A DNA stretch of 64,000 nt from a virus. Location: the IMG/VR virus record IMGVR_UViG_3300020442_002364, positions 19,428 to 83,427 of that record; one strand, written 5' to 3'. The notes beneath the pieces were generated by a model that was not told the origin of the DNA, searched no databases, and saw nothing but the letters and a program-made list of their open reading frames with translations. Within the stretch, counting starts at the first letter, position 1. Each line of letters begins with the position of its first letter. The translations under genes were made by a program, and so were the position numbers. This document shows positions 1 through 64,000 of this stretch, one piece after another.

Positions 1-2088
1 AACACTGACAAGATTGTTGGATAAATCAAATCTATGATCTCCTTTTCCTGCAGATGTGATATCAATCAGGATAGGATCATCAGCTCCAGATGCGTTTTTA
101 TTTGTAGCGTCAGCAGCGGAAGCTGCAAGAGCAATCCAATTATCGTTATACTTGTATGCATAATAACGAGTGTCATTGGTGAGTCCACCAATGTCACCAA
201 GACTACTGGAACGATATTCTAATGGATCTCCAGATACAAGTCCATGCTTTTCAATGAAAATCTGATTGTTTTCTGGCATGATATTGCCAGAAGTTAGATA
301 ATGATATCCAGTAGAATTTCCTGTGATGTCTTTTCTTCCCTCTACCTCAGTAATCGTAGTAGAGTTTTCCCAAGTGTCATACAGTTCAATAGTGTTACTA
401 TCAACAGCTCTTACATAATAAATTGTGTTGTCGATGAGACCAGGGATAACTGTGTTTCCATCTCTATTGTAGAAGACAGCAGAACCAGTACGAAGTCTAT
501 GCCCTGGGATAGTAATTCTATCAGTTAGGAGATCTGGGATATTTGTAGAATCTGGAATAAACTGAAGAGTCTCTCTTTCAGAATCTACAGTATGTTGGAA
601 AATCTGGTTAGAGATGGTTTCCAGTTCTGGTCTCAATGACTCAGTATCAGCAACCTCAAAACGTAAAGATACGCTTGGGTTATTAATATCAGTAATAATA
701 TTGGCAAAAGAAGCAGAATCGTAGAAGATACTTTCTGCCTGGTTGAATGTTGCTGTTGGTCCAGATGTAACTAGGATAGTTACAAATCCAGTTGCAGCTT
801 GGGTAGCTCCAGTTCCAGTAAAGGTTACTGACTGAACTCTACCTTGAGTACCAGAAGATCCACCCTGTACATAGAAACCTACTCCAGGTGTAGCTGTAGT
901 TCCTGTGTGGTTCGTGAAGGTAACCTTGAAAATGTTTTCACCACGGAATTGATCACCTGGAACAGCAGGAATTTGTCTTACTTCAGGTTCGTAGTAAAGT
1001 CTCTGCTTATCGTCAAATACGAATGCAAAATTCCAAGTGTGAATTACTTCACTTTGAGGATCACTAGCGTTTTGGAGAGCATCTCTGAATACAACTCCAT
1101 TAACATAAGTTTCGTTAGACGCCTTGACCATGTGGCGGTCAGCGTTAATTGGTCTAACAACTACTCTACGAAGGTTGTCACCAATAAGAGAACAGTTTCT
1201 TGGGAGAGAGATTGGGTTATCTTCTAAGTATTCACCACCAGATACGATGATCGATACGTACTCATCAGTAGGATCTGGAGTTGCTTTTTGTAATCCGTAT
1301 GCAATTTGAGCAGCTTTTTTGATAGTAGCAACTGGTCTCGCTGCAGAGCGACCATCATTAGTGTCACTACCAATAGTAGAAGATACGTATACACGACCAC
1401 CTGTGTCGTTGGTGGCGACTTTATATACGAAGTCTGTAGTTGCAATACGTCTCGACTGATCACTCAGAGGAGGAGTATCTGCTGTTGGGAAAAATGTAGT
1501 ACCGAAAGTAGGACTATTTACATCGGTATCTTCAAAGTTAACTAAGTTTGGAGCACGAAGATTCAGTGCTGGGTTGACAATAGTGTCAATATCCAGGTTT
1601 AAGATTTGTGCAGTATCAGAAATGATAGAACGAGTCGTTCTAATCTGACCTTCAACGTCAAGTTCAAACTCAGGGTTGGCAGTATTAACACCAACACGAA
1701 CGTTTTGAGAAGCGTTTTTGTTTACAAAGATAGCTTCTTTTTGGTTAGCTCCAACACCAACCGCCACAGAAACATTGTTATCACCTTGTAGAGTTACTGA
1801 TCTTCTACGGCGATACGATACTGTGTTACCAGCAACAATAGTGCCACTGGCGGAATCGGTAATTGTAAAATTATCATCATCAACTACGGTGATGGTATAT
1901 ACGCCATCCGTAGCTCCACCCGAGGTAAAATCCAGGTAAAGAGAGTCGTTACTGTCGAGTCCATGCGACGGACTGATAACATTGACAGTAGTTAATTGTC
2001 TGAAGTAAGTGGCGTTAATCCATGCGCCAGTGTTTACTACACCAGAACCTTCGATTCTTTGCTGTTCTGAATTAAAATTGAGACTCAT
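1..2088 (-). CDS. Large virion fibre/structural protein, 3' part beyond window (partial)
   Basis: This reading frame begins at the ATG at 2088-2086 and stays open to the left edge, so at least 696 residues are present and the C-terminus is missing. The N-terminus starts MSLNFNSEQQR. Near residues 120-150 is a GVNTANPEFELDVEG segment of the kind found in phage fibres. Around residues 235-300 comes NDGRSAARPVATIKKAAQIA followed by a GGEYLEDNPI turn, the pattern of pectate-lyase-like beta-helix fibre modules also present in the 2409-aa and 1554-aa proteins of this window. The rest is beta-rich, with many T, S, G and N residues. It is the most distal gene of the late structural operon visible here. 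The role as a fibre or baseplate-attached adhesin is inferred from composition and position; I do not recognise a specific T4 homologue. Confidence 0.8.
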   Translation of the reverse strand, partial: MSLNFNSEQQRIEGSGVVNTGAWINATYFRQLTTVNVISPSHGLDSNDSLYLDFTSGGATDGVYTITVVDDDNFTITDSASGTIVAGNTVSYRRRRSVTLQGDNNVSVAVGVGANQKEAIFVNKNASQNVRVGVNTANPEFELDVEGQIRTTRSIISDTAQILNLDIDTIVNPALNLRAPNLVNFEDTDVNSPTFGTTFFPTADTPPLSDQSRRIATTDFVYKVATNDTGGRVYVSSTIGSDTNDGRSAARPVATIKKAAQIAYGLQKATPDPTDEYVSIIVSGGEYLEDNPISLPRNCSLIGDNLRRVVVRPINADRHMVKASNETYVNGVVFRDALQNASDPQSEVIHTWNFAFVFDDKQRLYYEPEVRQIPAVPGDQFRGENIFKVTFTNHTGTTATPGVGFYVQGGSSGTQGRVQSVTFTGTGATQAATGFVTILVTSGPTATFNQAESIFYDSASFANIITDINNPSVSLRFEVADTESLRPELETISNQIFQHTVDSERETLQFIPDSTNIPDLLTDRITIPGHRLRTGSAVFYNRDGNTVIPGLIDNTIYYVRAVDSNTIELYDTWENSTTITEVEGRKDITGNSTGYHYLTSGNIMPENNQIFIEKHGLVSGDPLEYRSSSLGDIGGLTNDTRYYAYKYNDNWIALAASAADATNKNASGADDPILIDITSAGKGDHRFDLSNNLVSV

Positions 2089-2100
2089 TTATGTTTACCC

Positions 2101-2631
2101 TTAAGTAACTAGAGTGATATCTAATACACCGATCCACTTAACTGTGGAAGATGTGGTTACAGTTGCAACTTCAAACGTAAAAAATGGATCTGATCCGATC
2201 GTAAATGCGTCTGGAGTAACTGACCAAGACTCTTGTCCTGGTGGATTGTTTCTAAGAATGTTTTCGTGTGATGCAGACACCACAGGAGAACCAGAAGCAG
2301 TATGAATTACAACGTCAAAAGTGCTAGCATGTACGTATTGAGAAGATGTAGTCTCTTGCCCAAACACATGTGCTCTTACAAAAGCAACACTGTTTTGCCC
2401 TAGAGGAATACTATTTGATGCCAGAGGCGTAGTTCCGTCAAGGGACAATTGCATGGTATTATTAGATGCATCAGTTACTCTTTTTAATAGAAAAGTATCT
2501 TTATTGGCATCGGTAAAATTATCACTAGTCATGTGCATAGCAGAAATATTCTTCAGAGCACGCTCCGTAGAGAGAACTTCTGTAGCCGCTACTGCATAGC
2601 CTCCAATAGACGAAAAATTGTTAATCGGCAT
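2101..2631 (-). CDS. Structural protein of unknown function (176 aa)
   Basis: The product is a beta-rich protein without a signal peptide or membrane segment, starting MPINNFSSIGGYAVAATEVLS and ending WIGVLDITLVT. I do not recognise the family. It lies between two giant fibre-like genes, 12 nt before the next start and 23 nt after the stop of the 2409-aa gene. A perfect T4-type late promoter, TATAAATA, sits 20 nt upstream of its ATG, so it can be transcribed independently late in infection. The context points to a virion component or fibre-associated protein. That role is inference. Confidence 0.75.
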   Translation of the reverse strand: MPINNFSSIGGYAVAATEVLSTERALKNISAMHMTSDNFTDANKDTFLLKRVTDASNNTMQLSLDGTTPLASNSIPLGQNSVAFVRAHVFGQETTSSQYVHASTFDVVIHTASGSPVVSASHENILRNNPPGQESWSVTPDAFTIGSDPFFTFEVATVTTSSTVKWIGVLDITLVT

Positions 2632-2651
2632 GACTTTAGATTACCTTAGGT

Positions 2652-2659
2652 TATTTATA
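2652..2659 (-). promoter_or_regulatory. T4-type late promoter TATAAATA
   Basis: The minus strand reads GTATAAATAACC, an exact T4 late-promoter octamer (recognised in T4 by gp55 sigma), 20 nt upstream of the ATG of the 176-aa gene. The TAA stop codon of the 2409-aa gene is contained inside the octamer. Confidence 0.75.
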
Positions 2660-5600
2660 CCTTGACCTTAGTGGTTGTAAACCTACCAGTGAAGGATGTG
2701 GATGATGTTGCGGCAGACGATTTAGCGAGAGCAATTGTAACAATACCACCAATAACGGAGATAGAAACGTCAATCAAATCGTTATCGGATGTTACTGAAT
2801 TAGTGACAGTTGCGTATGCATTTGTACCTGCTGCAGCACATATAGAAGTTACTTCTACCATGTGTACTTTTCCGTCATCACTTTCAATCGTGATGAGAGA
2901 TTTTGCTCCTTTGAAATCACTTCTAGTAAACTGAGCAAAGGAAGTTGATGTTGTGAACGATGCTAATTGACCACCTTCAACACGGCAGTCATCAAGTTCT
3001 ACGAAGTCTGCTGTAGAATCGATTACTGTAAGATATGATTCTGTACCTGCTTGCCATCCACGGTTAACTTTAAATCCTGCTTCACTGCCATTTGCATCAT
3101 AGCTAACAAACGGTTTGTTATCCATGAACGTAACAAGATCCTGATTCAGGACTTCTTGCTTGGTGAATGCGGCAGTTGCTCCACTAATAGTGTCAACTTC
3201 AAATGTGACATCATTATCAGGTGTAAGTCCACCTAGGAGGGTACCAGAAATAGTGATTACTTCATTAGCAGCGTATAATGTACCACCACTGTTGATAGTG
3301 ATTGTTGATACATTTCCAGATCCATCGATCGTAACATCGAAAGTTGCTCCAGAACCATCAATTTGAGCACTAGAAGCGAGGTTTGTGAAACTACTATTTG
3401 GAGTATATGCTCCGTTTGTTGCTGTAATCGTAGCAGAATCAATAGTAGCAATTACACCTTGAGGAGGTACAGCTCGGAGTCTTAAACCTCCACTAATTTC
3501 AAGATCTCTCTTTGTTCTAATGGAAACAATTGCAGATCCTCTTGAGAGGAATTCAAAAGTATTTCCTGTTGTTGATGCACTATCAAAGACAGTAACAGAT
3601 GGATAATCAAATTTGAATGAAGCTGCGTCCATTCTGACTCCCGTCATATTACTGCGGAAAGTCATCAAAGTATTATTTAAACTGAGGTTATTGATACCTG
3701 CAGCATAGAATTCAAAAGTATCTTCATCCTGACCTGGAGCAGACTCAGTAAGAATGTAAGTATCCTGATCAACGTCACGAACACCACCCAGAGAAACAAA
3801 GTCGGATCCGTTATAACCCTCAAATTGTAATTGAGTAGTATTGAAGCGAACCATACCAGTCAGTCTGTTCGCTGTCAATGGTCTCTGGTTTGTTGTTCCA
3901 GAAGGAATAACCAAAGCACTATTAGTATCGATTCTTACATCCTTTCCATTTTGAGGTTTGATATCAATACCAGCACCTTGAATGGCAGTAATCGTAAGAG
4001 TTTTTCCACTTCCACTTCCGATATTAGATGTATCCAGAACGATAGTATCACCAGACCTGTAATTAAATCCAAGATATCCTGTAGAAGGAGTGATCGCAGT
4101 GATATCTCCACCAGCGATGGTAACATCAAACTCAGCATCAGTTCCATTTCCAGTTGTAGATGATACTGCTACTCTTGTATAAGATCCATCAGTATATCCA
4201 GTCGCAGTTCCAGTTGCACTTACGGTCTTGACTTGACCGAAGGAAAGAGTTGAAGTTAAACTACTGTTACTAATAGTGTTATCTACAAGTTTCAGATTCT
4301 TACTTGCCTCAACAAATCCTTCAGATGAAAGATCACCTGTATTAGGTACTATGTTAAGAGTTTCTGAGGTTCCATCTGTAACTTGGATGAGATTATTTAC
4401 ATCTCCAGTGCCTTTAAGGATAAGATTTCCTTGTCCTTTTGGAGCAACACTAATATCTACATTGGCGTCAGTGCCAATTGCAGTGATGGAATTATCATTT
4501 CCAATTCTAAGTTGAGTTGCTGCAGCACCAATATCAATTTGTTCGTTGACTGCATCAATCTTGAAGAATGGTACAGTTTCTGTTAGGTTTTGATCTACTA
4601 CAAAATCAGTAGAGAGGTCAAATCCAGTTGCGCTAATACTTCCACGTTGCGTTCCAGAGATAGTCAGACCAATATCATCAGCACCAGCGGCGTATAAACC
4701 AGTCGTTAAACTATTCTGCAGTGTGAATGAAGGAGTGGTTGCGGATCCATCTTGAATCTGAAGTTGACCATTAGTGATCGTGTTTACAGAACCATTAGCA
4801 GTTAAGTCTCCAGTTAATACAGATGTACCACCAACAGTCAGGTTGGTTCCAACTTGGACAGTTGCAGTGCTTTGAATATCTGGAGATTGTAATAATCCAG
4901 CAGAAGAAATAGAAGCACCATTACTAAAACTTACAGCTCCAGTCTCAGCAATGTTGAAATTAGTGCTAGTGAGTGAACCGTTAGGACTGTATTGGAATAC
5001 TTCGGTTTCATTTACACTACCAACTGCAATCGCTAAATTGGATCCACTTCCCATTGGACTTGTATCCAATGAAAGAACATCACCGACGCTAAAGTTAAAT
5101 CCTGCTGTTGATGGTGTTACAGTGTTAATAAATCCTGCTTTGGTGATTGTAAATACAAATCCACCACCGTTACCTACACTATCAATCGTAGCATCATCGA
5201 CGCCAACGGTATCGTTTACTGCGTATCCAGATCCAGATGGAGAAATTAAAGTTACAGAACTAATTGAGGTGTCGTTTGTAGTGATACTATATGCAAATCC
5301 AGATCCACTACCAGCACCAAGATAAGTATTATCCGTAGATAAAGTATCACCTACCTTATAATCATCGCCTTGTGTTGTAATTCCAAACGAAGTAATCGTG
5401 CCATTTGCAGCAACCGTAACATCAGCAAGAGCTCCAGATCCAAACTCACCAACAGATCCAGCAGAAACTGTTAACTCTCCACCTCTTCCCATACCAGCAC
5501 CATGCGTGGTGCATACGTAAGTAATAGGACCAGTAGCAGCAGATTTTACAACAACCTCAGCAAAAGCACCAGCGGTACCAGCAGTTCCCCAGTTTTGAAC

Positions 5601-8600
5601 TACATACTCACCAAAAGTATATGTTCCTAAAGTCCATGGGTGACCAGTGTTAGAAGCATCTGATTGGTCAAATCGATATGTGTTACTAGTATTTAAGTTG
5701 ATGGATGGAGTTTCTTGTCCGTTGATTGCGTATCTATCTTGGTTTTGCGACCATGCAAATACCGTACCACTTCCACCACCACTAGCAGTTGCAGTATCGC
5801 TAACAGTAAACTGAGAAGAACCAGTATTCAGATAAACGTAAGTATCGTTACCATCAGTAAACACGAAAGTTACTGTACCCGATCCACCAGAAGGATCTGT
5901 GATGGTATTACCTACAGCGATAGTTCCAGTAACACCTGTCAGTTGTACTAAATCTCTCTGGATAACAGTTACCGCATATGTGGCGGATGGACTATTATTA
6001 AAGAGTTGTACGTTAGTATAAGATGCAGGAGTGTAACCACTACCAGCATTAGTGATGTTACCACTAAGACCTAAAATTGTGAAAGATGCACTTGCTCCAG
6101 TTCCAGAACCAGTAATAGTTCTAAAATTAGTTTGATATACTCCTGGAGCGTATCCAGTACCACCATTAGTAATCGTTCCCTGTAATGGAAGAACTTCAAC
6201 GTTTAATTCTGCTCCGAAACCATTACCGCCAAGGATGCTTACTGTTGGTACTGAGGTATAACCACCACCAGGAAGATTGAGAGTTACTGAAGAAACTTCT
6301 CCAGTTAATTTATTAATAACTGCAGTAGCTTCTGCATCTTGGTTTGTATCTGGACTTCCACCGATAAAAGCAATCGTAGGAATTACAGCATATCCCTTAC
6401 CTACAGTGTTAAGAGTTACTGAATTAATTCCGAAACCGACAACAGCATTAACAACACCACCGCTACCAGTAGTATCTGTCCCATCAGGAGTAACTGTAAC
6501 TGATGGAGCACTGGAATATCCGCTTCCTTGACCATTCAGGGTTACTGTAGAAATTGGAGAACCACCAATAACAGTCAAACTTGCAGGTGTGCTTGGAGAT
6601 CCACCATTGATAGTCACGGATGGTGTAGTGCTATAACCAACACCTCTAGATGCGATACTGATGGCACTAATAGCACCAGAAGTTAAAGTTACTGTTGCAA
6701 CTGGAACTGCTCCAGTTAAAGTATGGAATTGACCTTGAGTTCCAGTTCCAACACTAATCGCAGACCCGCCACTGGTAGCAGAGAGTTTAAATCCAGCATC
6801 ATTGGATTCTACGACGTAATAAGTGTTGCCGTCGGTAAGACCAGTAAGGGTAGTGTTTCCACCATTTCCATAAACAACAGCATCACCATCAATGAAAGGA
6901 TGACTTTGTTGTGCAAAAAGACCTGCAACTGGAAGTGCTCCATCAAAAGAAAATACTGGAGCAGTTCCAAAATCTAAAGTTGGTGTAGATCCATAACCAG
7001 CACCACCATCAGTAATATCGATTCTTGATAATTTTACAGAACTCGTATTAAGTGAAACTGTTGCTGTTGGAAGAGTTCCACCTGTTTCTTGAGGAGCACT
7101 GAAAACTAAAGTTGGTGCAATTGAATATAAAGATCCTCTACTTGTAAGGGTCAATCCACCGTCAAGTTTAACGGTACCATACGTAGTTAAAGTTGCAGTT
7201 GCAGTTGCTAAAGTGTATGGATCAGATCCTACGTTAGTAAAACTAAAAGTTCCAGCGTCGTAACCACTTCCTTCATTTGTGATATTGACTGTTGCAATCT
7301 CAGTCTTAAAGGTTAAGAGTTCTCTGTTTGTATAAAGACCTGCTGCAGTAAATCCGTGGCGTCTCTTTCTATCAACCTCAAATGCAATACTACCCTCAGC
7401 ATCTCCATTAAAAGATGACTTTTTAGATGCGTCAAAATAGAGATTTTCTTCTGCTCTAAGTTCAGAACGAAGAATGATATCCTGTTGACTTGAAGGGTCA
7501 ATGATGATATCACCAGAGGTAGAACTTATGGTGTTTCCAGAAAGTCTAAGATTTCCCGTTTCAATAAAAGCTGGGAAAATTGTTGTGGTACCAGTAGCAT
7601 CACTTAAGGTGATGTTTGCTGCCTGCTGAGCTGTGCTAGTTGCCTGGAATGAAACGTTACCTGTTTCCTGATCTACGACAAATGCATCACCAACACGGAA
7701 ATCTCCCTTCTCGTTAGTTGCAGAATAGAAGATACGACCACCATTCAGTTCGCTAACCTCATTCGCAGGAACAGCGAGATCTGGGTCGTTTGTAAAGTCT
7801 GCGTTTGCTCCGATATATGCAAAGTTATGTGCCGTGAGAAGCAGTTTTACGCCTGCTCCATCGGCAATTGCACCCTTATTACCATAAATGTTAGCAGAAG
7901 AGATTGAACGCAGTTCAGCGCCAAACTGAGCGTAGTCTGCAGTCAGTAAGGATGTTGCAGAATCTCCACCGTCAGAACGAATATCTTTTACGCCTTTTCC
8001 GCTATCTGAAATAACAGTTGCTCCATCAGTCCCATCGAAATGGAGTAAGAGGACTGTGAACAAATCTGTTGTAAATGCTGCTGCTGGTGGGGTAAAGTTT
8101 CCTGTATATCTTGCAGAATTTTTAGATACACGGACCTCATCAGTGTGACCACCAAATTCATTCGCTCCTACATAGTCTCCACCGAGAACCAATGGTTTGG
8201 TTACACCATAATCATTATTATCTGTATATGTACCAAGTGAAGTTCCATTTAGGAACAATCTAGTTGTGCCACCCGAACGAGCAACAGCAACGTGATACCA
8301 AGTATTAGAAGAAAGAGTGCCTCCACTAATTTGTGATGTATTTCCTACTCCATAATGTAAGGTAGTTCCATCCAAATACAATACTGGAGCAGTATCAGTT
8401 GCGGATGCATTTCTGAAGTCGATGAATGTTTGTACACCCGATACTGCTGCAGGTCTAATGAAACATTCAACCGCAAAATTCGTAGTACCAAATCCAAAGT
8501 CGCTATCACTTGGAAATACTACATGGTCATCAACACCGTCAGTGAGGAGAGATGCTGTTCCAAACTTAAATTGTGCTGTATCTACCTGAGCGTCACCAGC

Positions 8601-9884
8601 AATGACTCCATTTTTACCAGTTGGAACTCCAGTGGTAAATTCTCCAATTCCTTTTCCATTGATGAATACATATGTACCATCATTGGACGCAACGGTTCCA
8701 TATGCGTCTGCTTTCTTATATGTGATGTTACCGCTGGTTGTTCCAGATGAAGTATCAGTAACTTCAAATGTATTTGTTGCTACGTTAGCAACAGTGTAAT
8801 ATCCATCAGTTCCATTACCACTAGTGTAATCTGCATAGACTACATCACCATTAGATAATCCGTGAGCAGCTCTAGTTGCAGTTACGGTTGATCCACTTCT
8901 GCTATATGTTCCAGATTTAAATCCATCCTCTAACTGATAGATAACCTCTGAAGGAGCAAAAGTTCCAGATACACCAGATAACTTAAGACGTGTTTGACCT
9001 GCTCCAGCACGTCCAGTAGCACCCTGAACACCCTTAATACCTTCAGCAGCGAAGTATACAAAAGAGTTTAACCACTCAACGCGAACACCATTGGTAACAA
9101 GTAGACCAACGGAATTTGGAACAATAAAGGTTACTTCATTAAAAAGAACCGCAGATTCAATTGTAGTTGAAGCGAATACTGCTCCATCGAGTTTAGCGCC
9201 TCTACCAGCATCTCCTTGTCCATATCCATATGGATCTGTGCTAGAAGTTACACTTCCTTTTGTTAATACAGTTACTCTCTCAATATAAGGACTTCTTTCT
9301 GAATTATTAGATGCTGCACATACAAAACCGTAACCAGTATCGTTACCAGAATTGTAGAAGAAGTCTTTTACAGTAAGATCGGAGACATGACTATCCCCTT
9401 CTAATACAAATGCGTTAAGATCGTTAGTCCCTGTTGTTGGATAGATTTGAGTTGATCTTAAGTTAGCACCACGTACAGTTACCCCGTCAGGAACCGTTAG
9501 TGGGAAAATTTCTTGATATAATCCAGCTTCAATATAAACAGTATCTCCCGATGTAGCTTGAGAGAGAGCGTATGCAACTGTTCTAAATGGAGTCTGCTTA
9601 GTCTTACCGTTAGCATTACCATTTGCCAAACTTAAAACGTCACTACCATTGGCAGCAACGTGCAAAGAACTTCCAACCCCGTTCGTAATTCCGCTTGACA
9701 ACATATTAGTTGTCACTGTTGCTGGATTTGGAACAGTGTTAGCAACCTCGGTAATGCTACCTGAGTTGTTTACATATAATTTTTTGTCAGCAATATTAAG
9801 AGCAACTTCGCCGTCAGCTAAATTCGCCGTCGTCGGAGTCGCTAGTGGTGTTGTTGACCTTTTGAGTTTGATCTGGGTTGCCAT
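2655..9884 (-). CDS. Giant fibre-like virion protein with beta-helix, LamG-like and cupredoxin-like modules (2409 aa)
   Basis: The N-terminus MATQIKLKRSTTPLATPT...LADGEVALNIADKKLY matches the short fold found at the start of many phage fibres (Mtd-N-like). Residues about 75-145 (GKTKQTPFRTVAYALSQA...DTVYIEAGLYQE) look like the start of a pectate-lyase-type beta-helix. Residues about 435-610 form a LamG/concanavalin-like lectin domain (NFAVECFIRP, TWYHVAVARSGG, LFLNGTSLG, DEVRVS). Residues about 850-1350 carry many GSGY-type beta repeats. Residues about 1400-1480 contain a cupredoxin-like segment with GHPWTL and YVCTTHGAGM. The C-terminal third resembles phage fibre shaft. The lectin domain suggests glycan binding at the cell surface; virion location is inferred from neighbours. 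The start at 9884 overlaps the upstream 72-aa gene by 71 nt, which is long, but the next Met is far downstream. Confidence 0.85.
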   Translation of the reverse strand: MATQIKLKRSTTPLATPTTANLADGEVALNIADKKLYVNNSGSITEVANTVPNPATVTTNMLSSGITNGVGSSLHVAANGSDVLSLANGNANGKTKQTPFRTVAYALSQATSGDTVYIEAGLYQEIFPLTVPDGVTVRGANLRSTQIYPTTGTNDLNAFVLEGDSHVSDLTVKDFFYNSGNDTGYGFVCAASNNSERSPYIERVTVLTKGSVTSSTDPYGYGQGDAGRGAKLDGAVFASTTIESAVLFNEVTFIVPNSVGLLVTNGVRVEWLNSFVYFAAEGIKGVQGATGRAGAGQTRLKLSGVSGTFAPSEVIYQLEDGFKSGTYSRSGSTVTATRAAHGLSNGDVVYADYTSGNGTDGYYTVANVATNTFEVTDTSSGTTSGNITYKKADAYGTVASNDGTYVFINGKGIGEFTTGVPTGKNGVIAGDAQVDTAQFKFGTASLLTDGVDDHVVFPSDSDFGFGTTNFAVECFIRPAAVSGVQTFIDFRNASATDTAPVLYLDGTTLHYGVGNTSQISGGTLSSNTWYHVAVARSGGTTRLFLNGTSLGTYTDNNDYGVTKPLVLGGDYVGANEFGGHTDEVRVSKNSARYTGNFTPPAAAFTTDLFTVLLLHFDGTDGATVISDSGKGVKDIRSDGGDSATSLLTADYAQFGAELRSISSANIYGNKGAIADGAGVKLLLTAHNFAYIGANADFTNDPDLAVPANEVSELNGGRIFYSATNEKGDFRVGDAFVVDQETGNVSFQATSTAQQAANITLSDATGTTTIFPAFIETGNLRLSGNTISSTSGDIIIDPSSQQDIILRSELRAEENLYFDASKKSSFNGDAEGSIAFEVDRKRRHGFTAAGLYTNRELLTFKTEIATVNITNEGSGYDAGTFSFTNVGSDPYTLATATATLTTYGTVKLDGGLTLTSRGSLYSIAPTLVFSAPQETGGTLPTATVSLNTSSVKLSRIDITDGGAGYGSTPTLDFGTAPVFSFDGALPVAGLFAQQSHPFIDGDAVVYGNGGNTTLTGLTDGNTYYVVESNDAGFKLSATSGGSAISVGTGTQGQFHTLTGAVPVATVTLTSGAISAISIASRGVGYSTTPSVTINGGSPSTPASLTVIGGSPISTVTLNGQGSGYSSAPSVTVTPDGTDTTGSGGVVNAVVGFGINSVTLNTVGKGYAVIPTIAFIGGSPDTNQDAEATAVINKLTGEVSSVTLNLPGGGYTSVPTVSILGGNGFGAELNVEVLPLQGTITNGGTGYAPGVYQTNFRTITGSGTGASASFTILGLSGNITNAGSGYTPASYTNVQLFNNSPSATYAVTVIQRDLVQLTGVTGTIAVGNTITDPSGGSGTVTFVFTDGNDTYVYLNTGSSQFTVSDTATASGGGSGTVFAWSQNQDRYAINGQETPSINLNTSNTYRFDQSDASNTGHPWTLGTYTFGEYVVQNWGTAGTAGAFAEVVVKSAATGPITYVCTTHGAGMGRGGELTVSAGSVGEFGSGALADVTVAANGTITSFGITTQGDDYKVGDTLSTDNTYLGAGSGSGFAYSITTNDTSISSVTLISPSGSGYAVNDTVGVDDATIDSVGNGGGFVFTITKAGFINTVTPSTAGFNFSVGDVLSLDTSPMGSGSNLAIAVGSVNETEVFQYSPNGSLTSTNFNIAETGAVSFSNGASISSAGLLQSPDIQSTATVQVGTNLTVGGTSVLTGDLTANGSVNTITNGQLQIQDGSATTPSFTLQNSLTTGLYAAGADDIGLTISGTQRGSISATGFDLSTDFVVDQNLTETVPFFKIDAVNEQIDIGAAATQLRIGNDNSITAIGTDANVDISVAPKGQGNLILKGTGDVNNLIQVTDGTSETLNIVPNTGDLSSEGFVEASKNLKLVDNTISNSSLTSTLSFGQVKTVSATGTATGYTDGSYTRVAVSSTTGNGTDAEFDVTIAGGDITAITPSTGYLGFNYRSGDTIVLDTSNIGSGSGKTLTITAIQGAGIDIKPQNGKDVRIDTNSALVIPSGTTNQRPLTANRLTGMVRFNTTQLQFEGYNGSDFVSLGGVRDVDQDTYILTESAPGQDEDTFEFYAAGINNLSLNNTLMTFRSNMTGVRMDAASFKFDYPSVTVFDSASTTGNTFEFLSRGSAIVSIRTKRDLEISGGLRLRAVPPQGVIATIDSATITATNGAYTPNSSFTNLASSAQIDGSGATFDVTIDGSGNVSTITINSGGTLYAANEVITISGTLLGGLTPDNDVTFEVDTISGATAAFTKQEVLNQDLVTFMDNKPFVSYDANGSEAGFKVNRGWQAGTESYLTVIDSTADFVELDDCRVEGGQLASFTTSTSFAQFTRSDFKGAKSLITIESDDGKVHMVEVTSICAAAGTNAYATVTNSVTSDNDLIDVSISVIGGIVTIALAKSSAATSSTSFTGRFTTTKVKV

Positions 9885-10032
9885 CTATACCATTCTCAGT
9901 AGACTGGGATTCTTTATTGATACTATTTAACTGACTTTGCAAATCAGAAATTTGCGCCTCCAGCATCACATTTGTCAAAGTCAAGTCAGAAATTTTCTTT
10001 TGTAATGTAGCAATAACAATTTGTACGTTCAT
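9814..10032 (-). CDS. Small coiled-coil protein (72 aa)
   Basis: Residues 1-45 form an amphipathic heptad pattern (IATLQKKISDLTLTNVML, then ISDLQSQLNSIN) that predicts a coiled coil. The last 25 residues are acidic and disordered (ending SDSDDGEFS). The ATG lies 10 nt after the stop of the 554-aa fibre gene. The 3' end overlaps the start of the 2409-aa gene in another frame by 71 nt. A small oligomerising linker or chaperone for the neighbouring fibre is plausible. No family is recognised. Confidence 0.65.
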   Translation of the reverse strand: MNVQIVIATLQKKISDLTLTNVMLEAQISDLQSQLNSINKESQSTENGIDGNPDQTQKVNNTTSDSDDGEFS

Positions 10033-10042
10033 AACTTAGTCG

Positions 10043-11707
10043 TCAGAAAGTGCCGCCATCGATCGTTGTAGTCCAAACAGGAATACCAGATGAATTGACG
10101 GTAAGAATTTGGAAGGAAGTTGTAGCGTCACTAGTGCCAGAAGCGGGAGTAACACTCAAAGCTCCTGAACCATTACCATATAAGATACCATTTGTAGTAA
10201 AGGTACTTTGTCCTGTACCACCATACTGAACTTCCAAGTCAGTATCAAGTTCCAGATCACCTAGAACTACGGTACCACGGTTCCCATTTACACCGAAGAC
10301 TGTATTGGTGTCTGTGGCATCTTCAATAAAAGTCCATGCACCTAGTCCATCGGCACCGCCCGTGCGGTCAAAACCAAAGAAACCGAACTTAGCAGATCCA
10401 CCTTCAAAGTAGTGAACTTTAACACCACGATCAAGAGCGTCATCTGCACCGCGAGTTACTGTTAAAGATGCTCCTTCAGCGAGACCTGCGCCTGTGAGGT
10501 TGGCACTTAAAGTAAGAGTCTTAGTACCAGTATTAATTGAACTGATAGTAACACCAGCACCGATGATGCCAGATACGGCAGCAACGGCGTCACCTGCTTG
10601 AAGACCATCCAGCTTGTCAACTACGACATCTGCTTGTCCTGCTGCAGCAACAGCTTCAACATTGAGGACTGTTGTTGGATCTCCTAACTCGATGGTAGGA
10701 TCGTTAACTGACATATTTGCCGAGTTAACAGTTGTCGTAGTACCATCAATCTGAAGATCACCCTTGATAATAACCAAACCAGAGGCATCGCCACCTGCAG
10801 GATCAGGATCAAGGATCATCTCAGTACCAGAAGTGGTAGAGATTACATTACCATCAAGCTTCAGTGAGTCGATAGTAATCTCACCAGTCTGAGCGGTATT
10901 ACCTGTGATTGTAGTTTGACCGTTAAAAGTTACTCCGTTAGCAAACGTAGTTGTTGAATTAACAGTCAGAGTATCTGAACTTGCATCACCAATGGTAGCG
11001 TCTCCTTCAACAAGAAGAGCTCCTGTGGAAGTTTGACCTGCAACACCGACACCACCAGCAACGGTGAAAGCACCTGTGGTGGAGTTGGTGGAAGCTGTAA
11101 CGTCAGATAACTTAAGTGCGACTCCATTATCGTATTCCCAATCTGCCCCATCAACTCTTACTTTATCTAGAGTTGCTTCGTCGTAACGAATGCCTCCATC
11201 TTTATTATTACCAAAGTAGATACGCATGTCATCAGCAACACGCAGGTCGGGGGTGCCTGCTACACGCTTGATGTCTAATGTGCCATCTGCATCAGTATAT
11301 ACAAGTTCTACATCTCCAGTCGTACCAAACTCAAGTTCTTGTCCATCTTCAATTACAAGCTTACCTGTTCCGTTAGCTCGGAAAATAAGATCGGTATCTG
11401 TAGTGGAAGTTGTGATGACATTTGCATTTAAATTGATGTCATCGACATTCCAATTGTCGATTTTGCTGTTGCTATCGACAAGTACAGCAGAACTCGCTGT
11501 TAAGGTACCATGAACATGATCCAACAGATCTGTAAAGTACCTACCACCAACAACCTGGGCAGCACCATTATTGTCACCGACGAATAAACGGTCACCCTGG
11601 TTTGCTTGAGTACCAGTACCACTTTGAGTTACGGCTAATTCGCCGTATGTAATAGTACCTGGCGCTGTCGTGCCTGTACTTCTTTTAATAAGGATGGATG
11701 ATGCCAT
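10043..11707 (-). CDS. Fibre-like virion protein (554 aa)
   Basis: The N-terminus MASSILIKRSTGTTAPGTI...YGELAVTQSGT...RLFVGDNNG is the same Mtd-N-like start module seen in the 2409-aa protein. The middle is a beta-rich shaft rich in repeats of the type TLTVNSTTTFANGVTFNGQTT, typical of trimeric phage fibres. The C-terminus is GNGSGALSVTPAS...VWTTTIDGGTF. The final motif (DGGTF) resembles the ending NGGSF of the adjoining 73-aa protein. The start overlaps the previous stop by 1 nt (TAATG-type coupling). It is probably a baseplate-attached short fibre or collar fibre component. No specific T4 counterpart could be assigned. Confidence 0.8.
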   Translation of the reverse strand: MASSILIKRSTGTTAPGTITYGELAVTQSGTGTQANQGDRLFVGDNNGAAQVVGGRYFTDLLDHVHGTLTASSAVLVDSNSKIDNWNVDDINLNANVITTSTTDTDLIFRANGTGKLVIEDGQELEFGTTGDVELVYTDADGTLDIKRVAGTPDLRVADDMRIYFGNNKDGGIRYDEATLDKVRVDGADWEYDNGVALKLSDVTASTNSTTGAFTVAGGVGVAGQTSTGALLVEGDATIGDASSDTLTVNSTTTFANGVTFNGQTTITGNTAQTGEITIDSLKLDGNVISTTSGTEMILDPDPAGGDASGLVIIKGDLQIDGTTTTVNSANMSVNDPTIELGDPTTVLNVEAVAAAGQADVVVDKLDGLQAGDAVAAVSGIIGAGVTISSINTGTKTLTLSANLTGAGLAEGASLTVTRGADDALDRGVKVHYFEGGSAKFGFFGFDRTGGADGLGAWTFIEDATDTNTVFGVNGNRGTVVLGDLELDTDLEVQYGGTGQSTFTTNGILYGNGSGALSVTPASGTSDATTSFQILTVNSSGIPVWTTTIDGGTF

Positions 11708-11928
11708 CAGAACGAACCCCCGTTGATCGTGATGTTATTTAATACGTTAGTTGCGACGAACTTGCTATTTGTTTGGTCATAAACTAGAACTGACCCATCT
11801 TGCAATCCGCCTTGTGTGGTGTCGGTAAGATCGATATCCGATAACCCACCGATACTTCCTCCACCGCCTCCAGTAGCAACTCTCGTTACTCTAGGTACAG
11901 ATTGGTCTCCGAATCTTAATCGTGCCAT
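11707..11928 (-). CDS. Small glycine-containing structural linker (73 aa)
   Basis: The product begins MARLRFGDQSVPRVTRVATG and has a five-glycine stretch followed by IGGLSDIDLTD, then LQDGSVLVYDQTNSKFVATN and the ending ITINGGSF. The LSDIDLTD...GSVLVYD pattern is a short module common in phage fibre proteins, often N-terminal to a shaft. Both ends overlap neighbours by 1 nt, so it is translationally coupled between the 112-aa and 554-aa genes. It may be a trimerisation or connector piece of the fibre. This is inference. Confidence 0.75.
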   Translation of the reverse strand: MARLRFGDQSVPRVTRVATGGGGGSIGGLSDIDLTDTTQGGLQDGSVLVYDQTNSKFVATNVLNNITINGGSF

Positions 11929-12266
11929 CAGATAGTAACCCCCTCAAGAACACTTACAGAACCTTCCAACACCCTTGATTTGACTCCAGTGCTAGAAGTA
12001 ATAACGACATCATATACGTATCTACCAGACTTCATTGCGGCAGTTACAGCATTCCCTAGAGAAAGTTGAATTTGTCCAGCTGTAGCAGGCGATAAAATCG
12101 CAGCAGTTACAGTAGTGGATGTACTACTTGTGTAGTGTTTCTTAATTAGGCAAGCAACACTATATCCAGTCAAGTTAAAAGCGGTCCCGTTATCGTTTTC
12201 TACAGTGAAATCGATATTAAAGTCAGAACCTTGATAAATCAATAAATTGGATACAGCAGAAGCCAT
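11928..12266 (-). CDS. BppU-N-like baseplate/fibre accessory protein (112 aa)
   Basis: The sequence LLIYQGSDFNIDFTVENDNG followed by FNLTGYSVACLIKKHY matches the pattern of the small beta-sandwich found at the N-terminus of phage upper-baseplate (BppU-type) proteins: a YQG start, an F-T-V/W strand and an LTGY turn. The whole protein is about one such domain. It is coupled to the 73-aa gene by a 1-nt overlap, and a GATAAATA late promoter lies 36 nt upstream. The likely role is attaching a fibre to the baseplate. The family match is by eye and the role is inferred. Confidence 0.75.
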   Translation of the reverse strand: MASAVSNLLIYQGSDFNIDFTVENDNGTAFNLTGYSVACLIKKHYTSSTSTTVTAAILSPATAGQIQLSLGNAVTAAMKSGRYVYDVVITSSTGVKSRVLEGSVSVLEGVTI

Positions 12267-12302
12267 GCTCTAAAGAATTCCTTCTATTATTTAGCTCATT
12301 GG

Positions 12303-12310
12303 TATTTATC
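12303..12310 (-). promoter_or_regulatory. Late promoter GATAAATA
   Basis: Minus-strand CGATAAATACC matches the T4 late-promoter variant. It lies 36 nt upstream of the ATG at 12266 and overlaps the stop region of the 73-aa coiled-coil gene, so the 112/73/554-aa fibre block can be transcribed separately. Confidence 0.65.
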
Positions 12311-12527
12311 GATCTTCAAGGAGACTTTTTACAAGACTCTTGAGTTCGTCTATCTCATCTCGCAGATCGTTCAAGGTACGATCTTTGCGTTTTGCTTCTT
12401 CTCTTGCCTGGATATATGCTTCATATCCAGTCTGATCCATATTCACAATTGCATTAGAATTTTTATCCCTGCCGAGGTTAGAATGCCCCTCGACAGGTAT
12501 CAATTCAACATAGTCTTCATTTGTCAT
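12306..12527 (-). CDS. Small coiled-coil protein (73 aa)
   Basis: Residues 1-35 are polar (MTNEDYVELIPVEGHSNLG). Residues 36-73 form a continuous charged helix with heptads ending LRDEIDELKSLVKSLLEDR, a predicted coiled coil. The ATGA overlap with the stop of the 2218-aa gene indicates translational coupling. It is probably a small virion or assembly protein partnering the adjacent large structural protein. No named family is recognised. Confidence 0.75.
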   Translation of the reverse strand: MTNEDYVELIPVEGHSNLGRDKNSNAIVNMDQTGYEAYIQAREEAKRKDRTLNDLRDEIDELKSLVKSLLEDR

Positions 12528-15500
12528 GCTAAAGCAATAATTCTTAAATCTTTGACCCTAGGTATGTATGGTTGATTGTAACCGACTAAAGAAATTTTGA
12601 TTTGGAATGCATCAAAGTTTCCAAGATCGTCAACTGTAAATTCAAAATCTTCAAACTCTTCTGGATTATTCTGTGCGATGATTTCACCACTATCAGGTTT
12701 TCCATTTGTGTTAAAGAATTCAAAGTCGAGATCATCAACATTACCACCAAATCCAACAGGAACCATTTTATACATCACTCTAATGTTAGATTGAGTGAAG
12801 ATGTTTCCAGCAAGCATTACTTTAAGACCAGTAGCACCCTTATCAAGTCTAGCAAGTCTAGTGATGTAATTTGCTACGCATTCTCCACCAATAGTTTTCG
12901 ACGGTTCAATATTATTGTAAACGTTTCCAGTAGTAACGATAGAGCACTTTTCAAGATCAACTACAGGAGAAAGATTATCTCTTTCAGAAAGGAAATCAAT
13001 CTCCATAGTAAATGATTTTTCACTGTTCATTCTATTGATCTCATTCAACTCAGATGCAATCATCTTAGTTGCAGTGAAGTAATTGATTTCTCCAAGAGTT
13101 ACATCAGCGTAAGTAGTATCCTTGACAAAAGAAGTTTCAGCAGATACTCCAGATGGGAAAGGTCCACAGGAAGTTGCGCTAGTAGCGAGGACGCGAGCAA
13201 CTAAAGAAGTTTCTGGTTGCTGTTGATTCTGAATCTGTGGAGTAAGTACATCCCAAGGAATATTTTGAGAGACCGTAATGTTTGGACCACCTGCACTAAG
13301 AGACGAACCAGCATTTTTTCCAGTAATTCTTAAGTTATAGGAATGTGGACTGTTGATGCTAATAATTCCACCTGTAGTGCTGCTATGAGTTGTGTTAATC
13401 AGAGGTAATGGAATACCTGCAAGGTTAAAACACTCAACGACAGCATTGTCAAGGTGAGCTTTACCTGTGCCAGTTCCAGAACCGTTTGTCCAGCTTCTAC
13501 CAGTTACGGTTCCTGCTCCATGACCAACAACGTTAATGACATTTCCGTTAATTGCCTCATATGCAACAACTTCATCACCACTTCCATCTTCTTCTGCACC
13601 AAGAATTCTGATAAATCCTGGATTAGATGCACTAACAGCAGATCCACCAATGGTAGTGTGAATATCACTGGCATCATCAACAGTAATTTGAGATGCGGTA
13701 GTTCCAAATCCACCACCCATGTTAATTGCTGTGTCTGCAATTTCAGAAATTACACCATCAACCTTGACATAGTTGAGGTTGGATTGCATACCATGATTAG
13801 AATGGAATACTCTAATCTCATCACTTCCAGAGGTAAGTAAGAAAGAGTTTGGTAACAAGCGAAGGAATCCACCATTACCTTCTCCCAACTGTGCATTGTT
13901 AAGGACAAGTTTGGAGTTTGCAGATGTGGTTGGAAGAGTAAACTTACATCTGTAGATCTTAAACATCAGATCCTCAAATTGAGAAGGAGTCCAAGTAGAT
14001 GCGTTTTGAGACTTGAACAGAACACCGATATATGGTTGTTCAGAGATCTTCTCACCAGAGTGAGTAGCATCAATAGCGTCCTTACCTAAGATAGAAATGA
14101 ATGTCTTATAGTTGTTAGAGTCTGAAGTTAGAACTAACGCAAATTCCTGTCTGTATGGGATATAAACTGGAGATTCAAATGTAAACGTGGTTGGAGTAGA
14201 TGCGTCTTCAGAAATGAATACCTCTTCTGGTTCTTTGACAACTTTAGACAATGGAACGATAACTTGTGTTGGAGTTCCATTTACAACAGTTCTAATATCA
14301 AGAGATACTGGAATCTCAGAGTCTTTGCTTTGGAAGAACAAATCTACCTTACTGAGATATACACCACCTTCTAATCCAGACTCATCTACAAGGAAAGTCT
14401 GTGCAAGTGGGTCAATGAATCTTGTTTGTGTACTTGAAGATGTATTAACAAGAGTTCTTTCTTGTCTCATTTCTTCAGAAGTAACTCTTGCATTTCTTAC
14501 AGAAATGATAGTTTCTTGCTGAGTTTGGAGAATACCTGAAGAAGTGAATTCTGATTCTGCATTGGAATCAGACAATCCAGGAGTTCTGCTATCATCATTC
14601 TGGTCAGTGAGTCTAAAGAGTCTCGTTCCAGTCTTAAATTTCTGATTACCAGATACATTTGGATCGGCAATGAAGAAACTTCCTCTAAGTTTTCCAGCAC
14701 CGTCAGTAATCAAAGATTTATCATTTACTTTTGCAATGGCACCAGAAGTCTCTCCGACAAGATAGTCATTAAGTTTTGGAGAACCATAGTAAGTTCCTTT
14801 TGCTTGATCTGCAAGCGCCTTAGTATCAATATTGATAAATCCTAAGTTGGAAGTGTAATCACTGAGAGCAGTAATGCTTGCCCCGTCAAGAGGGTTAATT
14901 GTATTACCTTCATTTGGAGCAACTGCTTTTGCTTTGAATCTAAAGTTGCCGTTGGCATCCTTAACATAAACAGTCTCACCAATTTGGAAAGGAGTGCTGT
15001 TAGTCTTAGAATCAACTGAAGGATCTTTTACAAGTCCAATAATTTTTGGAGTAATATTTGCAGTTGATACAGCAATTCCGTCAAAGAAAGCAAAGAACTT
15101 AGTTCTAGGTTTGAGTTTCTTAACGTCAAACTCAATGTTTCTAGAACGCATAAAGTTGATGTGCTCTACAGAAACAACTCTATTACCTAAAGACTGTTGT
15201 TCAATGATAGGAGTTACTCTAAAGCGGATACCAGTTCTGGTTTGCCTTGTAGTTGTTGTAGTAGTTCTTGTAGTTCTAACTCTAATTCTTCTCTTTCCTT
15301 GTCTATCTCTATTTTCGGAAGTAGATGTAGAAGTTCCTGTCCAAGTTGTTTGCCAAGAATTCCATTGAATTGGTGCAAAACCATTCTGATCGGCATTGAA
15401 GTCACGAACAGTTGTAAGGAAGTTACCCTCTAAGGTTGGTCCTTTGATTGGAGAAAGTGATTTTGTATCTACCCAGTTGTCGGATTCTGGGAAGAGTGTA

Positions 15501-18500
15501 ACATCACCAATAAAAGTAAAGACGTTAAATGGGTTGACGTTCTCTACACCAGAAGCATAATCTTGCTGGAGTAACAGTTCATCTGTAAATGGTAGAGTTA
15601 CAAGACTACCAGTTTGTTTGATATTTGTAGAGGATGTTCCAAAAACAAGAGGAACCTGAGTGGTGTAGTGACTTGGACGTAATTCACCTGCTTCAAAATC
15701 AACAGAAACTCTATAGTCTGGATGTAAAGTGTCACTAGTGGCAAGACTTGCAAAGTTGTCAACGATAAATCCATTTTTAAATCTATCGAGACCACTGGTG
15801 TCTCTAATGGACATGTTTGCAGTCTCACTTTCAAGTAAAGAAAGTTGAGTATAATATTCTAAATTCTTGATTCTTTCATCAAGTTTTTGAATATCTCTAA
15901 ATGTATATCTTCTGAAGTTTGTCTCAACAATACTTACATCATCTTCAACATCAAATACGTATGGATTGTAAGTGATGGTAGCAAGGAGCATTGCATCATC
16001 GATATCTTCTGGTTGAACCAGAGACTCAGATGGGGATCCCTTTACAATTTGAATAACGTTATCTTTGTTGAGGAATACCTTGTCAATTCTTCCGAGGTAG
16101 TGCTCGTAACTAATAATTGTACTATCACTTCTTCCTGGAATACCAACTAAGTTTCCAGTAAAGGCACGATTGTTAAAATCAAACTTACCACCAGAGGTCA
16201 AAGTGAATGGTGATGTTCTAGAACCAGATCCACTAAGATTTGATGGAACAATTGGTCTATAGTCAATTGCATCACGGAGAGGCAGACCAAGGTAACTTGG
16301 AATCTCTTTATACTCTGATGCTGGATAGGAGTCTACTGTATAGAAACCAGTTCCACTTGTAGTTAAGAATCTATCAAAGATGACGATAATCTTATGTGTT
16401 GGTGCAGTAAAACCTGCTTTTCTTACAATTCTAGAATAGTCATAATATTGATCTCTTTGACCATCATCTAAAGTGTAAGTATCGGTAATGTCTTTAGATC
16501 CTAAAACAATAGAACCAGCTACAATAGTCAATGATGCATTTGGACCAGAAATAGTCTCAGCATCAGTAAACTTATCATCACCTACAGGGATGAAGTAAAC
16601 ATAGTTACTATCAATAGAAACTACTCTTGCTCTAGATCCTGAGATAGATCCAGTAATAATATCGTCAATTTGAAGAGATCCATTCAAATTAGTATACTGG
16701 AAACTTGGCAGAATTGGATCTTGGTCATCCTTAGATTCCAAGATCGCCTTAATTTTAATTACATCTGCACAACCTAAAGAAATCTCATTATCTTCGATTC
16801 TATAACCATAACCAGAAGCGTTGCTGGACAAACCGTTGATTGCAGAACCAGTAGTATCATCAATCTTAAGGATCTTCATCCTTTCGGTTGTCTTGACCTT
16901 TGCAGACCTATCACTTTGGAATACGGTAGCAATGACCTCAACACCAGTTACAGCGTTGTCTAAACCGCTTACAGTAACCGATGACTGAGTTCCTGCAGCA
17001 GCACTGAAGGTTGGAGATCCACCAGAGGTTACAATCGTTCCTGTTGGCATTGTTCCACCACCAGCAGTAACAATTACAAAGAAATCATCAGCATCAGTGG
17101 CATCTCTGAATGAAAGACCAGTGCCAGCAGTCAAACTGAAAGATCCAGAAGAAACACTAATACCAGTATAACTTTGTCTGAAGAATCCAGATGGAGCAAC
17201 TGTATTATTTTTATTTGTGTTCTTAATTGCTAATTGACCAATATCACTTAAGAGAACACGATTATTAGTATCCTTGATTTCTGGTCTGGTTCTTACTAAA
17301 GGACTAGTAATTGCAGAATTAGTAAGAGTGGTAGATCCAAGACGAGTAATATTAAAGCTAAAGTTATTAGTAATAGAAGTAACTTTTGCTTTATGACTTG
17401 CATTGTTATTAGAGAACTCGATAATATCATTGAGTCTCAATTGAGACACAAAGTTAGACAGGGTTGCTGTTACTGTAGCATTTCCTCCAGAAACTCCAGA
17501 GAGAATAGGACCAGATCCAGGTAAAGCAACTTTTACATCTAATTGAACATCAGCAGTAAATCCGCCACCAGCAAGTTGTTTTACATCACTGAAGTTATAT
17601 GCATATGCAGCGGTGCTTGTAGCAAAGGTGCTACCATCACTAGCAAGAAGAGTTTCTGCTTGTGCAAATGTACCAGTTACACCATAAACATAACCAGTTG
17701 TACCAGAACCAGTCGCAATGAAACCTTTAGCGCCAGAAGTCGCGCCAGTAATTTGGTTGCCCGCAGTCCAAGTTACACTATTGGTAGTTAACTTAGTGTA
17801 CAGAGTGGTGTCTGCAACATTTAATCTATAGATGGTATCACTAGTGTCTCTTGTACCATCCTCATAACTGAAACCATATACTCTAGTTTTACCGATAATG
17901 GTTCCGTTAGCTGAACCAGGAGTAGTGTTTTTCTCATCGCGCAACTCAATTGTCTCATAAAGAGATGGTGCTTGATGTGTATTACTAATAAGAATGTGGT
18001 TTCCAAAAGAAGCACTTAAAGACTGACTGTCTTTACCAATAAAAGTTCTTGGTTTATCTACATCCGTATAAGTTGCAGACTGTTTCTCAGTTCTAAATCC
18101 AGAGATATATGCAACACCAGCAGACAATTGAACTGCTACCTTATCTTCGGATGCAACATTACCATTAGCGGTTGTTGCTCCAACGTCATATACACCATTA
18201 TTAAATCCATCGTTGAGGTTTTCTCTTACATCAACATCAAATTTTTTGACGTAATAGTCACCAGACTCTTCTCTAGTTCTGTTTGCCAGAACCTGATTGA
18301 TAAATCCAAGATCACTTCTTACGACCTTTTTCTTAATAGCTCCAGTATCAGTTCTAAGAAGTTCAATAAAGTCAGCAGAGTTAGGATCTGTGACATTCTT
18401 CTTGACCAGAGTCAGATTAATCTTGAATCTATCTGCACCAGGAGCGGAGAAGTTAGTGCTTCCGATAGCATTATCGTAGAGAGTTTCATCTTCATCTGCA

Positions 18501-19180
18501 GTGATGAGTCTCTCTTCTACTTTTAAACCAACTTTATATGTTGGTGTAGTTCCATACTGATCAAGAATAAGAGTTTGTTCTAGAACAGGTACAAAGTAAC
18601 CCCTTACAAAATAGATACCAGCGCCAATGTTAGCAGTAGAACCAGTAGAACTTGAGTTTGAGTTAAGAAGTTGTGCTAATGGTGTTCCTGCAGAAATAGT
18701 TGTAGACTGATATGTAATATCTTCTTCACAAGTCAGAACTTCACCATTAGTGAATGTTGTAGTAGTATTATCGCTTGCTTTTTGTAAATACGTTACATAA
18801 AACGTAATATTGTTTCTTTCTGAAGTAGCAGCAGAAATAGAGAATGAAACTCTAGCACGAACGCCAGATGTAGCGCCTTTAATAACTTTTCCGTCAATGG
18901 CAGCACGATATAACTCAACATCAAGGTTGAGGTATGTGTTCTGAATTAAGACTGCAGGAAAATCGTTATTAAGAGTAATTCCACCAGGAACTACTACAGA
19001 TCCTTCCTTGTATACACCTTGACCAAACGTGTCAATCTGATTCTGCAGAATACTCTGCAGAGTCGTCAGTTCTCTAGCTTGAACTGGATACCCTGGCTTA
19101 AAAAGAACTTTTAGAAACCCCTTATCCGAGTCAAAGTCGTCAAAATAAGGGGCGATGTTCAGGTTGGTATTCTGTGCCAT
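12524..19180 (-). CDS. Large baseplate/fibre protein with DUF4815-like N-terminus (2218 aa)
   Basis: The N-terminus (LNIAPYFDDFDSDKGFLKVL, then FKPGYPVQARELTTLQSILQ, FGQGVYKEGSVVVPGG) matches DUF4815, a family I know from phage structural proteins. The domain continues over roughly the first 350 residues. The middle contains beta-rich repeats of the type TGATSGAKGFIATGSG. Around residues 1250-1310 is an Arg/Thr-rich patch (RQGKRRIRVRTTRTTTTTTR). The C-terminus (YMVPVGF-like, KISLVGYNQPYIPRVKDLRI) resembles a carbohydrate-binding or jelly-roll end. The gene starts 1 nt after gp8 stops (stop at 19181-19183), where T4 encodes gp9-gp11. It probably occupies the position of the wedge-to-fibre connector. 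The exact role is unknown. Confidence 0.82.
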   Translation of the reverse strand: MAQNTNLNIAPYFDDFDSDKGFLKVLFKPGYPVQARELTTLQSILQNQIDTFGQGVYKEGSVVVPGGITLNNDFPAVLIQNTYLNLDVELYRAAIDGKVIKGATSGVRARVSFSISAATSERNNITFYVTYLQKASDNTTTTFTNGEVLTCEEDITYQSTTISAGTPLAQLLNSNSSSTGSTANIGAGIYFVRGYFVPVLEQTLILDQYGTTPTYKVGLKVEERLITADEDETLYDNAIGSTNFSAPGADRFKINLTLVKKNVTDPNSADFIELLRTDTGAIKKKVVRSDLGFINQVLANRTREESGDYYVKKFDVDVRENLNDGFNNGVYDVGATTANGNVASEDKVAVQLSAGVAYISGFRTEKQSATYTDVDKPRTFIGKDSQSLSASFGNHILISNTHQAPSLYETIELRDEKNTTPGSANGTIIGKTRVYGFSYEDGTRDTSDTIYRLNVADTTLYTKLTTNSVTWTAGNQITGATSGAKGFIATGSGTTGYVYGVTGTFAQAETLLASDGSTFATSTAAYAYNFSDVKQLAGGGFTADVQLDVKVALPGSGPILSGVSGGNATVTATLSNFVSQLRLNDIIEFSNNNASHKAKVTSITNNFSFNITRLGSTTLTNSAITSPLVRTRPEIKDTNNRVLLSDIGQLAIKNTNKNNTVAPSGFFRQSYTGISVSSGSFSLTAGTGLSFRDATDADDFFVIVTAGGGTMPTGTIVTSGGSPTFSAAAGTQSSVTVSGLDNAVTGVEVIATVFQSDRSAKVKTTERMKILKIDDTTGSAINGLSSNASGYGYRIEDNEISLGCADVIKIKAILESKDDQDPILPSFQYTNLNGSLQIDDIITGSISGSRARVVSIDSNYVYFIPVGDDKFTDAETISGPNASLTIVAGSIVLGSKDITDTYTLDDGQRDQYYDYSRIVRKAGFTAPTHKIIVIFDRFLTTSGTGFYTVDSYPASEYKEIPSYLGLPLRDAIDYRPIVPSNLSGSGSRTSPFTLTSGGKFDFNNRAFTGNLVGIPGRSDSTIISYEHYLGRIDKVFLNKDNVIQIVKGSPSESLVQPEDIDDAMLLATITYNPYVFDVEDDVSIVETNFRRYTFRDIQKLDERIKNLEYYTQLSLLESETANMSIRDTSGLDRFKNGFIVDNFASLATSDTLHPDYRVSVDFEAGELRPSHYTTQVPLVFGTSSTNIKQTGSLVTLPFTDELLLQQDYASGVENVNPFNVFTFIGDVTLFPESDNWVDTKSLSPIKGPTLEGNFLTTVRDFNADQNGFAPIQWNSWQTTWTGTSTSTSENRDRQGKRRIRVRTTRTTTTTTRQTRTGIRFRVTPIIEQQSLGNRVVSVEHINFMRSRNIEFDVKKLKPRTKFFAFFDGIAVSTANITPKIIGLVKDPSVDSKTNSTPFQIGETVYVKDANGNFRFKAKAVAPNEGNTINPLDGASITALSDYTSNLGFINIDTKALADQAKGTYYGSPKLNDYLVGETSGAIAKVNDKSLITDGAGKLRGSFFIADPNVSGNQKFKTGTRLFRLTDQNDDSRTPGLSDSNAESEFTSSGILQTQQETIISVRNARVTSEEMRQERTLVNTSSSTQTRFIDPLAQTFLVDESGLEGGVYLSKVDLFFQSKDSEIPVSLDIRTVVNGTPTQVIVPLSKVVKEPEEVFISEDASTPTTFTFESPVYIPYRQEFALVLTSDSNNYKTFISILGKDAIDATHSGEKISEQPYIGVLFKSQNASTWTPSQFEDLMFKIYRCKFTLPTTSANSKLVLNNAQLGEGNGGFLRLLPNSFLLTSGSDEIRVFHSNHGMQSNLNYVKVDGVISEIADTAINMGGGFGTTASQITVDDASDIHTTIGGSAVSASNPGFIRILGAEEDGSGDEVVAYEAINGNVINVVGHGAGTVTGRSWTNGSGTGTGKAHLDNAVVECFNLAGIPLPLINTTHSSTTGGIISINSPHSYNLRITGKNAGSSLSAGGPNITVSQNIPWDVLTPQIQNQQQPETSLVARVLATSATSCGPFPSGVSAETSFVKDTTYADVTLGEINYFTATKMIASELNEINRMNSEKSFTMEIDFLSERDNLSPVVDLEKCSIVTTGNVYNNIEPSKTIGGECVANYITRLARLDKGATGLKVMLAGNIFTQSNIRVMYKMVPVGFGGNVDDLDFEFFNTNGKPDSGEIIAQNNPEEFEDFEFTVDDLGNFDAFQIKISLVGYNQPYIPRVKDLRIIALA

Positions 19181-20692
19181 TTAGAATTCTATTACTACTT
19201 TGAGCTCTTCATTTTGGTCTGCCGATCTGGTGATCGGATTCCTATTATCTATGTAGAGGACTTCTCCAGAGTTAATTTCAATTTCTTGGTTAGCATAACC
19301 ACCAATAAAGGAGAGACCTAATTCATAAACAGAAACACCAATGGTGATCTGTGATACTGGAATTGTACTTGTACCGAAAGTGGAGTCTGGGGTTGCAGTG
19401 ACGTTAGAATCCGATGTAATTTCATTAGCACCAGAAAACTCAACTACATTACCCTGATAGACGCCATCAGCAGAGTCTTGTACATACTTAAGTGTTTTTG
19501 TTGTTGAATTGTAAGAAACAACAAATCCCTTTGCATTCGTAGTTGTCTGTGTGATGATATCGCCAGGTGCAAAGTTTCCGCTAGGTGTTCCCGCTCCAGA
19601 TTGAGGGAACTTGATTGCTCTAGCAGAGGATCTAGTATTTTGATTTGCTACGGTTGTAGTATTGAAATCAAATGGATTCAGTACAAGACCAATTCTTCTA
19701 TATGTAAGGTCGCTTGGAAAATCAACAAAAGCGTTAGTTGTCTCTAACTTAGTAGAGAACATCAAACGATAAGATCCAAGTTCTCTTGCAGCGTCAGATC
19801 CATGACCTCCATTTGGAGGGATAACAACATCCAATGACGCCAATGTTCCACTACCTATGTTTGGAATCAGAGAAACATCTACAGTTCCAAATGTATAACC
19901 AGAACCAGCAGTGGTCATGATAACAGATGTAACAGACCCAGATACCACTGTAACTGTACAGAATGCTTGGGTTCCACCATTGATTTCCCAATCACCACGA
20001 ACAGGAACGTTTGTATATGTTCCGTTATTGTATCCAGTTCCAGCGTTTTCTACAACGATGGTATCAACAGAACCTTGACTGGCAGCGGATTTTACAAGTG
20101 TGTTTGTAAGAACTGGAATGAATTCAGAAGTAACAAATTTCAGAATGTTGTCAGCATCAATAGTATACATGTACTTCCATCTGTATGAGTACACGCCAGC
20201 ACTGTCACCAGTTTCAATAACCGTAGTGGATGTTCCTGTAGGTTCTACCAATGATGGACGACCCTTAGGGAAGTCTGGACTTTGACCGTTATACAGACAT
20301 TTGTATACATTAAACTCACTATTCATTACATAATAGTTTGAGTCAAATAATCTTGAAGATCCGTTAGAAGTTGTTTTTGATGGTGAATAATCTGGTTTGT
20401 ACATTGAATATACTTTTCCAGTTCCACCAGTAGTATTCACAGGATCAATCCAATCAATCCTAGGAACAACTAGAGCGGTATCTGCAATATCAATTCTTTT
20501 GAATGCCACAGAGTCTCTATATGAGTCTCGATGATACTCAAAACTGTCAATAGGCTCGTTAGCAGGAGGAGAATCTGGTGTTCCCCATGTTTTTGCGCGA
20601 CCAATGAACATGTACACTCTATTCGTACTGAGAAGAGTGTCCCTGAAACTTTCAGCGGCGTAAATTCTAAATTTATCAGTGACTAATGCCAT
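19181..20692 (-). CDS. 8: Baseplate wedge subunit gp8, enlarged (503 aa)
   Basis: This is the gp8 orthologue, part of the hexagonal baseplate wedge with gp6, gp7, gp10, gp11, gp25 and gp53. Recognisable T4-like blocks are near residues 5-75 (DKFRIYAAESFRDTLL; RVYMFIGRAKTWG; LVVPRIDWID), 145-190 (YSYRWKYMYTID; FVTSEFIPV) and the C-terminus (LYIDNRNPITRSADQNEELK, ending VVIEF), which parallels the end of T4 gp8. T4 gp8 is 334 aa. The extra length here is largely an insertion at about residues 205-290 made of GTGY/GSGY beta repeats, plus a further segment at about 350-430. It follows gp7 as in T4 and has its own TATAAATA late promoter. Confidence 0.9.
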   Translation of the reverse strand: MALVTDKFRIYAAESFRDTLLSTNRVYMFIGRAKTWGTPDSPPANEPIDSFEYHRDSYRDSVAFKRIDIADTALVVPRIDWIDPVNTTGGTGKVYSMYKPDYSPSKTTSNGSSRLFDSNYYVMNSEFNVYKCLYNGQSPDFPKGRPSLVEPTGTSTTVIETGDSAGVYSYRWKYMYTIDADNILKFVTSEFIPVLTNTLVKSAASQGSVDTIVVENAGTGYNNGTYTNVPVRGDWEINGGTQAFCTVTVVSGSVTSVIMTTAGSGYTFGTVDVSLIPNIGSGTLASLDVVIPPNGGHGSDAARELGSYRLMFSTKLETTNAFVDFPSDLTYRRIGLVLNPFDFNTTTVANQNTRSSARAIKFPQSGAGTPSGNFAPGDIITQTTTNAKGFVVSYNSTTKTLKYVQDSADGVYQGNVVEFSGANEITSDSNVTATPDSTFGTSTIPVSQITIGVSVYELGLSFIGGYANQEIEINSGEVLYIDNRNPITRSADQNEELKVVIEF

Positions 20693-20711
20693 GCCAATTG
20701 AGCTTTCTAGT

Positions 20712-20719
20712 TATTTATA
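20712..20719 (-). promoter_or_regulatory. T4-type late promoter TATAAATA (gp8)
   Basis: Minus-strand TTATAAATAACT is an exact late octamer, 19 nt upstream of the gp8 ATG at 20692. The TAA stop codon of the gp7 homologue (20715-20717) lies within it. Confidence 0.78.
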
Positions 20720-23700
20720 ATGATCTCAGACGGATCTCTGGGAGAAGTGAGATGTTTCCACTTGTAGTTCTAGCAAATGGATATTCTACGGAGAATTCTG
20801 TAGAACTAATGAACGTTACTTTATAACTTCCATCAAATCCAGTTCCACTTGTATGCTTGAGATAAATCTCCATTCCAGTGCTGAGGTTGTGAGCACCTGA
20901 GGTGGTAACTGTACATGCTGTACCAGAAGAACTGTAAGTTCCTGTAACAATAGTGTTAGCAAGACCAACTCCAGTAGAAGGACCAGTTCCATTGAAACCT
21001 CTACCGTTAGTTGCAACGGTAAATGTATTTGCAGATACATCTCTAGATCCGTAGAGAATTCTTTCTACAACCCAAGCAGAACCATTCCAGACTTTTATCA
21101 AAATTTCACCCTCGTCTGGGAATCCAATAGATTGAGAACTATTCCAATAAACGTTTTCTGCAGTAATAGTTGTTGCAGTAGCGTTTATTGATGCAGAAAG
21201 ATATGTATTTGCTAATGGAGTTGCATTAGAAATAATTCTATCTCTCTGAGCTCTTTCAATAGAAACTGGGTGACATGGAATTACGTTTGGTGTGGTTACG
21301 TAACCAGATCCAGAACGTAAGTTAATTACACCTGTTACCTCACCAGTGTTCGGAGAAATAGTAGTTTCTGCAAATGCACCTTGACCACCACCACCAGTAA
21401 ATACCAAGATTGGTGCTACCTCAAAGTTTCTTCCTGGATTGATAATGCTGATAGAAACAACTCTACCATTTGATACAAATGCACTAAACTCTGCTTCAGT
21501 TGGGCGCAGTCCAGTATATTCATATGTATCAATTGTAGTAGAACTACTAACCGATGCCAAAATACGATCTGATCCTTCACTTGCAATTTGAACAATATCG
21601 TCGGGATCTAAAGAGTTGTATGTATCTTCAATCAAGACATCATCAGAGGATCCCAAATATGCGTACATAACAATGTTAGAACCAGATCTAGGTGCCTCAG
21701 TAAACTCAAGTTGAGACCCATTGAGATTGTATGCGACTCCTGGTTCCTGATAAACTCCATTGATAAAGATCAACAGGTTACCAGAAGGATCGGTATTTGG
21801 ATCATCAGACTCAATAGAGAACGGACTTGTATTTTCTGTGATGATGAAAATAGTAGAAGAACTATCCGCAAAAGGAGAGATGTCATCTAAAAGATTCAAC
21901 TGTCCAAAGTAGAAGCAATAGAAGTCCATGTTGCCCAGTGGAGCTTCATTAAAGGTAATATTACTTCCAGTGTAAGTATAGGACTCATTCGTTCCCTTAA
22001 TTTGCAGAGTGCTATTCAAGAATAACAAGAAGTTGTCGGAAGCTGGTAATGAATAGTTAACTCCACTTACCTGTGCAGTAAACGTTGTATCTACACCGTC
22101 AAATGTGACATCATTAATCTCAACTTGGAATTCCTGAGTTGGAGTTCCTGCTAATGTTGCGGTGACAATACCATCATTACTATATCCAGATCCAGCAGCA
22201 TTGATACTAATAGAGACTACTGATCCACCAACAACAGAAATATTTGCTGTTGCTCCAGATCCAGTACCTCTCTTATTGATTAATGGTTCAGCAGTATAAA
22301 CTCCATCAGTATATCCAGCACCAGCAATCAAACCATCAGTGGTATTAAAGTCTTTGATGCCATCACCAAAAGTATCAAGCGTAAATGCATTGCTGTAACT
22401 TGCTCTATCAAAATACATAATCAAAATATCAGAACCCTCTAGAGGTGCTTCAGCAAAAGTAATTACGTCACCTGTAAAACTATATCCTGCAGGGTTTTGA
22501 ACAATGCCGTTGATCATCACCATCAACTGACTCTTAGCAGCAGTTTTATTTAAAAATGTGCTGATATCTGAGTTATCAACTCTGAGTTTAAATTTATTGT
22601 TAATACCATCAACAGTCAGTTGGAGTTGATGAGAAGAACCAGTTCCCAATGCAGTCAATCCAACAATAGATCCGCTTGGTGCGTCTAGAAGACGAATTGT
22701 ATTGGCATCAACAACATCTACGTAATATGCAGAGTCCGCAGAAAGTCCACCAATAGGAGTTCCAGTTCTGAGATTTGGATAATTACCTTGATCTACATTT
22801 GGAATTGTTGCTGGATTGTCAATCGCTTGAGTTAGGATTTGAGCTAAAGTAGTGATTGTGCTCTGTACATTTGCACAAGCATTAGGATCAACTGTGACTG
22901 TCAAATCTGTATTTGGTTGAATTGAAGTGTATGTTCCTGTAGGTAAACTATTATTGATTGCAAGTAAGGCAAGATCCCTTGCGTAATTATATGCAGCAAT
23001 AGTCTCTGCTTCCTCTCCACCGATATGAAGAATAGAATTTGTAGGAGTAGTTCTAGTAACACCAGTCAAATTGCCAGGACTACCAGTTGTTCCAACTGCT
23101 TGAGTGAGAATACCAAACAGAGTTGTCATTGCGGAGACAACATTCTGACAAGAGTTTATATATCCACCACCAGTAGTTCTAGTAGCGTGTGACATGCTAT
23201 CTGTAGTTACCGCAGTAGTTACGATTGCAAACAGAGTATCAATAGTAGACTTAATAGCAGCACAACCACCTGGATCTACAGTAATCGTATTGTCAATTGT
23301 TTGAGTTAGTCCATGAGAACCTTGAATAGTAATGGTCTCATTATTGATAGCTTGTCTACACATATCTCTTGCGAGATTCATGATTGCTACTGTCTCTGTT
23401 TCTTCTCCATCAACATGAGAGGTTCCAACATAGTAATTTGCAGCATCGTAGGTATAGTTGTTACCACCACTAGCAACATTCTTGGAAACTTCGTTGATAA
23501 CATCAATAACATCATCAACACAGTTCTGAGATCCTGTTGGTACAGTGAAAGATGGATTTGCAATTAAATATTGCTCAACTGCTTCATTAGCGATAAAAGT
23601 CTTATTGGATTGAAGTAAGTTGTAAGCATCACCATTTCTATCAGCAACATATCCAAGTGGATCGATTGAAATACTAGGATCAGTGTATTGAGTTCTAGAG

Positions 23701-26700
23701 GTGTGTGCTGCTGTAATTGGATAGTTTTGAATTACATCCTCACAGAGTTCCAACGCAATGTTGAATACCTGAACGGTTTGATTTTCTTCTCCAGCAACAT
23801 GAGCACCACTTACATAGAGATTAGCAGCGTCGTAGACCTCGCTATTGCCACCATAAGCAGTGTTATATGCAATAACCTCAACAATATCAATAACGTCGTC
23901 AATACAATTCTGACTTCCTCCTGGAACAGCAAACGAAGAGTTAGCTGGATCAGCAAGCATTCTTCCAACTGCTTCTTCTGCAATAAACTCTTTATTTGCT
24001 CTTAACAGGTTTCTGGCATCTCCATACCTATCAGCAACTAGTACAGTTGTACCAATGTAAGAGTTAGCAGCAGCAACCGTAAATGCGTTTCCACCGTAAC
24101 GTAAGTCATTTGCCCATGCAGCAATAACTAATCTAGTATCTCTAGCACAGACAGATCTATCGTAATCTGGAAGTTGACCATTAGTGAGAGATGGATAGGT
24201 TGCTTCCAACCAACCAATTGTCTCTTCTACAATGTAATCAATATTGGCAATAATAAGATCTCTAGCATCTAAGAATCTATCACCACCAGCATCATATACA
24301 ACTCTTTGATTTGCAACTAATCCATGATTGGTTAGAGTGATCTGATTAGATGTTGTGTTGACAATACTAGAAGATGTTGGATTAAATGCAACAGATCTTG
24401 AATTGACACTATCAACTTTAGATACTACACAAGTAAGGATTTTTTGGATATCTAAAAGTTGTCTTCCAAACAGAAGAACTTCTGTTGGTACCGCTGCAGT
24501 ATAATCTGGTTTACCAAGTGCAAAATTAGCGATAGTTGAAAGTTTTCCAGTATTTTCTGCAGATGGTTTTGGTGTTACTAATGTAATGCCATTAGTCGTT
24601 CTCAGAGTATTTGGTGGTTGACCAGGAATCCACCAGTTAAAGAGATCAGTGGTCAAATAATCTCTAGTTGGCATTGGTCTGAAGTCTTTAAATACAGACG
24701 TATCAATTAACTGTGAACCAAATACTTTAAATCCAGCTGGGTGTGCAGCAAATTTGACAGGACTCTTCCAGTCTTCGATATTGACAGAAGAAGAGATTTC
24801 ATAAGAAAATTCTTGGAATCTATTACTGTCATATAATCTTTGTTCATTAATATCGAGGAATCCTGTTGTTCTTTCCCACTTGTTTCCAGAGATACTAATA
24901 GGTGAAACCTCAAACGTAGCATCTGCTCTATCAAACGCATGGATTTGACCGAAAGCAGCAGTTTGATCACCAAATACAGGTTCACCTACCTTAAACTCAC
25001 CTTCAAAAATTTCAACACTAACAACTCTTCCTTTTGAGTCCCAATTCTTAACTAAACCTCTAGCAGTAAAGGAACTAGATGATGCACCCTGATAGATAAC
25101 CTCACCAATAGCGAAGTTTGCTGGTTTCATGAATGCCTTGATATTATCTCCAAGATCAGTTGTTTCAAGAACAAAGGTAGCGAGACCATTGTTACCTAAA
25201 ATTGGTTGTGAAGTAAAACTAATCGAAGTTCCAGCGTTAGCATTTGCAAGAGAAGTTGCTAATCTAATCTGATTATTTGCTAAACCATTTGCAATCGTGT
25301 CTTCAATAGCATAGTAAGTTACACCTGTAGCAAGAGGTTGTGGTAAGATACCAAAAACTTCCTTTAAAGTAACCGCAGTTCCAGTAGAAATCTTCGTATC
25401 GTATGGGAAGTTGATAGTGCTATTAGAAGTTAACGCAACAAAGTTATGAGATACTTTTGCTTTCACAACTGGAGCTGATAAGAATCCTCTTCCAGGGTTA
25501 ATAACCTCAACCTCTTGGATAACTTCGTTCTGGATAATTGGATTTAACTGGAAGGCAGAACCACTAGAGTTCTCAAGAACAATTTCAGGTTTAGAAACAA
25601 AAGAAGAACCTCCATTAATTACCTGCAGATAATTAATCTCTTGAGTTCTAATTAATTGTAAATTATATGTTGTGTTCAACTCTGGTTTCAGAGTTCTATC
25701 GTGACTGTAATTGTAAGTGATATTATCACCACCAATTTTAACAATCTCACCAAGATCAGAAGATTTAAGTAGGATAGATGCACCATCCCCAGTTTTCTGA
25801 ACAATATTGATAACTGGAGCAGTCTCAAACTGAGACCCACCATTCTCAATTGAGATATTAGTTACGCCCTGATTAGCAAGTTCGGCGTTAAGTATTACGT
25901 TGATTCCATTACCACCACTAACTTCAACATCAGGAGAAGAAAGATATCCAGATCCACTATTGGTAATAGTTACTGAGTCGATGGATGCATTGATCTTTGT
26001 AATAACTGTTGCTGGATTTGCATGATTGAGACCAGTAACCGTTACAGTAAAGTCATCAGCTCCATCAGCACCACCAGTAATCTGAGCACCCGAAATCGTA
26101 ATTATATCTCCTAGTACATATGTACCACCACCAGCGGTAACTGTAACACTTGATACATCTTGAGTAACAGCATCGATAATAACGGTGAACTCAACATTAG
26201 TTCCTCCAGTTGGGGCAACAGACTTCTGAGTTACTCCTGTATATGTGCCAGCAGTAAAGTTTGCAGATGTATTTTGAGATGTAATAGAAACAGAACTTAC
26301 AGATCCATAATAAGGATCGTCAAGAATGATAGATGGTGGTTGTCTATAATTAGATCCAACCCCAGTAATCGTCAAACTTTCTAAAGATCCCGCATTCGGT
26401 CCTGTAGTAGGAACAACTGAAGCTACTGTTGCTTGAGTTCCACTGATAGCACTAATAGATGCTGAAGATGCAGATGAATATACTTTATTAGTATTTGCAT
26501 TACCAGAGGTGTACATAATGTACCCTTTGTTTGCTGCTCCAGTAACAGTATTCTTAAGTGGTTCTACCCTAAGTGTAGATGTGTCAGGAGTCCAAGATAT
26601 AACTTTACCTCTAGCAGTTTGATTTCCAATTACTTGCTGTGAGGTTACAATTTCTCCAGGGAAGAAGTCGCCAAGTACAGATGTTAAAGTCAGATCAATA

Positions 26701-29700
26701 AAATCTGGCATCGTAACTACTGCTGTAGGTAAAGCGCTGCCATTGTATCCAGATCCTTTATTAGTAATTGATGTAGAAGAAAGTTCACCAGCGATAGTAG
26801 AGATTGCAGTTGCACCAAATCCAGATCTACTACTTCCAGTCAGAGCAGGTAAAGAAGAGTAGTTTCTACCTGGGTCTCCGATTGTAATCGCTCCAATACC
26901 ACCCTTAGCGTAAATCGAGTTAGTAATATAAGATACACCATTTCCAGTTCCAGAGTATCCAACCTCAGGTTCAATATTTACTTCGTATGAAATAGATTGA
27001 TCGGTTACAGCTGTAACAGTATTGGTTCCAATCACTGGGTCATTAATCACATTGAAATATGATCCAGATCCACTCGTAGTGCTATTGATATCAAAGTAGT
27101 AGAAAATACTAGCAAGATCTTTGACCTCAATAGTAATAGATTCTTGCTCTCCAGTAATTACATCATTTTCAACAGCAAAAATATTCTTGTAACTGAATAT
27201 ATCTGTGTTATCACCATCTTTAGTAAATGATAATCTCTTTCCAGTGTGAGACGAATGTGAGACATCAAACTTATATCTGTGACCATTGATAAATTGATAT
27301 TTTGCCTCTTTGACATATGTTAAGGCAGATGTAACATTTGCAGTTGCAACAGTTCCAAAGTTTCTCTTTACAGCAGCTCTTCTATTACTATCAACTCTGA
27401 CAACTGAGTAGTCAACTTTATCATAGGCAGATGGAGTGATTCCAGTAAGTCTGACCGTATCACCAACATTAAGATAATGTGCAGAACTGGAATGTATTAC
27501 TAATTCTTTCTCTACCTCTGTAAGTGTAATGGAAAATCCAGCACCCGCAGAAGGAGTTAGGTTATTACCTAAGTTTAGGTTAAGAGCAGAAATAGTATCA
27601 CCAATCTCATATCCAACTCCAGATTGAGTAATTGTTACTGAAGTAACTGCTCCACCGCTTACAACGATAGTTGCTTTACCATTTACACCATTACCATTAG
27701 TAGTTAACGGTACATCGGTGTAAGTTCCATTCAAATAATTAGATCCGCCAGTAATCGAGGACCATCCACCCTGATACAGATTTCCATCTGTTCTAACTCT
27801 TTGGAATGTCCACTCAACACCACCAACACCATCAATTACAGTTCCAGTAGTGTGAGATGGAATAGTTGCTCCAGAAGTTCCCGCTGCTTTTGCTCGGTAT
27901 ACATTTCTACCGTTAAGAACGAGATCACCTTGTTCATATGCAGTTGCAGTCACCCAAGTAGACATTAACTTGGCGCTTTGTAAATCAAAATACTTGAAGT
28001 AATAATCGTTATTATAAACCTGTACTGTAATGTCTTTTGAGAAAGTATTATCAGTTACGGATGGAGTGACTAGATCTCCCACCTTAACATAATGGTTTTC
28101 AGTGGTGTTGATTGTTACTGTAGATTTGTCGTCATTATCAACAGCAAAGGATAAAGTATTGATCGGAACTCCAGTTACAGAAGAGATAACTGCACTAAGA
28201 CCACTACCACCAGTATTTTCCTCATCAAAAGAAAGTCTATCATTTACCTTATATCCCTGACCAGCACCCTCAATTAAATATTGGTCTACTCCACTAGAGG
28301 AATACTTATTTGTAGAAGATACAAACAGAGAATCTGCTTGAGTTCCCTTTACTAATGGATAGTATGCAAAGTAACCAATACCATCCTCATCATACTGGAA
28401 GAACTCTCCAGTCTCAAGAGTAATAATAGTTGTAGTGTCTTCTAGTGCAAGGAAGAAGAATTCAATATCCTTAAGTTGCTTCCTCTTAACTGTCAGTGCA
28501 TCAACATTGATATATGGTCCTTTATAGCGAATGGCATCTTCAGTAAACGTTTTCTGTAAACCGTTTCCATTCCAGTTAATTTCATTAGCTTGACCATAAA
28601 ACTGTGGTCCAACAAAGTAAGGGAACTTAGGTCTACCAGTTACACCATCAATGCTGCAGAAGTATGCATACACGCCATTTGGATATTCTGGAGTAACGCA
28701 GAATCTACCGTTATATTGATCAAGATCACCAAGACCTTCAACATACTCATAATCTTCAATGTAAGTTCCAAGAGGATCTGTCAGACCTGCTACTAGAGAA
28801 CTTCTAGATGATTTAATTCTGTAACTAGATGAAAGTTGTTTATATTCGTTAAATGGATTTTTATTTTCAGAATCCTTAAAACCGTATGGTCCATAGATTG
28901 GATGTCCATCATACGCCCAACCAAGAATAGGAGAGTGTTTAGTTGGATTTAATTCTGCGTAACTATCACTAATATTGTCTTCAAGAGCAAAGCGAAGCGC
29001 AACAGGGTTGAACATGTGTCCATATTCACCACCATAGATCAGGAAGTTAGTTCCTTCAAAAGATCCTCCGTTTGCATAATCAAGAGTTTTTCTTGGGGTA
29101 TAACTATTTGGATTTACTCCTAATTCAGAGGCACTTGCAGCTTCGTTGTAAGTCAGTTCAGTTAATTTTGTTTGGAACTTTGCACCTTCACCAGGATATA
29201 CAATAAAGACCTCTGTATTACCTGAAGAGTATCCAATACCTTTATTTGTAACTACAATGTTGGTAACAATGTTAGTATTTTGATCTACTTGTGCAAATGC
29301 GGTAGCACCAACTCCATCACCGACAATAATAACGTCAGGTGGACCAAAATATCTCTCACCACCAAAAGTTACAATAATACTTTCAATTTTACCATTCAGA
29401 ATTGATGGATATGCAACAGCACCGTTACCAGACACCAATGAAACGTTAGGTGGATCAATATAAGCGGTTCCTGGATTTGTAAGTGAGATTGCACTAATAG
29501 GTCCTCTAACAACTGCCTCTCCAGTCGCTCCAGAACCGCCTCCACCAGTGATATTGATCGTTGGGATCGAAGTATACCCAGAACCAGAATTAGTGACGTT
29601 AATGGACGTTACAGCGCCGTTTGTGATGTTACATGTAGCGGATGCAGCATCAGTAGCAGATGTACCACCACCAATAATAGAAATAATTGGTTCAGTAGTA

Positions 29701-31958
29701 TATCCAGAACCACCATTAGTTACGTTGATAGAAATAACTCTACCATCGATAGTTGTTGTTGCGGCAGCAGGAGTTCCTTCGTATTGCCACTCAACTTGAC
29801 CTAAAGTTATGACTCCAGTCGTGTGTGTTGGATATACATCGGGAGAAGTCAATCCAGAGGTAAGTGCTCGGTATCTATTACCATTCCATTTTACTCTTGT
29901 TCCAATAGAGTATGTTGCATCGAGTTCATAGTCGCTTTCAAATTCAACGATAGGTGGGTTTGCTAAATCAAATCCATCTCCGCCAGAAACTGTCTCGATA
30001 CTAAGAATTCCACCAAATCTTTTCTTATCTTCAGACTTATATGTGAAAAATGGAACTCCGTTAACACCAATAGCAACTTGACCAACAGGAGTGTCTTGCT
30101 TTGTACTTTTTACCTGTGGATCCAGTGGAATACGTTTTAGATATCTTTGATTACCAGGATCTAAATCGGTATTTGCAAAAGGACCAATTTTGTAACTAGG
30201 AATACCACAGGAAGCTACAATAGCGTCATCACTACTCTTATATGTGTTTTGAACATCTGAGGTAAAGTCTTGAATGTCCTGTCTAATACTAGAGAAGTCA
30301 CTCTTACCAAAAGAAAACTCTCTAGTAGCAATAAAGTCAACAGTAACACCTTGATTTGGAGTTGATGGGATTGTAATGTTAAATGTCGTAGGAGATCCAA
30401 CACCATCAACAGAAAATTCAGAGTTATAAACGTCTTCTGGGCAATTTAAGATTTTTACAACATCTTCACGGATTAAACCATGCGGATCGGCAGTTGTAAC
30501 AGTTGCGGTTACACTTCCATTTGCATTTGGAGTAGAAAGTGTAATTGATTTTCCTGAAAATGCCTTTCTGACGTTATATACAAAAGAATCCCAAATAGGA
30601 TCAATACTATCAAAACCAGGAGACAGTGGTGTTGTGATTTTACTATCTGGTATGTAATATCTACCACCAGAGTTTAAATTAATACCTCTAGTGCCGCCAA
30701 ACAGAGAAAGTGAAATCTCTGAGTTGTCTACATTAGAAAATCCATATACTTTGAATGCAGAGATAACTGGTTGACCAGCAATATGCTCATTAATGACAGT
30801 ATTATCTCTTGCTCTTGTGCAACCAAGAAATTGGGTTACTGTTTTTTCTGTATACGAAATAATTTCGTCTTCAATACGAATTTTTCCGTTTGTTTCTGGC
30901 CAACCAAGTGTAGAGTCAACAGTAACAATAGTATCTGTTTGAACATTGTTACCAAGACCAAAAGCGAGGGTAGTTTTGTAAGGTGTTACAAATGTTCCTT
31001 CGGAATTATTAGTATCTACGTCAATTTCGTAAATAACACCTTCTTCAGTGAAAACTTCAACAACACTCTTTACATAAATTCTTGCAAAGTTGACTTCTGT
31101 GTCAGTTGGGTCATTTTCTTGCAATAAAACTTGCCCAACAAGCTCCATTGGATTGCCAGAGAGTTTCTGAGCTCTAATAACCTCTCTAGAAACGTAAAAT
31201 GCGTCAGATGGTTTGAAAATTCTGTCTCTTGGATACTTAACTTCCGACTCAACGCCGAAAATCGTTCTCATGATGAATTGGAAAGACCTTGTAGTGCCTT
31301 TAGAGGCATAAAAATCTTTAATTCTCTTTACAATAACGTTCTGATTGACAGTTTCGTAAAAATCCTTTGGATAGTTTGCAAGAAATTGCTCTTTAAACTT
31401 CTCAAGAATATAAAGAGGGAAAATATTGTTAAGATTGGTGACAGTTGCACCAGTGTTATGAGTTTCTGCTGCAGTTTCTTCAAATACGAAGTCTGCCGTA
31501 GAACCTACAGAAGTAACTCCAGAAAAACCTCTTACGCAGTTTTGGAAAGAAGTTGAAATTTTGCCATTGTAGTAGATAATCTCATTTCCAATCTTAATGA
31601 GACCCTCATTTGGAAAATCTCTAGTATTGGTAACGTCAATGCTAGTTGCAGATGCAGTAGCAGTAGAAATAAGATTAGTTTCAGTTACTAAATCAGCATA
31701 CTGGTCAATATTGTAATATTCATCCCAATTTTGGATGATGTCAAGAGAGTTACCCTTTAATTCTTGAGATCCATAGTATTTCTTAACAAAATCTACGAAC
31801 GTAGAATAATCTTCCCTGACAAATTGAGGGAATTGTGCGAATATTCTATCCGAGACTTTTGATTTGGATTCAGGACTAACAACCGAAGGAACTGGTGGTA
31901 CAGTTACCTGAGTTGTGGGTGTAGTCCACGAACTAACTTTCCAAGAAGATGTAGGCAT
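20715..31958 (-). CDS. 7: Giant baseplate wedge protein, gp7 homologue with multiple inserted domains (3747 aa)
   Basis: Its position between gp6 and gp8 is that of T4 gene 7. Two blocks resemble the C-terminal half of T4 gp7 as I recall it: residues about 40-240 (DYSTFVDFVKKYYG; VKRIKDFYASKGTTRSFQFI) and residues about 2385-2420 (NIEDWKSPVKFAAHPAGFKV). Some 2150 residues are inserted between them. Visible modules include repeated FPNEGLIKIGNEIIYYNG-type units, GSGY beta repeats, two carbohydrate-binding-like units (YSIGTRVKWNGNRYRA; YEQGDLVLNGRNVYRA), a YHYH motif at about 1011-1026 (GWAYDGHPIYGPYGF) and, after the second block, three helical repeats of about 95-105 residues. T4 gp7 is 1032 aa, so this protein is more than three times longer. 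It should nucleate the wedge; the inserts may project from the baseplate rim. Confidence 0.85.
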   Translation of the reverse strand: MPTSSWKVSSWTTPTTQVTVPPVPSVVSPESKSKVSDRIFAQFPQFVREDYSTFVDFVKKYYGSQELKGNSLDIIQNWDEYYNIDQYADLVTETNLISTATASATSIDVTNTRDFPNEGLIKIGNEIIYYNGKISTSFQNCVRGFSGVTSVGSTADFVFEETAAETHNTGATVTNLNNIFPLYILEKFKEQFLANYPKDFYETVNQNVIVKRIKDFYASKGTTRSFQFIMRTIFGVESEVKYPRDRIFKPSDAFYVSREVIRAQKLSGNPMELVGQVLLQENDPTDTEVNFARIYVKSVVEVFTEEGVIYEIDVDTNNSEGTFVTPYKTTLAFGLGNNVQTDTIVTVDSTLGWPETNGKIRIEDEIISYTEKTVTQFLGCTRARDNTVINEHIAGQPVISAFKVYGFSNVDNSEISLSLFGGTRGINLNSGGRYYIPDSKITTPLSPGFDSIDPIWDSFVYNVRKAFSGKSITLSTPNANGSVTATVTTADPHGLIREDVVKILNCPEDVYNSEFSVDGVGSPTTFNITIPSTPNQGVTVDFIATREFSFGKSDFSSIRQDIQDFTSDVQNTYKSSDDAIVASCGIPSYKIGPFANTDLDPGNQRYLKRIPLDPQVKSTKQDTPVGQVAIGVNGVPFFTYKSEDKKRFGGILSIETVSGGDGFDLANPPIVEFESDYELDATYSIGTRVKWNGNRYRALTSGLTSPDVYPTHTTGVITLGQVEWQYEGTPAAATTTIDGRVISINVTNGGSGYTTEPIISIIGGGTSATDAASATCNITNGAVTSINVTNSGSGYTSIPTINITGGGGSGATGEAVVRGPISAISLTNPGTAYIDPPNVSLVSGNGAVAYPSILNGKIESIIVTFGGERYFGPPDVIIVGDGVGATAFAQVDQNTNIVTNIVVTNKGIGYSSGNTEVFIVYPGEGAKFQTKLTELTYNEAASASELGVNPNSYTPRKTLDYANGGSFEGTNFLIYGGEYGHMFNPVALRFALEDNISDSYAELNPTKHSPILGWAYDGHPIYGPYGFKDSENKNPFNEYKQLSSSYRIKSSRSSLVAGLTDPLGTYIEDYEYVEGLGDLDQYNGRFCVTPEYPNGVYAYFCSIDGVTGRPKFPYFVGPQFYGQANEINWNGNGLQKTFTEDAIRYKGPYINVDALTVKRKQLKDIEFFFLALEDTTTIITLETGEFFQYDEDGIGYFAYYPLVKGTQADSLFVSSTNKYSSSGVDQYLIEGAGQGYKVNDRLSFDEENTGGSGLSAVISSVTGVPINTLSFAVDNDDKSTVTINTTENHYVKVGDLVTPSVTDNTFSKDITVQVYNNDYYFKYFDLQSAKLMSTWVTATAYEQGDLVLNGRNVYRAKAAGTSGATIPSHTTGTVIDGVGGVEWTFQRVRTDGNLYQGGWSSITGGSNYLNGTYTDVPLTTNGNGVNGKATIVVSGGAVTSVTITQSGVGYEIGDTISALNLNLGNNLTPSAGAGFSITLTEVEKELVIHSSSAHYLNVGDTVRLTGITPSAYDKVDYSVVRVDSNRRAAVKRNFGTVATANVTSALTYVKEAKYQFINGHRYKFDVSHSSHTGKRLSFTKDGDNTDIFSYKNIFAVENDVITGEQESITIEVKDLASIFYYFDINSTTSGSGSYFNVINDPVIGTNTVTAVTDQSISYEVNIEPEVGYSGTGNGVSYITNSIYAKGGIGAITIGDPGRNYSSLPALTGSSRSGFGATAISTIAGELSSTSITNKGSGYNGSALPTAVVTMPDFIDLTLTSVLGDFFPGEIVTSQQVIGNQTARGKVISWTPDTSTLRVEPLKNTVTGAANKGYIMYTSGNANTNKVYSSASSASISAISGTQATVASVVPTTGPNAGSLESLTITGVGSNYRQPPSIILDDPYYGSVSSVSITSQNTSANFTAGTYTGVTQKSVAPTGGTNVEFTVIIDAVTQDVSSVTVTAGGGTYVLGDIITISGAQITGGADGADDFTVTVTGLNHANPATVITKINASIDSVTITNSGSGYLSSPDVEVSGGNGINVILNAELANQGVTNISIENGGSQFETAPVINIVQKTGDGASILLKSSDLGEIVKIGGDNITYNYSHDRTLKPELNTTYNLQLIRTQEINYLQVINGGSSFVSKPEIVLENSSGSAFQLNPIIQNEVIQEVEVINPGRGFLSAPVVKAKVSHNFVALTSNSTINFPYDTKISTGTAVTLKEVFGILPQPLATGVTYYAIEDTIANGLANNQIRLATSLANANAGTSISFTSQPILGNNGLATFVLETTDLGDNIKAFMKPANFAIGEVIYQGASSSSFTARGLVKNWDSKGRVVSVEIFEGEFKVGEPVFGDQTAAFGQIHAFDRADATFEVSPISISGNKWERTTGFLDINEQRLYDSNRFQEFSYEISSSVNIEDWKSPVKFAAHPAGFKVFGSQLIDTSVFKDFRPMPTRDYLTTDLFNWWIPGQPPNTLRTTNGITLVTPKPSAENTGKLSTIANFALGKPDYTAAVPTEVLLFGRQLLDIQKILTCVVSKVDSVNSRSVAFNPTSSSIVNTTSNQITLTNHGLVANQRVVYDAGGDRFLDARDLIIANIDYIVEETIGWLEATYPSLTNGQLPDYDRSVCARDTRLVIAAWANDLRYGGNAFTVAAANSYIGTTVLVADRYGDARNLLRANKEFIAEEAVGRMLADPANSSFAVPGGSQNCIDDVIDIVEVIAYNTAYGGNSEVYDAANLYVSGAHVAGEENQTVQVFNIALELCEDVIQNYPITAAHTSRTQYTDPSISIDPLGYVADRNGDAYNLLQSNKTFIANEAVEQYLIANPSFTVPTGSQNCVDDVIDVINEVSKNVASGGNNYTYDAANYYVGTSHVDGEETETVAIMNLARDMCRQAINNETITIQGSHGLTQTIDNTITVDPGGCAAIKSTIDTLFAIVTTAVTTDSMSHATRTTGGGYINSCQNVVSAMTTLFGILTQAVGTTGSPGNLTGVTRTTPTNSILHIGGEEAETIAAYNYARDLALLAINNSLPTGTYTSIQPNTDLTVTVDPNACANVQSTITTLAQILTQAIDNPATIPNVDQGNYPNLRTGTPIGGLSADSAYYVDVVDANTIRLLDAPSGSIVGLTALGTGSSHQLQLTVDGINNKFKLRVDNSDISTFLNKTAAKSQLMVMINGIVQNPAGYSFTGDVITFAEAPLEGSDILIMYFDRASYSNAFTLDTFGDGIKDFNTTDGLIAGAGYTDGVYTAEPLINKRGTGSGATANISVVGGSVVSISINAAGSGYSNDGIVTATLAGTPTQEFQVEINDVTFDGVDTTFTAQVSGVNYSLPASDNFLLFLNSTLQIKGTNESYTYTGSNITFNEAPLGNMDFYCFYFGQLNLLDDISPFADSSSTIFIITENTSPFSIESDDPNTDPSGNLLIFINGVYQEPGVAYNLNGSQLEFTEAPRSGSNIVMYAYLGSSDDVLIEDTYNSLDPDDIVQIASEGSDRILASVSSSTTIDTYEYTGLRPTEAEFSAFVSNGRVVSISIINPGRNFEVAPILVFTGGGGQGAFAETTISPNTGEVTGVINLRSGSGYVTTPNVIPCHPVSIERAQRDRIISNATPLANTYLSASINATATTITAENVYWNSSQSIGFPDEGEILIKVWNGSAWVVERILYGSRDVSANTFTVATNGRGFNGTGPSTGVGLANTIVTGTYSSSGTACTVTTSGAHNLSTGMEIYLKHTSGTGFDGSYKVTFISSTEFSVEYPFARTTSGNISLLPEIRLRSL

Positions 31959-31966
31959 TCTCGACT

Positions 31967-33817
31967 TTAATTATAACTGGACTCTAAAGTAACTCCAGTT
32001 CCAGAAATATTGGAACCGCTGCTGATAACGTCTTCAACAACGTTAACCACAGTATTATCTATGCCAATTGTCAGATAGGTTTCTCTGAGAGAAATCAGGT
32101 CATTTGACTTTGGAACAGCATTGATACGGATTTGGTTTATTTGATATGGAGTGTCTCTAATAATTACATCATTAATTACTACTTCACCTAACATGTAGTC
32201 AACAGAACCCCATAAACCATCGATGAACTCTTTTTCTCCAGTGTCTTTAACATAGAAGAGTTGAAGAGATCCTTTACCATCATCTTGTAGATAATATGTA
32301 TTGACCTGATCACCAGCAATGTTGAATCCTGTTGTGGTTACTGACGGTCTGTCAGTAGAAGAGAAGATAGAGTTTCCATAACATACCTTATAGTTCACTC
32401 TTGCGTTCAATGTAACAGGAACATTCTTTCTCATCAGAATCTTAGTGATGTTTGATGTGAATGAAGGATCGGAATCATCAATGATCTTTTGTAGTTTGGA
32501 ATACTTGAATTTTCCACCAAACTTATTAAATTCAGAACCAGAGTTTAAAATATTAAACGCAGCAATAACAATGTTCTTTAGTTCCGATTGAGTTCTACGA
32601 GTTAAGTTAGGATTGAAGTATACGAAACTTGTAATGTCGATGTAGAGAACAGATGGGTCAATAATTTTTGGTTCTACTGCAGCAACAGAGTATTCTCTAA
32701 GTTTTTTGAGAATATTATTTTTCTCCGCAAGAGAAAGTTTATCTGCATTCTTAGGTTTGATCGCTAAGAATACTTTTCCATACTCAGGGGGATCTGCTTC
32801 TTCACCACCGTAAGCGGAGATAGATTGAATGTTTGGATAGATCTGTGGCAGTAAGACTTCATAGTCTCTAGTTGAGACTGCTCTACCAAAGGAGGAATAG
32901 AATTTAGGAGCAGAGAACTTAATTGACTCCGTAGATTCTTGAACCGCACCTCCATCTGGATTTTGTACCAGAGTTGTGGTAATTCCAGTTGTGATTGTAT
33001 TGCTGTTGTTATCTCTAACTGTACCAATAAAATCAAATGAAGTTAATCCGTTTGCACCTGGACCACTACTGGTAGTGTATGTTACACTAATAACATCTCC
33101 ATCTAGTAGTGCTTTACCTAAAACGTTATCACCAAACAATACTTCTGGTCTTCCATACTCAGACTCTTCTAAGAAGTAAACTTTAGTACCACTATCAATC
33201 TTAGTAATATCTGTCGCCTTGAGGTAAGACTCTGTAACTGTTCCGCTAGTTACCTCAACTTTAAGAGTTGTAGTATCAACAGTCTCATTAGTGAGAATGA
33301 ATCTTTGTCTTTCACTAGTGTCTCTAACAAAAGTATCAGTTAGGAATACACCTTCATACAAGTTGAGATTGCTAAACGTTGCAACTCCAGTTAAACTGTC
33401 TACAGATATACTTTGATCTGAGTCTGTAGAGAATACAAAGTTATCGTTATCTGGTCCAGTAAAGTTTAGTACAATACCTCTTGCAAGAGTTACTGTTCTA
33501 GGGTATGGAAATGTAGTCTGAACTGCAATGTTGACTGGCATCGATGCTGATCGGGCACTCTTAGGAGTGTATCCAATCATTCTTGCAAGTTTTACAACGT
33601 TCTCTCTAAGAACTGCAGTCTCAAGAAAGTTTTCATTTACAATCAAGTTGGCGTTCATCGCCGTATAATACGTATTATACGCAAGAACATCCAAAAGAAC
33701 AGTCAAAGACGATCCTTCAAAGTCATAATCCGAAAACTCAGATTGACCTTTTAGGTAATTTTTGATCTGTAACTTAATCTCGTTATATTCTAACGAGTTT
33801 ACCTGATTAAATGCCAT
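31967..33817 (-). CDS. 6: Baseplate wedge subunit gp6 (616 aa)
   Basis: The N-terminus (YNEIKLQIKNYLKGQSEFSD; LTVLLDVLAYNTYYTAMNAN; FLETAVLRENVVKLARMIGY) is diagnostic of the T4 gp6 / baseplate J-like family. These proteins dimerise into the ring that holds the wedges together around the hub. The C-terminal half contains PKNADKLSLAEKNNILKKLR and DISSFVYFNPN-like strands of the same family. The length is close to T4 gp6 (660 aa). The gene starts at the last base of gp25 (1-nt overlap) and ends 8 nt before the gp7 homologue starts, so gp25-gp6-gp7 form one late operon. Confidence 0.95.
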   Translation of the reverse strand: MAFNQVNSLEYNEIKLQIKNYLKGQSEFSDYDFEGSSLTVLLDVLAYNTYYTAMNANLIVNENFLETAVLRENVVKLARMIGYTPKSARSASMPVNIAVQTTFPYPRTVTLARGIVLNFTGPDNDNFVFSTDSDQSISVDSLTGVATFSNLNLYEGVFLTDTFVRDTSERQRFILTNETVDTTTLKVEVTSGTVTESYLKATDITKIDSGTKVYFLEESEYGRPEVLFGDNVLGKALLDGDVISVTYTTSSGPGANGLTSFDFIGTVRDNNSNTITTGITTTLVQNPDGGAVQESTESIKFSAPKFYSSFGRAVSTRDYEVLLPQIYPNIQSISAYGGEEADPPEYGKVFLAIKPKNADKLSLAEKNNILKKLREYSVAAVEPKIIDPSVLYIDITSFVYFNPNLTRRTQSELKNIVIAAFNILNSGSEFNKFGGKFKYSKLQKIIDDSDPSFTSNITKILMRKNVPVTLNARVNYKVCYGNSIFSSTDRPSVTTTGFNIAGDQVNTYYLQDDGKGSLQLFYVKDTGEKEFIDGLWGSVDYMLGEVVINDVIIRDTPYQINQIRINAVPKSNDLISLRETYLTIGIDNTVVNVVEDVISSGSNISGTGVTLESSYN

Positions 33818-34206
33818 TATGGTTTAAATACTAAATCTAGATTGTCAATCTTAGGTTGAGAACCTAATATGATATAACTAATTTTTGCTTGCATGTCATT
33901 GCCAGTTTCATCGAAGATAACTGCAACATCATAACAAGTCACTCTAGGTTCGTAAGAGTTGATGGAATCTTGGATGTTACTCTCTAGTTCAGAGGCGAGT
34001 GTATCCGTATAATTCTCAAAAAGTTGTCTAATTATGTTTCCACCAAACTGAGGTAAAAAAGGCTTCTCGAAAAAATTGTACCTAACGATGTTTTTTACTG
34101 ACTCTCTAATCGCTTTCTCATTTTTTAGAGTCAATACATCCTTAGTTACAGGGTTTTTTTCAAATGTTAAACTAAAATCCTTGAAAGATTTTGAAACAAA
34201 CGCCAT
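33817..34206 (-). CDS. 25: Baseplate wedge subunit gp25 (129 aa)
   Basis: gp25 is a conserved sheath-platform protein of contractile injection systems. Its EPR motif is present at NSYEPRVTCYDV. The N-terminal FKDFSLTFEKNPVTKDVL and AIRESVKNIVRYNFFEKPF segments match the family, and the length is close to T4 gp25 (132 aa). It starts the gp25-gp6-gp7 run, with a GATAAATA late promoter 21 nt before the ATG. gp6 is coupled to its stop codon by a 1-nt overlap. Confidence 0.95.
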   Translation of the reverse strand: MAFVSKSFKDFSLTFEKNPVTKDVLTLKNEKAIRESVKNIVRYNFFEKPFLPQFGGNIIRQLFENYTDTLASELESNIQDSINSYEPRVTCYDVAVIFDETGNDMQAKISYIILGSQPKIDNLDLVFKP

Positions 34207-34227
34207 TTTTACAGTTCGACCATGATT

Positions 34228-34235
34228 TATTTATC
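34228..34235 (-). promoter_or_regulatory. Late promoter GATAAATA (gp25-gp6-gp7)
   Basis: Minus-strand TGATAAATAAAT lies 21 nt upstream of the gp25 ATG in the short gap after the 56-aa gene. It fits a T4 late promoter driving the wedge operon. Confidence 0.7.
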
Positions 34236-34248
34236 AGGGTTTCAAAAA

Positions 34249-34419
34249 TTAATCGCGCAAACGCTCAACATAGTCGTCAAATCCGTTTTTAACGTCTTTT
34301 GAAGGCGCATTTTTCACTTTTTTTGCTCTATTAAGGTATTTGTCGGACCTTGGGTCAGTAATTAGAGTCATTCCAGACTCCATAAAGTCCTTTCCTAAGT
34401 CTGTTCGATGATTGCCCAT
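34249..34419 (-). CDS. Small charged protein (56 aa)
   Basis: The frame runs MGNHRTDLGKDFMESGMTLI to VERLRD and is hydrophilic with no recognised family. A perfect Shine-Dalgarno (AGGAGG) ends 9 nt before the ATG, which strongly supports translation. The same bases form the 3' arm of a hairpin followed by T7, so the ribosome site is embedded in a terminator-like structure. It lies directly before gp25 in the late region. Confidence 0.65.
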   Translation of the reverse strand: MGNHRTDLGKDFMESGMTLITDPRSDKYLNRAKKVKNAPSKDVKNGFDDYVERLRD

Positions 34420-34420
34420 T

Positions 34421-34465
34421 AAAAAAACCTCCTAAAAGTCCATTTTAGAACTTTTAAAGAGGTTT
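34421..34465 (-). terminator. Terminator-like hairpin overlapping a ribosome binding site
   Basis: On the minus strand, arm AAACCTCTTTAAAAG pairs with CTTTTAGGAGGTTT (about 14 bp, one bulge) across a 12-nt loop, followed by a run of T (seven in total, three of them in the stem). This has the form of an intrinsic terminator after the 48-aa gene. The AGGAGG inside the 3' arm is the Shine-Dalgarno of the next gene (start 34419), so folding would also block its translation. Confidence 0.65.
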
Positions 34466-34480
34466 CCATCTCTCATTTAT

Positions 34481-34627
34481 TTATTTACCTTGACCGCGAT
34501 ACGCTTTTTTCGCCTTATTACGCGAAGTGGCGGCGTATTTTGTGTTTTTAGACGATCCCTGACGAGTCAATTTGGGTTTTGCAGGTACATAACCATCTTT
34601 TACGAGACCAGTTTTCGCTTTTGCCAT
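34481..34627 (-). CDS. Small lysine-rich basic protein (48 aa)
   Basis: The frame runs MAKAKTGLVKDGYVPAKPKL to KKAYRGQGK, is very rich in Lys and Arg and has no hydrophobic core. It may bind nucleic acid or be an internal or assembly protein. I recall similar short basic proteins in other cyanomyoviruses at this position, but no function is known. It lies between the PAAR gene and the terminator-like hairpin. Confidence 0.6.
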   Translation of the reverse strand: MAKAKTGLVKDGYVPAKPKLTRQGSSKNTKYAATSRNKAKKAYRGQGK

Positions 34628-34681
34628 TGAAATTTAGCGGTTTACCCGTAAATCCTAGTAGTACCAAGCGTTTTTGTCAAG

Positions 34682-34996
34682 TCATCCGCCGATGTAAACC
34701 TTTTTTGCGCCTGCTGATAGACCATTGTTGCCCACTGAGTCACCACAATTGACATTAGAACCCAATCTTCCGCATTTTATATTGTTTACATAGACAGAAT
34801 TGCTGCCATCGGAGATACCTCGTGCTCCTCCTGCGTGTGTTGTCTGTCCACAAGTGTGTGCAGCGTACTGATCACCTACTCTACCGACTTGCATATTGCC
34901 TGCATAGACGTTTGGAGACCCTTGTGTGAGGTTTGTTGGGGGAAAACACCCATGTCCAGTGGATAAACCACCTTTAACTGCTGGAGTTGTTGCCAT
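34682..34996 (-). CDS. PAAR-repeat spike tip protein (104 aa)
   Basis: PAAR proteins cap the central spike of contractile tails with a sharp, metal-stabilised cone (T4 gp5.4 role). The glycine/histidine/cysteine pattern supports this: STGHGCFPPTNLTQGS, VGRVGDQYAAHTCG, THAGGARG, VYVNNIKCGRLG and the ending AKKVYIGG. The length of about 100 residues is typical for a stand-alone PAAR protein. The start codon overlaps the stop of the upstream 214-aa gene by 1 nt. The neighbours are baseplate genes. Confidence 0.9.
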   Translation of the reverse strand: MATTPAVKGGLSTGHGCFPPTNLTQGSPNVYAGNMQVGRVGDQYAAHTCGQTTHAGGARGISDGSNSVYVNNIKCGRLGSNVNCGDSVGNNGLSAGAKKVYIGG

Positions 34997-35640
34997 TATG
35001 TTCCGTATCTAATTTTGTTAGCGAGGATATCTTGCAATTTATCGCGTCCAAGATCCCAATTATTAAGAATCGTATGATTTGTGGATATTGTTTGAGTGAA
35101 AGGGACACCCAGACACAGTAGATTCAACGTATATGTATATGTTACAACTATAGATGCCCTAGTATCTGGTTTATATCTTATCAAAGTGTCACATGGGTTT
35201 GGAATCTCCAACTCATACTGACCACCACTACCATCTGGGTCAGCTACGTTGTTCTTATTAATGTTGTATATACGCCCTGCAGGATCGCTTATACTGCTCT
35301 GTAACTCAATGACGGGGGTATGACTAGGATTACCTGTTGTATCGTCCCTGTACTCCCATTCACGCTGATCAAAGTAAGTCTCATTGAACACTCCACTGAT
35401 ACTCAATGTAAGACTTGTACTAGGAGTTGCACTAGGAGTATACGTTAAGTTACCAATAGGCAGACCTGGATCCAGTCCAGGTTGAAAATTAGTAATTAAC
35501 GTTGGAGTTACCGAGGTTAGTGTTACGTTTACAAGGGTTTCAAGATTAACACCATTACACGGTTCCATCACAAGTAGGATAGAATCGCTAAATGGTACAC
35601 CTATGGTAGCATCGTTAAATGGTCTGGATAAACTTGCCAT
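34996..35640 (-). CDS. Baseplate-region structural protein, unknown (214 aa)
   Basis: The protein is beta-rich (MASLSRPFNDATIGVPFSDS; SLTLSISGVFNETYFDQREW; ASIVVTYTYTLNLLCLG), with Ig-like strand patterns and a helical end, RDKLQDILANKIRYGT. No named family is recognised. It is translationally coupled to the PAAR spike-tip gene, which suggests a virion protein of the tail tip or a partner of PAAR. It is not gp53 by sequence. Confidence 0.75.
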   Translation of the reverse strand: MASLSRPFNDATIGVPFSDSILLVMEPCNGVNLETLVNVTLTSVTPTLITNFQPGLDPGLPIGNLTYTPSATPSTSLTLSISGVFNETYFDQREWEYRDDTTGNPSHTPVIELQSSISDPAGRIYNINKNNVADPDGSGGQYELEIPNPCDTLIRYKPDTRASIVVTYTYTLNLLCLGVPFTQTISTNHTILNNWDLGRDKLQDILANKIRYGT

Positions 35641-35674
35641 AACTTAGAGACAACGCGGGGGTTACGCGATTTTT

Positions 35675-35872
35675 TTACCCTCCAAGAGTATTTAATCGAT
35701 CTTCATGGTCACAAACAATATCTACCAGTTTTTCATATTCATTTGAACCAGGACGCCTCATCATCATCTTAGATTCGTTCACACGTTTCTCTAAGGCATT
35801 CACACGCGCCCATAGAAGCTCTAACTCAGCATCATATCTGAGTCTTGCATTGTTTTCAGACGGAATACTCAT
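35675..35872 (-). CDS. Small coiled-coil protein (65 aa)
   Basis: Helical heptads are visible at LRYDAELELLWARVNALEKR, then an Arg-rich turn (MMMRRPGS) and a second helix (YEKLVDIVCDHEDRLNTLGG). I prefer the ATG at 35872, which begins MSIPSENNAR; a longer start at 35890 is possible. The gene overlaps the end of the 69-aa gene by 17 nt. The role is unknown. The position before the tail-tip operon suggests a small tail or assembly protein. Confidence 0.65.
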   Translation of the reverse strand: MSIPSENNARLRYDAELELLWARVNALEKRVNESKMMMRRPGSNEYEKLVDIVCDHEDRLNTLGG

Positions 35873-36065
35873 ACTTTTCTTTTCCAACAAATTGCTCCTC
35901 TAAGTTGTAGTTCATAATCCAGTTCTCAGTTACCACATAGTAACCACTGATGTTTTCGCCATCACACTGGAAACCATAGGTCCTCACTTTCTCACACACT
36001 CCGTCAATGCAGAACTTCTTGTCACTGTGAAGGTATGAGTGATACCTTTCGTCCAGATTAATCAT
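35856..36065 (-). CDS. Unknown small protein (69 aa)
   Basis: The product (MINLDERYHSYLHSDKKFCI to EKYEYSV) is mixed alpha/beta with three Cys and no recognised domain. A TATAAT box lies 22 nt before the ATG, the same arrangement as many small accessory genes further upstream, so it may begin its own early transcript. It separates the 2OG-oxygenase/PPTase pair from the tail-tip genes. Confidence 0.65.
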   Translation of the reverse strand: MINLDERYHSYLHSDKKFCIDGVCEKVRTYGFQCDGENISGYYVVTENWIMNYNLEEQFVGKEKYEYSV

Positions 36066-36087
36066 GGCAGTTTTGTCTCTTAATATA

Positions 36088-36093
36088 ATTATA
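36088..36093 (-). promoter_or_regulatory. TATAAT -10 box
   Basis: Minus-strand GCTATAATTATATTAAG is a host-sigma70-type -10 element, 22 nt upstream of the ATG at 36065. No clear -35 box is visible. Confidence 0.5.
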
Positions 36094-36100
36094 GCAGAAA

Positions 36101-36799
36101 TCAGCAGAAAGAGTGAAAGTTCAATCTAAAGGTATCAGAATACATACCTTTCTTAAAATATGCTGAATGGAACAATGCTCCCTCATAGATGTGCAGTCTG
36201 TTGAACTTACGTGGAAGGAAGTGATACATTTCATATCGCTCGTCCCCATCAAATCCCTCAAACTCAACTAGTTGTCTATACAGATGCTCATTCTCAGGAA
36301 GAATGTCAGCATACCTCTCTTTCCTGTAGATACTAGGATTTCTGAATACTGCTTCTTCTCCAGTATCCCTTACACGGTAGAATGCAGTACCATCTTTGTC
36401 AGTGATCTCCTCATCATGATTCAGACAATAGTTAAATGCCATATGCATCGTGTCTGAATGAGGATAAAGAGATCTCTTCAAACATTTTGTCTTGCTGTTA
36501 ATTACAGAAACGTTCCAAGAGAACTGTGCATCATAAATGCCATAGTGCTCCTCTAGAACAAGTCTCTGATATCTTGTGATAGAATCAAATGTATATTCTA
36601 ACCACTGCTGCCACCCTGGGTAGAAACTACGTGATCTCTCTAGTGGATGACCAGAGCACCAGTCTCTCATCTCCTCAGGATATCTGAAAACATTGTCAAT
36701 GGTAATTACTCTGCTCTTCCATTGACCAATCTCAACTACATTCACATCCGCCTCTTTGTTAATCTCAAAGAGAGCAGTGTTAGCAAATTTCAAATGCAT
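36101..36799 (-). CDS. 2OG-Fe(II) oxygenase-like protein, DUF6445-type (232 aa)
   Basis: An Fe(II) site is suggested by H114 and D116 (YPHSDTMHMAFNYCLN), distal H211 (YEGALFHSAYF) and R225 (DTFRLNFHS), the order of the double-stranded beta-helix oxygenases. The GTAFYRVRDTG strand and FNRLHIYEGALFHS fit the DUF6445 branch, which I know from marine phages and bacteria and whose substrate is unknown. The start overlaps the end of the phosphopantetheinyl transferase gene by 10 nt, so the two are co-translated and may act in one pathway. Hydroxylation of a carrier-bound substrate is possible but is only inference. Confidence 0.72.
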   Translation of the reverse strand: MHLKFANTALFEINKEADVNVVEIGQWKSRVITIDNVFRYPEEMRDWCSGHPLERSRSFYPGWQQWLEYTFDSITRYQRLVLEEHYGIYDAQFSWNVSVINSKTKCLKRSLYPHSDTMHMAFNYCLNHDEEITDKDGTAFYRVRDTGEEAVFRNPSIYRKERYADILPENEHLYRQLVEFEGFDGDERYEMYHFLPRKFNRLHIYEGALFHSAYFKKGMYSDTFRLNFHSFC

Positions 36800-37251
36800 A
36801 CTGTACCTACGAGTCCCTCGGGTAATCCTGTAATATTAATTATACCATCTTTTACTTCTTTGTCCAAGTTACCTCCGATGGTTAACTTGTCACGTTTTAT
36901 TTTTGCTTCCTTTGCAGTCCACAACTCATAGAACTTTTGTTTGTCAGATGTGATCTCTGAGATACTAAAAAATCTACGAGAAATATTTTCAAAGGGGCGG
37001 TCTCTCATAACCTCGATGTCTATGCCGATGGGCATGGATGCTACCGCAACTGCAACGAAGTCGCCGCTGTCGGATTTGTTCCAATGTACAGTGGCAGGTT
37101 TTTTGCAACTCAATTTACCCTCCAAGAAATCTGCGATGCAAGCTCGGATGATCTTGGAATGACTGATCTGGGGCGACTCGAAAAGGTATACAAGAAATTT
37201 TTCACCCAAAAAAATTTCTGAAATAGGGATCCTAAGTTTTTCAACGAACAT
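36790..37251 (-). CDS. Sfp-type 4'-phosphopantetheinyl transferase (153 aa)
   Basis: This enzyme class moves phosphopantetheine from CoA to the serine of a carrier protein. The hallmark motifs are in order: GIDIE (Mg-binding Asp/Glu, about residues 77-81), FFSISE (about 93-98) and FYELWTAKEAKIK (W-x2-K-E-A-x2-K, about 107-119). The preceding VHWNKSDSGDFVAVAVA matches the FNxSHSGD..A.A strand, except that the usual His is Asp here. At 153 aa it is shorter than typical Sfp proteins (about 220) but longer than AcpS (about 120), so it is a compact form lacking part of the N-terminal half. The phage also encodes a carrier protein at 62230-62763, a plausible substrate. The gene is coupled to a 2OG-oxygenase gene downstream. 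Confidence 0.85.
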   Translation of the reverse strand: MFVEKLRIPISEIFLGEKFLVYLFESPQISHSKIIRACIADFLEGKLSCKKPATVHWNKSDSGDFVAVAVASMPIGIDIEVMRDRPFENISRRFFSISEITSDKQKFYELWTAKEAKIKRDKLTIGGNLDKEVKDGIINITGLPEGLVGTVCI

Positions 37252-37351
37252 GATAGTACGGACGCGAATGCAAGACTTTATAGATTAGCTCTTTAGGTAC
37301 CATATTAACACGGGCTACGCCCCAACGCAACGGGGGCGGGGGCGACTGCCC

Positions 37352-37540
37352 CTAGTCCTCCCAGAAGGTGGGCAGTGCCTCTACTGCCTCGTCGTGGTAG
37401 AGTTCGGCATTCTGCCCAGCGATGGCAAAGGAGGGCGATCCGATCGGATGCTCAGCGCTACCGTTATTCAGACACCACACGGTGCGGCGTGTCTTCAGAT
37501 CGGTGCTCATGCTGTAGACGGTGTAAGGGCGGATGTTCAT
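37352..37540 (-). CDS. Unknown small protein (62 aa)
   Basis: I prefer the ATG at 37540 (MNIRPYTVYSMSTDLKTRRT); a start at 37582 would overlap the upstream gene by 38 nt. The product ends EAVEALPTFWED. No family is recognised. The local G+C content is visibly higher than in the structural genes. After the stop, GC-rich inverted repeats (GGGGCAGTCGCCCC) may terminate transcription. Confidence 0.6.
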   Translation of the reverse strand: MNIRPYTVYSMSTDLKTRRTVWCLNNGSAEHPIGSPSFAIAGQNAELYHDEAVEALPTFWED

Positions 37541-37544
37541 GGAT

Positions 37545-37763
37545 TCAGGCGTAGCGGTTAGCAATGGCGTTGGTGTTTGCATCAGAGCGACACCAGCGGT
37601 AAGGGTTGCCCTTGGGGTTGTTGGGCACTGCCCAGATCATGCACTCTTCACCCCATGCCTTAGCGATGCGGTAGGCGTGGTTGATGTCGGTTGCCCAGTC
37701 GCACCCGTGAGGGTCAAAGTTGGACCATGTGGAGGGTTGGACGGCGAAGGTGTGGGTGAGCAT
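37545..37763 (-). CDS. Unknown small protein (72 aa)
   Basis: The frame runs MLTHTFAVQPSTWSNFDPHG, then DINHAYRIAKAWGEECMIWA and RSDANTNAIANRYA. It is a compact alpha/beta protein rich in Trp. The family is unknown. A TATAAT box lies 22 nt before the ATG. It is one of the G+C-rich small-gene cassette members. Confidence 0.65.
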   Translation of the reverse strand: MLTHTFAVQPSTWSNFDPHGCDWATDINHAYRIAKAWGEECMIWAVPNNPKGNPYRWCRSDANTNAIANRYA

Positions 37764-37785
37764 GTCTCTCTGTGTTGTTGAACTA

Positions 37786-37791
37786 ATTATA
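37786..37791 (-). promoter_or_regulatory. TATAAT -10 box
   Basis: Minus-strand GCTATAATTAGTTC lies 22 nt before the ATG at 37763, right after the stop of the 86-aa gene. Confidence 0.55.
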
Positions 37792-37799
37792 GCGGATGC

Positions 37800-38060
37800 T
37801 CAGCGGCACCAGCGGTCGCCGTAGACAGTTCCCCAACCGTCACGCTGAGCACGGCGGCGGTCGTAGTCTTCCGCTGTGAAGTGATCATCAAAATCACCCT
37901 CATCGGTGACGCCCCGCACCATGTCCCCAAAGGTCACGGTTTCGTATTCAGCGGCACGGCGGCAGGTTGCCCGCTCCTGCCTCTCCTGCTCTAGGACCTG
38001 TAGAGCAATGCGGGAGAGTTCAGGAGAGGTGGCGTAGATGCCGTTGGAATCGAATTTCAT
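37800..38060 (-). CDS. Unknown small charged protein (86 aa)
   Basis: The sequence is rich in Arg, Asp and Glu (LQVLEQERQERATCRRAAEY; EGDFDDHFTAEDYDRRRAQR). I chose the ATG at 38060 (MKFDSNGIYA) because the TATAAT box then lies 21 nt upstream, as for its neighbours. The alternative ATG at 38075 would leave only 6 nt and imply a leaderless message. The function is unknown. Confidence 0.62.
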   Translation of the reverse strand: MKFDSNGIYATSPELSRIALQVLEQERQERATCRRAAEYETVTFGDMVRGVTDEGDFDDHFTAEDYDRRRAQRDGWGTVYGDRWCR

Positions 38061-38081
38061 GGGTTGTTTGTTCATGCTCTT

Positions 38082-38087
38082 ATTATA
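38082..38087 (-). promoter_or_regulatory. TATAAT -10 box
   Basis: Minus-strand CCTATAATAAGAGC overlaps the region just after the stop of the 105-aa gene. It is 21 nt from the preferred start at 38060 and 6 nt from the alternative at 38075. Confidence 0.55.
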
Positions 38088-38089
38088 GG

Positions 38090-38407
38090 TCAGTTGAACA
38101 CGTAACCTGACTCGAAGGGGACAGTTTGGTTATTGTCCATGATGTACCAAGCGAAGTCTTTTTGAAATACGCCGTCGGTCATGCCGTTGCAGAACTCATT
38201 GATCAAAGCGTTCAAACGGGACTTGGTGGTGTTAGACTGCCAACCGCCGTCAAAGATACGCATCCAGTTGTCTGTCACTTCTGCGATCTTGTTGCCGTGG
38301 AGATGGACGGTTGACACGTCGCCGCATGTGGTAACGGTGGTGTTGCCTGATGACCAGTTCTTGCCTGCGTTGATAGCGGCGTTCATTTGGGATTCGATCT
38401 TACGCAT
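38090..38407 (-). CDS. Unknown protein (105 aa)
   Basis: The frame contains NTTVTTCGDVSTVHLHGNKI, RIFDGGWQSNTTKSRLNALI and FCNGMTDGVFQKDFAWYIMD. The pattern of a small beta-meander followed by a helix (TTxxV.LHGN.IA) recurs in many marine phage and cyanobacterial hypothetical proteins I know, none with an assigned function. A TATAAT box lies 30 nt upstream. Confidence 0.7.
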   Translation of the reverse strand: MRKIESQMNAAINAGKNWSSGNTTVTTCGDVSTVHLHGNKIAEVTDNWMRIFDGGWQSNTTKSRLNALINEFCNGMTDGVFQKDFAWYIMDNNQTVPFESGYVFN

Positions 38408-38437
38408 GATGTAGAGGGGTGATTGGTTGATGTCTTA

Positions 38438-38443
38438 ATTATA
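38438..38443 (-). promoter_or_regulatory. TATAAT -10 box
   Basis: Minus-strand GCTATAATTAAGAC lies 30 nt before the ATG at 38407. Confidence 0.5.
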
Positions 38444-38447
38444 GCGG

Positions 38448-38714
38448 TCAGAGGGTGGGGCGGCGACATCCAGTGTGCCAGTTTACCCACTGTCCTAATG
38501 ACCTGTCACCAGACAGCAGAAGCGCTACGATGTCACGCTTGCGGGTCTTGTAGGTATACTCGACAAGGGGACCTTTGAACCAGCGAACTTTAAACGTGCC
38601 AGTGAGCGGGTTAACCTTGAGAGTCCAGACCGATTGAGAGACCGAGGGCGAGCAGGTGTTGATGCTGATCATGTGGTGATGTCGTTGCTGATATTGTACC
38701 ATGAGAGGGGTCAC
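38448..38714 (-). CDS. Small KTSC-like domain protein (88 aa)
   Basis: The segment TFKVRWFKGPLVEYTYKTRK, then RDIVALLLSGDRSLGQWVNW, follows the KTSC pattern: a strand-rich V.F..G..Y.Y half, then a helix ending with S.G.W. KTSC is a small domain of unknown, possibly nucleic-acid-related, function. The start is uncertain: ATGs at 38714, 38702 and 38672 are all possible. A degenerate copy of the recurring CCTGTGCCA hairpin overlaps its 3' end. Confidence 0.6.
   Translation of the reverse strand: MTPLMVQYQQRHHHMISINTCSPSVSQSVWTLKVNPLTGTFKVRWFKGPLVEYTYKTRKRDIVALLLSGDRSLGQWVNWHTGCRRPTL
38474..38495 (+). repeat. Degenerate copy of the GTGCCA hairpin element
   Basis: TGTGCCAGTTTACCCACTGTCC keeps the left arm and loop position of the family but lacks the leading CC. 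It overlaps the 3' end of the KTSC-like gene. Confidence 0.35.
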
Positions 38715-38789
38715 CCCTCAAGGATCATCAGGAGGATGAGAAAAAGGGCGGCAATGCCCTTTAAGATTTTCTTAGTGATGAGAAGGTGC

Positions 38790-38981
38790 TCAGAAAGGGT
38801 TGGTCCAGTTGTTATACTGGTGGTCGCTGATCTCGCGGCACTTGCAAAGCATATCTGTGAAGTTGTTCCACTCTTCACGCTTGGCGATCACGTCACCACG
38901 GAGGGCAGGATTCTGCATTGTAGCGACTTTCCAGTTGTAACGGAATTGCTCAAGAACTTGTGCTTTGGTGTAATGGCGCAT
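38790..38981 (-). CDS. Unknown small protein (63 aa)
   Basis: The helical product MRHYTKAQVLEQFRYNWKVA ends SDHQYNNWTNPF. A TATAAT box lies 21 nt before the ATG. No domain is recognised. Confidence 0.65.
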   Translation of the reverse strand: MRHYTKAQVLEQFRYNWKVATMQNPALRGDVIAKREEWNNFTDMLCKCREISDHQYNNWTNPF

Positions 38982-39002
38982 GTGGTTTGTGTAACTGTTT
39001 AT

Positions 39003-39008
39003 ATTATA
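39003..39008 (-). promoter_or_regulatory. TATAAT -10 box
   Basis: Minus-strand GCCTATAATATAAAC lies 21 nt before the ATG at 38981. The hairpin copy at 39041 is just upstream. Confidence 0.55.
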
Positions 39009-39040
39009 GGCACAGGGTCAACGGGAATGCGACCAAGGTT

Positions 39041-39060
39041 GTGCCACTATGTCAACTGTC
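39041..39060 (+). repeat. GTGCCA hairpin element copy
   Basis: GTGCCACTATGTCAACTGTC is a family copy positioned exactly at the stop codon of the 52-aa gene (39059-39061). Confidence 0.5.
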
Positions 39061-39217
39061 ATAAGCAGGCGTCTTCAAAACGTTCCCGTGCGATCCACTC
39101 GCAGTGTTCACGTAAAGCGTCTTCTGACATGATGGACGCCATGCCTGATTTTTGCATGTTTGCCATCTCCTCTTCAAAGAAAGATAACAGCATGTCTTCA
39201 TGATGTAATGAACTCAT
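39059..39217 (-). CDS. Unknown small acidic helical protein (52 aa)
   Basis: The frame runs MSSLHHEDMLLSFFEEEMAN to EWIARERFEDACL. It is short, acidic and helical. Its ATG directly follows the stop of the 50-aa gene (TAAATG), which supports coupled translation. The stop codon falls inside a copy of the recurring hairpin. The function is unknown. Confidence 0.6.
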   Translation of the reverse strand: MSSLHHEDMLLSFFEEEMANMQKSGMASIMSEDALREHCEWIARERFEDACL

Positions 39218-39370
39218 TTAGTCGTAGGGAAAGAATGATGAACAGGTTGAAGATGTGGTGTAGGGGATCTCATAATCCTCGCTAAACATCTCGTAGTAGA
39301 ATTGACTGAAGATGGCGAAATCGTCTGGGGTTTCGCCATTCCAGATCTTAAGGATTTCAGTGTAGTTCAT
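39218..39370 (-). CDS. Unknown small protein (50 aa)
   Basis: The frame runs MNYTEILKIWNGETPDDFAI to CSSFFPYD and is rich in aromatic residues. The ATGA overlap with the upstream 62-aa gene and the abutting downstream gene indicate a three-gene coupled unit. No family is recognised. Confidence 0.6.
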   Translation of the reverse strand: MNYTEILKIWNGETPDDFAIFSQFYYEMFSEDYEIPYTTSSTCSSFFPYD

Positions 39371-39555
39371 TGGTCTGCAAACATTGCTTCGTGAGCATCA
39401 AGAACGAAATCTATGATCTCGTCTGTAGCACTGCAACTGAATCTGTCACAGAACCAATCAAGGGACATCTCGGCGGACCATTGCGTTTCGAGCATGAATG
39501 CCTGCAGTTCGAGGAGGTTTTCGTCGTTGATGACGTGGTTGATGTTTTGTCTCAT
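39367..39555 (-). CDS. Unknown small acidic protein (62 aa), possibly leaderless
   Basis: The frame runs MRQNINHVINDENLLELQAF to DEIIDFVLDAHEAMFADQ and is helical and acidic. The TATAAT box ends only 6 nt before the ATG. With normal -10 to start-site spacing, transcription would begin at or near the A of the ATG. No later Met gives a reasonable protein, so a leaderless message is possible here. Confidence 0.65.
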   Translation of the reverse strand: MRQNINHVINDENLLELQAFMLETQWSAEMSLDWFCDRFSCSATDEIIDFVLDAHEAMFADQ

Positions 39556-39561
39556 GTGCTT

Positions 39562-39567
39562 ATTATA
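39562..39567 (-). promoter_or_regulatory. TATAAT -10 box, 6 nt from ATG
   Basis: Minus-strand CCTATAATAAGCACATG is the same box as at the neighbouring genes, but the start codon follows after 6 nt instead of about 22. Confidence 0.5.
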
Positions 39568-39577
39568 GGGTATGGGG

Positions 39578-39826
39578 TCAGCAGTTCAACCCAGGTTGTG
39601 CCACTACTGCAACTGGACCATAGATGTGGTTCATCAGATCCCTGACGCGCTCACGGTCTACGCTGTCACCGTCGCCCCAATCCCAATGATCCATTGCATC
39701 ATTGCATCTGTCAAGATAAAGTAGAAGTGCATAAGAAATTTGCTCCTTAGTTCTGTTTTGTGAGTACATGCCACCTGTCCCATAATAATCGAACACGTAG
39801 TTGATGAATTCTTTAAAGTCTTTCAT
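39578..39826 (-). CDS. Unknown protein (82 aa)
   Basis: The frame runs MKDFKEFINYVFDYYGTGGM, then NRTKEQISYALLLYLDRCND and RERVRDLMNHIYG. It is mostly helical. The ATG is preceded by AGGAGGATTAA, a strong ribosome site, and overlaps the TGA of the 53-aa gene. A copy of the recurring hairpin overlaps its last codons. Confidence 0.68.
   Translation of the reverse strand: MKDFKEFINYVFDYYGTGGMYSQNRTKEQISYALLLYLDRCNDAMDHWDWGDGDSVDRERVRDLMNHIYGPVAVVAQPGLNC
39598..39619 (+). repeat. GTGCCA hairpin element copy
   Basis: GTGCCACTACTGCAACTGGACC is a family copy lying in the last codons of the 82-aa gene. Confidence 0.5.
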
Positions 39827-39984
39827 TTAATCCTCCTGTTGAATTCTTTGGATTCCTGTGGTGTCATGCCACAGAAGTAGTTTAATAGATTACCCTCGTA
39901 ATCGTCCCAAGGTAGATCATCTAAATCAGATCCAATCTTGATGGTGTCCTTTGCACAATGCGCTTTGTATTCTTGTGGTGTCAT
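39823..39984 (-). CDS. Unknown small protein with MTPQE repeat (53 aa)
   Basis: The frame runs MTPQEYKAHCAKDTIKIGSD to YFCGMTPQESKEFNRRIK. The N-terminal MTPQEYK recurs internally as MTPQESK at residue 40, suggesting an internal duplication. It is coupled to the next gene by ATGA overlap. No function is known. Confidence 0.6.
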   Translation of the reverse strand: MTPQEYKAHCAKDTIKIGSDLDDLPWDDYEGNLLNYFCGMTPQESKEFNRRIK

Positions 39985-39993
39985 TGTTAATAC

Positions 39994-40179
39994 CTACGCG
40001 AAAAGTGGACGCATGTAGTTCTTAAATTCTTCGCATCTATGAGCGGCGAGAATTTGCATTTCTTTTTCAGTGATCACGATATCATATCCGTCTGCTTTCA
40101 TCTCGTCGTAACATGCTTTAGTGATACCTTTGTCTGTGATATCGTATTCATGAAGTGCAACGTGTTTGAAAAATGACAT
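39994..40179 (-). CDS. Unknown small protein (61 aa)
   Basis: The frame runs MSFFKHVALHEYDITDKGIT, then EKEMQILAAHRCEEFKNYMR. It is alpha/beta with no recognised family. A TATATT box lies 24 nt before the ATG, followed upstream by two hairpin copies. It probably starts the short operon 40179-39059. Confidence 0.65.
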   Translation of the reverse strand: MSFFKHVALHEYDITDKGITKACYDEMKADGYDIVITEKEMQILAAHRCEEFKNYMRPLFA

Positions 40180-40203
40180 AGATTAAATGTGATGTACATT
40201 ATT

Positions 40204-40209
40204 AATATA
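40204..40209 (-). promoter_or_regulatory. TATATT -10 box
   Basis: Minus-strand CTCTATATTAATAATG lies 24 nt before the ATG at 40179. Confidence 0.45.
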
Positions 40210-40240
40210 GAGGGTAGGTAACACGAATGCAAGCAATAGT

Positions 40241-40265
40241 GGACAGTTTATATAACTGGCACAGG
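40241..40265 (-). repeat. CCTGTGCCA hairpin element copy
   Basis: The minus strand reads CCTGTGCCAGTTATATAAAC followed by TGTCC. AGTT pairs with AACT around a short loop. The copy is intergenic and in the opposite orientation to most others. Confidence 0.55.
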
Positions 40266-40277
40266 CGGCTGACCCGA

Positions 40278-40304
40278 TTCTCAATAAGACATCACTATTG
40301 AGAA
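40278..40304. repeat. Inverted repeat TTCTCAATA / TATTGAGAA
   Basis: A perfect 9-bp stem (40278-40286 with 40296-40304) has a 9-nt loop, between two CCTGTGCCA hairpins in a 193-nt gene-free gap. No T-run follows on either strand. The arm TTCTCAATAA recurs twice at 41207-41240. Confidence 0.55.
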
Positions 40305-40310
40305 ACCCCC

Positions 40311-40335
40311 ATGCCAGTTGAGAAAGTGGCACAGG
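40311..40335 (-). repeat. CCTGTGCCA hairpin element copy
   Basis: The minus strand reads CCTGTGCCACTTTCTCAACT followed by GGCAT, with GTGCCA pairing to TGGCAT. It is intergenic, downstream of the 57-aa gene at 40373. Confidence 0.55.
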
Positions 40336-40372
40336 GGTGGTTGCATCTATTCAGTTTTTCTGTAAATGTGGA

Positions 40373-40546
40373 TCAGTCGGAAATGTATCCGACAAAGTAA
40401 CACAAACCCTCTGCTACAAATTTGTTAGCGAGACCCTGCAATTCAGGGTAATCATAGATCAAATCAGTGTCAAGTAGATGTTGGATCATTGCGACCTCAT
40501 CGTCCACTGAGTTGATACATGTATTGGGATGTACATTACTCTTCAT
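40373..40546 (-). CDS. Unknown small protein (57 aa)
   Basis: I chose the ATG at 40546 (MKSNVHPNTCINSVDDEVAM) because longer starts would overlap the upstream gene by most of its length. The acidic helical middle (IQHLLDTDLIYDYPELQGLA) is followed by a hydrophobic end (GLCYFVGYISD). The function is unknown. Confidence 0.6.
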   Translation of the reverse strand: MKSNVHPNTCINSVDDEVAMIQHLLDTDLIYDYPELQGLANKFVAEGLCYFVGYISD

Positions 40547-40715
40547 AGTACACATCGTCCTCGTAGTCAAAATTAACGTTCTTGATACGCTTAGAGTTGG
40601 ATACATTATCCATGTATCCACTCTGAGCTAAATCGATGTATTGGGCGTATTCTTTTTTTCTTTGAGAGAATGAGGAATTCCGTCCTTTTCCGCGATTATT
40701 CCAAGTTTTCGCCAT
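40536..40715 (-). CDS. Unknown small protein (59 aa)
   Basis: The start at 40715 (MAKTWNNRGKGRNSSFSQRK) avoids overlap with the upstream gene. The N-terminal half is basic and the C-terminal half acidic (NVNFDYEDDVYYEE). This charge split is typical of small phage regulatory or nucleic-acid-binding proteins, but no family is recognised. Confidence 0.6.
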   Translation of the reverse strand: MAKTWNNRGKGRNSSFSQRKKEYAQYIDLAQSGYMDNVSNSKRIKNVNFDYEDDVYYEE

Positions 40716-40746
40716 TTTCTTCAGAATTGAAAGTTTTCTTAGATAT

Positions 40747-41001
40747 TCAAGGTTTTTGAATAAGATCACCCTTTTTGAGTGATTCATTATAAAACTTTCC
40801 AAGTGAGAAACTTTCGGGGTTTTTCACAAGTTCTTCAAGTTTACTCAGTAGTGTCTTATTTGCAGGTTTCCAAGTGAATTCGTATTTTTTGTCATTTCCT
40901 ACAAAGTTTACGAAAACAGTGGAACCTTGCACAGAAATCCGATCGATGGCAGAACTGACTGAAGTAAAGTCGAAGTCGTATTTTTTGGAGGTTCTGGGCA
41001 T
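40747..41001 (-). CDS. Small KTSC-like protein (84 aa)
   Basis: The segment VQGSTVFVNFVGNDKKYEFT, then LLSKLEELVKNPESFSLGKF, resembles the KTSC pattern (strand V.F..G.K.Y.F, then a helix and S.G.F). This would be the second such protein in the cassette after the one at 38448. A TATAAT box lies 24 nt before the ATG. The function is unknown. Confidence 0.62.
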   Translation of the reverse strand: MPRTSKKYDFDFTSVSSAIDRISVQGSTVFVNFVGNDKKYEFTWKPANKTLLSKLEELVKNPESFSLGKFYNESLKKGDLIQKP

Positions 41002-41025
41002 TTGTTTCCCTTGTGTACATTAATA

Positions 41026-41031
41026 ATTATA
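41026..41031 (-). promoter_or_regulatory. TATAAT -10 box
   Basis: Minus-strand CATATAATTATTAATG lies 24 nt before the ATG at 41001. Confidence 0.5.
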
Positions 41032-41059
41032 TGAGCAACACTTTCAGAATGGGGGACAA

Positions 41060-41084
41060 CCTGTGCCAGTTCTCAAAGTGTCAC
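41060..41084 (+). repeat. CCTGTGCCA hairpin element copy
   Basis: CCTGTGCCAGTTCTCAAAGT followed by GTCAC is an intergenic copy, 29 nt upstream of the TATAAT box of the 84-aa gene. Confidence 0.55.
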
Positions 41085-41193
41085 TGAGGTGCTTGACTTT
41101 TCTGTGGTTGCGGTCTAAGACAGCAGAGGTACTCCAGAGACCCTCGGAGATACCTCCACAGTCGCCGTCTAGCTCACGCAAACCTATTTTTTA

Positions 41194-41263
41194 ACACATT
41201 TTTTAATTCTCAATAAAAACACGTTATTGATTCTCAATAATGCGCGTTTCTTGAGAAATGTGT
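41194..41263. repeat. Nested inverted-repeat cluster in gene-free gap
   Basis: The 295-nt stretch 41002-41296 holds no gene. It contains the promoter and hairpin listed above plus this AT-rich cluster. Outer arms ACACATT (41194-41200) and AATGTGT (41257-41263) flank TTCTCAATAA (41207-41216, 41231-41240) and TTGAGAA (41251-41257). TCAATAA/TTATTGA (41210-41216/41224-41230) forms a perfect inner stem. It could be a structured RNA, a protein-binding site or an origin-like element; I cannot tell which. Confidence 0.5.
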
Positions 41264-41296
41264 CAAAAACAAGTCAAAACGAGTCCAAAATGGGTC

Positions 41297-41482
41297 TCAA
41301 ATGTGCGCTTTTGACGTTGTACCGTACTGAGAGTACAGTTTTGCATCGTTAATCGCCTGTTGATCACTGCGGAAAGGTCCGTAGGACATATCAACACCAT
41401 CATAGTTCCAATAGATACCTTTCCTCTTCTTATTGAGATGAATGGTGAGTTCTTTGTTCAATGCATTGATGATTGCTTTCAT
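41297..41482 (-). CDS. Unknown small protein (61 aa)
   Basis: The frame runs MKAIINALNKELTIHLNKKR, then SYGPFRSDQQAINDAKLYSQ and YGTTSKAHI. It is alpha/beta with no recognised family. Its ATG overlaps the TGA of the previous gene, so it ends a chain of overlapping small genes (42402-41297). Confidence 0.65.
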   Translation of the reverse strand: MKAIINALNKELTIHLNKKRKGIYWNYDGVDMSYGPFRSDQQAINDAKLYSQYGTTSKAHI

Positions 41483-41640
41483 GAGAATACAGGAATGAGT
41501 TCAGTTGAGATGACCTTAGGGTCGTGTTGTTTAATCTGACGTTCGTAATGTGCTGCGTCGTCTAGGGAAAAGAATGTCAACCTCTTTGTAGAGGTCACGT
41601 TGTTCTTCTTTCTCCTCTTCAAAATAACGGCATACTTCAT
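41479..41640 (-). CDS. Unknown small basic protein (53 aa)
   Basis: I prefer the ATG at 41640: MKYAVILKRRKKNNVTSTKR, LTFFSLDDAAHYERQIKQHD and ELIPVFS. The K-rich strand followed by F.SLDDA..YER is a pattern of small phage proteins I have seen but cannot name. It is coupled to the 61-aa gene by ATGA. Confidence 0.6.
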   Translation of the reverse strand: MKYAVILKRRKKNNVTSTKRLTFFSLDDAAHYERQIKQHDPKVISTELIPVFS

Positions 41641-41719
41641 CATAGAAACGTTTACTTTGTGATGGGGTGGATGTGTCCCCAATCAGATGGGAATACAATA
41701 GGGAGTGCTCCTGTGACAT
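41531..41719 (-). CDS. Possible overlapping small protein (62 aa)
   Basis: The frame MSQEHSLLYSHLIGDTSTPS, with a charged helix RFYDEVCRYFEEEKEEQRDL, overlaps the 53-aa gene by 110 nt in another frame and the 62-aa gene upstream by 68 nt. Its beginning (SLLYSHL) resembles that of the 59-aa protein at 41961 (KLLYSQL). The overlap makes it doubtful, but it could be real. Confidence 0.35.
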   Translation of the reverse strand: MSQEHSLLYSHLIGDTSTPSQSKRFYDEVCRYFEEEKEEQRDLYKEVDILFPRRRSTLRTSD

Positions 41720-41840
41720 TATGTTTGAGTGTGATGTAAGACTCCTGTGCGAAGTTCACTGTCCATTGTGATCCTTCGTATTCAACTTGATCTCCCTTTG
41801 TGAAGGGCAAGTTTGTTCCAGAGTTGTCGCTCGTACTCAT
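41652..41840 (-). CDS. Unknown small beta-rich protein (62 aa)
   Basis: The frame runs MSTSDNSGTNLPFTKGDQVE, then YEGSQWTVNFAQESYITLKH and SDWGHIHPITK. The pattern KGDQVEYEGSQWTV suggests a small SH3-like barrel. It starts inside the 59-aa gene (59-nt overlap). The function is unknown. Confidence 0.6.
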   Translation of the reverse strand: MSTSDNSGTNLPFTKGDQVEYEGSQWTVNFAQESYITLKHNVTGALPIVFPSDWGHIHPITK

Positions 41841-41961
41841 AGAATACTTTCCATAGGTGGACTGTACAGTGTTGAGTGTAGTCGAGTTCTTCTGCTGTGT
41901 CTATACACTCTCGAATACGAGATAGTTGTGAATAGAGCAGTTTTGTCTCTGTATCCATCAT
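41782..41961 (-). CDS. Unknown small helical protein (59 aa)
   Basis: The frame runs MMDTETKLLYSQLSRIRECI, then YTQHCTVHLWKVFYEYERQL. It is helical. Its ATG overlaps the TGA of the 63-aa gene (ATGA). It ends inside the start of the 62-aa gene. No family is recognised. Confidence 0.55.
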   Translation of the reverse strand: MMDTETKLLYSQLSRIRECIDTAEELDYTQHCTVHLWKVFYEYERQLWNKLALHKGRSS

Positions 41962-42149
41962 ACCACATCTACTCGTAAAATGCTACCCAATTGACATTGT
42001 TCCATCCATGCAGCACGTAACGATTCCCAATCATAATACGTTACTGCTTTCTTATGTTTGTAGATCAGTTTGTACTTGTGTCTGTCGTATGGTTTATCAG
42101 ACGTACAAGTGAAATACCTTGGGTCGTTTTTAGGAATGAGTTGGGTCAT
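41958..42149 (-). CDS. Unknown small protein (63 aa)
   Basis: The frame runs MTQLIPKNDPRYFTCTSDKP, then YKHKKAVTYYDWESLRAAWM and GSILRVDVV. It is alpha/beta with a WESLRAAW helix. It overlaps the end of the 90-aa gene by 20 nt. The function is unknown. Confidence 0.65.
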   Translation of the reverse strand: MTQLIPKNDPRYFTCTSDKPYDRHKYKLIYKHKKAVTYYDWESLRAAWMEQCQLGSILRVDVV

Positions 42150-42402
42150 TGATTTGCATAGCGGAGTATGGAGTTGTTTGAGACAAGTCTACCACAGTAC
42201 CGACTCTTTTGGGGTTGATGGGAGCATGGTATTGTCCTTTCTTGGTGTCAAAGAATCCCCAGATGGATTTTGGGGTATCACTGGTATAAGAAAAGACGCC
42301 ATGATTACAGATCCAGATAGCAGAAACGTTACGCTTGAACTGTCTAACCTCATAAGAATAACCCTTTGGTGGACGATGGAAATCGAGGGGAAGATGTGTC
42401 AT
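42130..42402 (-). CDS. Unknown protein (90 aa)
   Basis: The start at 42402 gives MTHLPLDFHRPPKGYSYEVR, then QFKRNVSAIWICNHGVFSYT and PKSIWGFFDTKKGQYHAPIN. This arrangement of strands (Y.YEV..F...V..IW..N...F.Y......IWGF.....) looks like a small conserved phage domain I cannot name. A longer start at 42441 is possible. Confidence 0.65.
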   Translation of the reverse strand: MTHLPLDFHRPPKGYSYEVRQFKRNVSAIWICNHGVFSYTSDTPKSIWGFFDTKKGQYHAPINPKRVGTVVDLSQTTPYSAMQINDPTHS

Positions 42403-42453
42403 GATAAAAGAAGAGGGGAGGTCTCGCGTCAGGAGACACAATTACATAGACCC

Positions 42454-42690
42454 TCAGCAGTAGACAGGAGAGTAATCCTTACCAGTATACTCTTCAGTGT
42501 TGAAGTCACTAACAGTAGCACCGTTAGCGATGTAACCTTCAACATCATACTTCATGCCGATACGATCGCGGGTGGAGAAAGAAGTCAGTTCAGTCTCAGC
42601 ACCTTTGTGCCAGATGACACGCTTGACGAAACGCTTGCCAGTGCCGACGGGATAGAAGTCGATCTGGGTGGCGGAGGTGTGGAGTCGCAT
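42454..42690 (-). CDS. Unknown protein (78 aa)
   Basis: I place the start at 42690 (MRLHTSATQIDFYPVGTGKR) because a TATACT box then lies 21 nt upstream; 42711 is an alternative. The rest (ELTSFSTRDRIGMKYDVEGY, then YTGKDYSPVYC) is beta-rich. The function is unknown. The local G+C content is higher than in the structural genes. Confidence 0.62.
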   Translation of the reverse strand: MRLHTSATQIDFYPVGTGKRFVKRVIWHKGAETELTSFSTRDRIGMKYDVEGYIANGATVSDFNTEEYTGKDYSPVYC

Positions 42691-42711
42691 GGGTGTTTTG
42701 CTGATGAACAT

Positions 42712-42717
42712 AGTATA
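42712..42717 (-). promoter_or_regulatory. TATACT -10 box
   Basis: Minus-strand CTTATACTATGTTC lies 21 nt before the preferred ATG at 42690. Confidence 0.5.
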
Positions 42718-42733
42718 AGGTAGACAGGAGCGA

Positions 42734-42949
42734 TCAGACGCTACCCTGTGCCACCTGTTCAAATGGCACACGAGTGACAGTCAGACGACGCCATCCACGC
42801 ACTTCTCTGATAGCATTGACCACTTGGTTCACCACGTTGTTATGCTGACGGTCGAGACCACGCATGGACTTGGTAGCACGACGAGTGATGTAGAAGATGC
42901 TGGTGGTCAGGTCTTCGTTGCAGATCTGGATCTCGTAAGCGTTGGGCAT
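42734..42949 (-). CDS. Unknown small protein (71 aa)
   Basis: The start at 42949 (MPNAYEIQICNEDLTTSIFY) is favoured by a TATATT box 24 nt upstream. A basic helix, NNVVNQVVNAIREVRGWRRL, follows. Its last codons (VPFEQVAQGSV) are encoded by a copy of the recurring hairpin, a clear case of the repeat contributing protein sequence. Confidence 0.63.
   Translation of the reverse strand: MPNAYEIQICNEDLTTSIFYITRRATKSMRGLDRQHNNVVNQVVNAIREVRGWRRLTVTRVPFEQVAQGSV
42745..42769 (+). repeat. CCTGTGCCA hairpin element copy
   Basis: CCTGTGCCACCTGTTCAAAT followed by GGCAC has perfect GTGCCA/TGGCAC arms. It lies in the last codons of the 71-aa gene. Confidence 0.6.
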
Positions 42950-42973
42950 GGGTGGTTCCCTGTCGATGTATGT

Positions 42974-42979
42974 AATATA
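42974..42979 (-). promoter_or_regulatory. TATATT -10 box
   Basis: Minus-strand GCTCTATATTACATAC lies 24 nt before the ATG at 42949. Confidence 0.48.
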
Positions 42980-42988
42980 GAGCATTAT

Positions 42989-43030
42989 GGGGGCGGTTCA
43001 ATGCCCCCTGTGCCACTTGTTCAAGCGTCC
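42989..43030. repeat. GC hairpin plus CCTGTGCCA element copy
   Basis: A perfect stem GGGGGC/GCCCCC with an 8-nt loop (42989-43008) runs directly into CCTGTGCCACTTGTTCAAGC (43007-43026), a hairpin-family copy with a weak right arm. Together they fill the gap after the 146-aa gene and before the next -10 box, consistent with a terminator role without a T-run. Confidence 0.5.
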
Positions 43031-43461
43031 TTGAAGATGCCGTCGGTGACAGAACCCTCAGGGATAGCGACTTCCTTTACTCTGTTCTCAGAACGAAGCG
43101 CATGGCAGGTCCACTCGCCATCATCATAGTAGTAGGTATACTCTGCATCATACTGACTGTCAGCAGCACAGAGGAACTCATTCAGGTTCTCGTACAGGTT
43201 AGGTGCATTTTGCACATAGGACTCACCACGCATGGTATAGTACAGCGGACCAGACTCAGGCAGCGTTTCGTTGTTCCATCCTGCATTGGTATAGACGCAG
43301 GACATATCACCACCGTCGATCAGATCACTGACCTTAGCGTCAGTGTTGTACACGTCACGCAGCACGCGACCGTTGTACTGAGGATAACCGTCGTAGTGGC
43401 AGTAGACACCGAGGATGCTACCGTCTTTGAGTCGTTTGCCGATGAGAGAGCGAGTGCCCAT
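43021..43461 (-). CDS. Conserved phage protein of unknown function (146 aa)
   Basis: The start MGTRSLIGKRLKDGSILGVY, then CHYDGYPQYNGRVLRDVYNT and LIDGGDMSCVYTN, is a conserved pattern (MGTRS.I....DG......CH.DGYP...G) known in many T4-like and other phages, with no established function. The C-terminal part (YDAEYTYYYDDGEWTCHALR) is also typical. A TATATT box lies 28 nt upstream. Confidence 0.8.
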   Translation of the reverse strand: MGTRSLIGKRLKDGSILGVYCHYDGYPQYNGRVLRDVYNTDAKVSDLIDGGDMSCVYTNAGWNNETLPESGPLYYTMRGESYVQNAPNLYENLNEFLCAADSQYDAEYTYYYDDGEWTCHALRSENRVKEVAIPEGSVTDGIFKDA

Positions 43462-43489
43462 GTGTGAGTTGTGTTCCTTTGACTCTTTT

Positions 43490-43495
43490 AATATA
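43490..43495 (-). promoter_or_regulatory. TATATT -10 box
   Basis: Minus-strand GTGTATATTAAAAG lies 28 nt before the ATG at 43461. Confidence 0.48.
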
Positions 43496-43509
43496 CACGG
43501 TTTTGGGGG

Positions 43510-43803
43510 TCAGGGTAGTGACCCTGTGCCAGTCTTGCAACTGGTTTTGATCCATGTCCGTGGAGCGATTCGTGATACAATCCCTTTCATCTCATATCCT
43601 TTCATAGTATACTCCACAACTGTGGTGCCTTTACTATGATTAGGACGAGTTGCATACACCTCTTTGAAATAGTGTTGATCCATGTCACCAACAACGATCT
43701 GTGTCTTGACAGACAAGTCATCAGCAGTAAATACGGTCAACTCAGATGATCCATCGACAATAGATCGCACGATGTTCTTGATCCTTACTGTAACACCAGT
43801 CAT
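43510..43803 (-). CDS. Unknown protein (97 aa)
   Basis: The beta-rich frame runs MTGVTVRIKNIVRSIVDGSS, then LTVFTADDLSVKTQIVVGDM. Its end (TSCKTGTGSLP) is encoded by a hairpin-family copy. The ATGA overlap with the 76-aa gene suggests co-translation. The function is unknown. Confidence 0.65.
   Translation of the reverse strand: MTGVTVRIKNIVRSIVDGSSELTVFTADDLSVKTQIVVGDMDQHYFKEVYATRPNHSKGTTVVEYTMKGYEMKGIVSRIAPRTWIKTSCKTGTGSLP
43512..43544. repeat. AGGGT/ACCCT stem plus CCTGTGCCA element copy
   Basis: AGGGT (43512-43516) pairs with ACCCT (43521-43525). It is directly followed by CCTGTGCCAGTCTTGCAACT then GG (43523-43544), at the 3' end of the 97-aa gene. Confidence 0.5.
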
Positions 43804-44030
43804 TCTGACAGAGGGGATTCACGTTTGCAGATGTTATTCTTGCCAGACAACACGTCATCGACATAGTTGTTGACTTTATCAGATACTTTCCACGATCCAC
43901 CTACACCGCCGTCCATATTGACAACGATGTCATCACCTACCTTGTCTTCAGGATACCATGTGCCAAACTTCTCTGGTGCATACCAGAAGTCTTCCCAATC
44001 GTTTGCTGTTGCTTCGGTGATGTTGCTCAT
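43800..44030 (-). CDS. Unknown small protein (76 aa)
   Basis: The start at 44030 (MSNITEATANDWEDFWYAPE) is chosen because a TATACT box lies 22 nt upstream; the ATG at 44051 would almost touch that box. The middle, KVGDDIVVNMDGGVGGSWKV, is beta-like. The function is unknown. Confidence 0.62.
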   Translation of the reverse strand: MSNITEATANDWEDFWYAPEKFGTWYPEDKVGDDIVVNMDGGVGGSWKVSDKVNNYVDDVLSGKNNICKRESPLSE

Positions 44031-44052
44031 ATTAGAATGTGGTGCTTTCATA

Positions 44053-44058
44053 AGTATA
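44053..44058 (-). promoter_or_regulatory. TATACT -10 box
   Basis: Minus-strand CTGTATACTTATG lies 22 nt before the preferred ATG at 44030 and supports that start. Confidence 0.48.
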
Positions 44059-44066
44059 CAGTCCAG

Positions 44067-44324
44067 TCAGAGCTCACAGTGGTCATGTAGACACTTCCCT
44101 GACTGGCATAGGGTACGTTCCCTTTTGATCTGGTTCCAGGCAGCATTGAAGGTCTTTCTACTACCTATCTGCCGCCCATGGTGGATCATACACCATCCCT
44201 TTGCACTCTTACGTGATCTTGTTAGAAAGGGGAAAATTGCCCACATACCTTTGTCAATCAATACTGGTTGTGGTTCTAGATAATCATCAAGTAGACTTGG
44301 GTTGCTTTTGTTGTCGTTCTTCAT
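44067..44324 (-). CDS. Unknown basic protein (85 aa)
   Basis: The start at 44324 gives MKNDNKSNPSLLDDYLEPQP, then VLIDKGMWAIFPFLTRSRKS and AAWNQIKRERTLCQSGKCLH. It is basic with C and H near the C-terminus (CQSGKCLHDHC), which might bind a metal ion. The gene overlaps the end of the 82-aa gene. The function is unknown. Confidence 0.6.
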   Translation of the reverse strand: MKNDNKSNPSLLDDYLEPQPVLIDKGMWAIFPFLTRSRKSAKGWCMIHHGRQIGSRKTFNAAWNQIKRERTLCQSGKCLHDHCEL

Positions 44325-44535
44325 GCGTATACCATGGATGTTTATATTCACGTTTGTTGTGAATAGTCAACGTTGGATCAGTGCCCCAGTCGTTCATAGC
44401 ACGAATGCCACCAAACGATAATTCTAGATCTTTACCCCATCCTAGTTCTTTGACAAACTCATTTGCGATGCTGATCTGCAAATTCCCGCTGCCATCGTAG
44501 TGATAGCGGAAGTAATCTTGAATGTTTGGTTTCAT
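44287..44535 (-). CDS. Unknown protein (82 aa)
   Basis: The frame runs MKPNIQDYFRYHYDGSGNLQ, then ISIANEFVKELGWGKDLELS and TLTIHNKREYKHPWYTHEER. The pattern of a strand followed by EFVKELGW resembles AbrB-like or small swapped-hairpin proteins, but I am not certain. It overlaps the upstream gene by 4 nt (ATGA). Confidence 0.62.
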   Translation of the reverse strand: MKPNIQDYFRYHYDGSGNLQISIANEFVKELGWGKDLELSFGGIRAMNDWGTDPTLTIHNKREYKHPWYTHEERQQKQPKST

Positions 44536-44804
44536 TTCTTCTTCGCTTTCTCTTGCTGTTGTTTACGGGCACGCTCTATTCTAGCATAATCGAGAGCATT
44601 AGTGCCACCTGCATATGTATCATTGAAACGATCACAAACGAACTTAAGTGACGGATCTTCTTTACGAACTGGTTGGTGTCCAGCACTACGCATTTGTCTC
44701 CACGTCATTGTATCATCGTGAGGACGTTGTGCGTGATAGAAAGGTGCAAGACAGGCAGCGTCATGCACGTTGAGAGTCATTCTGTCGGGTAGTGATCCTT
44801 GCAT
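44532..44804 (-). CDS. Unknown basic protein (90 aa)
   Basis: I chose the ATG at 44804 (MQGSLPDRMTLNVHDAACLA), preceded by GGAAAG and by a TATTAT box 21 nt upstream; a GTG at 44837 would sit inside a hairpin. The sequence MTWRQMRSAGHQPVRKED and the Lys-rich tail RKQQQEKAKKK suggest nucleic-acid contact. No family is recognised. Confidence 0.62.
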   Translation of the reverse strand: MQGSLPDRMTLNVHDAACLAPFYHAQRPHDDTMTWRQMRSAGHQPVRKEDPSLKFVCDRFNDTYAGGTNALDYARIERARKQQQEKAKKK

Positions 44805-44825
44805 TGCTTTCCTGTAGCAACACAC

Positions 44826-44831
44826 ATAATA
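44826..44831 (-). promoter_or_regulatory. TATTAT -10 box
   Basis: Minus-strand TTTTATTATGTG lies 21 nt before the ATG at 44804 and overlaps the T-run of the upstream terminator. Confidence 0.35.
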
Positions 44832-44856
44832 AAACACCCCAGCGTTCGCTGAGGTG
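44828..44856 (-). terminator. Intrinsic terminator
   Basis: Minus-strand CACCTCAGC-GAAC-GCTGGGGTG (9-bp stem with one mismatch, 4-nt loop) is followed by TTTTATT. It lies downstream of the 57-aa gene, next to a CCTGTGACA hairpin copy. Confidence 0.7.
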
Positions 44857-44858
44857 TG

Positions 44859-44883
44859 CCTGTGACACTAATCAAAGTGTCAG
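44859..44883 (+). repeat. CCTGTGACA hairpin element copy
   Basis: CCTGTGACACTAATCAAAGT followed by GTCAG has perfect GACACT/AGTGTC arms. It overlaps the stop codon of the 57-aa gene. The C-to-A change in the left arm is matched by a G-to-T change in the right arm. Confidence 0.6.
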
Positions 44884-45053
44884 TCAAGGATGTTCTTGCA
44901 TATCCGTTTACAGGTATGTTGGTTTAACGAATCGCATTCAATTAAACACTCATAATAATCATTAAGTTTTTGATTCTCTACCTCCAATTCTTCAATAGTG
45001 CCTTCAAAATGTCTCCATTCATCTAGCTGTGATCGTGATAGTAGGTTGTGCAT
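44880..45053 (-). CDS. Unknown small Cys-containing protein (57 aa)
   Basis: The frame runs MHNLLSRSQLDEWRHFEGTI, then EELEVENQKLNDYYECLIEC and THCKRIC-like Cys residues near the end (CKRICKNILD). It is helical with a coiled-coil-like middle. A GGAGAGG ribosome site precedes the ATG. A 140-nt AT-rich gap without a gene lies upstream (45054-45193). The function is unknown. Confidence 0.6.
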   Translation of the reverse strand: MHNLLSRSQLDEWRHFEGTIEELEVENQKLNDYYECLIECDSLNQHTCKRICKNILD

Positions 45054-45193
45054 GTATCCTCTCCACAGTTAATTGCCATAACAAATGAGGGGTCAGGTTG
45101 CATCTATTTTATCTCCAACTCTATGTTTCTATTTAAACACAAATTACCTAAAATGTCAAAGTCGATACAGAATACTTCATGAAATTTGCTTCA

Positions 45194-45700
45194 TTAAGAT
45201 ATCTGAATATTTCCTGAGATTATTATACGTTCATGGTCACACTCATGTGGAGGAACATAGTGTAGGTCTGTAGAACTAAAGAATGCCAATACTCCTGTGC
45301 TCGGTGTAATTAATGCTGCTGGTGGCATCCATGGACGTTCTGGATCAGGAAACACCAGTGGAGCACAATCAGGACAGGCATCAATGTACCAAATAAAAGA
45401 TTGTACGTATTGTGGGTCTGGGTGCATATGAATTACAGCATAATCACCACGTTTGTATACACCACCCCACATTTCACATATTTCCACACATCCATGGCGA
45501 TCAATCAGCAAGTCATTTGCCATAACATTGATCTGTTCTGTGATTTCCCAGAACGCTTCGTCCTGATGCATGGTCCAGTGGGTCACGTCACATTTAAGAC
45601 TTGACCCTCTATCATTCTTATCACCAACGTTCTTAATGTAGTCAGCGATCCAGAAGTCTGGTTCTAAGTATTTGACCTGTGGGTTTACTCTGCGTGGCAT
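45194..45700 (-). CDS. 2OG-Fe(II) oxygenase (168 aa)
   Basis: These cyanophage proteins are short double-stranded beta-helix oxygenases using Fe(II), 2-oxoglutarate and O2. The metal site is seen at AVIHMHPDPQ (H91/H93, D95) and distal H147 (STDLHYVPPHE), with R158 (HERIIISGNIQ) for 2-oxoglutarate. The order H-x-H-P ... F-x-S-x2-L-x-H ... R-x-S-x-N follows the 2OG-FeII_Oxy_5 type. The substrate is unknown, with protein, nucleotide or small-molecule hydroxylation all possible. It overlaps the metallopeptidase gene by 16 nt. Confidence 0.78.
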   Translation of the reverse strand: MPRRVNPQVKYLEPDFWIADYIKNVGDKNDRGSSLKCDVTHWTMHQDEAFWEITEQINVMANDLLIDRHGCVEICEMWGGVYKRGDYAVIHMHPDPQYVQSFIWYIDACPDCAPLVFPDPERPWMPPAALITPSTGVLAFFSSTDLHYVPPHECDHERIIISGNIQIS

Positions 45701-46122
45701 GTATACTCCTCATATAGTTTCACTTGCATGTCAAATGCTTCTACTTCCCATGGTTCATCCTCATAGGATATGTCAGAAGAAATGATCTCTCCCATCCATT
45801 TATTAGTGAACTTAGGAGCAAATCTCTGCTGGTGTCGATTGCGAAGACGTTGCTCAACGTGCATTAGTTCATGGAACAATGTGATGAGATACTGTTTAGC
45901 ATCTAGACGATTGTCCAGTTCAATAAGAAACTCCCTAGGAAAAGACAAGGATGATGTTGTTGTGCAAGCACCATCCATGTGTTCATGCCAGCATCGACGA
46001 TCCTTCACCTCAATGTGAAAACTGAGGCGGTTGAGGTTACGATGTTTGGTAAACCACTCGATTGCATCCCTAACGATGCGCTTTCTGTTGCGATAACCAC
46101 TAAACGTGACGTGACAAGACAT
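45685..46122 (-). CDS. SprT-like zinc metallopeptidase (145 aa)
   Basis: The zinc-binding motif HELMHVEQ (H84, E85, H88) sits in a helix after RLDAKQYLITLF. A downstream acidic segment, YEDEPWEVEAF, supplies the likely third ligand (E126 or E128). This layout fits the SprT/wlm-like minimal metallopeptidases, some of which remove DNA-protein crosslinks. The length is typical for the phage form. The cellular target is unknown. It overlaps the oxygenase gene downstream. Confidence 0.75.
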   Translation of the reverse strand: MSCHVTFSGYRNRKRIVRDAIEWFTKHRNLNRLSFHIEVKDRRCWHEHMDGACTTTSSLSFPREFLIELDNRLDAKQYLITLFHELMHVEQRLRNRHQQRFAPKFTNKWMGEIISSDISYEDEPWEVEAFDMQVKLYEEYTCHAE

Positions 46123-46168
46123 AACCAGTGCAGGAACCAGACGAACGAGATTACAAAAGCAAGTTTCA

Positions 46169-46348
46169 TTACAATTCTTTTTGCGCTTCAGTCAAATAGC
46201 GCTGTAGTTTCTGTTCTAATTGGACATCACTGATTTTGTGTCGGATAGCGTATGCTTGAGAGTCATGTCGAGTATTACCCCACATACTATCAATTAAGAA
46301 TTTAATCTCAGCAGTGGATAACTCAACTTGCGTTACACATTCTTTCAT
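46169..46348 (-). CDS. Unknown small protein (59 aa)
   Basis: The start at 46348 gives MKECVTQVELSTAEIKFLID, then SMWGNTRHDSQAYAIRHKIS and the charged helix DVQLEQKLQRYLTEAQKEL. The gene overlaps the end of the 67-aa gene by 26 nt. The function is unknown. Confidence 0.62.
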   Translation of the reverse strand: MKECVTQVELSTAEIKFLIDSMWGNTRHDSQAYAIRHKISDVQLEQKLQRYLTEAQKEL

Positions 46349-46526
46349 TCTGAATAATGTCAATAGGTTGGGTTTTGTCGATTGCCAACCACTTATGGAA
46401 CTCATCAACAGTCATTTCCATAGATGCTGCTGCTTCTTCATCCCACATGGCGTTGTTTGCATCGACTTCGGCATTGAACTCAGGGTCATCTGCCAAGTGT
46501 TCAAGGAGTTGATCGAGGTCGGTCAT
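46323..46526 (-). CDS. Unknown small acidic protein (67 aa)
   Basis: The start at 46526 gives MTDLDQLLEHLADDPEFNAE, then VDANNAMWDEEAAASMEMTV and DEFHKWLAIDKTQPI. It is strongly acidic and helical. A longer start at 46574 would overlap the methyltransferase gene. Acidic DNA-mimic behaviour is possible in principle but untested. Confidence 0.6.
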   Translation of the reverse strand: MTDLDQLLEHLADDPEFNAEVDANNAMWDEEAAASMEMTVDEFHKWLAIDKTQPIDIIQNERMCNAS

Positions 46527-46551
46527 GTGCGTTTTGTTGATTACTCTGTAA

Positions 46552-47526
46552 TCATACACACTGGAGGAGCGCATCTGAGCGTGCCTGTGACAGTTTTGCT
46601 TCTGTCACACGTTCCTGAGCGAGTCTCGCGTATTCTTCCTCTTTCTCTACTAGTATGTAGTTCCTATTTGATTCTACCGCAGCAACACCAGTGCTGCCAC
46701 TCCCAGCAAAACAATCAAGAACAATATCACCAGGATCGGTGCAATGTTCAATAATATTCCTGAGGAGCGGAATTGGTTTAGGAGTGATGTGACCTTGCTT
46801 ATTAGAGTCGAAATCATAGTTCCAAACGGAATGATGTGTGCATTTATTACGGAACTTAGGAACCAGATCGTCCATAGTGAAACCAAGATGCTTTGTAATT
46901 GGAACGATTGTCTCCACTGTGGGGTAATTCTTTCCTGTCTCGATGTTGCTATACCACCCTGTAAGTTTGCCATTCTTGCTTAGAATCTCCCTGCTGATGT
47001 CACTGGACTTGATATTGCGCTCCATGCGTCTCTGTCGTAGTTTCTTATGCAGATCTTTCCGCGTATAGAACATGATATACTCTGAGATCTTCTGGAAGTT
47101 GTTGAGTCCCTTGACCTGAACGAATCCATTCAAGAAACCTTCCTGTTTTGCACCAGAGAATAGTTTGTTCCAAACAATAAAGTTACGGTATTCTAGATCT
47201 GTGCTATGTTGGATACGGCGATCCAGTTCTGCCATGATACGAAAGTCATTATGGAAGAACCAGAATGATCCACTATCCTTCATCACTCGCGCACACTGGA
47301 CAAAGACCTCCTCCATCCAGTCATAATAACAATCACCAGAGTAAGGTTTAGGTTGATATCCCCTTTTGGTATAACCAAAATTGTCCCAATCGTCCTTCCC
47401 AATATTGTAGGGAGGATCAATCAGGACAAGATCTACAGACTTATCAGCGAGTTTTTGTAACTGCTTTAGACAATCGCCTTGGATTAGTGTGGAGATAGGC
47501 TTTTTTGAGGATGGGCGCAATTTCAT
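46552..47526 (-). CDS. DNA methyltransferase, DPPY/beta-class, with embedded HTH (324 aa)
   Basis: This is an amino-methyltransferase (N6-adenine or N4-cytosine) of the D12/N6_N4 family. Catalytic DPPYN is at residues 37-41 and the AdoMet-binding FAGSGST at about 273-279. The order DPPY before FxGxG defines the beta class, with the recognition domain in between. That region (residues about 150-205) reads as an XRE/Cro-type helix-turn-helix: LRQRRMERNIKSSDI, WYSNIETGKNYPTVETIVPI and KHLGFTMDDL. I prefer the ATG at 47526; a start at 47589 would lengthen the overlap. The gene overlaps the HNH-endonuclease candidate by 83 nt. Together they look like a restriction-modification pair, or the enzyme may protect phage DNA from host restriction. 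Confidence 0.87.
   Translation of the reverse strand: MKLRPSSKKPISTLIQGDCLKQLQKLADKSVDLVLIDPPYNIGKDDWDNFGYTKRGYQPKPYSGDCYYDWMEEVFVQCARVMKDSGSFWFFHNDFRIMAELDRRIQHSTDLEYRNFIVWNKLFSGAKQEGFLNGFVQVKGLNNFQKISEYIMFYTRKDLHKKLRQRRMERNIKSSDISREILSKNGKLTGWYSNIETGKNYPTVETIVPITKHLGFTMDDLVPKFRNKCTHHSVWNYDFDSNKQGHITPKPIPLLRNIIEHCTDPGDIVLDCFAGSGSTGVAAVESNRNYILVEKEEEYARLAQERVTEAKLSQARSDALLQCV
46584..46608 (+). repeat. CCTGTGACA hairpin element copy
   Basis: CCTGTGACAGTTTTGCTTCT followed by GTCAC has perfect 7-bp GTGACAG/CTGTCAC arms. It lies in the last codons of the methyltransferase gene. Confidence 0.6.
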
Positions 47527-48349
47527 CGAGAGGAGTGTCTGATTGAATAAGGTTGGAACGACGTGTAAGGGGAAGAATATTACCTCCACGAGTCATATAT
47601 TTACTATCGCTGAGCGGAGTAACATGTCCGAACTGGATCTGATACGGAGAACGATCATCATCTATAGTATACCACTCTGGTTCAAGAATGTCACCTAGGA
47701 TAGGATCACACAGATAACCATCCTTGGCGATGTAGATACCGCGCTTATGGTATTCTTTTACCAAACGAAATGCGTGAATGAGCAGTTTGTCATGTACATC
47801 AGCGGGCATAGTGAAAGTAACACCCTTCTGCATGAGCAACAATGCCGCAAAGTCGAACTCTGCTGTCGCTACAGTGAAACTAGTTCCCGCATTTTCTAGA
47901 GGAATACCTGCTTTGAGTTTGACTCTTTGCTTCAGGTTGTACTCACTACGCAACTCAGACTCCTGACGCTTGGTAATTTGTACAGGAAAAGTGCGCTTAC
48001 AACGATTCTTGAAGAGCACGTCATCTGCACCAGGCGCAGTATTGCAGTCTTTTATCTTATTAGCGAACTTGTCAGTAAAGAAACCAGCAAGAGTAGAGCG
48101 GCACTTACCACTGTGACCTTTCGGAAGACAGCAAATAGCGCCACTATGGTTGTTGTAGAAGTCATCATAGAAGTCAGATTCCGCAGCAGTGATGTCAACT
48201 TGAGCAAGACGAGAGATAGATTCGGAGAATGTTCTCTGTCTCACACCACCATTACAAGTCTTACCGCAAATGTAATCCTTGTATGGACTGGTTTCTTGGA
48301 AGTCTACTGCCTCAGCGACAGCAGCACGGTTTTGGGGAGTAATAAGCAT
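47444..48349 (-). CDS. HNH-type endonuclease candidate, probable restriction enzyme (301 aa)
   Basis: The C-terminal segment QFGHVTPLSDSKYMTRGGNI then LPLTRRSNLIQSD (residues about 239-271) follows the HNH pattern: H242, N257 in the middle and N266 before the end (compare GHxxPxS...GGxxxPxxRxxNxIQ). The N-terminus has a probable zinc site from C28/C32 (YICGKTCNG) and C73/C74/H79/C83 (CCLPKGHSGKC). The gene overlaps the downstream methyltransferase, the usual arrangement of a type II restriction-modification operon. A free-standing homing nuclease is less likely because of the Cys-rich front and the coupling. The recognition sequence cannot be predicted. Confidence 0.6.
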   Translation of the reverse strand: MLITPQNRAAVAEAVDFQETSPYKDYICGKTCNGGVRQRTFSESISRLAQVDITAAESDFYDDFYNNHSGAICCLPKGHSGKCRSTLAGFFTDKFANKIKDCNTAPGADDVLFKNRCKRTFPVQITKRQESELRSEYNLKQRVKLKAGIPLENAGTSFTVATAEFDFAALLLMQKGVTFTMPADVHDKLLIHAFRLVKEYHKRGIYIAKDGYLCDPILGDILEPEWYTIDDDRSPYQIQFGHVTPLSDSKYMTRGGNILPLTRRSNLIQSDTPLDEIAPILKKAYLHTNPRRLSKAVTKTR

Positions 48350-48388
48350 AATAAGTCTGAGAGGGGTCTAGGAGCGCCCAGAGGGCAC

Positions 48389-48775
48389 CTAAACCATGTA
48401 AAGGTAACCACCTGACCAGTCTGCACGCTTAAGGCACTCATCGCAACTGTCGCTGTCAAGGAGGTTGTAGCGCACATGCTTGGCGGGAGACTTCCAACCT
48501 GCGGGTTTGTATACGTCACCAGTCTTCTTGTCAACGAAAGCATGAACACTACGCTGGTTGTTGACCATAACGATCTTGTAGTATTTGCGCCCCTCTTCGA
48601 TCTCGAAGGAGTAGTCGCACTTACCATCCAGCAATTCGTTGATGCAGTTCTGGTGATAACCAGTGCTGTCACCATCTTTCATGATGGAGCGGTTGTGACT
48701 GTGGATGCTGTAGCTCTTGAAGTCCTCTAGCAGTGCGGTAACAAGGAGGTTGGTGCGTTGGAGGACGGGAGTCAT
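48389..48775 (-). CDS. Conserved phage protein, unknown (128 aa)
   Basis: The segment YYKIVMVNNQRSVHAFVDKK, then TGDVYKPAGWKSPAKHVRYN and LLD, is a pattern I know from many marine phage genomes (K..I.......VHAFVDK.TG.V.KPA.WK.PA...RY.L). It has no established function. The TATACT box upstream sits in a palindrome (GATATACTTAGTATATC). Confidence 0.78.
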   Translation of the reverse strand: MTPVLQRTNLLVTALLEDFKSYSIHSHNRSIMKDGDSTGYHQNCINELLDGKCDYSFEIEEGRKYYKIVMVNNQRSVHAFVDKKTGDVYKPAGWKSPAKHVRYNLLDSDSCDECLKRADWSGGYLYMV

Positions 48776-48794
48776 GGTGTTTCTGTGTTTGATA

Positions 48795-48835
48795 TACTAA
48801 GTATATCAACTCCTAGGGGCGCAGCAACCACCCCT
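48795..48835. promoter_or_regulatory. Palindromic -10 region and CCCCT/AGGGG stem
   Basis: The minus-strand TATACT box (48800-48805), 24 nt before the ATG at 48775, lies in a near-palindrome. Just upstream, AGGGG (48815-48819) pairs with CCCCT (48831-48835), followed by a hairpin-family copy. This repeats the arrangement hairpin, GC stem, -10 box, gene. Confidence 0.5.
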
Positions 48836-48856
48836 GTGACACTAGTCAAACTGTCC
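48833..48856 (+). repeat. CCTGTGACA hairpin element copy
   Basis: CCTGTGACACTAGTCAAACT followed by GTCC lies immediately downstream of the stop of the 90-aa gene. Confidence 0.55.
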
Positions 48857-48858
48857 TG

Positions 48859-49131
48859 TCACTCATCAAAGTCCCAGTCTTCCGTGTCATCATCACTGTT
48901 GTACCACATGTTATATGATTCGGCGTCCTCATCGTCAAACTTGTCATGTGTCCATTGCAATATACTGAGTCCTGCTAATGAACTTACGTGAAGTGTGCTG
49001 TCACCATCATTGACACAATGAGCACGACGAACCCACATCGTAAGAGGATGATCTGGTTCGTGACATTCGAGAATATCCAGTAACTCCTGAAACTGTTCTC
49101 TGTTTAAATGCTTATGTTCTATTTGCTCCAT
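48859..49131 (-). CDS. Unknown acidic protein (90 aa)
   Basis: The frame runs MEQIEHKHLNREQFQELLDI, then LTMWVRRAHCVNDGDSTLHV and a very acidic tail (DDDTEDWDFDE). It overlaps the end of the 227-aa gene by 13 nt. The function is unknown. Confidence 0.65.
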   Translation of the reverse strand: MEQIEHKHLNREQFQELLDILECHEPDHPLTMWVRRAHCVNDGDSTLHVSSLAGLSILQWTHDKFDDEDAESYNMWYNSDDDTEDWDFDE

Positions 49132-49802
49132 TGGGTTCGCTCAATGATTTCAATCTTATTTGCAGCAACTTGGTCACAGTATTCCAGAACAGCTTTGTTC
49201 AAGTTCATACGTTCGCGTGAATACTCAACTAAAAATCCTGGTTTTCTGAATTTTAGGTCAACTTCCTTGTTTGCTGCGCGGTGTGGTGATGCCTGTGCGA
49301 AGTCTGTACCGTCATATGTACAGTCTTGCGTAGGTATGATGATTGAGTTGTTACTCATAGGAGTAAACGACATGGTATCATCCACTTTTATAACACGTCT
49401 TTCCCTACAAGACAAGTTATTTGCGTCAGGATCAACACCAATACAGATAGCATCCGCATCGTTAGTCAATGCTGTGAATCTTGTTAGTCCAGATATACGC
49501 AAACTAAGATATGTCCCAGGTCTATAGCGTAATGCTTGAGCATAACCAGCAGTCTCACTCAACCATACACCCTCGGGAAATAAGAGACAACGACTATGTG
49601 CATAGAATCTACGTAGATAATCGATTGCACTAACCTGTAACTTGTCATGATGAATCTGCTTCACCATGTCAATGTTATCTTGTTTCACATAGATCTTCTC
49701 TTCTTCTGGATCATCTCCGAAGAATTTAAAACCTGCTTGACAACCACCATAATAAAGAACTGTGATGCCGTCAAGGCAATCACGAGTCGTCACTTTATTC
49801 AT
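49119..49802 (-). CDS. Unknown protein, paralogue of the next gene (227 aa)
   Basis: The frame includes GFKFFGDDPEEEKIYVKQDN, RISGLTRFTALTNDADAICI and PGFLVEYSRERMNLNKAVLE. Matching segments occur in the 243-aa protein upstream (KLFGNDPDPLKEVVLENH; FPGLARLTSMEEKGNCVC; NVLIEFTDAEPNVSEFL), so the two are diverged tandem paralogues. They overlap by 8 nt. The position directly after the adhesin and 149-aa genes suggests a fibre-assembly or virion role, but no family is recognised. Confidence 0.72.
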   Translation of the reverse strand: MNKVTTRDCLDGITVLYYGGCQAGFKFFGDDPEEEKIYVKQDNIDMVKQIHHDKLQVSAIDYLRRFYAHSRCLLFPEGVWLSETAGYAQALRYRPGTYLSLRISGLTRFTALTNDADAICIGVDPDANNLSCRERRVIKVDDTMSFTPMSNNSIIIPTQDCTYDGTDFAQASPHRAANKEVDLKFRKPGFLVEYSRERMNLNKAVLEYCDQVAANKIEIIERTQWSK

Positions 49803-50526
49803 AAACTCTATCTACGATTTCGATAAGACCTCTTTCAACTTGATCCAACCAACTGTTTAAGAACTCTGAAACATTAGGTTCTGCATCTGTGAACTCAATG
49901 AGGACATTAGGTTCATCAGAAGTAATCTTAATTGTGTCTAGTTCAGATACGGTGAATGGAAAATGCTGATACATCTTGGTATTATGATACCATGCATCCT
50001 TCAAAGGCACAAGTATCGTTCCTACTTTGCTAGGAGTATATGTCAGAGAACCATTAACTATGAGTATATTTCTATGAAGTGCGGATCTATTCTCAAAACC
50101 AGTGCAAACACAATTACCCTTTTCTTCCATGGATGTTAATCTTGCCAACCCAGGGAATCTAAAGTGTGTAAATGCGCCGTCGTGATAGATAAAAGATTTG
50201 TTAGCAGGTTTGAGTGAGTCACTTTTCCACTTAGACCCAAACATAACTGTACGATGATGCACCTGCAGCGTGTCACCAAGACCAAAGATTACATCCTGAT
50301 GTGTGTCTACAGGACCACCTGGGTGATCAGTAATCCATTGGCGCACAATCTCACTGTGGTTCTCTAAAACAACCTCTTTGAGAGGATCTGGATCATTACC
50401 AAATAGTTTTTTACCGAGAAGTGCGTCAGTGCAACTAAAAATATTCAACCCGACAGACTCAATAACCCTACCGAAGGAATATTCAGCGATTCTGCTGTCT
50501 TGGAGTTGTGTAAGATCTAGTGTCAT
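49795..50526 (-). CDS. Unknown protein, paralogue of the previous gene (243 aa)
   Basis: The frame runs MTLDLTQLQDSRIAEYSFGR, then NIFSCTDALLGKKLFGNDPD and LIEIVDRVYE. It is mostly beta with some helices, soluble and without a signal peptide. It shares its layout with the 227-aa protein downstream. The ATGA overlap with the 149-aa gene upstream shows the three are one operon. Confidence 0.72.
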   Translation of the reverse strand: MTLDLTQLQDSRIAEYSFGRVIESVGLNIFSCTDALLGKKLFGNDPDPLKEVVLENHSEIVRQWITDHPGGPVDTHQDVIFGLGDTLQVHHRTVMFGSKWKSDSLKPANKSFIYHDGAFTHFRFPGLARLTSMEEKGNCVCTGFENRSALHRNILIVNGSLTYTPSKVGTILVPLKDAWYHNTKMYQHFPFTVSELDTIKITSDEPNVLIEFTDAEPNVSEFLNSWLDQVERGLIEIVDRVYE

Positions 50527-50972
50527 TCTGCTGCCTTCGATGCTTCTTCAAATGCATTGTCAAAGTCTTCTGGACCATGTACGTTAGCAACCTGAACTGT
50601 AGAGAGAACTGGATCGAGAATTGTAGAGTTCTTCTTGTACATAGCTTCTCTATGCCTATTCATAGTAGCAGGTTCAACAGTCTGAGGTGTGTTGAGAATA
50701 GCAGTTAAGGCAAGAACCAGAGGTTTCTTATCCTGTTCTTCTTTCTTTAACTTCTCTACCTCCCAGAATACCATCTGTGCAACCTGAAACAGGACTGGTT
50801 CTTCTGCCTCTGATTTCATGTTGTTTACATTAAAGACTACAACATAGTCATCTTCAAGCTTCAGTTCAGGAGAGTTGAAGTGAACTTCAAAACTACCGTC
50901 CTCTGAGTTGTAGTTCTTACATGTAAATGTTGGTGCCAAACTAGCATCAACAACGAATTGTGGATCAAACAT
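50523..50972 (-). CDS. Unknown protein (149 aa)
   Basis: The first half is beta-like (MFDPQFVVDASLAPTFTCKN; SFEVHFNSPELKLEDDYVVV). The second half is helical and charged (MVFWEVEKLKKEEQDKKPLV; EDFDNAFEEASKAAE). It lies between the adhesin-like gene and the tandem paralogues. A fibre chaperone or accessory role is plausible but unproven. Confidence 0.7.
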   Translation of the reverse strand: MFDPQFVVDASLAPTFTCKNYNSEDGSFEVHFNSPELKLEDDYVVVFNVNNMKSEAEEPVLFQVAQMVFWEVEKLKKEEQDKKPLVLALTAILNTPQTVEPATMNRHREAMYKKNSTILDPVLSTVQVANVHGPEDFDNAFEEASKAAE

Positions 50973-50981
50973 TTTTTACTC

Positions 50982-51860
50982 CTAGTTAATGCTACGACCT
51001 CTGCGGTCGCCTGTTGTTACCCAACTATAGACATATGACGCTCCATCTATATATGCCCCACGGGTGCCACCGCTATATGATGAGTTTTGACCATTTTGAC
51101 CGATGCCGCCACCACTGCCGCCACCGTTGGATCCGCAACCTGAGGAACCTCCTCCTCCGCCACCACCGTCGGCGTTGCCATTACCACCACCGCCAGATCC
51201 AGAACCACCAGGCAGACCAGCGCCACCGCCTCCACCACCACCATTTACTCCATATGAGTATTGGTATGATCCTTGGCATTGACTACCTTTCATGCATCCA
51301 TACTGATAGTTAGCTGTGGCGTTGCAGGTTCCGTTGTTACCTCCACCGCCTCCACCACCGCCGCCAGCGAGGAGACCATTATTTCTAATTGCTACACTTG
51401 TTCTAGTATAAAGACCAGTGGATCCACCGCCACCATTACTGCCGCCACGATTACCACCGTTGCCACCACGTCCTTGAATACGTTGTCCACTATTAATTTT
51501 GAGATAAACTCTACCATTAATATTACCAAGATTCATTGCAGTGTTACCACCTTGATAGCGGTTAGTTTCTACAACACCCTTGATAGTTTGAGAACCATTC
51601 CATCCCTGCCCAGACAACCAACTACTTAGGTTGAATGTAGAGTTTGTATTGCCATTGAGAGTGACTTTAAATCTAAAAACATCAGAGTTGTGAATAGTTC
51701 TCCACGATCCACCTTGCTTAATATAAACTTGTTTAGAGGTCCTCCATTGACCTCCACTCTTTACATAAACTTGATCTAGATTTCTCCAGTTGCCACCAAT
51801 CTTGAGCTCTAAGTGTTCGTCAAGAACTCTTGCTTCTTCGTCGTTATACGGTAACGCCAT
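50982..51860 (-). CDS. Glycine-rich gp38-like distal adhesin (292 aa)
   Basis: The front has three short repeats ending WR (KIGGNWRN; VKSGGQWRTS; IKQGGSWRTI). Residues about 105-250 contain long glycine runs split by short loops (INSGQRIQGRGGNGGNRGGS; NGLLAGGGGGGGGGNNGTC; GVNGGGGGGGAGLPGG). This is the polyglycine-helix sandwich pattern of T2/S16-type gp38 adhesins at the fibre tip, whose variable loops bind the receptor. It follows the 1554-aa fibre gene by 16 nt, as gp38 follows gp37. The assignment rests on pattern; the host receptor is unknown. Confidence 0.72.
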   Translation of the reverse strand: MALPYNDEEARVLDEHLELKIGGNWRNLDQVYVKSGGQWRTSKQVYIKQGGSWRTIHNSDVFRFKVTLNGNTNSTFNLSSWLSGQGWNGSQTIKGVVETNRYQGGNTAMNLGNINGRVYLKINSGQRIQGRGGNGGNRGGSNGGGGSTGLYTRTSVAIRNNGLLAGGGGGGGGGNNGTCNATANYQYGCMKGSQCQGSYQYSYGVNGGGGGGGAGLPGGSGSGGGGNGNADGGGGGGGSSGCGSNGGGSGGGIGQNGQNSSYSGGTRGAYIDGASYVYSWVTTGDRRGRSIN

Positions 51861-51876
51861 GTTATCTAATCACCTA

Positions 51877-54800
51877 TTAATACTTATACCAGATGTCGCC
51901 ATCGCTTCCGCCAGATGGATTACCTGTGGAAACTGTTCTCTTTCCATATGCGTTAGAGTTAGAGTTAACAGAGAAACTGACTGCTCCAGTAGAAGCATTG
52001 ACAGAAGCTCCATTCCATCCAGTTCCAACTGCAAGAGATTGAACACCAGTGTTGTTGATGGTAACTGTACCATTTCCATTGGTGATGCTGATACCAGTAG
52101 AGGAACCGAGAGTTGCTTTACTGAATCCACTAGATCCACCGATGAGCAGTTGACCATTAGAAAGAGAAGATGCATCAATTCCAGTACCACCGTAGTTTCT
52201 GGCGATAATGGATGCCTGCCATACACCTGTAGTAAGTGTACCAACAGTAGTAACGTTGCTGAAACTAGTAAGTGCCGACTCAAGTGTCGCTTGTGTTGTT
52301 GCATCGAGAGCATCAATGTTCTGCAGAGTTGCAGTACCAGATGAATCACTAACAACTTGAGATGTACCAACAGTAAGTTGTCCACCAGATACAGTCAAGT
52401 CACCTGCCATCGAAACGTTTCCGTTAGATGCAGTTACGTTAAACTTGTTAGTGTTGACGTTAAGATTTCCAGTCAAACTTAAAACACCACTAACAGCAGT
52501 AGTAGCATTTCTGAGTGTCAGTGTGCCAGTGGTAGCACCAACAGTCATCGCAGTTGCAGCACCAGCAAGATTTACTGTAGTTGCAGTAGCGTTGATCAGG
52601 TTGAATGTGGTTGCTGATGTAGTCAGGTCACCACCATTGACAGCGAGATCTGCACTACAAGTTACATTACTAGACAGAGTTGATGTACTTGTTACTGCAA
52701 GTGTGCCACCCAAAGTTGTAGCACCACTGTTAACGTTCAGTGTGCCAGTGCTCTGAACATCGAGACCTAAACCATTCTTAAGTTGCAGATCTCCAGTTGC
52801 ATCAGTAGGACCAGAACCACCAGAAACCGCCATGTTTCCAGTGTCAGATAGACCCCACTTGACCCACTCAGCACCAGTCCAATACCAACCAAGATATTGA
52901 CCACGAGTGATATTTTCAAGTAACTTCCAGTCTCCTGTGTTTGCCTGAGTAGTTGAGGATGGAGTTGATCCAACAATGTCAATGTTCTTCTGAGATTCAG
53001 ATGCACCACCAATCGTGATGTCATTAGCAGTCAGAGTGTCATCAACCGTAGCTTCCTTCTTGACAAGTAACTTTCCTCTGATTTCACTCTCAAGAGTTTC
53101 AGATTCAACAGTAAACTTATCACGAATGATGATCTCATCAAACGTAGGACGTAAGTTAGCAGTCTCACCAACAATAGAAAGTGTTGGAGTATCCAGATCT
53201 GCTTCTTCACCAGTAACAGAACTAATCTTAGTGTTACCAATAAACAGGTCACCATTAGAGTTCAGACCAGAATAGAATGCGATACCACCTTCTTCTTTCT
53301 GTGACTGTGCCAGCAGAACTTCTTCATCAGTAAGAACTCTGTTTTGTACAGATGGAAGACCAGTAGAGTAGTTACCAGGACCGAAACCAACATATTCAAA
53401 TGTATGGTTACCAGATCTAAGAATAGATGGTCTACGAAGTTCAGTCTCAGTACCACCAGAGTTATTGACAAGAACCATTCTCTTGTCTCTGTCTACCTCA
53501 TTAGCATTGCCATCGCGAGCTTCAAGTGTAATGTAGTTCGCAGTTGCAGGATCGGTAGTAGTATAGTTGGTGTAATTGTTTCTCTGCTCAACGACATATT
53601 GACTCATCACCTCTTTGGTGATAGACAATTCTTTTGCTTCGTTGTTTGAACCATCGGTAGTGGTAACAAGACCAACAGTAACGTTACTTGCTACGGATGT
53701 TGCTGCACCTGGGTCCTCAACTGGGTTATCTTTGTCCAGTGATGGATACAAGTCATTAATGTTTTGAGAGAAACCAAAGGAGTTGACGTTAGAGTCAGTA
53801 GGAGAAATACTACCATTGACAATCGTCATGTAGTAGATACCATTCTGAATACCTTTGATTAGCTTCTGTGCTTTCTCAATATCATAGATGTAATAGGTGT
53901 TACCATAAGACTGACCAGTTGGTACGTTTCTTGTCTGAATGATGTAACCATTGATAGGATCTCTTTGCAGAGTATTTGCTGCACTATCAACAACATAACG
54001 TACACGATAAGTTCTATCTCTAGAAGATCTGTTATCAGGTACACGACGTAAGAAACCTGCACCAGTGAACAGAGAGTTGATATAGAATGTATCAGTTGCT
54101 AAGTGCTCATGGATACCAGCATGTCCAGTATTAGCAGATGTAGAAGAACTACCAGATGTGGCAGCAGTTACTCTAACATACCAGTTGTTAAGTGAAGAAT
54201 CATATTGGATTGGGTGATCTGGATCCCCAGGAATAAACTGTTGTTCAGTGACAGCAGTATAATCAGTATCAACTGGAGTGGTAGTACCCTTTGGAGTAAT
54301 TAAAGCAGCATAAGTCGTAGGTGTAGATGCATTATCAGTATTAATCAAAGAAACATACAAGATATCTTGCTTTCTAGCACCAATGTTGAAACCTTGTAAT
54401 TTATAAGGTGGTTTGGTTGCCTGTGATGTATATCCATAGAGATACAATCTTGTATCAACTGGACCGATATATGCCCATGTAATACTACCGTCAGATGCAG
54501 TGCCAGTAGTATGTGTAGGAGGTGTAGATCCTGCTTGTACTGCTTGAGAAGATGCTGCTAACTGTGCAGAATAGTATGCATTTCCATTGTAAGTACAAGA
54601 GTGTTCACCACCAGGGGCATTGAAACTTGCTGATGCTGACCACGCTTTATTGCCTGCAGATGCCTGATATTGTACTTTTTGTACGTCCAGAGCAACATAT
54701 CCAACAGGGATTTCATTGATAGTACCCTTATATCCAGAAATACCAGTTCCAGTTGTGCCACGATAACCTCTATTGAAGGTCATCACACCGCTAGTTGGGT

Positions 54801-56541
54801 TAACAGATGCTACTTTATATGCTTCCTGATCATCAATTTGTACAAAACGAACGTAATCACCTACAACAATACCATGATTAGCGTTAGCTGGAGTAGGAGT
54901 ACAAGTAATATTGTTTTGAGTTAGTGCAAACGTATATCCATTGACCTGAGCATAAGATCTACCTAACTTCTTAGGTGGGATAACGTGTGTAATTGTACCT
55001 GCCTTATCCTGAGTAAATGGCAGTGCTTTGTATCCTTTTGCTCTAAGTGCAACCGATCCAAAGTTGGAGTTAGAGTTAGTAATTGACTGGTCACCACCGC
55101 TCAATGCGACAAAGTGATCAGCGAAACCAACGGCGAAAACCGAAACTGCCTGAATAACAGAATCGTTAGAGCATTTAATATGGAAGTTTCTGTATGTTGA
55201 TTTGTAGATAGCATCACCATCGGTGTGACCACCAGCAACATAGTTAGCACCATCCCATTTAATAAAGGCATTGTCGTCTTTCTGCAACGACACACCCGTA
55301 AACTGGGCAACAACCATCGACTTAAATCCAGTCGCCTTGTTACCATCGGCGTGCATACCACAAATACCCCACGTAGAACGTAGAGAGATGTTAAAGATGT
55401 ATGGAGATGCAGAGTCTACGTTATCAATTTCAACTTTAACAGTTGAACTTAAGGAACCTGGGTTACCAGATGGAGCTCCACTACCAGCGTTCTTAATTAC
55501 ATATCTAAAGGTTGTAGTGGTTGGAATCTCACTGATGAAGAAAGAACCATTAAATCTATCTGCATCAGTTCCATCTACACCTTCAATCAATACAGGAGTT
55601 CCTACCGAGAACCCGTGTGCTGTTGCTGTGGTAACTTCTGCGGTTGTCGTAAATACGTTAGATGAAACGTAATCAGTAACAAGAGAACTAATGGAGATAG
55701 GACCTGAAGTATTTGGACCAACAATTCTATTTTCTTCAACTCTCGCTTGAAGTTCATCGGCACTCAATACACTTGTAGTATCAGGAATATCTGCAAATGC
55801 CTTTGCAACTTTTTGATAGTAAAGGTCAAGGTCAGTTACAGTGAGGGCATTGCCATCTGTACCGTTGATGGAAGAAGCAATGTTTTTACCATCAGCATAC
55901 TCAAAACAAGTAAGTTTATGGTGAGAGTATGATGGTGGAGTAGATGCAGTTGGTTGTTGTGGGTCAGTGTAGACACCAGTCTTAGGACCATCAAAGAAAG
56001 AGAACTGCCAGAAGTAGCAACCACCCGTTACACGCCAGATAGCAGATCTATCGATAGCACCTGCAGTAGGATCAGGAACATATAGAGGTCTAATCTTAGT
56101 TTTTCTCAGGTCCATACCGACCAAAGAAGTACCTCTAGGTACGATTACACCACCCTCAACAGAGTTGAATCTATAAAGAACGTTGTTAGAGTTAGGTGTT
56201 CCATCTGCATTTTGCAGATCAAAGTTCGTCGAAGAGGACAGAACTGCAATGTCAGATGGGATAAATGCTTGATTTGATGTATTTCTACCTGGGCGGTTGT
56301 CGATTACATACTCACCAGGATATAATACAATAGTAAATGACTCGAAGGCGTCATTATATTGTCCAGTTCTGTAGGAGAATCTGGCAGCCTCAAGTAACGC
56401 TCTCTGAATCGACTTGAATGGTCGGTTAGGAGAGTTACCTCTGTTTTCAAACGAATCCGATGCGTCGAAATCGTCTGGGTTGACGTATAAACAGCGACCT
56501 GTCTTCGATGTGAAGACGTTCTTTAGTCTTGTAAGTGCCAT
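51877..56541 (-). CDS. Large fibre-like virion protein with beta-helix N-terminus (1554 aa)
   Basis: The N-terminal MALTRLKNVFTSKTGRCLYV, then FKSIQRALLEAARFSYRTGQ and TIVLYPGEYVIDNRPG, is a pectate-lyase-like beta-helix module. The GMDLRKTKIRPLYVPDPTAG and CYFWQFSFFDGP segments follow the pattern of cyanophage structural proteins I know. A PTHTTG...SITWAYIG module (residues about 655-680) recurs in the giant gp7 homologue. Residues about 1240-1530 form a shaft of repeated LTVSGG/TVNLAG-type strands, and the C-terminus is GGSDGDIWYKY. It probably forms a fibre carrying the adhesin encoded next. Confidence 0.82.
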   Translation of the reverse strand: MALTRLKNVFTSKTGRCLYVNPDDFDASDSFENRGNSPNRPFKSIQRALLEAARFSYRTGQYNDAFESFTIVLYPGEYVIDNRPGRNTSNQAFIPSDIAVLSSSTNFDLQNADGTPNSNNVLYRFNSVEGGVIVPRGTSLVGMDLRKTKIRPLYVPDPTAGAIDRSAIWRVTGGCYFWQFSFFDGPKTGVYTDPQQPTASTPPSYSHHKLTCFEYADGKNIASSINGTDGNALTVTDLDLYYQKVAKAFADIPDTTSVLSADELQARVEENRIVGPNTSGPISISSLVTDYVSSNVFTTTAEVTTATAHGFSVGTPVLIEGVDGTDADRFNGSFFISEIPTTTTFRYVIKNAGSGAPSGNPGSLSSTVKVEIDNVDSASPYIFNISLRSTWGICGMHADGNKATGFKSMVVAQFTGVSLQKDDNAFIKWDGANYVAGGHTDGDAIYKSTYRNFHIKCSNDSVIQAVSVFAVGFADHFVALSGGDQSITNSNSNFGSVALRAKGYKALPFTQDKAGTITHVIPPKKLGRSYAQVNGYTFALTQNNITCTPTPANANHGIVVGDYVRFVQIDDQEAYKVASVNPTSGVMTFNRGYRGTTGTGISGYKGTINEIPVGYVALDVQKVQYQASAGNKAWSASASFNAPGGEHSCTYNGNAYYSAQLAASSQAVQAGSTPPTHTTGTASDGSITWAYIGPVDTRLYLYGYTSQATKPPYKLQGFNIGARKQDILYVSLINTDNASTPTTYAALITPKGTTTPVDTDYTAVTEQQFIPGDPDHPIQYDSSLNNWYVRVTAATSGSSSTSANTGHAGIHEHLATDTFYINSLFTGAGFLRRVPDNRSSRDRTYRVRYVVDSAANTLQRDPINGYIIQTRNVPTGQSYGNTYYIYDIEKAQKLIKGIQNGIYYMTIVNGSISPTDSNVNSFGFSQNINDLYPSLDKDNPVEDPGAATSVASNVTVGLVTTTDGSNNEAKELSITKEVMSQYVVEQRNNYTNYTTTDPATANYITLEARDGNANEVDRDKRMVLVNNSGGTETELRRPSILRSGNHTFEYVGFGPGNYSTGLPSVQNRVLTDEEVLLAQSQKEEGGIAFYSGLNSNGDLFIGNTKISSVTGEEADLDTPTLSIVGETANLRPTFDEIIIRDKFTVESETLESEIRGKLLVKKEATVDDTLTANDITIGGASESQKNIDIVGSTPSSTTQANTGDWKLLENITRGQYLGWYWTGAEWVKWGLSDTGNMAVSGGSGPTDATGDLQLKNGLGLDVQSTGTLNVNSGATTLGGTLAVTSTSTLSSNVTCSADLAVNGGDLTTSATTFNLINATATTVNLAGAATAMTVGATTGTLTLRNATTAVSGVLSLTGNLNVNTNKFNVTASNGNVSMAGDLTVSGGQLTVGTSQVVSDSSGTATLQNIDALDATTQATLESALTSFSNVTTVGTLTTGVWQASIIARNYGGTGIDASSLSNGQLLIGGSSGFSKATLGSSTGISITNGNGTVTINNTGVQSLAVGTGWNGASVNASTGAVSFSVNSNSNAYGKRTVSTGNPSGGSDGDIWYKY

Positions 56542-56557
56542 TTAGATTCTCTAGTTA

Positions 56558-57595
56558 TTAGTATGCGGATACGGTTACTGCTTCCTCAAAACCGACAAGA
56601 CTGAACTGTACTTGTGCGGCACATGCTACGTAGATGGATTGATATTGCCCGAGGACAATACCAGGGATCTCAAGAGTGCCATTATCAGAAACGCTCACTT
56701 CCTTAACGATATAATTTTCTTGGTTGACGGCAGCGACACTAGCAATTTGTACCTCAGATCCGTCATTACCAACAAATTCAGCAACAGGAGTAGTTGATGC
56801 ACCAGTTACCGCGTTGATAGCAGTAATGGTTGTGGTAAATGGACGAGACTTAAGGTTATTGTAAGCGTCAGTTACATATGCAGCGCCAGCGGTCGATGTC
56901 TTCTTCTCACCAGTTCCACCAGTATTACCAAGAGTAAACAGATACTTATACTTGAGATTATTCTCATGCTCAGCATTGTTTACATAGCAAATACCATCGT
57001 AACCATCATAATATCTTAGTAAACCATCATTACCTCTAGCAACAGAAGAACCTGCATAGGAAGGTCCCATAGAAATAGTACCTCCACCAGCACCAGTAAT
57101 GGTGAAGTCAGCAGGAGATCCGCTGTTTGCAGTGACTCCAGCAGGATGACTCATGTCATACAACCAAAGTTTTGTATTGGCAGAATCCCAGTAATGAACC
57201 TTTGCCGTGTGGTTGTTAGTTCCATCCAGAGGATTGGTTACGTTAGGATTCGTCCAAGTTACAACCTCAGTTTGGTTAAATGCTGTGCTGTTCCACGTAC
57301 CAATAACATAATGAGAACTTACTCTAGCTTGTCCACCCTGTCCAAAGTTATAACCTTCTTTCTGCGCTGCGGTCCCTGCCATTGTGATTTGGTCAGTAGA
57401 CTCAACAATAGCAACATCAACAGTGGCAGCACCACCAGAAGTGTTAGAAATTCTTAACGTACCACTAGTTAATGTTTGCCCAGGGCAAGTGTAAATGTTA
57501 AACCCAGTAGAGGTTAACTGCGTCCCTGCCGCTTGCATTAAGTTCGTATGCTTTGTTAGTCCAGGGGTATACTGGGCTAGTAAACCGTTTGCCAT
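56558..57595 (-). CDS. Virion structural protein (345 aa)
   Basis: The beta-rich frame includes MANGLLAQYTPGLTKHTNLM, GTLRISNTSGGAATVDVAIV and the ending QVQFSLVGFEEAVTVSAY. The C-terminal part (EIPGIVLGQYQSIYVACAAQ) looks like a jelly-roll or decoration-type domain. It is closely packed between two fibre genes (gaps of 5 and 16 nt). No T4 homologue is recognised, and the structural role is inferred from the operon. Confidence 0.75.
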   Translation of the reverse strand: MANGLLAQYTPGLTKHTNLMQAAGTQLTSTGFNIYTCPGQTLTSGTLRISNTSGGAATVDVAIVESTDQITMAGTAAQKEGYNFGQGGQARVSSHYVIGTWNSTAFNQTEVVTWTNPNVTNPLDGTNNHTAKVHYWDSANTKLWLYDMSHPAGVTANSGSPADFTITGAGGGTISMGPSYAGSSVARGNDGLLRYYDGYDGICYVNNAEHENNLKYKYLFTLGNTGGTGEKKTSTAGAAYVTDAYNNLKSRPFTTTITAINAVTGASTTPVAEFVGNDGSEVQIASVAAVNQENYIVKEVSVSDNGTLEIPGIVLGQYQSIYVACAAQVQFSLVGFEEAVTVSAY

Positions 57596-57600
57596 GATTT

Positions 57601-59124
57601 TTAATTAGAAGAGTATGCGTGGAAGAACATTTTCGCTCTGCTTACGCCACTTCCAGCGCCAGCAGTAGTAGCAGAAATAGTTGTAGTTTGTTGAGTAATT
57701 GGATCAGTCAGAGTGATATCTCTACAAATAAGAGTACCACCAAGGTTATTAACAGCATCAGTGACATTAAGTTTTAAGTCACCATCAATATTAGAATCAC
57801 CAAGAACATCGAGAGCGAAGTTTCCTGGTGCTTTTTTGATACCAGTGTTTCCTGATGTGTCAATTCTGAACTCAACGTTGTTAGAACTGTCACGAATATC
57901 AAAAGGAATGCCTGGGACTGACTTTTGAAGTACAAATCCATCTAGAGCGGCATTACCACCAACAATTTGGTCACCTGTAAAGTATATATCACCTGCAACT
58001 TCCACTGCGTATGTTGTAGGTGCCCTACCAATACCAAGTTTAGTATCGTTGAGAAGAGTAGGAATAGGACCGATCTGGGATGCTGCACCACTGACCGTCA
58101 GATTTCCGCCAACAGTTACGTCACCTGTAGTTGCAACTGTAGCACCAGAGACGTTACCAGTTACATTACCAGTGAGGTCACCAGTAAAACCACCTGCAGC
58201 TTCAATAGCACCAGCACAATATTGACTGGAACTGAAAATACCACCAGTTACATATAAGGCACCAGCGGTGCTACTTGCAGCGGTAGCATTGTCAATGGTA
58301 GTAATACCAGTAACATCAAGAGTGTTTCCAAAGTTGACTGCCAGAGATGCCGAAAGTGTTCCAGTGATCGTAGTGCCACCAGCAGCTAAGGTGCTACCAA
58401 AAGTAACTGCTCCAGTTGCACCCAGAGTGTTGTTAACTTGTACCGCATTGGCAAATGTCGCTGCAGAAGCGAAAGATGCAGTAGCATTAACAGTCAGAGT
58501 GTCAGCGTTGTTATCACCAAGAGTGGTATTCTCTGAAACTGTGATAGTGGAGAATGATGTGGATCCAGTAAACGCACTACCAACAAAAGTTTTATTAGAT
58601 ACAGTCTGAGTAGCAGTCGCCGTCAAAAGTGTATCAGTCTGACCAGGATCAGGTAAAACAAAAGTTCTAGTTGTTCCTGACGCAATCTGAGCAGCACTAA
58701 AGTTAATAAGTTTAGTATTGTCAGATGTGTTTGGCAGAGCAAACAGAGTGTCAGTAATGGCAAGTGGCGATGCCAAACGAATAGAACCTGTGCCTTGTGC
58801 CTGTAGAGTAAAATCAAGATTGGTGTCTGCAGTATCCTGTGCTGCAACAACCAGAGAGGATCCTACCTTCTGAAGACTCAATCTGGAATCACCTAAAGCG
58901 AGACCGATTTGTCCTTGTACAGAAGAGAATACTCCAGTATTAGTTTTAAGTTCAAACTGAAATCCAGGACTCTCAGAACTTCCAGAAGGAACTGCTCTAA
59001 AGATGCTACCTACATTCGTTCGTTTATTCTGATCAGTAGGATCAGAGTTGTCCAAAAGAAGTAGAGTATCCGAACTGGATACTTCAGATAATAATGTAAG
59101 GTCTGATATTTTACGAGTTGCCAC
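57601..59124 (-). CDS. Fibre-like virion protein (507 aa)
   Basis: The N-terminus (MATRKISDLTLLSEVSSSDT; LLLLDNSDPTDQNKRTNVGS) is a common phage fibre start. The middle carries shaft repeats (TLTVNATASFASAATFANAV; GNLTVSGAASQ). The C-terminus includes DIRDSSNNVEFRIDTSGNTG and the short end SRAKMFFHAYSSN. It starts the 59-51 kb fibre operon from a TATAAATA late promoter 28 nt upstream. Confidence 0.8.
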   Translation of the reverse strand: MATRKISDLTLLSEVSSSDTLLLLDNSDPTDQNKRTNVGSIFRAVPSGSSESPGFQFELKTNTGVFSSVQGQIGLALGDSRLSLQKVGSSLVVAAQDTADTNLDFTLQAQGTGSIRLASPLAITDTLFALPNTSDNTKLINFSAAQIASGTTRTFVLPDPGQTDTLLTATATQTVSNKTFVGSAFTGSTSFSTITVSENTTLGDNNADTLTVNATASFASAATFANAVQVNNTLGATGAVTFGSTLAAGGTTITGTLSASLAVNFGNTLDVTGITTIDNATAASSTAGALYVTGGIFSSSQYCAGAIEAAGGFTGDLTGNVTGNVSGATVATTGDVTVGGNLTVSGAASQIGPIPTLLNDTKLGIGRAPTTYAVEVAGDIYFTGDQIVGGNAALDGFVLQKSVPGIPFDIRDSSNNVEFRIDTSGNTGIKKAPGNFALDVLGDSNIDGDLKLNVTDAVNNLGGTLICRDITLTDPITQQTTTISATTAGAGSGVSRAKMFFHAYSSN

Positions 59125-59152
59125 TCTACACCCACAAAAATTCGTTCAAGTT

Positions 59153-59160
59153 TATTTATA
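59153..59160 (-). promoter_or_regulatory. T4-type late promoter TATAAATA
   Basis: Minus-strand GTTATAAATAAAC is an exact late octamer, 28 nt before the ATG of the 507-aa gene. The TAA stop of the CpeT-like gene (59156-59158) lies within it. Confidence 0.75.
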
Positions 59161-59560
59161 ACCTCTTGTGAAAGAGGAAAAATCCTTCTGACGATTGCCA
59201 GTAGCCTTTATCCCAAGAATGGTATTGATCTGCGTACAATTTTACAGAACTTTCTAGGTCATGATCCTTCCACTTACACCCAGGACTAGATTTACCTACA
59301 AAATGATCTTCCAGTTTCATAAAAACAAGATCACATGCAGGATTTTCTACAACGATTACATCCTGATCCTGTCTTACTGTTACAATTTGTTCTCGATACG
59401 GTACTTGTGAATAGTTGTATCGAGAACTGGTCTTAAATTTTCTGTCAGAAATTTTTTCGTGAACAATATAAATGTGTGACCACTTTGTCGGATTGCCTGA
59501 CGCCTGTTCCCAGTTGTCAAACTTTCCCTCAAACCATTCACAAAAAGTATCTATCATCAA
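59156..59560 (-). CDS. cpeT: CpeT-like phycobiliprotein lyase (134 aa)
   Basis: CpcT/CpeT proteins attach bilins to, or help chromophorylate, phycobiliproteins. The family pattern is visible: FCEWFEGKFDNWEQASGNPT, WSHIYIVHEKI, YNYSQVPYREQIVTV, then CDLVFMKLEDHFVGKSSPGC. At 134 aa it is shorter than host CpeT (about 200 aa), as I recall for other cyanophage versions. This is an auxiliary metabolic gene that may affect light harvesting or pigment during infection. It overlaps the 98-aa gene upstream by 4 nt. Confidence 0.82.
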   Translation of the reverse strand: MMIDTFCEWFEGKFDNWEQASGNPTKWSHIYIVHEKISDRKFKTSSRYNYSQVPYREQIVTVRQDQDVIVVENPACDLVFMKLEDHFVGKSSPGCKWKDHDLESSVKLYADQYHSWDKGYWQSSEGFFLFHKRL

Positions 59561-59853
59561 TCCAATCCAATAAGGTCCTCAAGTTGAGCAGGTCGGTTCC
59601 CCAACATAAGTTCCTTTAGAGTCTCTGCCTTTGTCAAAAACTTACGATGGTAATCAATCCACGATTGAACCTCTGCTAACATTTCCTCATAACACTCGCG
59701 AGAGTCACACTTCTCATCAGTAAGGTAATCACCGATAGCATCACCCATACGATCCTTGCGTTGTGCTTCGTAAGTTTTCAACTGCTTGTCATCATAAAAA
59801 TTTTTTTCCCGATCAAGAACCTGTTTGATCTTTTCTTTGCTATCTGCGAGCAT
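59557..59853 (-). CDS. Unknown helical protein (98 aa)
   Basis: The frame runs MLADSKEKIKQVLDREKNFY, then DRMGDAIGDYLTDEKCDSRE and CYEEMLAEVQSWIDYHRKFL. It is helical and charged. The C-x3-ECYEEM...YH segment resembles one in the 59-aa protein at 60173, suggesting a shared small module. Close relatives occur in many cyanomyoviruses; no function is known. A TATAAT box lies 22 nt upstream. Confidence 0.75.
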   Translation of the reverse strand: MLADSKEKIKQVLDREKNFYDDKQLKTYEAQRKDRMGDAIGDYLTDEKCDSRECYEEMLAEVQSWIDYHRKFLTKAETLKELMLGNRPAQLEDLIGLD

Positions 59854-59875
59854 GATGGAACTCCATAGTCAAATA

Positions 59876-59881
59876 ATTATA
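59876..59881 (-). promoter_or_regulatory. TATAAT -10 box
   Basis: Minus-strand GCTATAATTATTTG lies 22 nt before the ATG at 59853, directly after the terminator that follows tRNA-Asn. Confidence 0.55.
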
Positions 59882-59885
59882 GCAT

Positions 59886-59911
59886 TAAAAAAGAGAGGTC
59901 GCAACCTCTCT
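59886..59911 (-). terminator. Intrinsic terminator after tRNA-Asn
   Basis: Minus-strand AGAGAGGT-TGCG-ACCTCTCT is a perfect 8-bp stem with a 4-nt loop, followed by TTTTT. It lies 2 nt after the tRNA-Asn 3' end and before the TATAAT box of the next gene. Confidence 0.88.
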
Positions 59912-59913
59912 GA

Positions 59914-59986
59914 CTCCTCCACCTGGACTCGAACCAGGGACAGGGTGATTAACAGTCACCTGCTCTACCAACTGAGCTATAGAGGA
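59914..59986 (-). tRNA. tRNA-Asn (GTT)
   Basis: The 73-nt gene has acceptor TCCTCTA paired with TGGAGGA, D-loop AGCTCAGTTGGTAGAGC, anticodon loop CTGTTAA (anticodon GTT) and T-arm CCTGGTTCGAGTCCAGG. CCA is not encoded. Confidence 0.96.
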
Positions 59987-59993
59987 ATGGGTG

Positions 59994-60173
59994 TTACCCA
60001 AACTCTTCGTTTCTACGACAATCGAGATGATAGAGAACTTCAGATCTCCACTCCATTAGTTCGTTGTAACACTCTTGGTTGTGAGCACATTCGCGAAGAC
60101 TGTGATCTGGTTTCAGCACACTTTCATAAAATAGTCCCAGAGCATCGCGTCTCTTTTGTTGCTTATCGGTCAT
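59994..60173 (-). CDS. Unknown small Cys-containing protein (59 aa)
   Basis: The frame runs MTDKQQKRRDALGLFYESVL, then KPDHSLRECAHNQECYNELM and EWRSEVLYHLDCRRNEEFG. Its ATG overlaps the TGA of talC (ATGA), so it is co-translated with transaldolase. The RECAHNQECYNELM part resembles DSRECYEEMLAEV in the 98-aa protein nearby. It is not CP12: the CP12 C-terminal signature is absent, although cp12 often neighbours talC in cyanophages. Confidence 0.68.
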   Translation of the reverse strand: MTDKQQKRRDALGLFYESVLKPDHSLRECAHNQECYNELMEWRSEVLYHLDCRRNEEFG

Positions 60174-60823
60174 TTGACTCCTTGGTTTACTGCTGCCCAG
60201 TCTTTATCGAAGATTGCAAGTCCTTCACGAGTAAGGACATGCGAATACATCTTCTCGAATACAGCAGGGGGCATCGTCACGATACTAGCACCATTGTAGT
60301 ATGAGCGAGTAACCTTATATACATCTCTAATAGAAGCAGAAAGGATTTGTGTTGCTACTCCTTGAGATTGATAGACCCCTGCAATTGATCGAACGACTTC
60401 TACTCCCGCGACAGAATTATCATCACAACGACCAACGAAAGGTGATACGTATGTAGCACCCGCCTTGGCAGCAAGAATAGCTTGTGCAGCAGAGAAGATC
60501 AAAGTAACATTGACTTTGATACCCAAGTCTGACAATTTCTTACATGCAAGTAAACCGTCTGGAGTACATGGAACCTTGACAGTACAGACTTCTCCAAATT
60601 TCTGAGAAAGACGGAGACCTTCGTCAAGCATGTCAGTATAACTACCAACAACTTCCATGCTGATATCGGGGACGCCAATATCTTTAATTTCCTGATAGAC
60701 TTCTTCTGGATCGCGTCCACTCTTCATAATAAGAGTTGGGTTGGTAGTGATACCATCAATCAGACCAGTAGCAAAGTGCTTACGGATCAATGCAGTGTCG
60801 GCAGTGTCTAGAAAAATTTTCAT
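60170..60823 (-). CDS. talC: Transaldolase TalC (217 aa)
   Basis: This is the short fructose-6-phosphate-aldolase-type transaldolase common in cyanophages, acting in the pentose phosphate pathway. The start MKIFLDTADTALIRK and GITTNPTLIMKSG are signature segments. The Schiff-base lysine is K83 (CTVKVPCTPDG). E57 (ISMEVV) and F129 (YVSPFVGR) match the transaldolase rather than the aldolase subtype. The length is typical (about 215 aa). Redirecting carbon from the Calvin cycle to NADPH and pentose production for phage DNA is the accepted view of its role. An AATAAATA late-like box lies 17 nt upstream. Confidence 0.96.
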   Translation of the reverse strand: MKIFLDTADTALIRKHFATGLIDGITTNPTLIMKSGRDPEEVYQEIKDIGVPDISMEVVGSYTDMLDEGLRLSQKFGEVCTVKVPCTPDGLLACKKLSDLGIKVNVTLIFSAAQAILAAKAGATYVSPFVGRCDDNSVAGVEVVRSIAGVYQSQGVATQILSASIRDVYKVTRSYYNGASIVTMPPAVFEKMYSHVLTREGLAIFDKDWAAVNQGVK

Positions 60824-60840
60824 TACAGAATTTTTTAAGA

Positions 60841-60848
60841 TATTTATT
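60841..60848 (-). promoter_or_regulatory. Late-promoter-like AATAAATA (talC)
   Basis: Minus-strand CCAATAAATATC has one mismatch to TATAAATA, 17 nt before the talC ATG and 12 nt after tRNA-Thr. Confidence 0.35.
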
Positions 60849-60860
60849 GGGCGAACCCAA

Positions 60861-60934
60861 AGCCACTCAACGGACTTGAACCGTTGACCTACTGTTTACA
60901 AAACAGTTGCTCTATCCAGCTGAGCTAGAGTGGC
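60861..60934 (-). tRNA. tRNA-Thr (TGT)
   Basis: The 74-nt gene has acceptor GCCACTC paired with GAGTGGC, D-arm AGCTCAGCTGGATAGAGC, anticodon loop TTTGTAA in stem ACTGT/ACAGT (anticodon TGT) and T-arm AACGGTTCAAGTCCGTT. CCA is not encoded. Its 5' 23 nt overlap the 3' end of a coding region. Confidence 0.95.
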
Positions 60935-61139
60935 GTTGCTTTTCCTCTTTGCTGAGTTTGAAGTACAGTTTATAGTATCTCTTTTTTATTTCTTCAAGAG
61001 TATCCATGTCTTCTTTGAATCCCATGTACTTGGTGAGTTGATAAGACCCTTCAAGTTCACTGATTAATCTTAGCACATTGACCGAAGATCTGTCAAGACC
61101 ACCAAAGGTAAATTTAGTGTGGGAGTTCTGAGAGTTCAT
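60912..61139 (-). CDS. Unknown helical protein (75 aa), 3' end inside tRNA-Thr
   Basis: The frame runs MNSQNSHTKFTFGGLDRSSV, then LRLISELEGSYQLTKYMGFK and the charged helix LEEIKKRYYKLYFKLSKEEK. The last codons and the TAG stop lie within the first 23 nt of tRNA-Thr. It overlaps the upstream gene by 26 nt. No family is recognised. Confidence 0.66.
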   Translation of the reverse strand: MNSQNSHTKFTFGGLDRSSVNVLRLISELEGSYQLTKYMGFKEDMDTLEEIKKRYYKLYFKLSKEEKQRHSSSAG

Positions 61140-61383
61140 CTAAGTCAAGTTCATCAAGTAGAGGATGGAATCCTTCTTCAATCAAGTAAGAGGATCCATG
61201 CCAGATATCTTCTGCTGAAAATATACGAGACTCTCTTGCTTTTTTAATTACTTTATCTGGTAGTGGAAATTCTGCAATATCATCCCAAGTAAAAGGAATG
61301 CCCTGTACAAAGAACATTTTAACTAGACCCTCCCCTTTTAGATAGCGATATTCCCAATACACCTTCAGGACTGTTTCTTCCAT
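61114..61383 (-). CDS. Unknown protein (89 aa)
   Basis: The frame runs MEETVLKVYWEYRYLKGEGL, then PFTWDDIAEFPLPDKVIKKA and WHGSSYLIEEGFHPLLDELD. I prefer the ATG at 61383; 61401 is possible. The pattern of an N-terminal strand, a central helix and an acidic end is seen in other cyanophage hypothetical proteins without known function. It overlaps the end of the 237-aa gene. Confidence 0.68.
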   Translation of the reverse strand: MEETVLKVYWEYRYLKGEGLVKMFFVQGIPFTWDDIAEFPLPDKVIKKARESRIFSAEDIWHGSSYLIEEGFHPLLDELDLDELSELPH

Positions 61384-62078
61384 AGAAAATCGAACGGACA
61401 TTTACTATCTTCTTTCTTTAGTCTATCTTTGATTAGACTCCATGATGCAAATTTGTCAAATTCCTTCAACCTAGCGTTCTGTGCATACTGATCGAGAATG
61501 TCTTGAGGTGGTGCTTTTTTCTTGAGTGAGAAAGTGCTATCCGACTTCTGAGAGTATAATCTCAACATGAACAGTGGAGTGCCTTTAGGGATCCACAAAT
61601 TAGTATCTAGATCTAAAAGTTTAAATCCAAACCCAAGAGGACGTTGCCATACTGATAATGGATATGTTCCTGGGATAGATTCTAATCCGTATCTGGAGAG
61701 TAAAGGATGAGGTATTTGTTCTACCCAAACGTCCTTATCTCTTGTCCATAAGGCGTGACCATAATTAAATTGTATCTCTGGTAGTTCTCCATCTAACCAA
61801 TTAGGAGCTAGATTGAAAAACTCATCAAATATAGGTTGTGCTAAATTTGTATCTAGATATTTATCGGTACTTTTGTAGAGCATACCGAGATCAAATGGTT
61901 GGTAGAATATCCAAGTATTCTTACCCCACTCTGACCATGCAGGACATTTTGCATGAGAGTAATTACGATCATACTTAGAACCAAACTTAGTTGGTTCTGG
62001 AGTGTAGTCTGGTGGTAGATATTCTTTTTTAAAATCTTCTTGCTCCCCGATTGTAGGGAGATAATACACATTCTTCAT
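61365..62078 (-). CDS. DUF6065-like conserved cyanophage protein (237 aa)
   Basis: The frame includes MKNVYYLPTIGEQEDFKKEY, NTWIFYQPFDLGMLYKSTDK, FGFKLLDLDTNLWIPKGTPL and FMLRLYSQKSD. The WIPKGTPL...R turn and the order of strands recall the DUF6065 family, whose function is unknown. The ATG begins 2 nt after the discriminator base of tRNA-Leu and has no visible Shine-Dalgarno, so it may be translated from a transcript processed at the tRNA 3' end. Confidence 0.72.
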   Translation of the reverse strand: MKNVYYLPTIGEQEDFKKEYLPPDYTPEPTKFGSKYDRNYSHAKCPAWSEWGKNTWIFYQPFDLGMLYKSTDKYLDTNLAQPIFDEFFNLAPNWLDGELPEIQFNYGHALWTRDKDVWVEQIPHPLLSRYGLESIPGTYPLSVWQRPLGFGFKLLDLDTNLWIPKGTPLFMLRLYSQKSDSTFSLKKKAPPQDILDQYAQNARLKEFDKFASWSLIKDRLKKEDSKCPFDFLWKKQS

Positions 62079-62080
62079 AG

Positions 62081-62164
62081 TAGGAGCGGGGGGACTTGAA
62101 CCCCCACGAGATAATTCTCAACAGATTTTAAGTCTGGTGCGTCTACCGATTCCGCCACGCTCCC
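62081..62164 (-). tRNA. tRNA-Leu (TAA)
   Basis: The 84-nt class II tRNA has a long variable arm. Acceptor GGGAGCG pairs with CGCTCCT, the anticodon stem CAGA/TCTG encloses CTTAAAA (anticodon TAA), the variable arm is TTGAGAATTATCTC, and the T-arm is GGGGGTTCAAGTCCCCC. CCA is not encoded. Confidence 0.95.
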
Positions 62165-62229
62165 GACTTCACCCTTCCCAAGTAGGAGGATGAAACTGAC
62201 AATATTCGTTAAAGGTGATTTTCATCTCC

Positions 62230-62763
62230 TTATTCGTCAGACCCGCATTCTTCGCTGCTTTCGGTAGGTTCCACTTCGCTGTGAACAGCATCTCCATCGA
62301 TTCTCTTGTTTCTGGTCTCATCTTCCTCCAATGCTTTTTCGATTTCTGATTCTAGATCAGGTTGAGTTTGTCCAATCTTAGGTGCCCCGATAGGACTCCC
62401 AGGAGCAGGACGCCTAATATACTTCGATTTGTCAATCTTGCGTGGTTTGCCTTTCTCTTTCTTACACTTCTTAATAACATCAATGGCATCACCTACAGTG
62501 ACAATATCCATTGAGTATTCATCTGCAATCTCAATGCTAAAACACTCCTCAAGGAACATAACCAATTCAACAAGATCAAGAGAATCTGCATCCAGATCAT
62601 CTACGAACTTTGTTTCCATGGTAACAGAGTCCCAATCAAAATCTTCTTTGACCAGTGCCTCTTTAAGTGCCAAGCGTGTTACCTGTAGGAGAACATCATT
62701 GTTCACCTTCTTTGCATTCTTAAGAATGTCTTTAATCTCGTGATAAGTTTTGTTGTATGCCAT
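62230..62763 (-). CDS. Acyl carrier protein with acidic C-terminal tail (177 aa)
   Basis: Residues about 20-100 are a complete ACP domain: helix [17 protein letters not shown], then [20 protein letters not shown] with the phosphopantetheine-accepting Ser61 in the DSLD motif, then [20 protein letters not shown] and IDVIKK. Typical ACPs are about 80 aa. Here a 75-residue tail follows, first basic with Pro ([20 protein letters not shown]), then strongly acidic ([29 protein letters not shown]). Phage-encoded phosphopantetheinyl transferase (36790-37251) is a candidate activator. It may divert host fatty-acid or other acyl chemistry, or use the acyl group as a signal. It lies between tRNA-Gly and tRNA-Leu. 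Confidence 0.9.
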
Positions 62764-62780
62764 AGCAATAAATTAGTGAG

Positions 62781-62852
62781 AGCGGGGTATCGGAATCGAA
62801 CCGACGACATCTAACTTGGAAGGATAGCGTTCTACCGCTGAACTAACCCCGC
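62781..62852 (-). tRNA. tRNA-Gly (TCC)
   Basis: The 72-nt gene has acceptor GCGGGGT paired with ACCCCGC, D-arm AGTTCAGCGGTAGAAC, anticodon loop CTTCCAA (anticodon TCC; stem CTATC/GTTAG with one T-T mismatch) and T-arm TCGGTTCGATTCCGA. CCA is not encoded. Confidence 0.94.
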
Positions 62853-62855
62853 ATA

Positions 62856-63035
62856 TCATACGTAAACAATCTGATCCTCTTCAAGTGAAGCACGGACAAC
62901 ATTCAGGACTCGAATAAACTGATCTGCATCTTCGCAAGTAAGATCTTTGATGGATGCTTCGGAACTCATCAGTGTGAATCGACGCTGAGTAATGTCGATG
63001 GCACAATGAGTCACGTATTCTTCGGTCTCAAACAT
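62856..63035 (-). CDS. Unknown small protein (59 aa)
   Basis: The frame runs MFETEEYVTHCAIDITQRRF, then TLMSSEASIKDLTCEDADQF and IRVLNVVRASLEEDQIVYV. It shows a strand-strand-helix pattern seen in other cyanophage small proteins. Its stop lies 3 nt before tRNA-Gly, and a TATAAT box lies 26 nt upstream. The function is unknown. Confidence 0.68.
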   Translation of the reverse strand: MFETEEYVTHCAIDITQRRFTLMSSEASIKDLTCEDADQFIRVLNVVRASLEEDQIVYV

Positions 63036-63061
63036 GTGTGCTGTTGGTGTGGTACTCCGTA

Positions 63062-63067
63062 ATTATA
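63062..63067 (-). promoter_or_regulatory. TATAAT -10 box
   Basis: Minus-strand CGTATAATTACGG lies 26 nt before the ATG at 63035 and overlaps the stop codon of the 90-aa gene. Confidence 0.5.
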
Positions 63068-63335
63068 CGGCACCGTGAACTGTATGTCTAGTCCCTGTGC
63101 CACTGATCGAATTGGCACGGGTAATAACCTCTTTCGCTTTTGCCTTGAGGTCTAATGCTGCCTGACGGTTTCTTTGATAGTAACCCCAAGCTTTTGTTTG
63201 GTCCGCTTCAGGACTCTTAAATTTTTCTTTTGTCATCTCCTCGACAAAATCGTCAAGGTGCCTGTCAAGAATTTCCTGCAAGAAAAATGCTTCTTGCTGA
63301 GTAATCGACATATGCATTAACTTATCTTTAGTCAT
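63063..63335 (-). CDS. Unknown helical protein (90 aa)
   Basis: The frame runs MTKDKLMHMSITQQEAFFLQ, then EILDRHLDDFVEEMTKEKFK and WGYYQRNRQAALDLKAKAKE. It is helical, with later starts possible at residues 7 and 9. Its C-terminal codons (ISGTGTRHTV) are encoded by a hairpin-family copy. The function is unknown. Confidence 0.68.
   Translation of the reverse strand: MTKDKLMHMSITQQEAFFLQEILDRHLDDFVEEMTKEKFKSPEADQTKAWGYYQRNRQAALDLKAKAKEVITRANSISGTGTRHTVHGAV
63094..63120 (+). repeat. CCTGTGCCA hairpin element copy
   Basis: CCTGTGCCACTGATCGAATT followed by GGCACGG has perfect GTGCCA/TGGCAC arms. It lies in the last codons of the 90-aa gene, 14 kb from the main cluster. Confidence 0.55.
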
Positions 63336-63367
63336 ACTTGATATTGTAGCAGTCGGTTATCAGTATG

Positions 63368-64000
63368 TCAATTCAAGTAAATGCCATTGTCACAGACAAT
63401 TTCCATCTTGTCTCCAGCAGCTTCCACTTTCATATTCTGAGTTGAATACAAGTGCATATCTGTAGACACAATTCTAGCACCCTCACCAGCGTTGACTTGC
63501 CAAGCGGTAGGATTACCATATGGACTATCTGTTGGTTTCCTGGTCCAAGAACCTCCGTCCTCAATACCACCAGCAATACAGTCAAAATCATCACCAACAA
63601 CAGAGGTTTTCATCTTACCCTCTACGTTAGTAAAGAAATTTGTTCCTACTGTATCATAGCGACAACCTTTTGTACGAATTTGGAGATCTCCCTCGCTAAG
63701 AATAGCAAAGACACCACCCTCCTTCGTCATGCTGATAACACGATTACCTTTGATAATATCACGAATCTCACCACCTTCGGCAAGATCATTATTACCAAAA
63801 GACATCTTCTGGTTGATAGTATTGGCATCCAGTTTCAGAATATTTTCTGCTTTGATAGCAATATTCTCATCTGACTGCAGGAACATAACCTCCCCACACT
63901 TCATTTCCCACGTACCATCAACCTTATCATAACGATTGCCTCTGGTCTCAGTATGCATATCACCTTCTACGGTCATATGTGCATTACCAACAACATGGAT
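63368..64000 (-). CDS. 5: gp5-like baseplate hub/needle protein, C-terminal part (partial)
   Basis: The frame is open to the right edge, so the N-terminus is missing; at least 210 residues are present. The repeats MTVEGDMHTETRGNRYDKVD, GTWEMKCG and VEGKMKTSVVGDDFDCIAGG follow the V-x-G-x5 period of the triple-stranded beta-helix needle of T4 gp5, and the end (AAGDKMEIVCDNGIYLN) is typical of such needles. The lysozyme domain, if any, would lie beyond the edge. The PAAR tip gene is separate (34682). Confidence 0.72.
   Translation of the reverse strand: MHVVGNAHMTVEGDMHTETRGNRYDKVDGTWEMKCGEVMFLQSDENIAIKAENILKLDANTINQKMSFGNNDLAEGGEIRDIIKGNRVISMTKEGGVFAILSEGDLQIRTKGCRYDTVGTNFFTNVEGKMKTSVVGDDFDCIAGGIEDGGSWTRKPTDSPYGNPTAWQVNAGEGARIVSTDMHLYSTQNMKVEAAGDKMEIVCDNGIYLN

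Follow-up and report, generated by a model that had tools for sequence, protein, structure and literature searches.

A compact Sfp-like phosphopantetheinyl transferase in a Eurybiavirus-like cyanophage and its nested co-occurrence with a phage acyl carrier protein

The presence of 'an acyl carrier protein ... and its synthetase' in the cyanophages P-HM1 and P-HM2 was recorded by Sullivan et al. (2010; PMC3037559), and the GenBank products of Prochlorococcus phages agree with this naming. In the literature we searched, published accounts of this pair of acyl carrier protein (ACP) and phosphopantetheinyl transferase (PPTase) give the name only, and the text of the P-HM2 transcriptome paper (PMC5082946) mentions neither gene. 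Among PPTases in general, group II enzymes comprise more than 220 aa and group I enzymes about 120 aa, and in Sfp an Asp-Glu-Glu triad binds Mg (PMC4103896). The DNA analyzed here, referred to as the window, is a 64-kb stretch of a virus record of 83,427 bases, running from base 19428 to base 83427. Its baseplate protein gp6 is 70-72% identical to the gp6 proteins of P-HM1, P-HM2 and MED4-213 and about 41% identical to those of the next phages, and the window was therefore assigned to a Eurybiavirus-like cyanomyovirus, in which the late genes lie here on the minus strand. The PPTase gene and its surroundings comprise the following features:

37263-37283, minus strand: non-coding element CTATAAAGTCTTGCATTCGCG, about 11 nt ahead of the PPTase start, recognized by its conservation; heads the baseplate operon
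36790-37251, minus strand: PPTase, a compact Sfp-like 4'-phosphopantetheinyl transferase of 153 aa (PHROG 23098, cyanophage T4-GC500 family), identified by Pfam, PHROG, PDB profile, AF2 and Foldseek
36101-36799, minus strand: DUF6445 protein of 232 aa (PF20043, E 9.8e-20), 2OG-oxygenase-like according to the annotation of a homologue
35856-36065, minus strand: 69-aa protein (phrog_6312), the usual downstream neighbour of the PPTase in near relatives
34682-34996, minus strand: PAAR-like spike tip protein, encoded in the baseplate operon that the PPTase heads, by synteny with the P-HM2 PAAR gene
33817-34206, minus strand: baseplate wedge gp25, 59% identical to P-HM2 gp25 and used as synteny anchor

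The original prediction had described a 153-aa PPTase with GIDIE, FFSISE and WxxKEAxxK motifs within 36101-37251. The coordinates proved exact, with the PPTase ORF at 36790-37251, and all three motifs were found, in the form of GIDIE (D78, E80), RFFSISE and WTAKEAKIK (W111, K114, E115, K119). The ORF matched Pfam ACPS (PF01648) with 33.3 bits, above the cut-off of 25 (E 5.5e-8; the genome search gave 33.5 bits), and PHROG 23098 at 1.1e-28, and a profile built from 14 phage homologues gave Sfp as its only significant PDB match (8e-8). The fold was in line with these results: for the AlphaFold model (pLDDT 87, pTM 0.82; 49 aligned sequences) the top Foldseek match was Sfp complexed with CoA and carrier protein (4mrt, E 1.5e-6), and the best 34 PDB matches were Sfp-type PPTases throughout, after which the matches jumped to E 0.2. 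TM-scores over the query ranged from about 0.44 to 0.59 against Sfp-type PDB entries, with 0.56 to Sfp, moderate values that would not be surprising in a protein of reduced length. AcpS was absent among the 50 listed PDB fold matches, the PDB profile matched Sfp only, and the phage enzyme does not have the about 120-aa trimeric AcpS fold of group I. The residues D78, E80, E115, K119 and W111 are invariant among the phage homologues, all 67 near-full-length ones contain G[IVL]D[IV]E and WxxKEAxxK, and the Mg-binding triad Asp-Xxx/Glu-Glu together with the W/KEA motif, as defined for the Sfp type (PMC4103896), is present in the phage PPTase. A search of IMG/VR recovered 74 relatives in phages, confirmed on a later check, and dN/dS of the window PPTase was 0.13 in the comparison with its nearest relative and 0.18-0.26 in those with nine further ones. 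Since 74 phage relatives exist, the motifs recur in 67 of 67 homologues and dN/dS lies between 0.13 and 0.26, the ORF is not a product of chance; it is a real PPTase, whose family, predicted fold, catalytic residues and purifying selection were all established computationally, as were the nested co-occurrence with the ACP and the position in a baseplate block described below.

The phage enzymes are set apart from their cellular counterparts by the compact form and the Asp in place of the usual His that had been noticed in the window protein. Members of the phage family measure 123-163 aa, the shortest (123-125 aa) having script-chosen starts so that the true proteins may be longer, whereas the 22 measured relatives from cells span 201-270 aa. 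At 153 aa the window PPTase stays below the more than 220 aa of group II (PMC4103896) and was therefore filed as compact Sfp-like rather than canonical Sfp-type. The His of the SHS strand, a feature of the Sfp type, is missing from the phage PPTases, being replaced by Asp in 65 and by Asn in 2 of 67 proteins, and the change is thus a trait of the family; SH was read at this site in all 22 cellular relatives (by script or by eye, and for the relative L188 through an NISHS match only). To Bacillus subtilis Sfp (1qr0, 4mrt) the modelled window protein gives a fold match with 31% identity over 127 columns, and the two have the Asp-Glu-Glu triad and the W..KE...K pattern in common, but Sfp comprises 225-232 aa, retains the SHS His and has N- and C-terminal segments that are shortened in the phage enzyme. 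The cyanobacterial HetI-type Sfp-like PPTases were matched weakly at the family level (NF042922, 8.7e-5 for the window and 4.7e-7 for P-HM2), and the cyanobacterial relatives have 244-270 aa compared to 153 aa in the window. No close cellular donor was found among the matches listed, the best of which reached 29-45% identity over part of the length. The His-to-Asp change and the loss of terminal segments could make CoA binding by the phage PPTase weaker, and the same shortened ends and substitution might indicate a degenerate enzyme that binds CoA or the ACP without catalysis, as a decoy or inhibitor. We regard such a degenerate protein as very unlikely, given that none of the 67 homologues deviates at the catalytic carboxylates or the Lys and that the gene is under purifying selection.

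Compared to the T4-GC500 'ACP synthetase' of the Eurybiavirus members P-HM1, P-HM2 and MED4-213 (PHROG 23098), the window PPTase belongs to the same length class, with 38-39% identity over 87% of the length. As in these phages, it lies upstream of PAAR-gp25-gp6 and its partner ACP (T4-GC457) follows the gp5 hub; unlike theirs, it is diverged, carries a longer N-terminus that is common to its near relatives, and is followed by a DUF6445 insertion. The window PPTase is thus a diverged member of a pair known since 2010, and the initial view that such an enzyme is not a standard cyanophage gene stands with regard to its rarity among cyanophages, but not with regard to novelty, as the gene was already present in P-HM1, P-HM2 and MED4-213 and named by Sullivan et al. 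(2010). As far as the literature searched shows, what is new is the compactness together with the Asp, the nested distribution in uncultivated phages, and the removal of the link to an oxygenase.

This link had been drawn from the overlap of the PPTase with the DUF6445 gene in the window. The overlap, of 10 nt, is real, and a DUF6445 homologue in phage Sf-FS3 is annotated as a 2OG dioxygenase; the coupling of the two genes, however, did not hold, since DUF6445 adjoins the PPTase in none of the 74 other phage PPTase loci. Moreover, in two loci whose PPTase is 95% identical (L002 and L003) the site is empty, the PPTase stop codon being followed by the intergenic stretch that is found after DUF6445 in the window. 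We reject a conserved PPTase-DUF6445 unit on the basis of these 74 loci and the intact empty site, and DUF6445 looks like a private, recent cassette insertion outside the conserved unit. Two further contigs (L245 and L246) contain C-terminal parts of DUF6445 that are 97-98% identical to the window copy, without PPTase-operon genes downstream; copies so similar point to a recent exchange of this gene among phages.

The non-coding element ahead of the PPTase was an unexpected find. In the form CTATAAAGTCTTGCAT(N)CGCG it occurs once in the 64 kb window, where shuffles expect none, and the element or a close variant is retained upstream of most PPTase genes examined, even at about 40% protein identity. 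The form CTATAAAGTCTTGCATNCGCG(AGCG) was found in at least 119 stretches of viral contigs, many of them uncultivated and cyanophage-like. In the 114 stretches read, the first recognized gene after the element was the PPTase in 35 and one of the 69/71-aa genes in 17, while 57 contained the w48 gene, mostly with gp25 and gp6, after other cargo, and five, mostly short stretches, had no recognized gene. In 4 of the 57 the other cargo was inspected and consisted of two proteins, a small one that by eye is AbrB-like and one of about 250 aa. Wherever the baseplate operon is visible it is headed by the element, with a variable cargo slot after it. An Rfam search with the upstream element gave no match, and the CTATAAAGT element is, as a natural guess, a candidate late promoter. 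Just upstream of the PPTase operon, the stretch 37300-38700 is GC-rich, with several small ORFs and predicted hairpins, and its surroundings are more AT-rich.

The ACP that had been reported for the same phage was located in a second block of the window:

63368-63976, minus strand: C-terminal part of the gp5-like baseplate hub / tail lysozyme, encoded upstream of the ACP (phrog_24638, 7.3e-41)
62230-62763, minus strand: ACP of 177 aa with a FAS-type DSLD serine motif and a long charged C-terminal tail, identified by PDB and NCBIfam matches, the DSL serine and co-occurrence
61365-62078, minus strand: 237-aa protein (phrog_17480) after the ACP, found in about 56-60 of 80 ACP loci

The ACP ORF matched 107 PDB sequences (best E 1.1e-12), the best 60 of which were all ACPs, mostly of fatty-acid synthesis, and its best NCBIfam models were likewise acyl carrier proteins, mostly of fatty-acid synthesis (7.7e-20); the Pfam PP-binding model scored 20.5 bits, just under its cut-off of 20.8. 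An ACP domain with the DSL serine is accordingly predicted at 62230-62763, this serine and most of the recognition helix after it are invariant in 17 phage ACP homologues, and dN/dS was 0.08-0.17 against the window copy. By its PDB and NCBIfam matches the phage ACP resembles a usual carrier of fatty-acid synthases. Four tRNA genes (Asn, Thr, Leu, Gly) at 59912-62852 on the minus strand are interleaved with cargo genes, namely a CpeT-like gene, transaldolase and the ACP. The 237-aa protein was considered as a partner enzyme of the ACP and rejected: its AlphaFold model (pLDDT 82) resembles dUTPases (E 4e-4, TM-score 0.3-0.35), and homologues also occur in Synechococcus phages where the window-type ACP was not found, so that it is probably no acyl enzyme.

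The neighbourhoods of the two genes bear on two further proposals for the function of the pair. The hub/tail lysozyme gene is present in 79 of 80 ACP loci and the PPTase heads PAAR-gp25-gp6, so both genes lie within baseplate blocks, in a synteny common to the window and P-HM2, and acyl-ACP might serve virion assembly as the source of a fatty acid that is attached to a protein of the baseplate or spike. We see only a slim chance of this, as both positions are cargo slots, occupied in other phages by unrelated genes, and a match to the HlyC acyltransferase was absent from the phage records, in a search run without a positive control. It is similarly improbable that holo-ACP carries a substrate for phage 2OG-oxygenases, which would hydroxylate an acyl or aminoacyl group bound to it, although in several lineages at least three different 2OG-oxygenase-like families (ox164, ox188 and ox176) are represented in the roughly 3 kb that follow the ACP and DUF6445 adjoins the PPTase in the window. 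No oxygenase family is constant, 12 ACP loci have the order ACP, 237-aa gene, CpeT without any of the three, and in the window none of them was found between ACP and CpeT; DUF6445 is a private insertion beside the PPTase, cyanomyoviruses possess many 2OG-oxygenases anyway (P-HM2 annotation), and an AMP-ligase search found no loading enzyme in the phage records. The P-HM2 gene PHM2_030 (NC_015284, 19368-19865), annotated as 'DNA endonuclease V', overlaps the ACP and looks homologous to 2OG-Fe(II) oxygenase-like proteins whose genes come after the ACP in about 19 contigs (for example L078, 10467-10958); it is probably misannotated.

The distribution of the two genes was more informative. Among 50,697 phage records, the PPTase family at E<=1e-5 and ACP relatives at E<=1e-3 were found only in P-HM1, P-HM2 and MED4-213, the same three isolates; two human-faecal phage records gave a weak PPTase match of about 1e-4. 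IMG/VR yielded 74 PPTase loci and at least 125 ACP loci, and seven records spanning both the hub/ACP and the gp25/PPTase regions formed the sample for co-occurrence. All seven contained the ACP, five also the PPTase (the window, P-HM1, P-HM2, MED4-213 and the 200-kb contig G007), and none the PPTase without the ACP. In the remaining two, G035 (189 kb) and G039 (77.6 kb), ACP, hub and gp25 were present with no PF01648 match, and in G039 the PPTase slot is empty, the upstream element being followed by the 69-aa gene. Contigs with other cargo in this slot lack the hub region and are uninformative on the ACP. The PPTase is thus nested within ACP-bearing phages, and it is dispensable, because at least two ACP-bearing phages show no PF01648 match at all. 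As the informative genomes are few and related, the co-occurrence is confounded with descent; the two genes are about 25 kb apart and do not form one unit. The nested pattern also bears on the possibility that the PPTase mainly serves the host ACP, sustaining or raising holo-ACP during host gene shut-off, with the phage ACP being incidental. The host PPTase gene may be silent late in infection, and the phage ACP bears the general FAS-type recognition motif, so that an enzyme reading it may read the host ACP as well. We nevertheless consider a main role on the host ACP unlikely, since in the informative records the PPTase occurs only where a phage ACP is present, and since holo-ACP is expected to be stable, in which case a short infection should need no new enzyme.

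Instead, we infer that the compact Sfp-like PPTase probably phosphopantetheinylates the phage's own FAS-type ACP, which would then work with host enzymes. In the reaction, substrate, timing and use that we propose, the PPTase would move 4'-phosphopantetheine from CoA, with Mg2+, onto the DSL serine of the phage ACP, and during infection, probably in its late phase, host enzymes of type II fatty-acid synthesis or of acyl transfer would use the resulting holo-ACP. A possibly narrow host PPTase probably cannot serve the divergent phage ACP well; some phages would therefore bring their own PPTase, while other ACP-bearing phages would depend on that of the host. In Synechocystis, the single PPTase activated only its cognate FAS carrier (PMC5605751), a narrowness which suggests why a divergent phage ACP may travel with its own activator. 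A carrier-protein-based chemistry had also been suggested, which is not supported as a self-contained pathway: the ACP looks like the ordinary FAS type, and no AMP-binding, ketosynthase or 4HBT (hotdog) thioesterase domains were found in five ACP-bearing phage records, in searches whose positive controls scored. Host partners would thus be needed, and it is unlikely that the phage has a complete polyketide, peptide or fatty-acid pathway of its own. The P-HM2 'esterase' PHM2_204 was considered as a thioesterase and discarded, a Pfam match being absent. More tentatively, the shortened Sfp-like PPTase with its Asp may have co-evolved into a dedicated, narrow-specificity activator of the phage ACP, so that infection would draw on an acyl carrier pool owned by the phage and fed by the fatty-acid synthesis of the host; we hold this specialization to be possible rather than probable.

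If the PPTase is such a dedicated activator, few Sfp-like PPTases would be as small, and the compact enzyme offers a natural test of the minimum that a PPTase needs. The nested pattern, in which phages have the ACP alone or ACP and PPTase together but never the PPTase alone, makes the failure of host PPTases on the phage ACP a testable proposition. The pair suggests that, among the phages of Prochlorococcus-type hosts, some employ an acyl carrier of their own in infection, which would tie infection to the lipid synthesis of the host.
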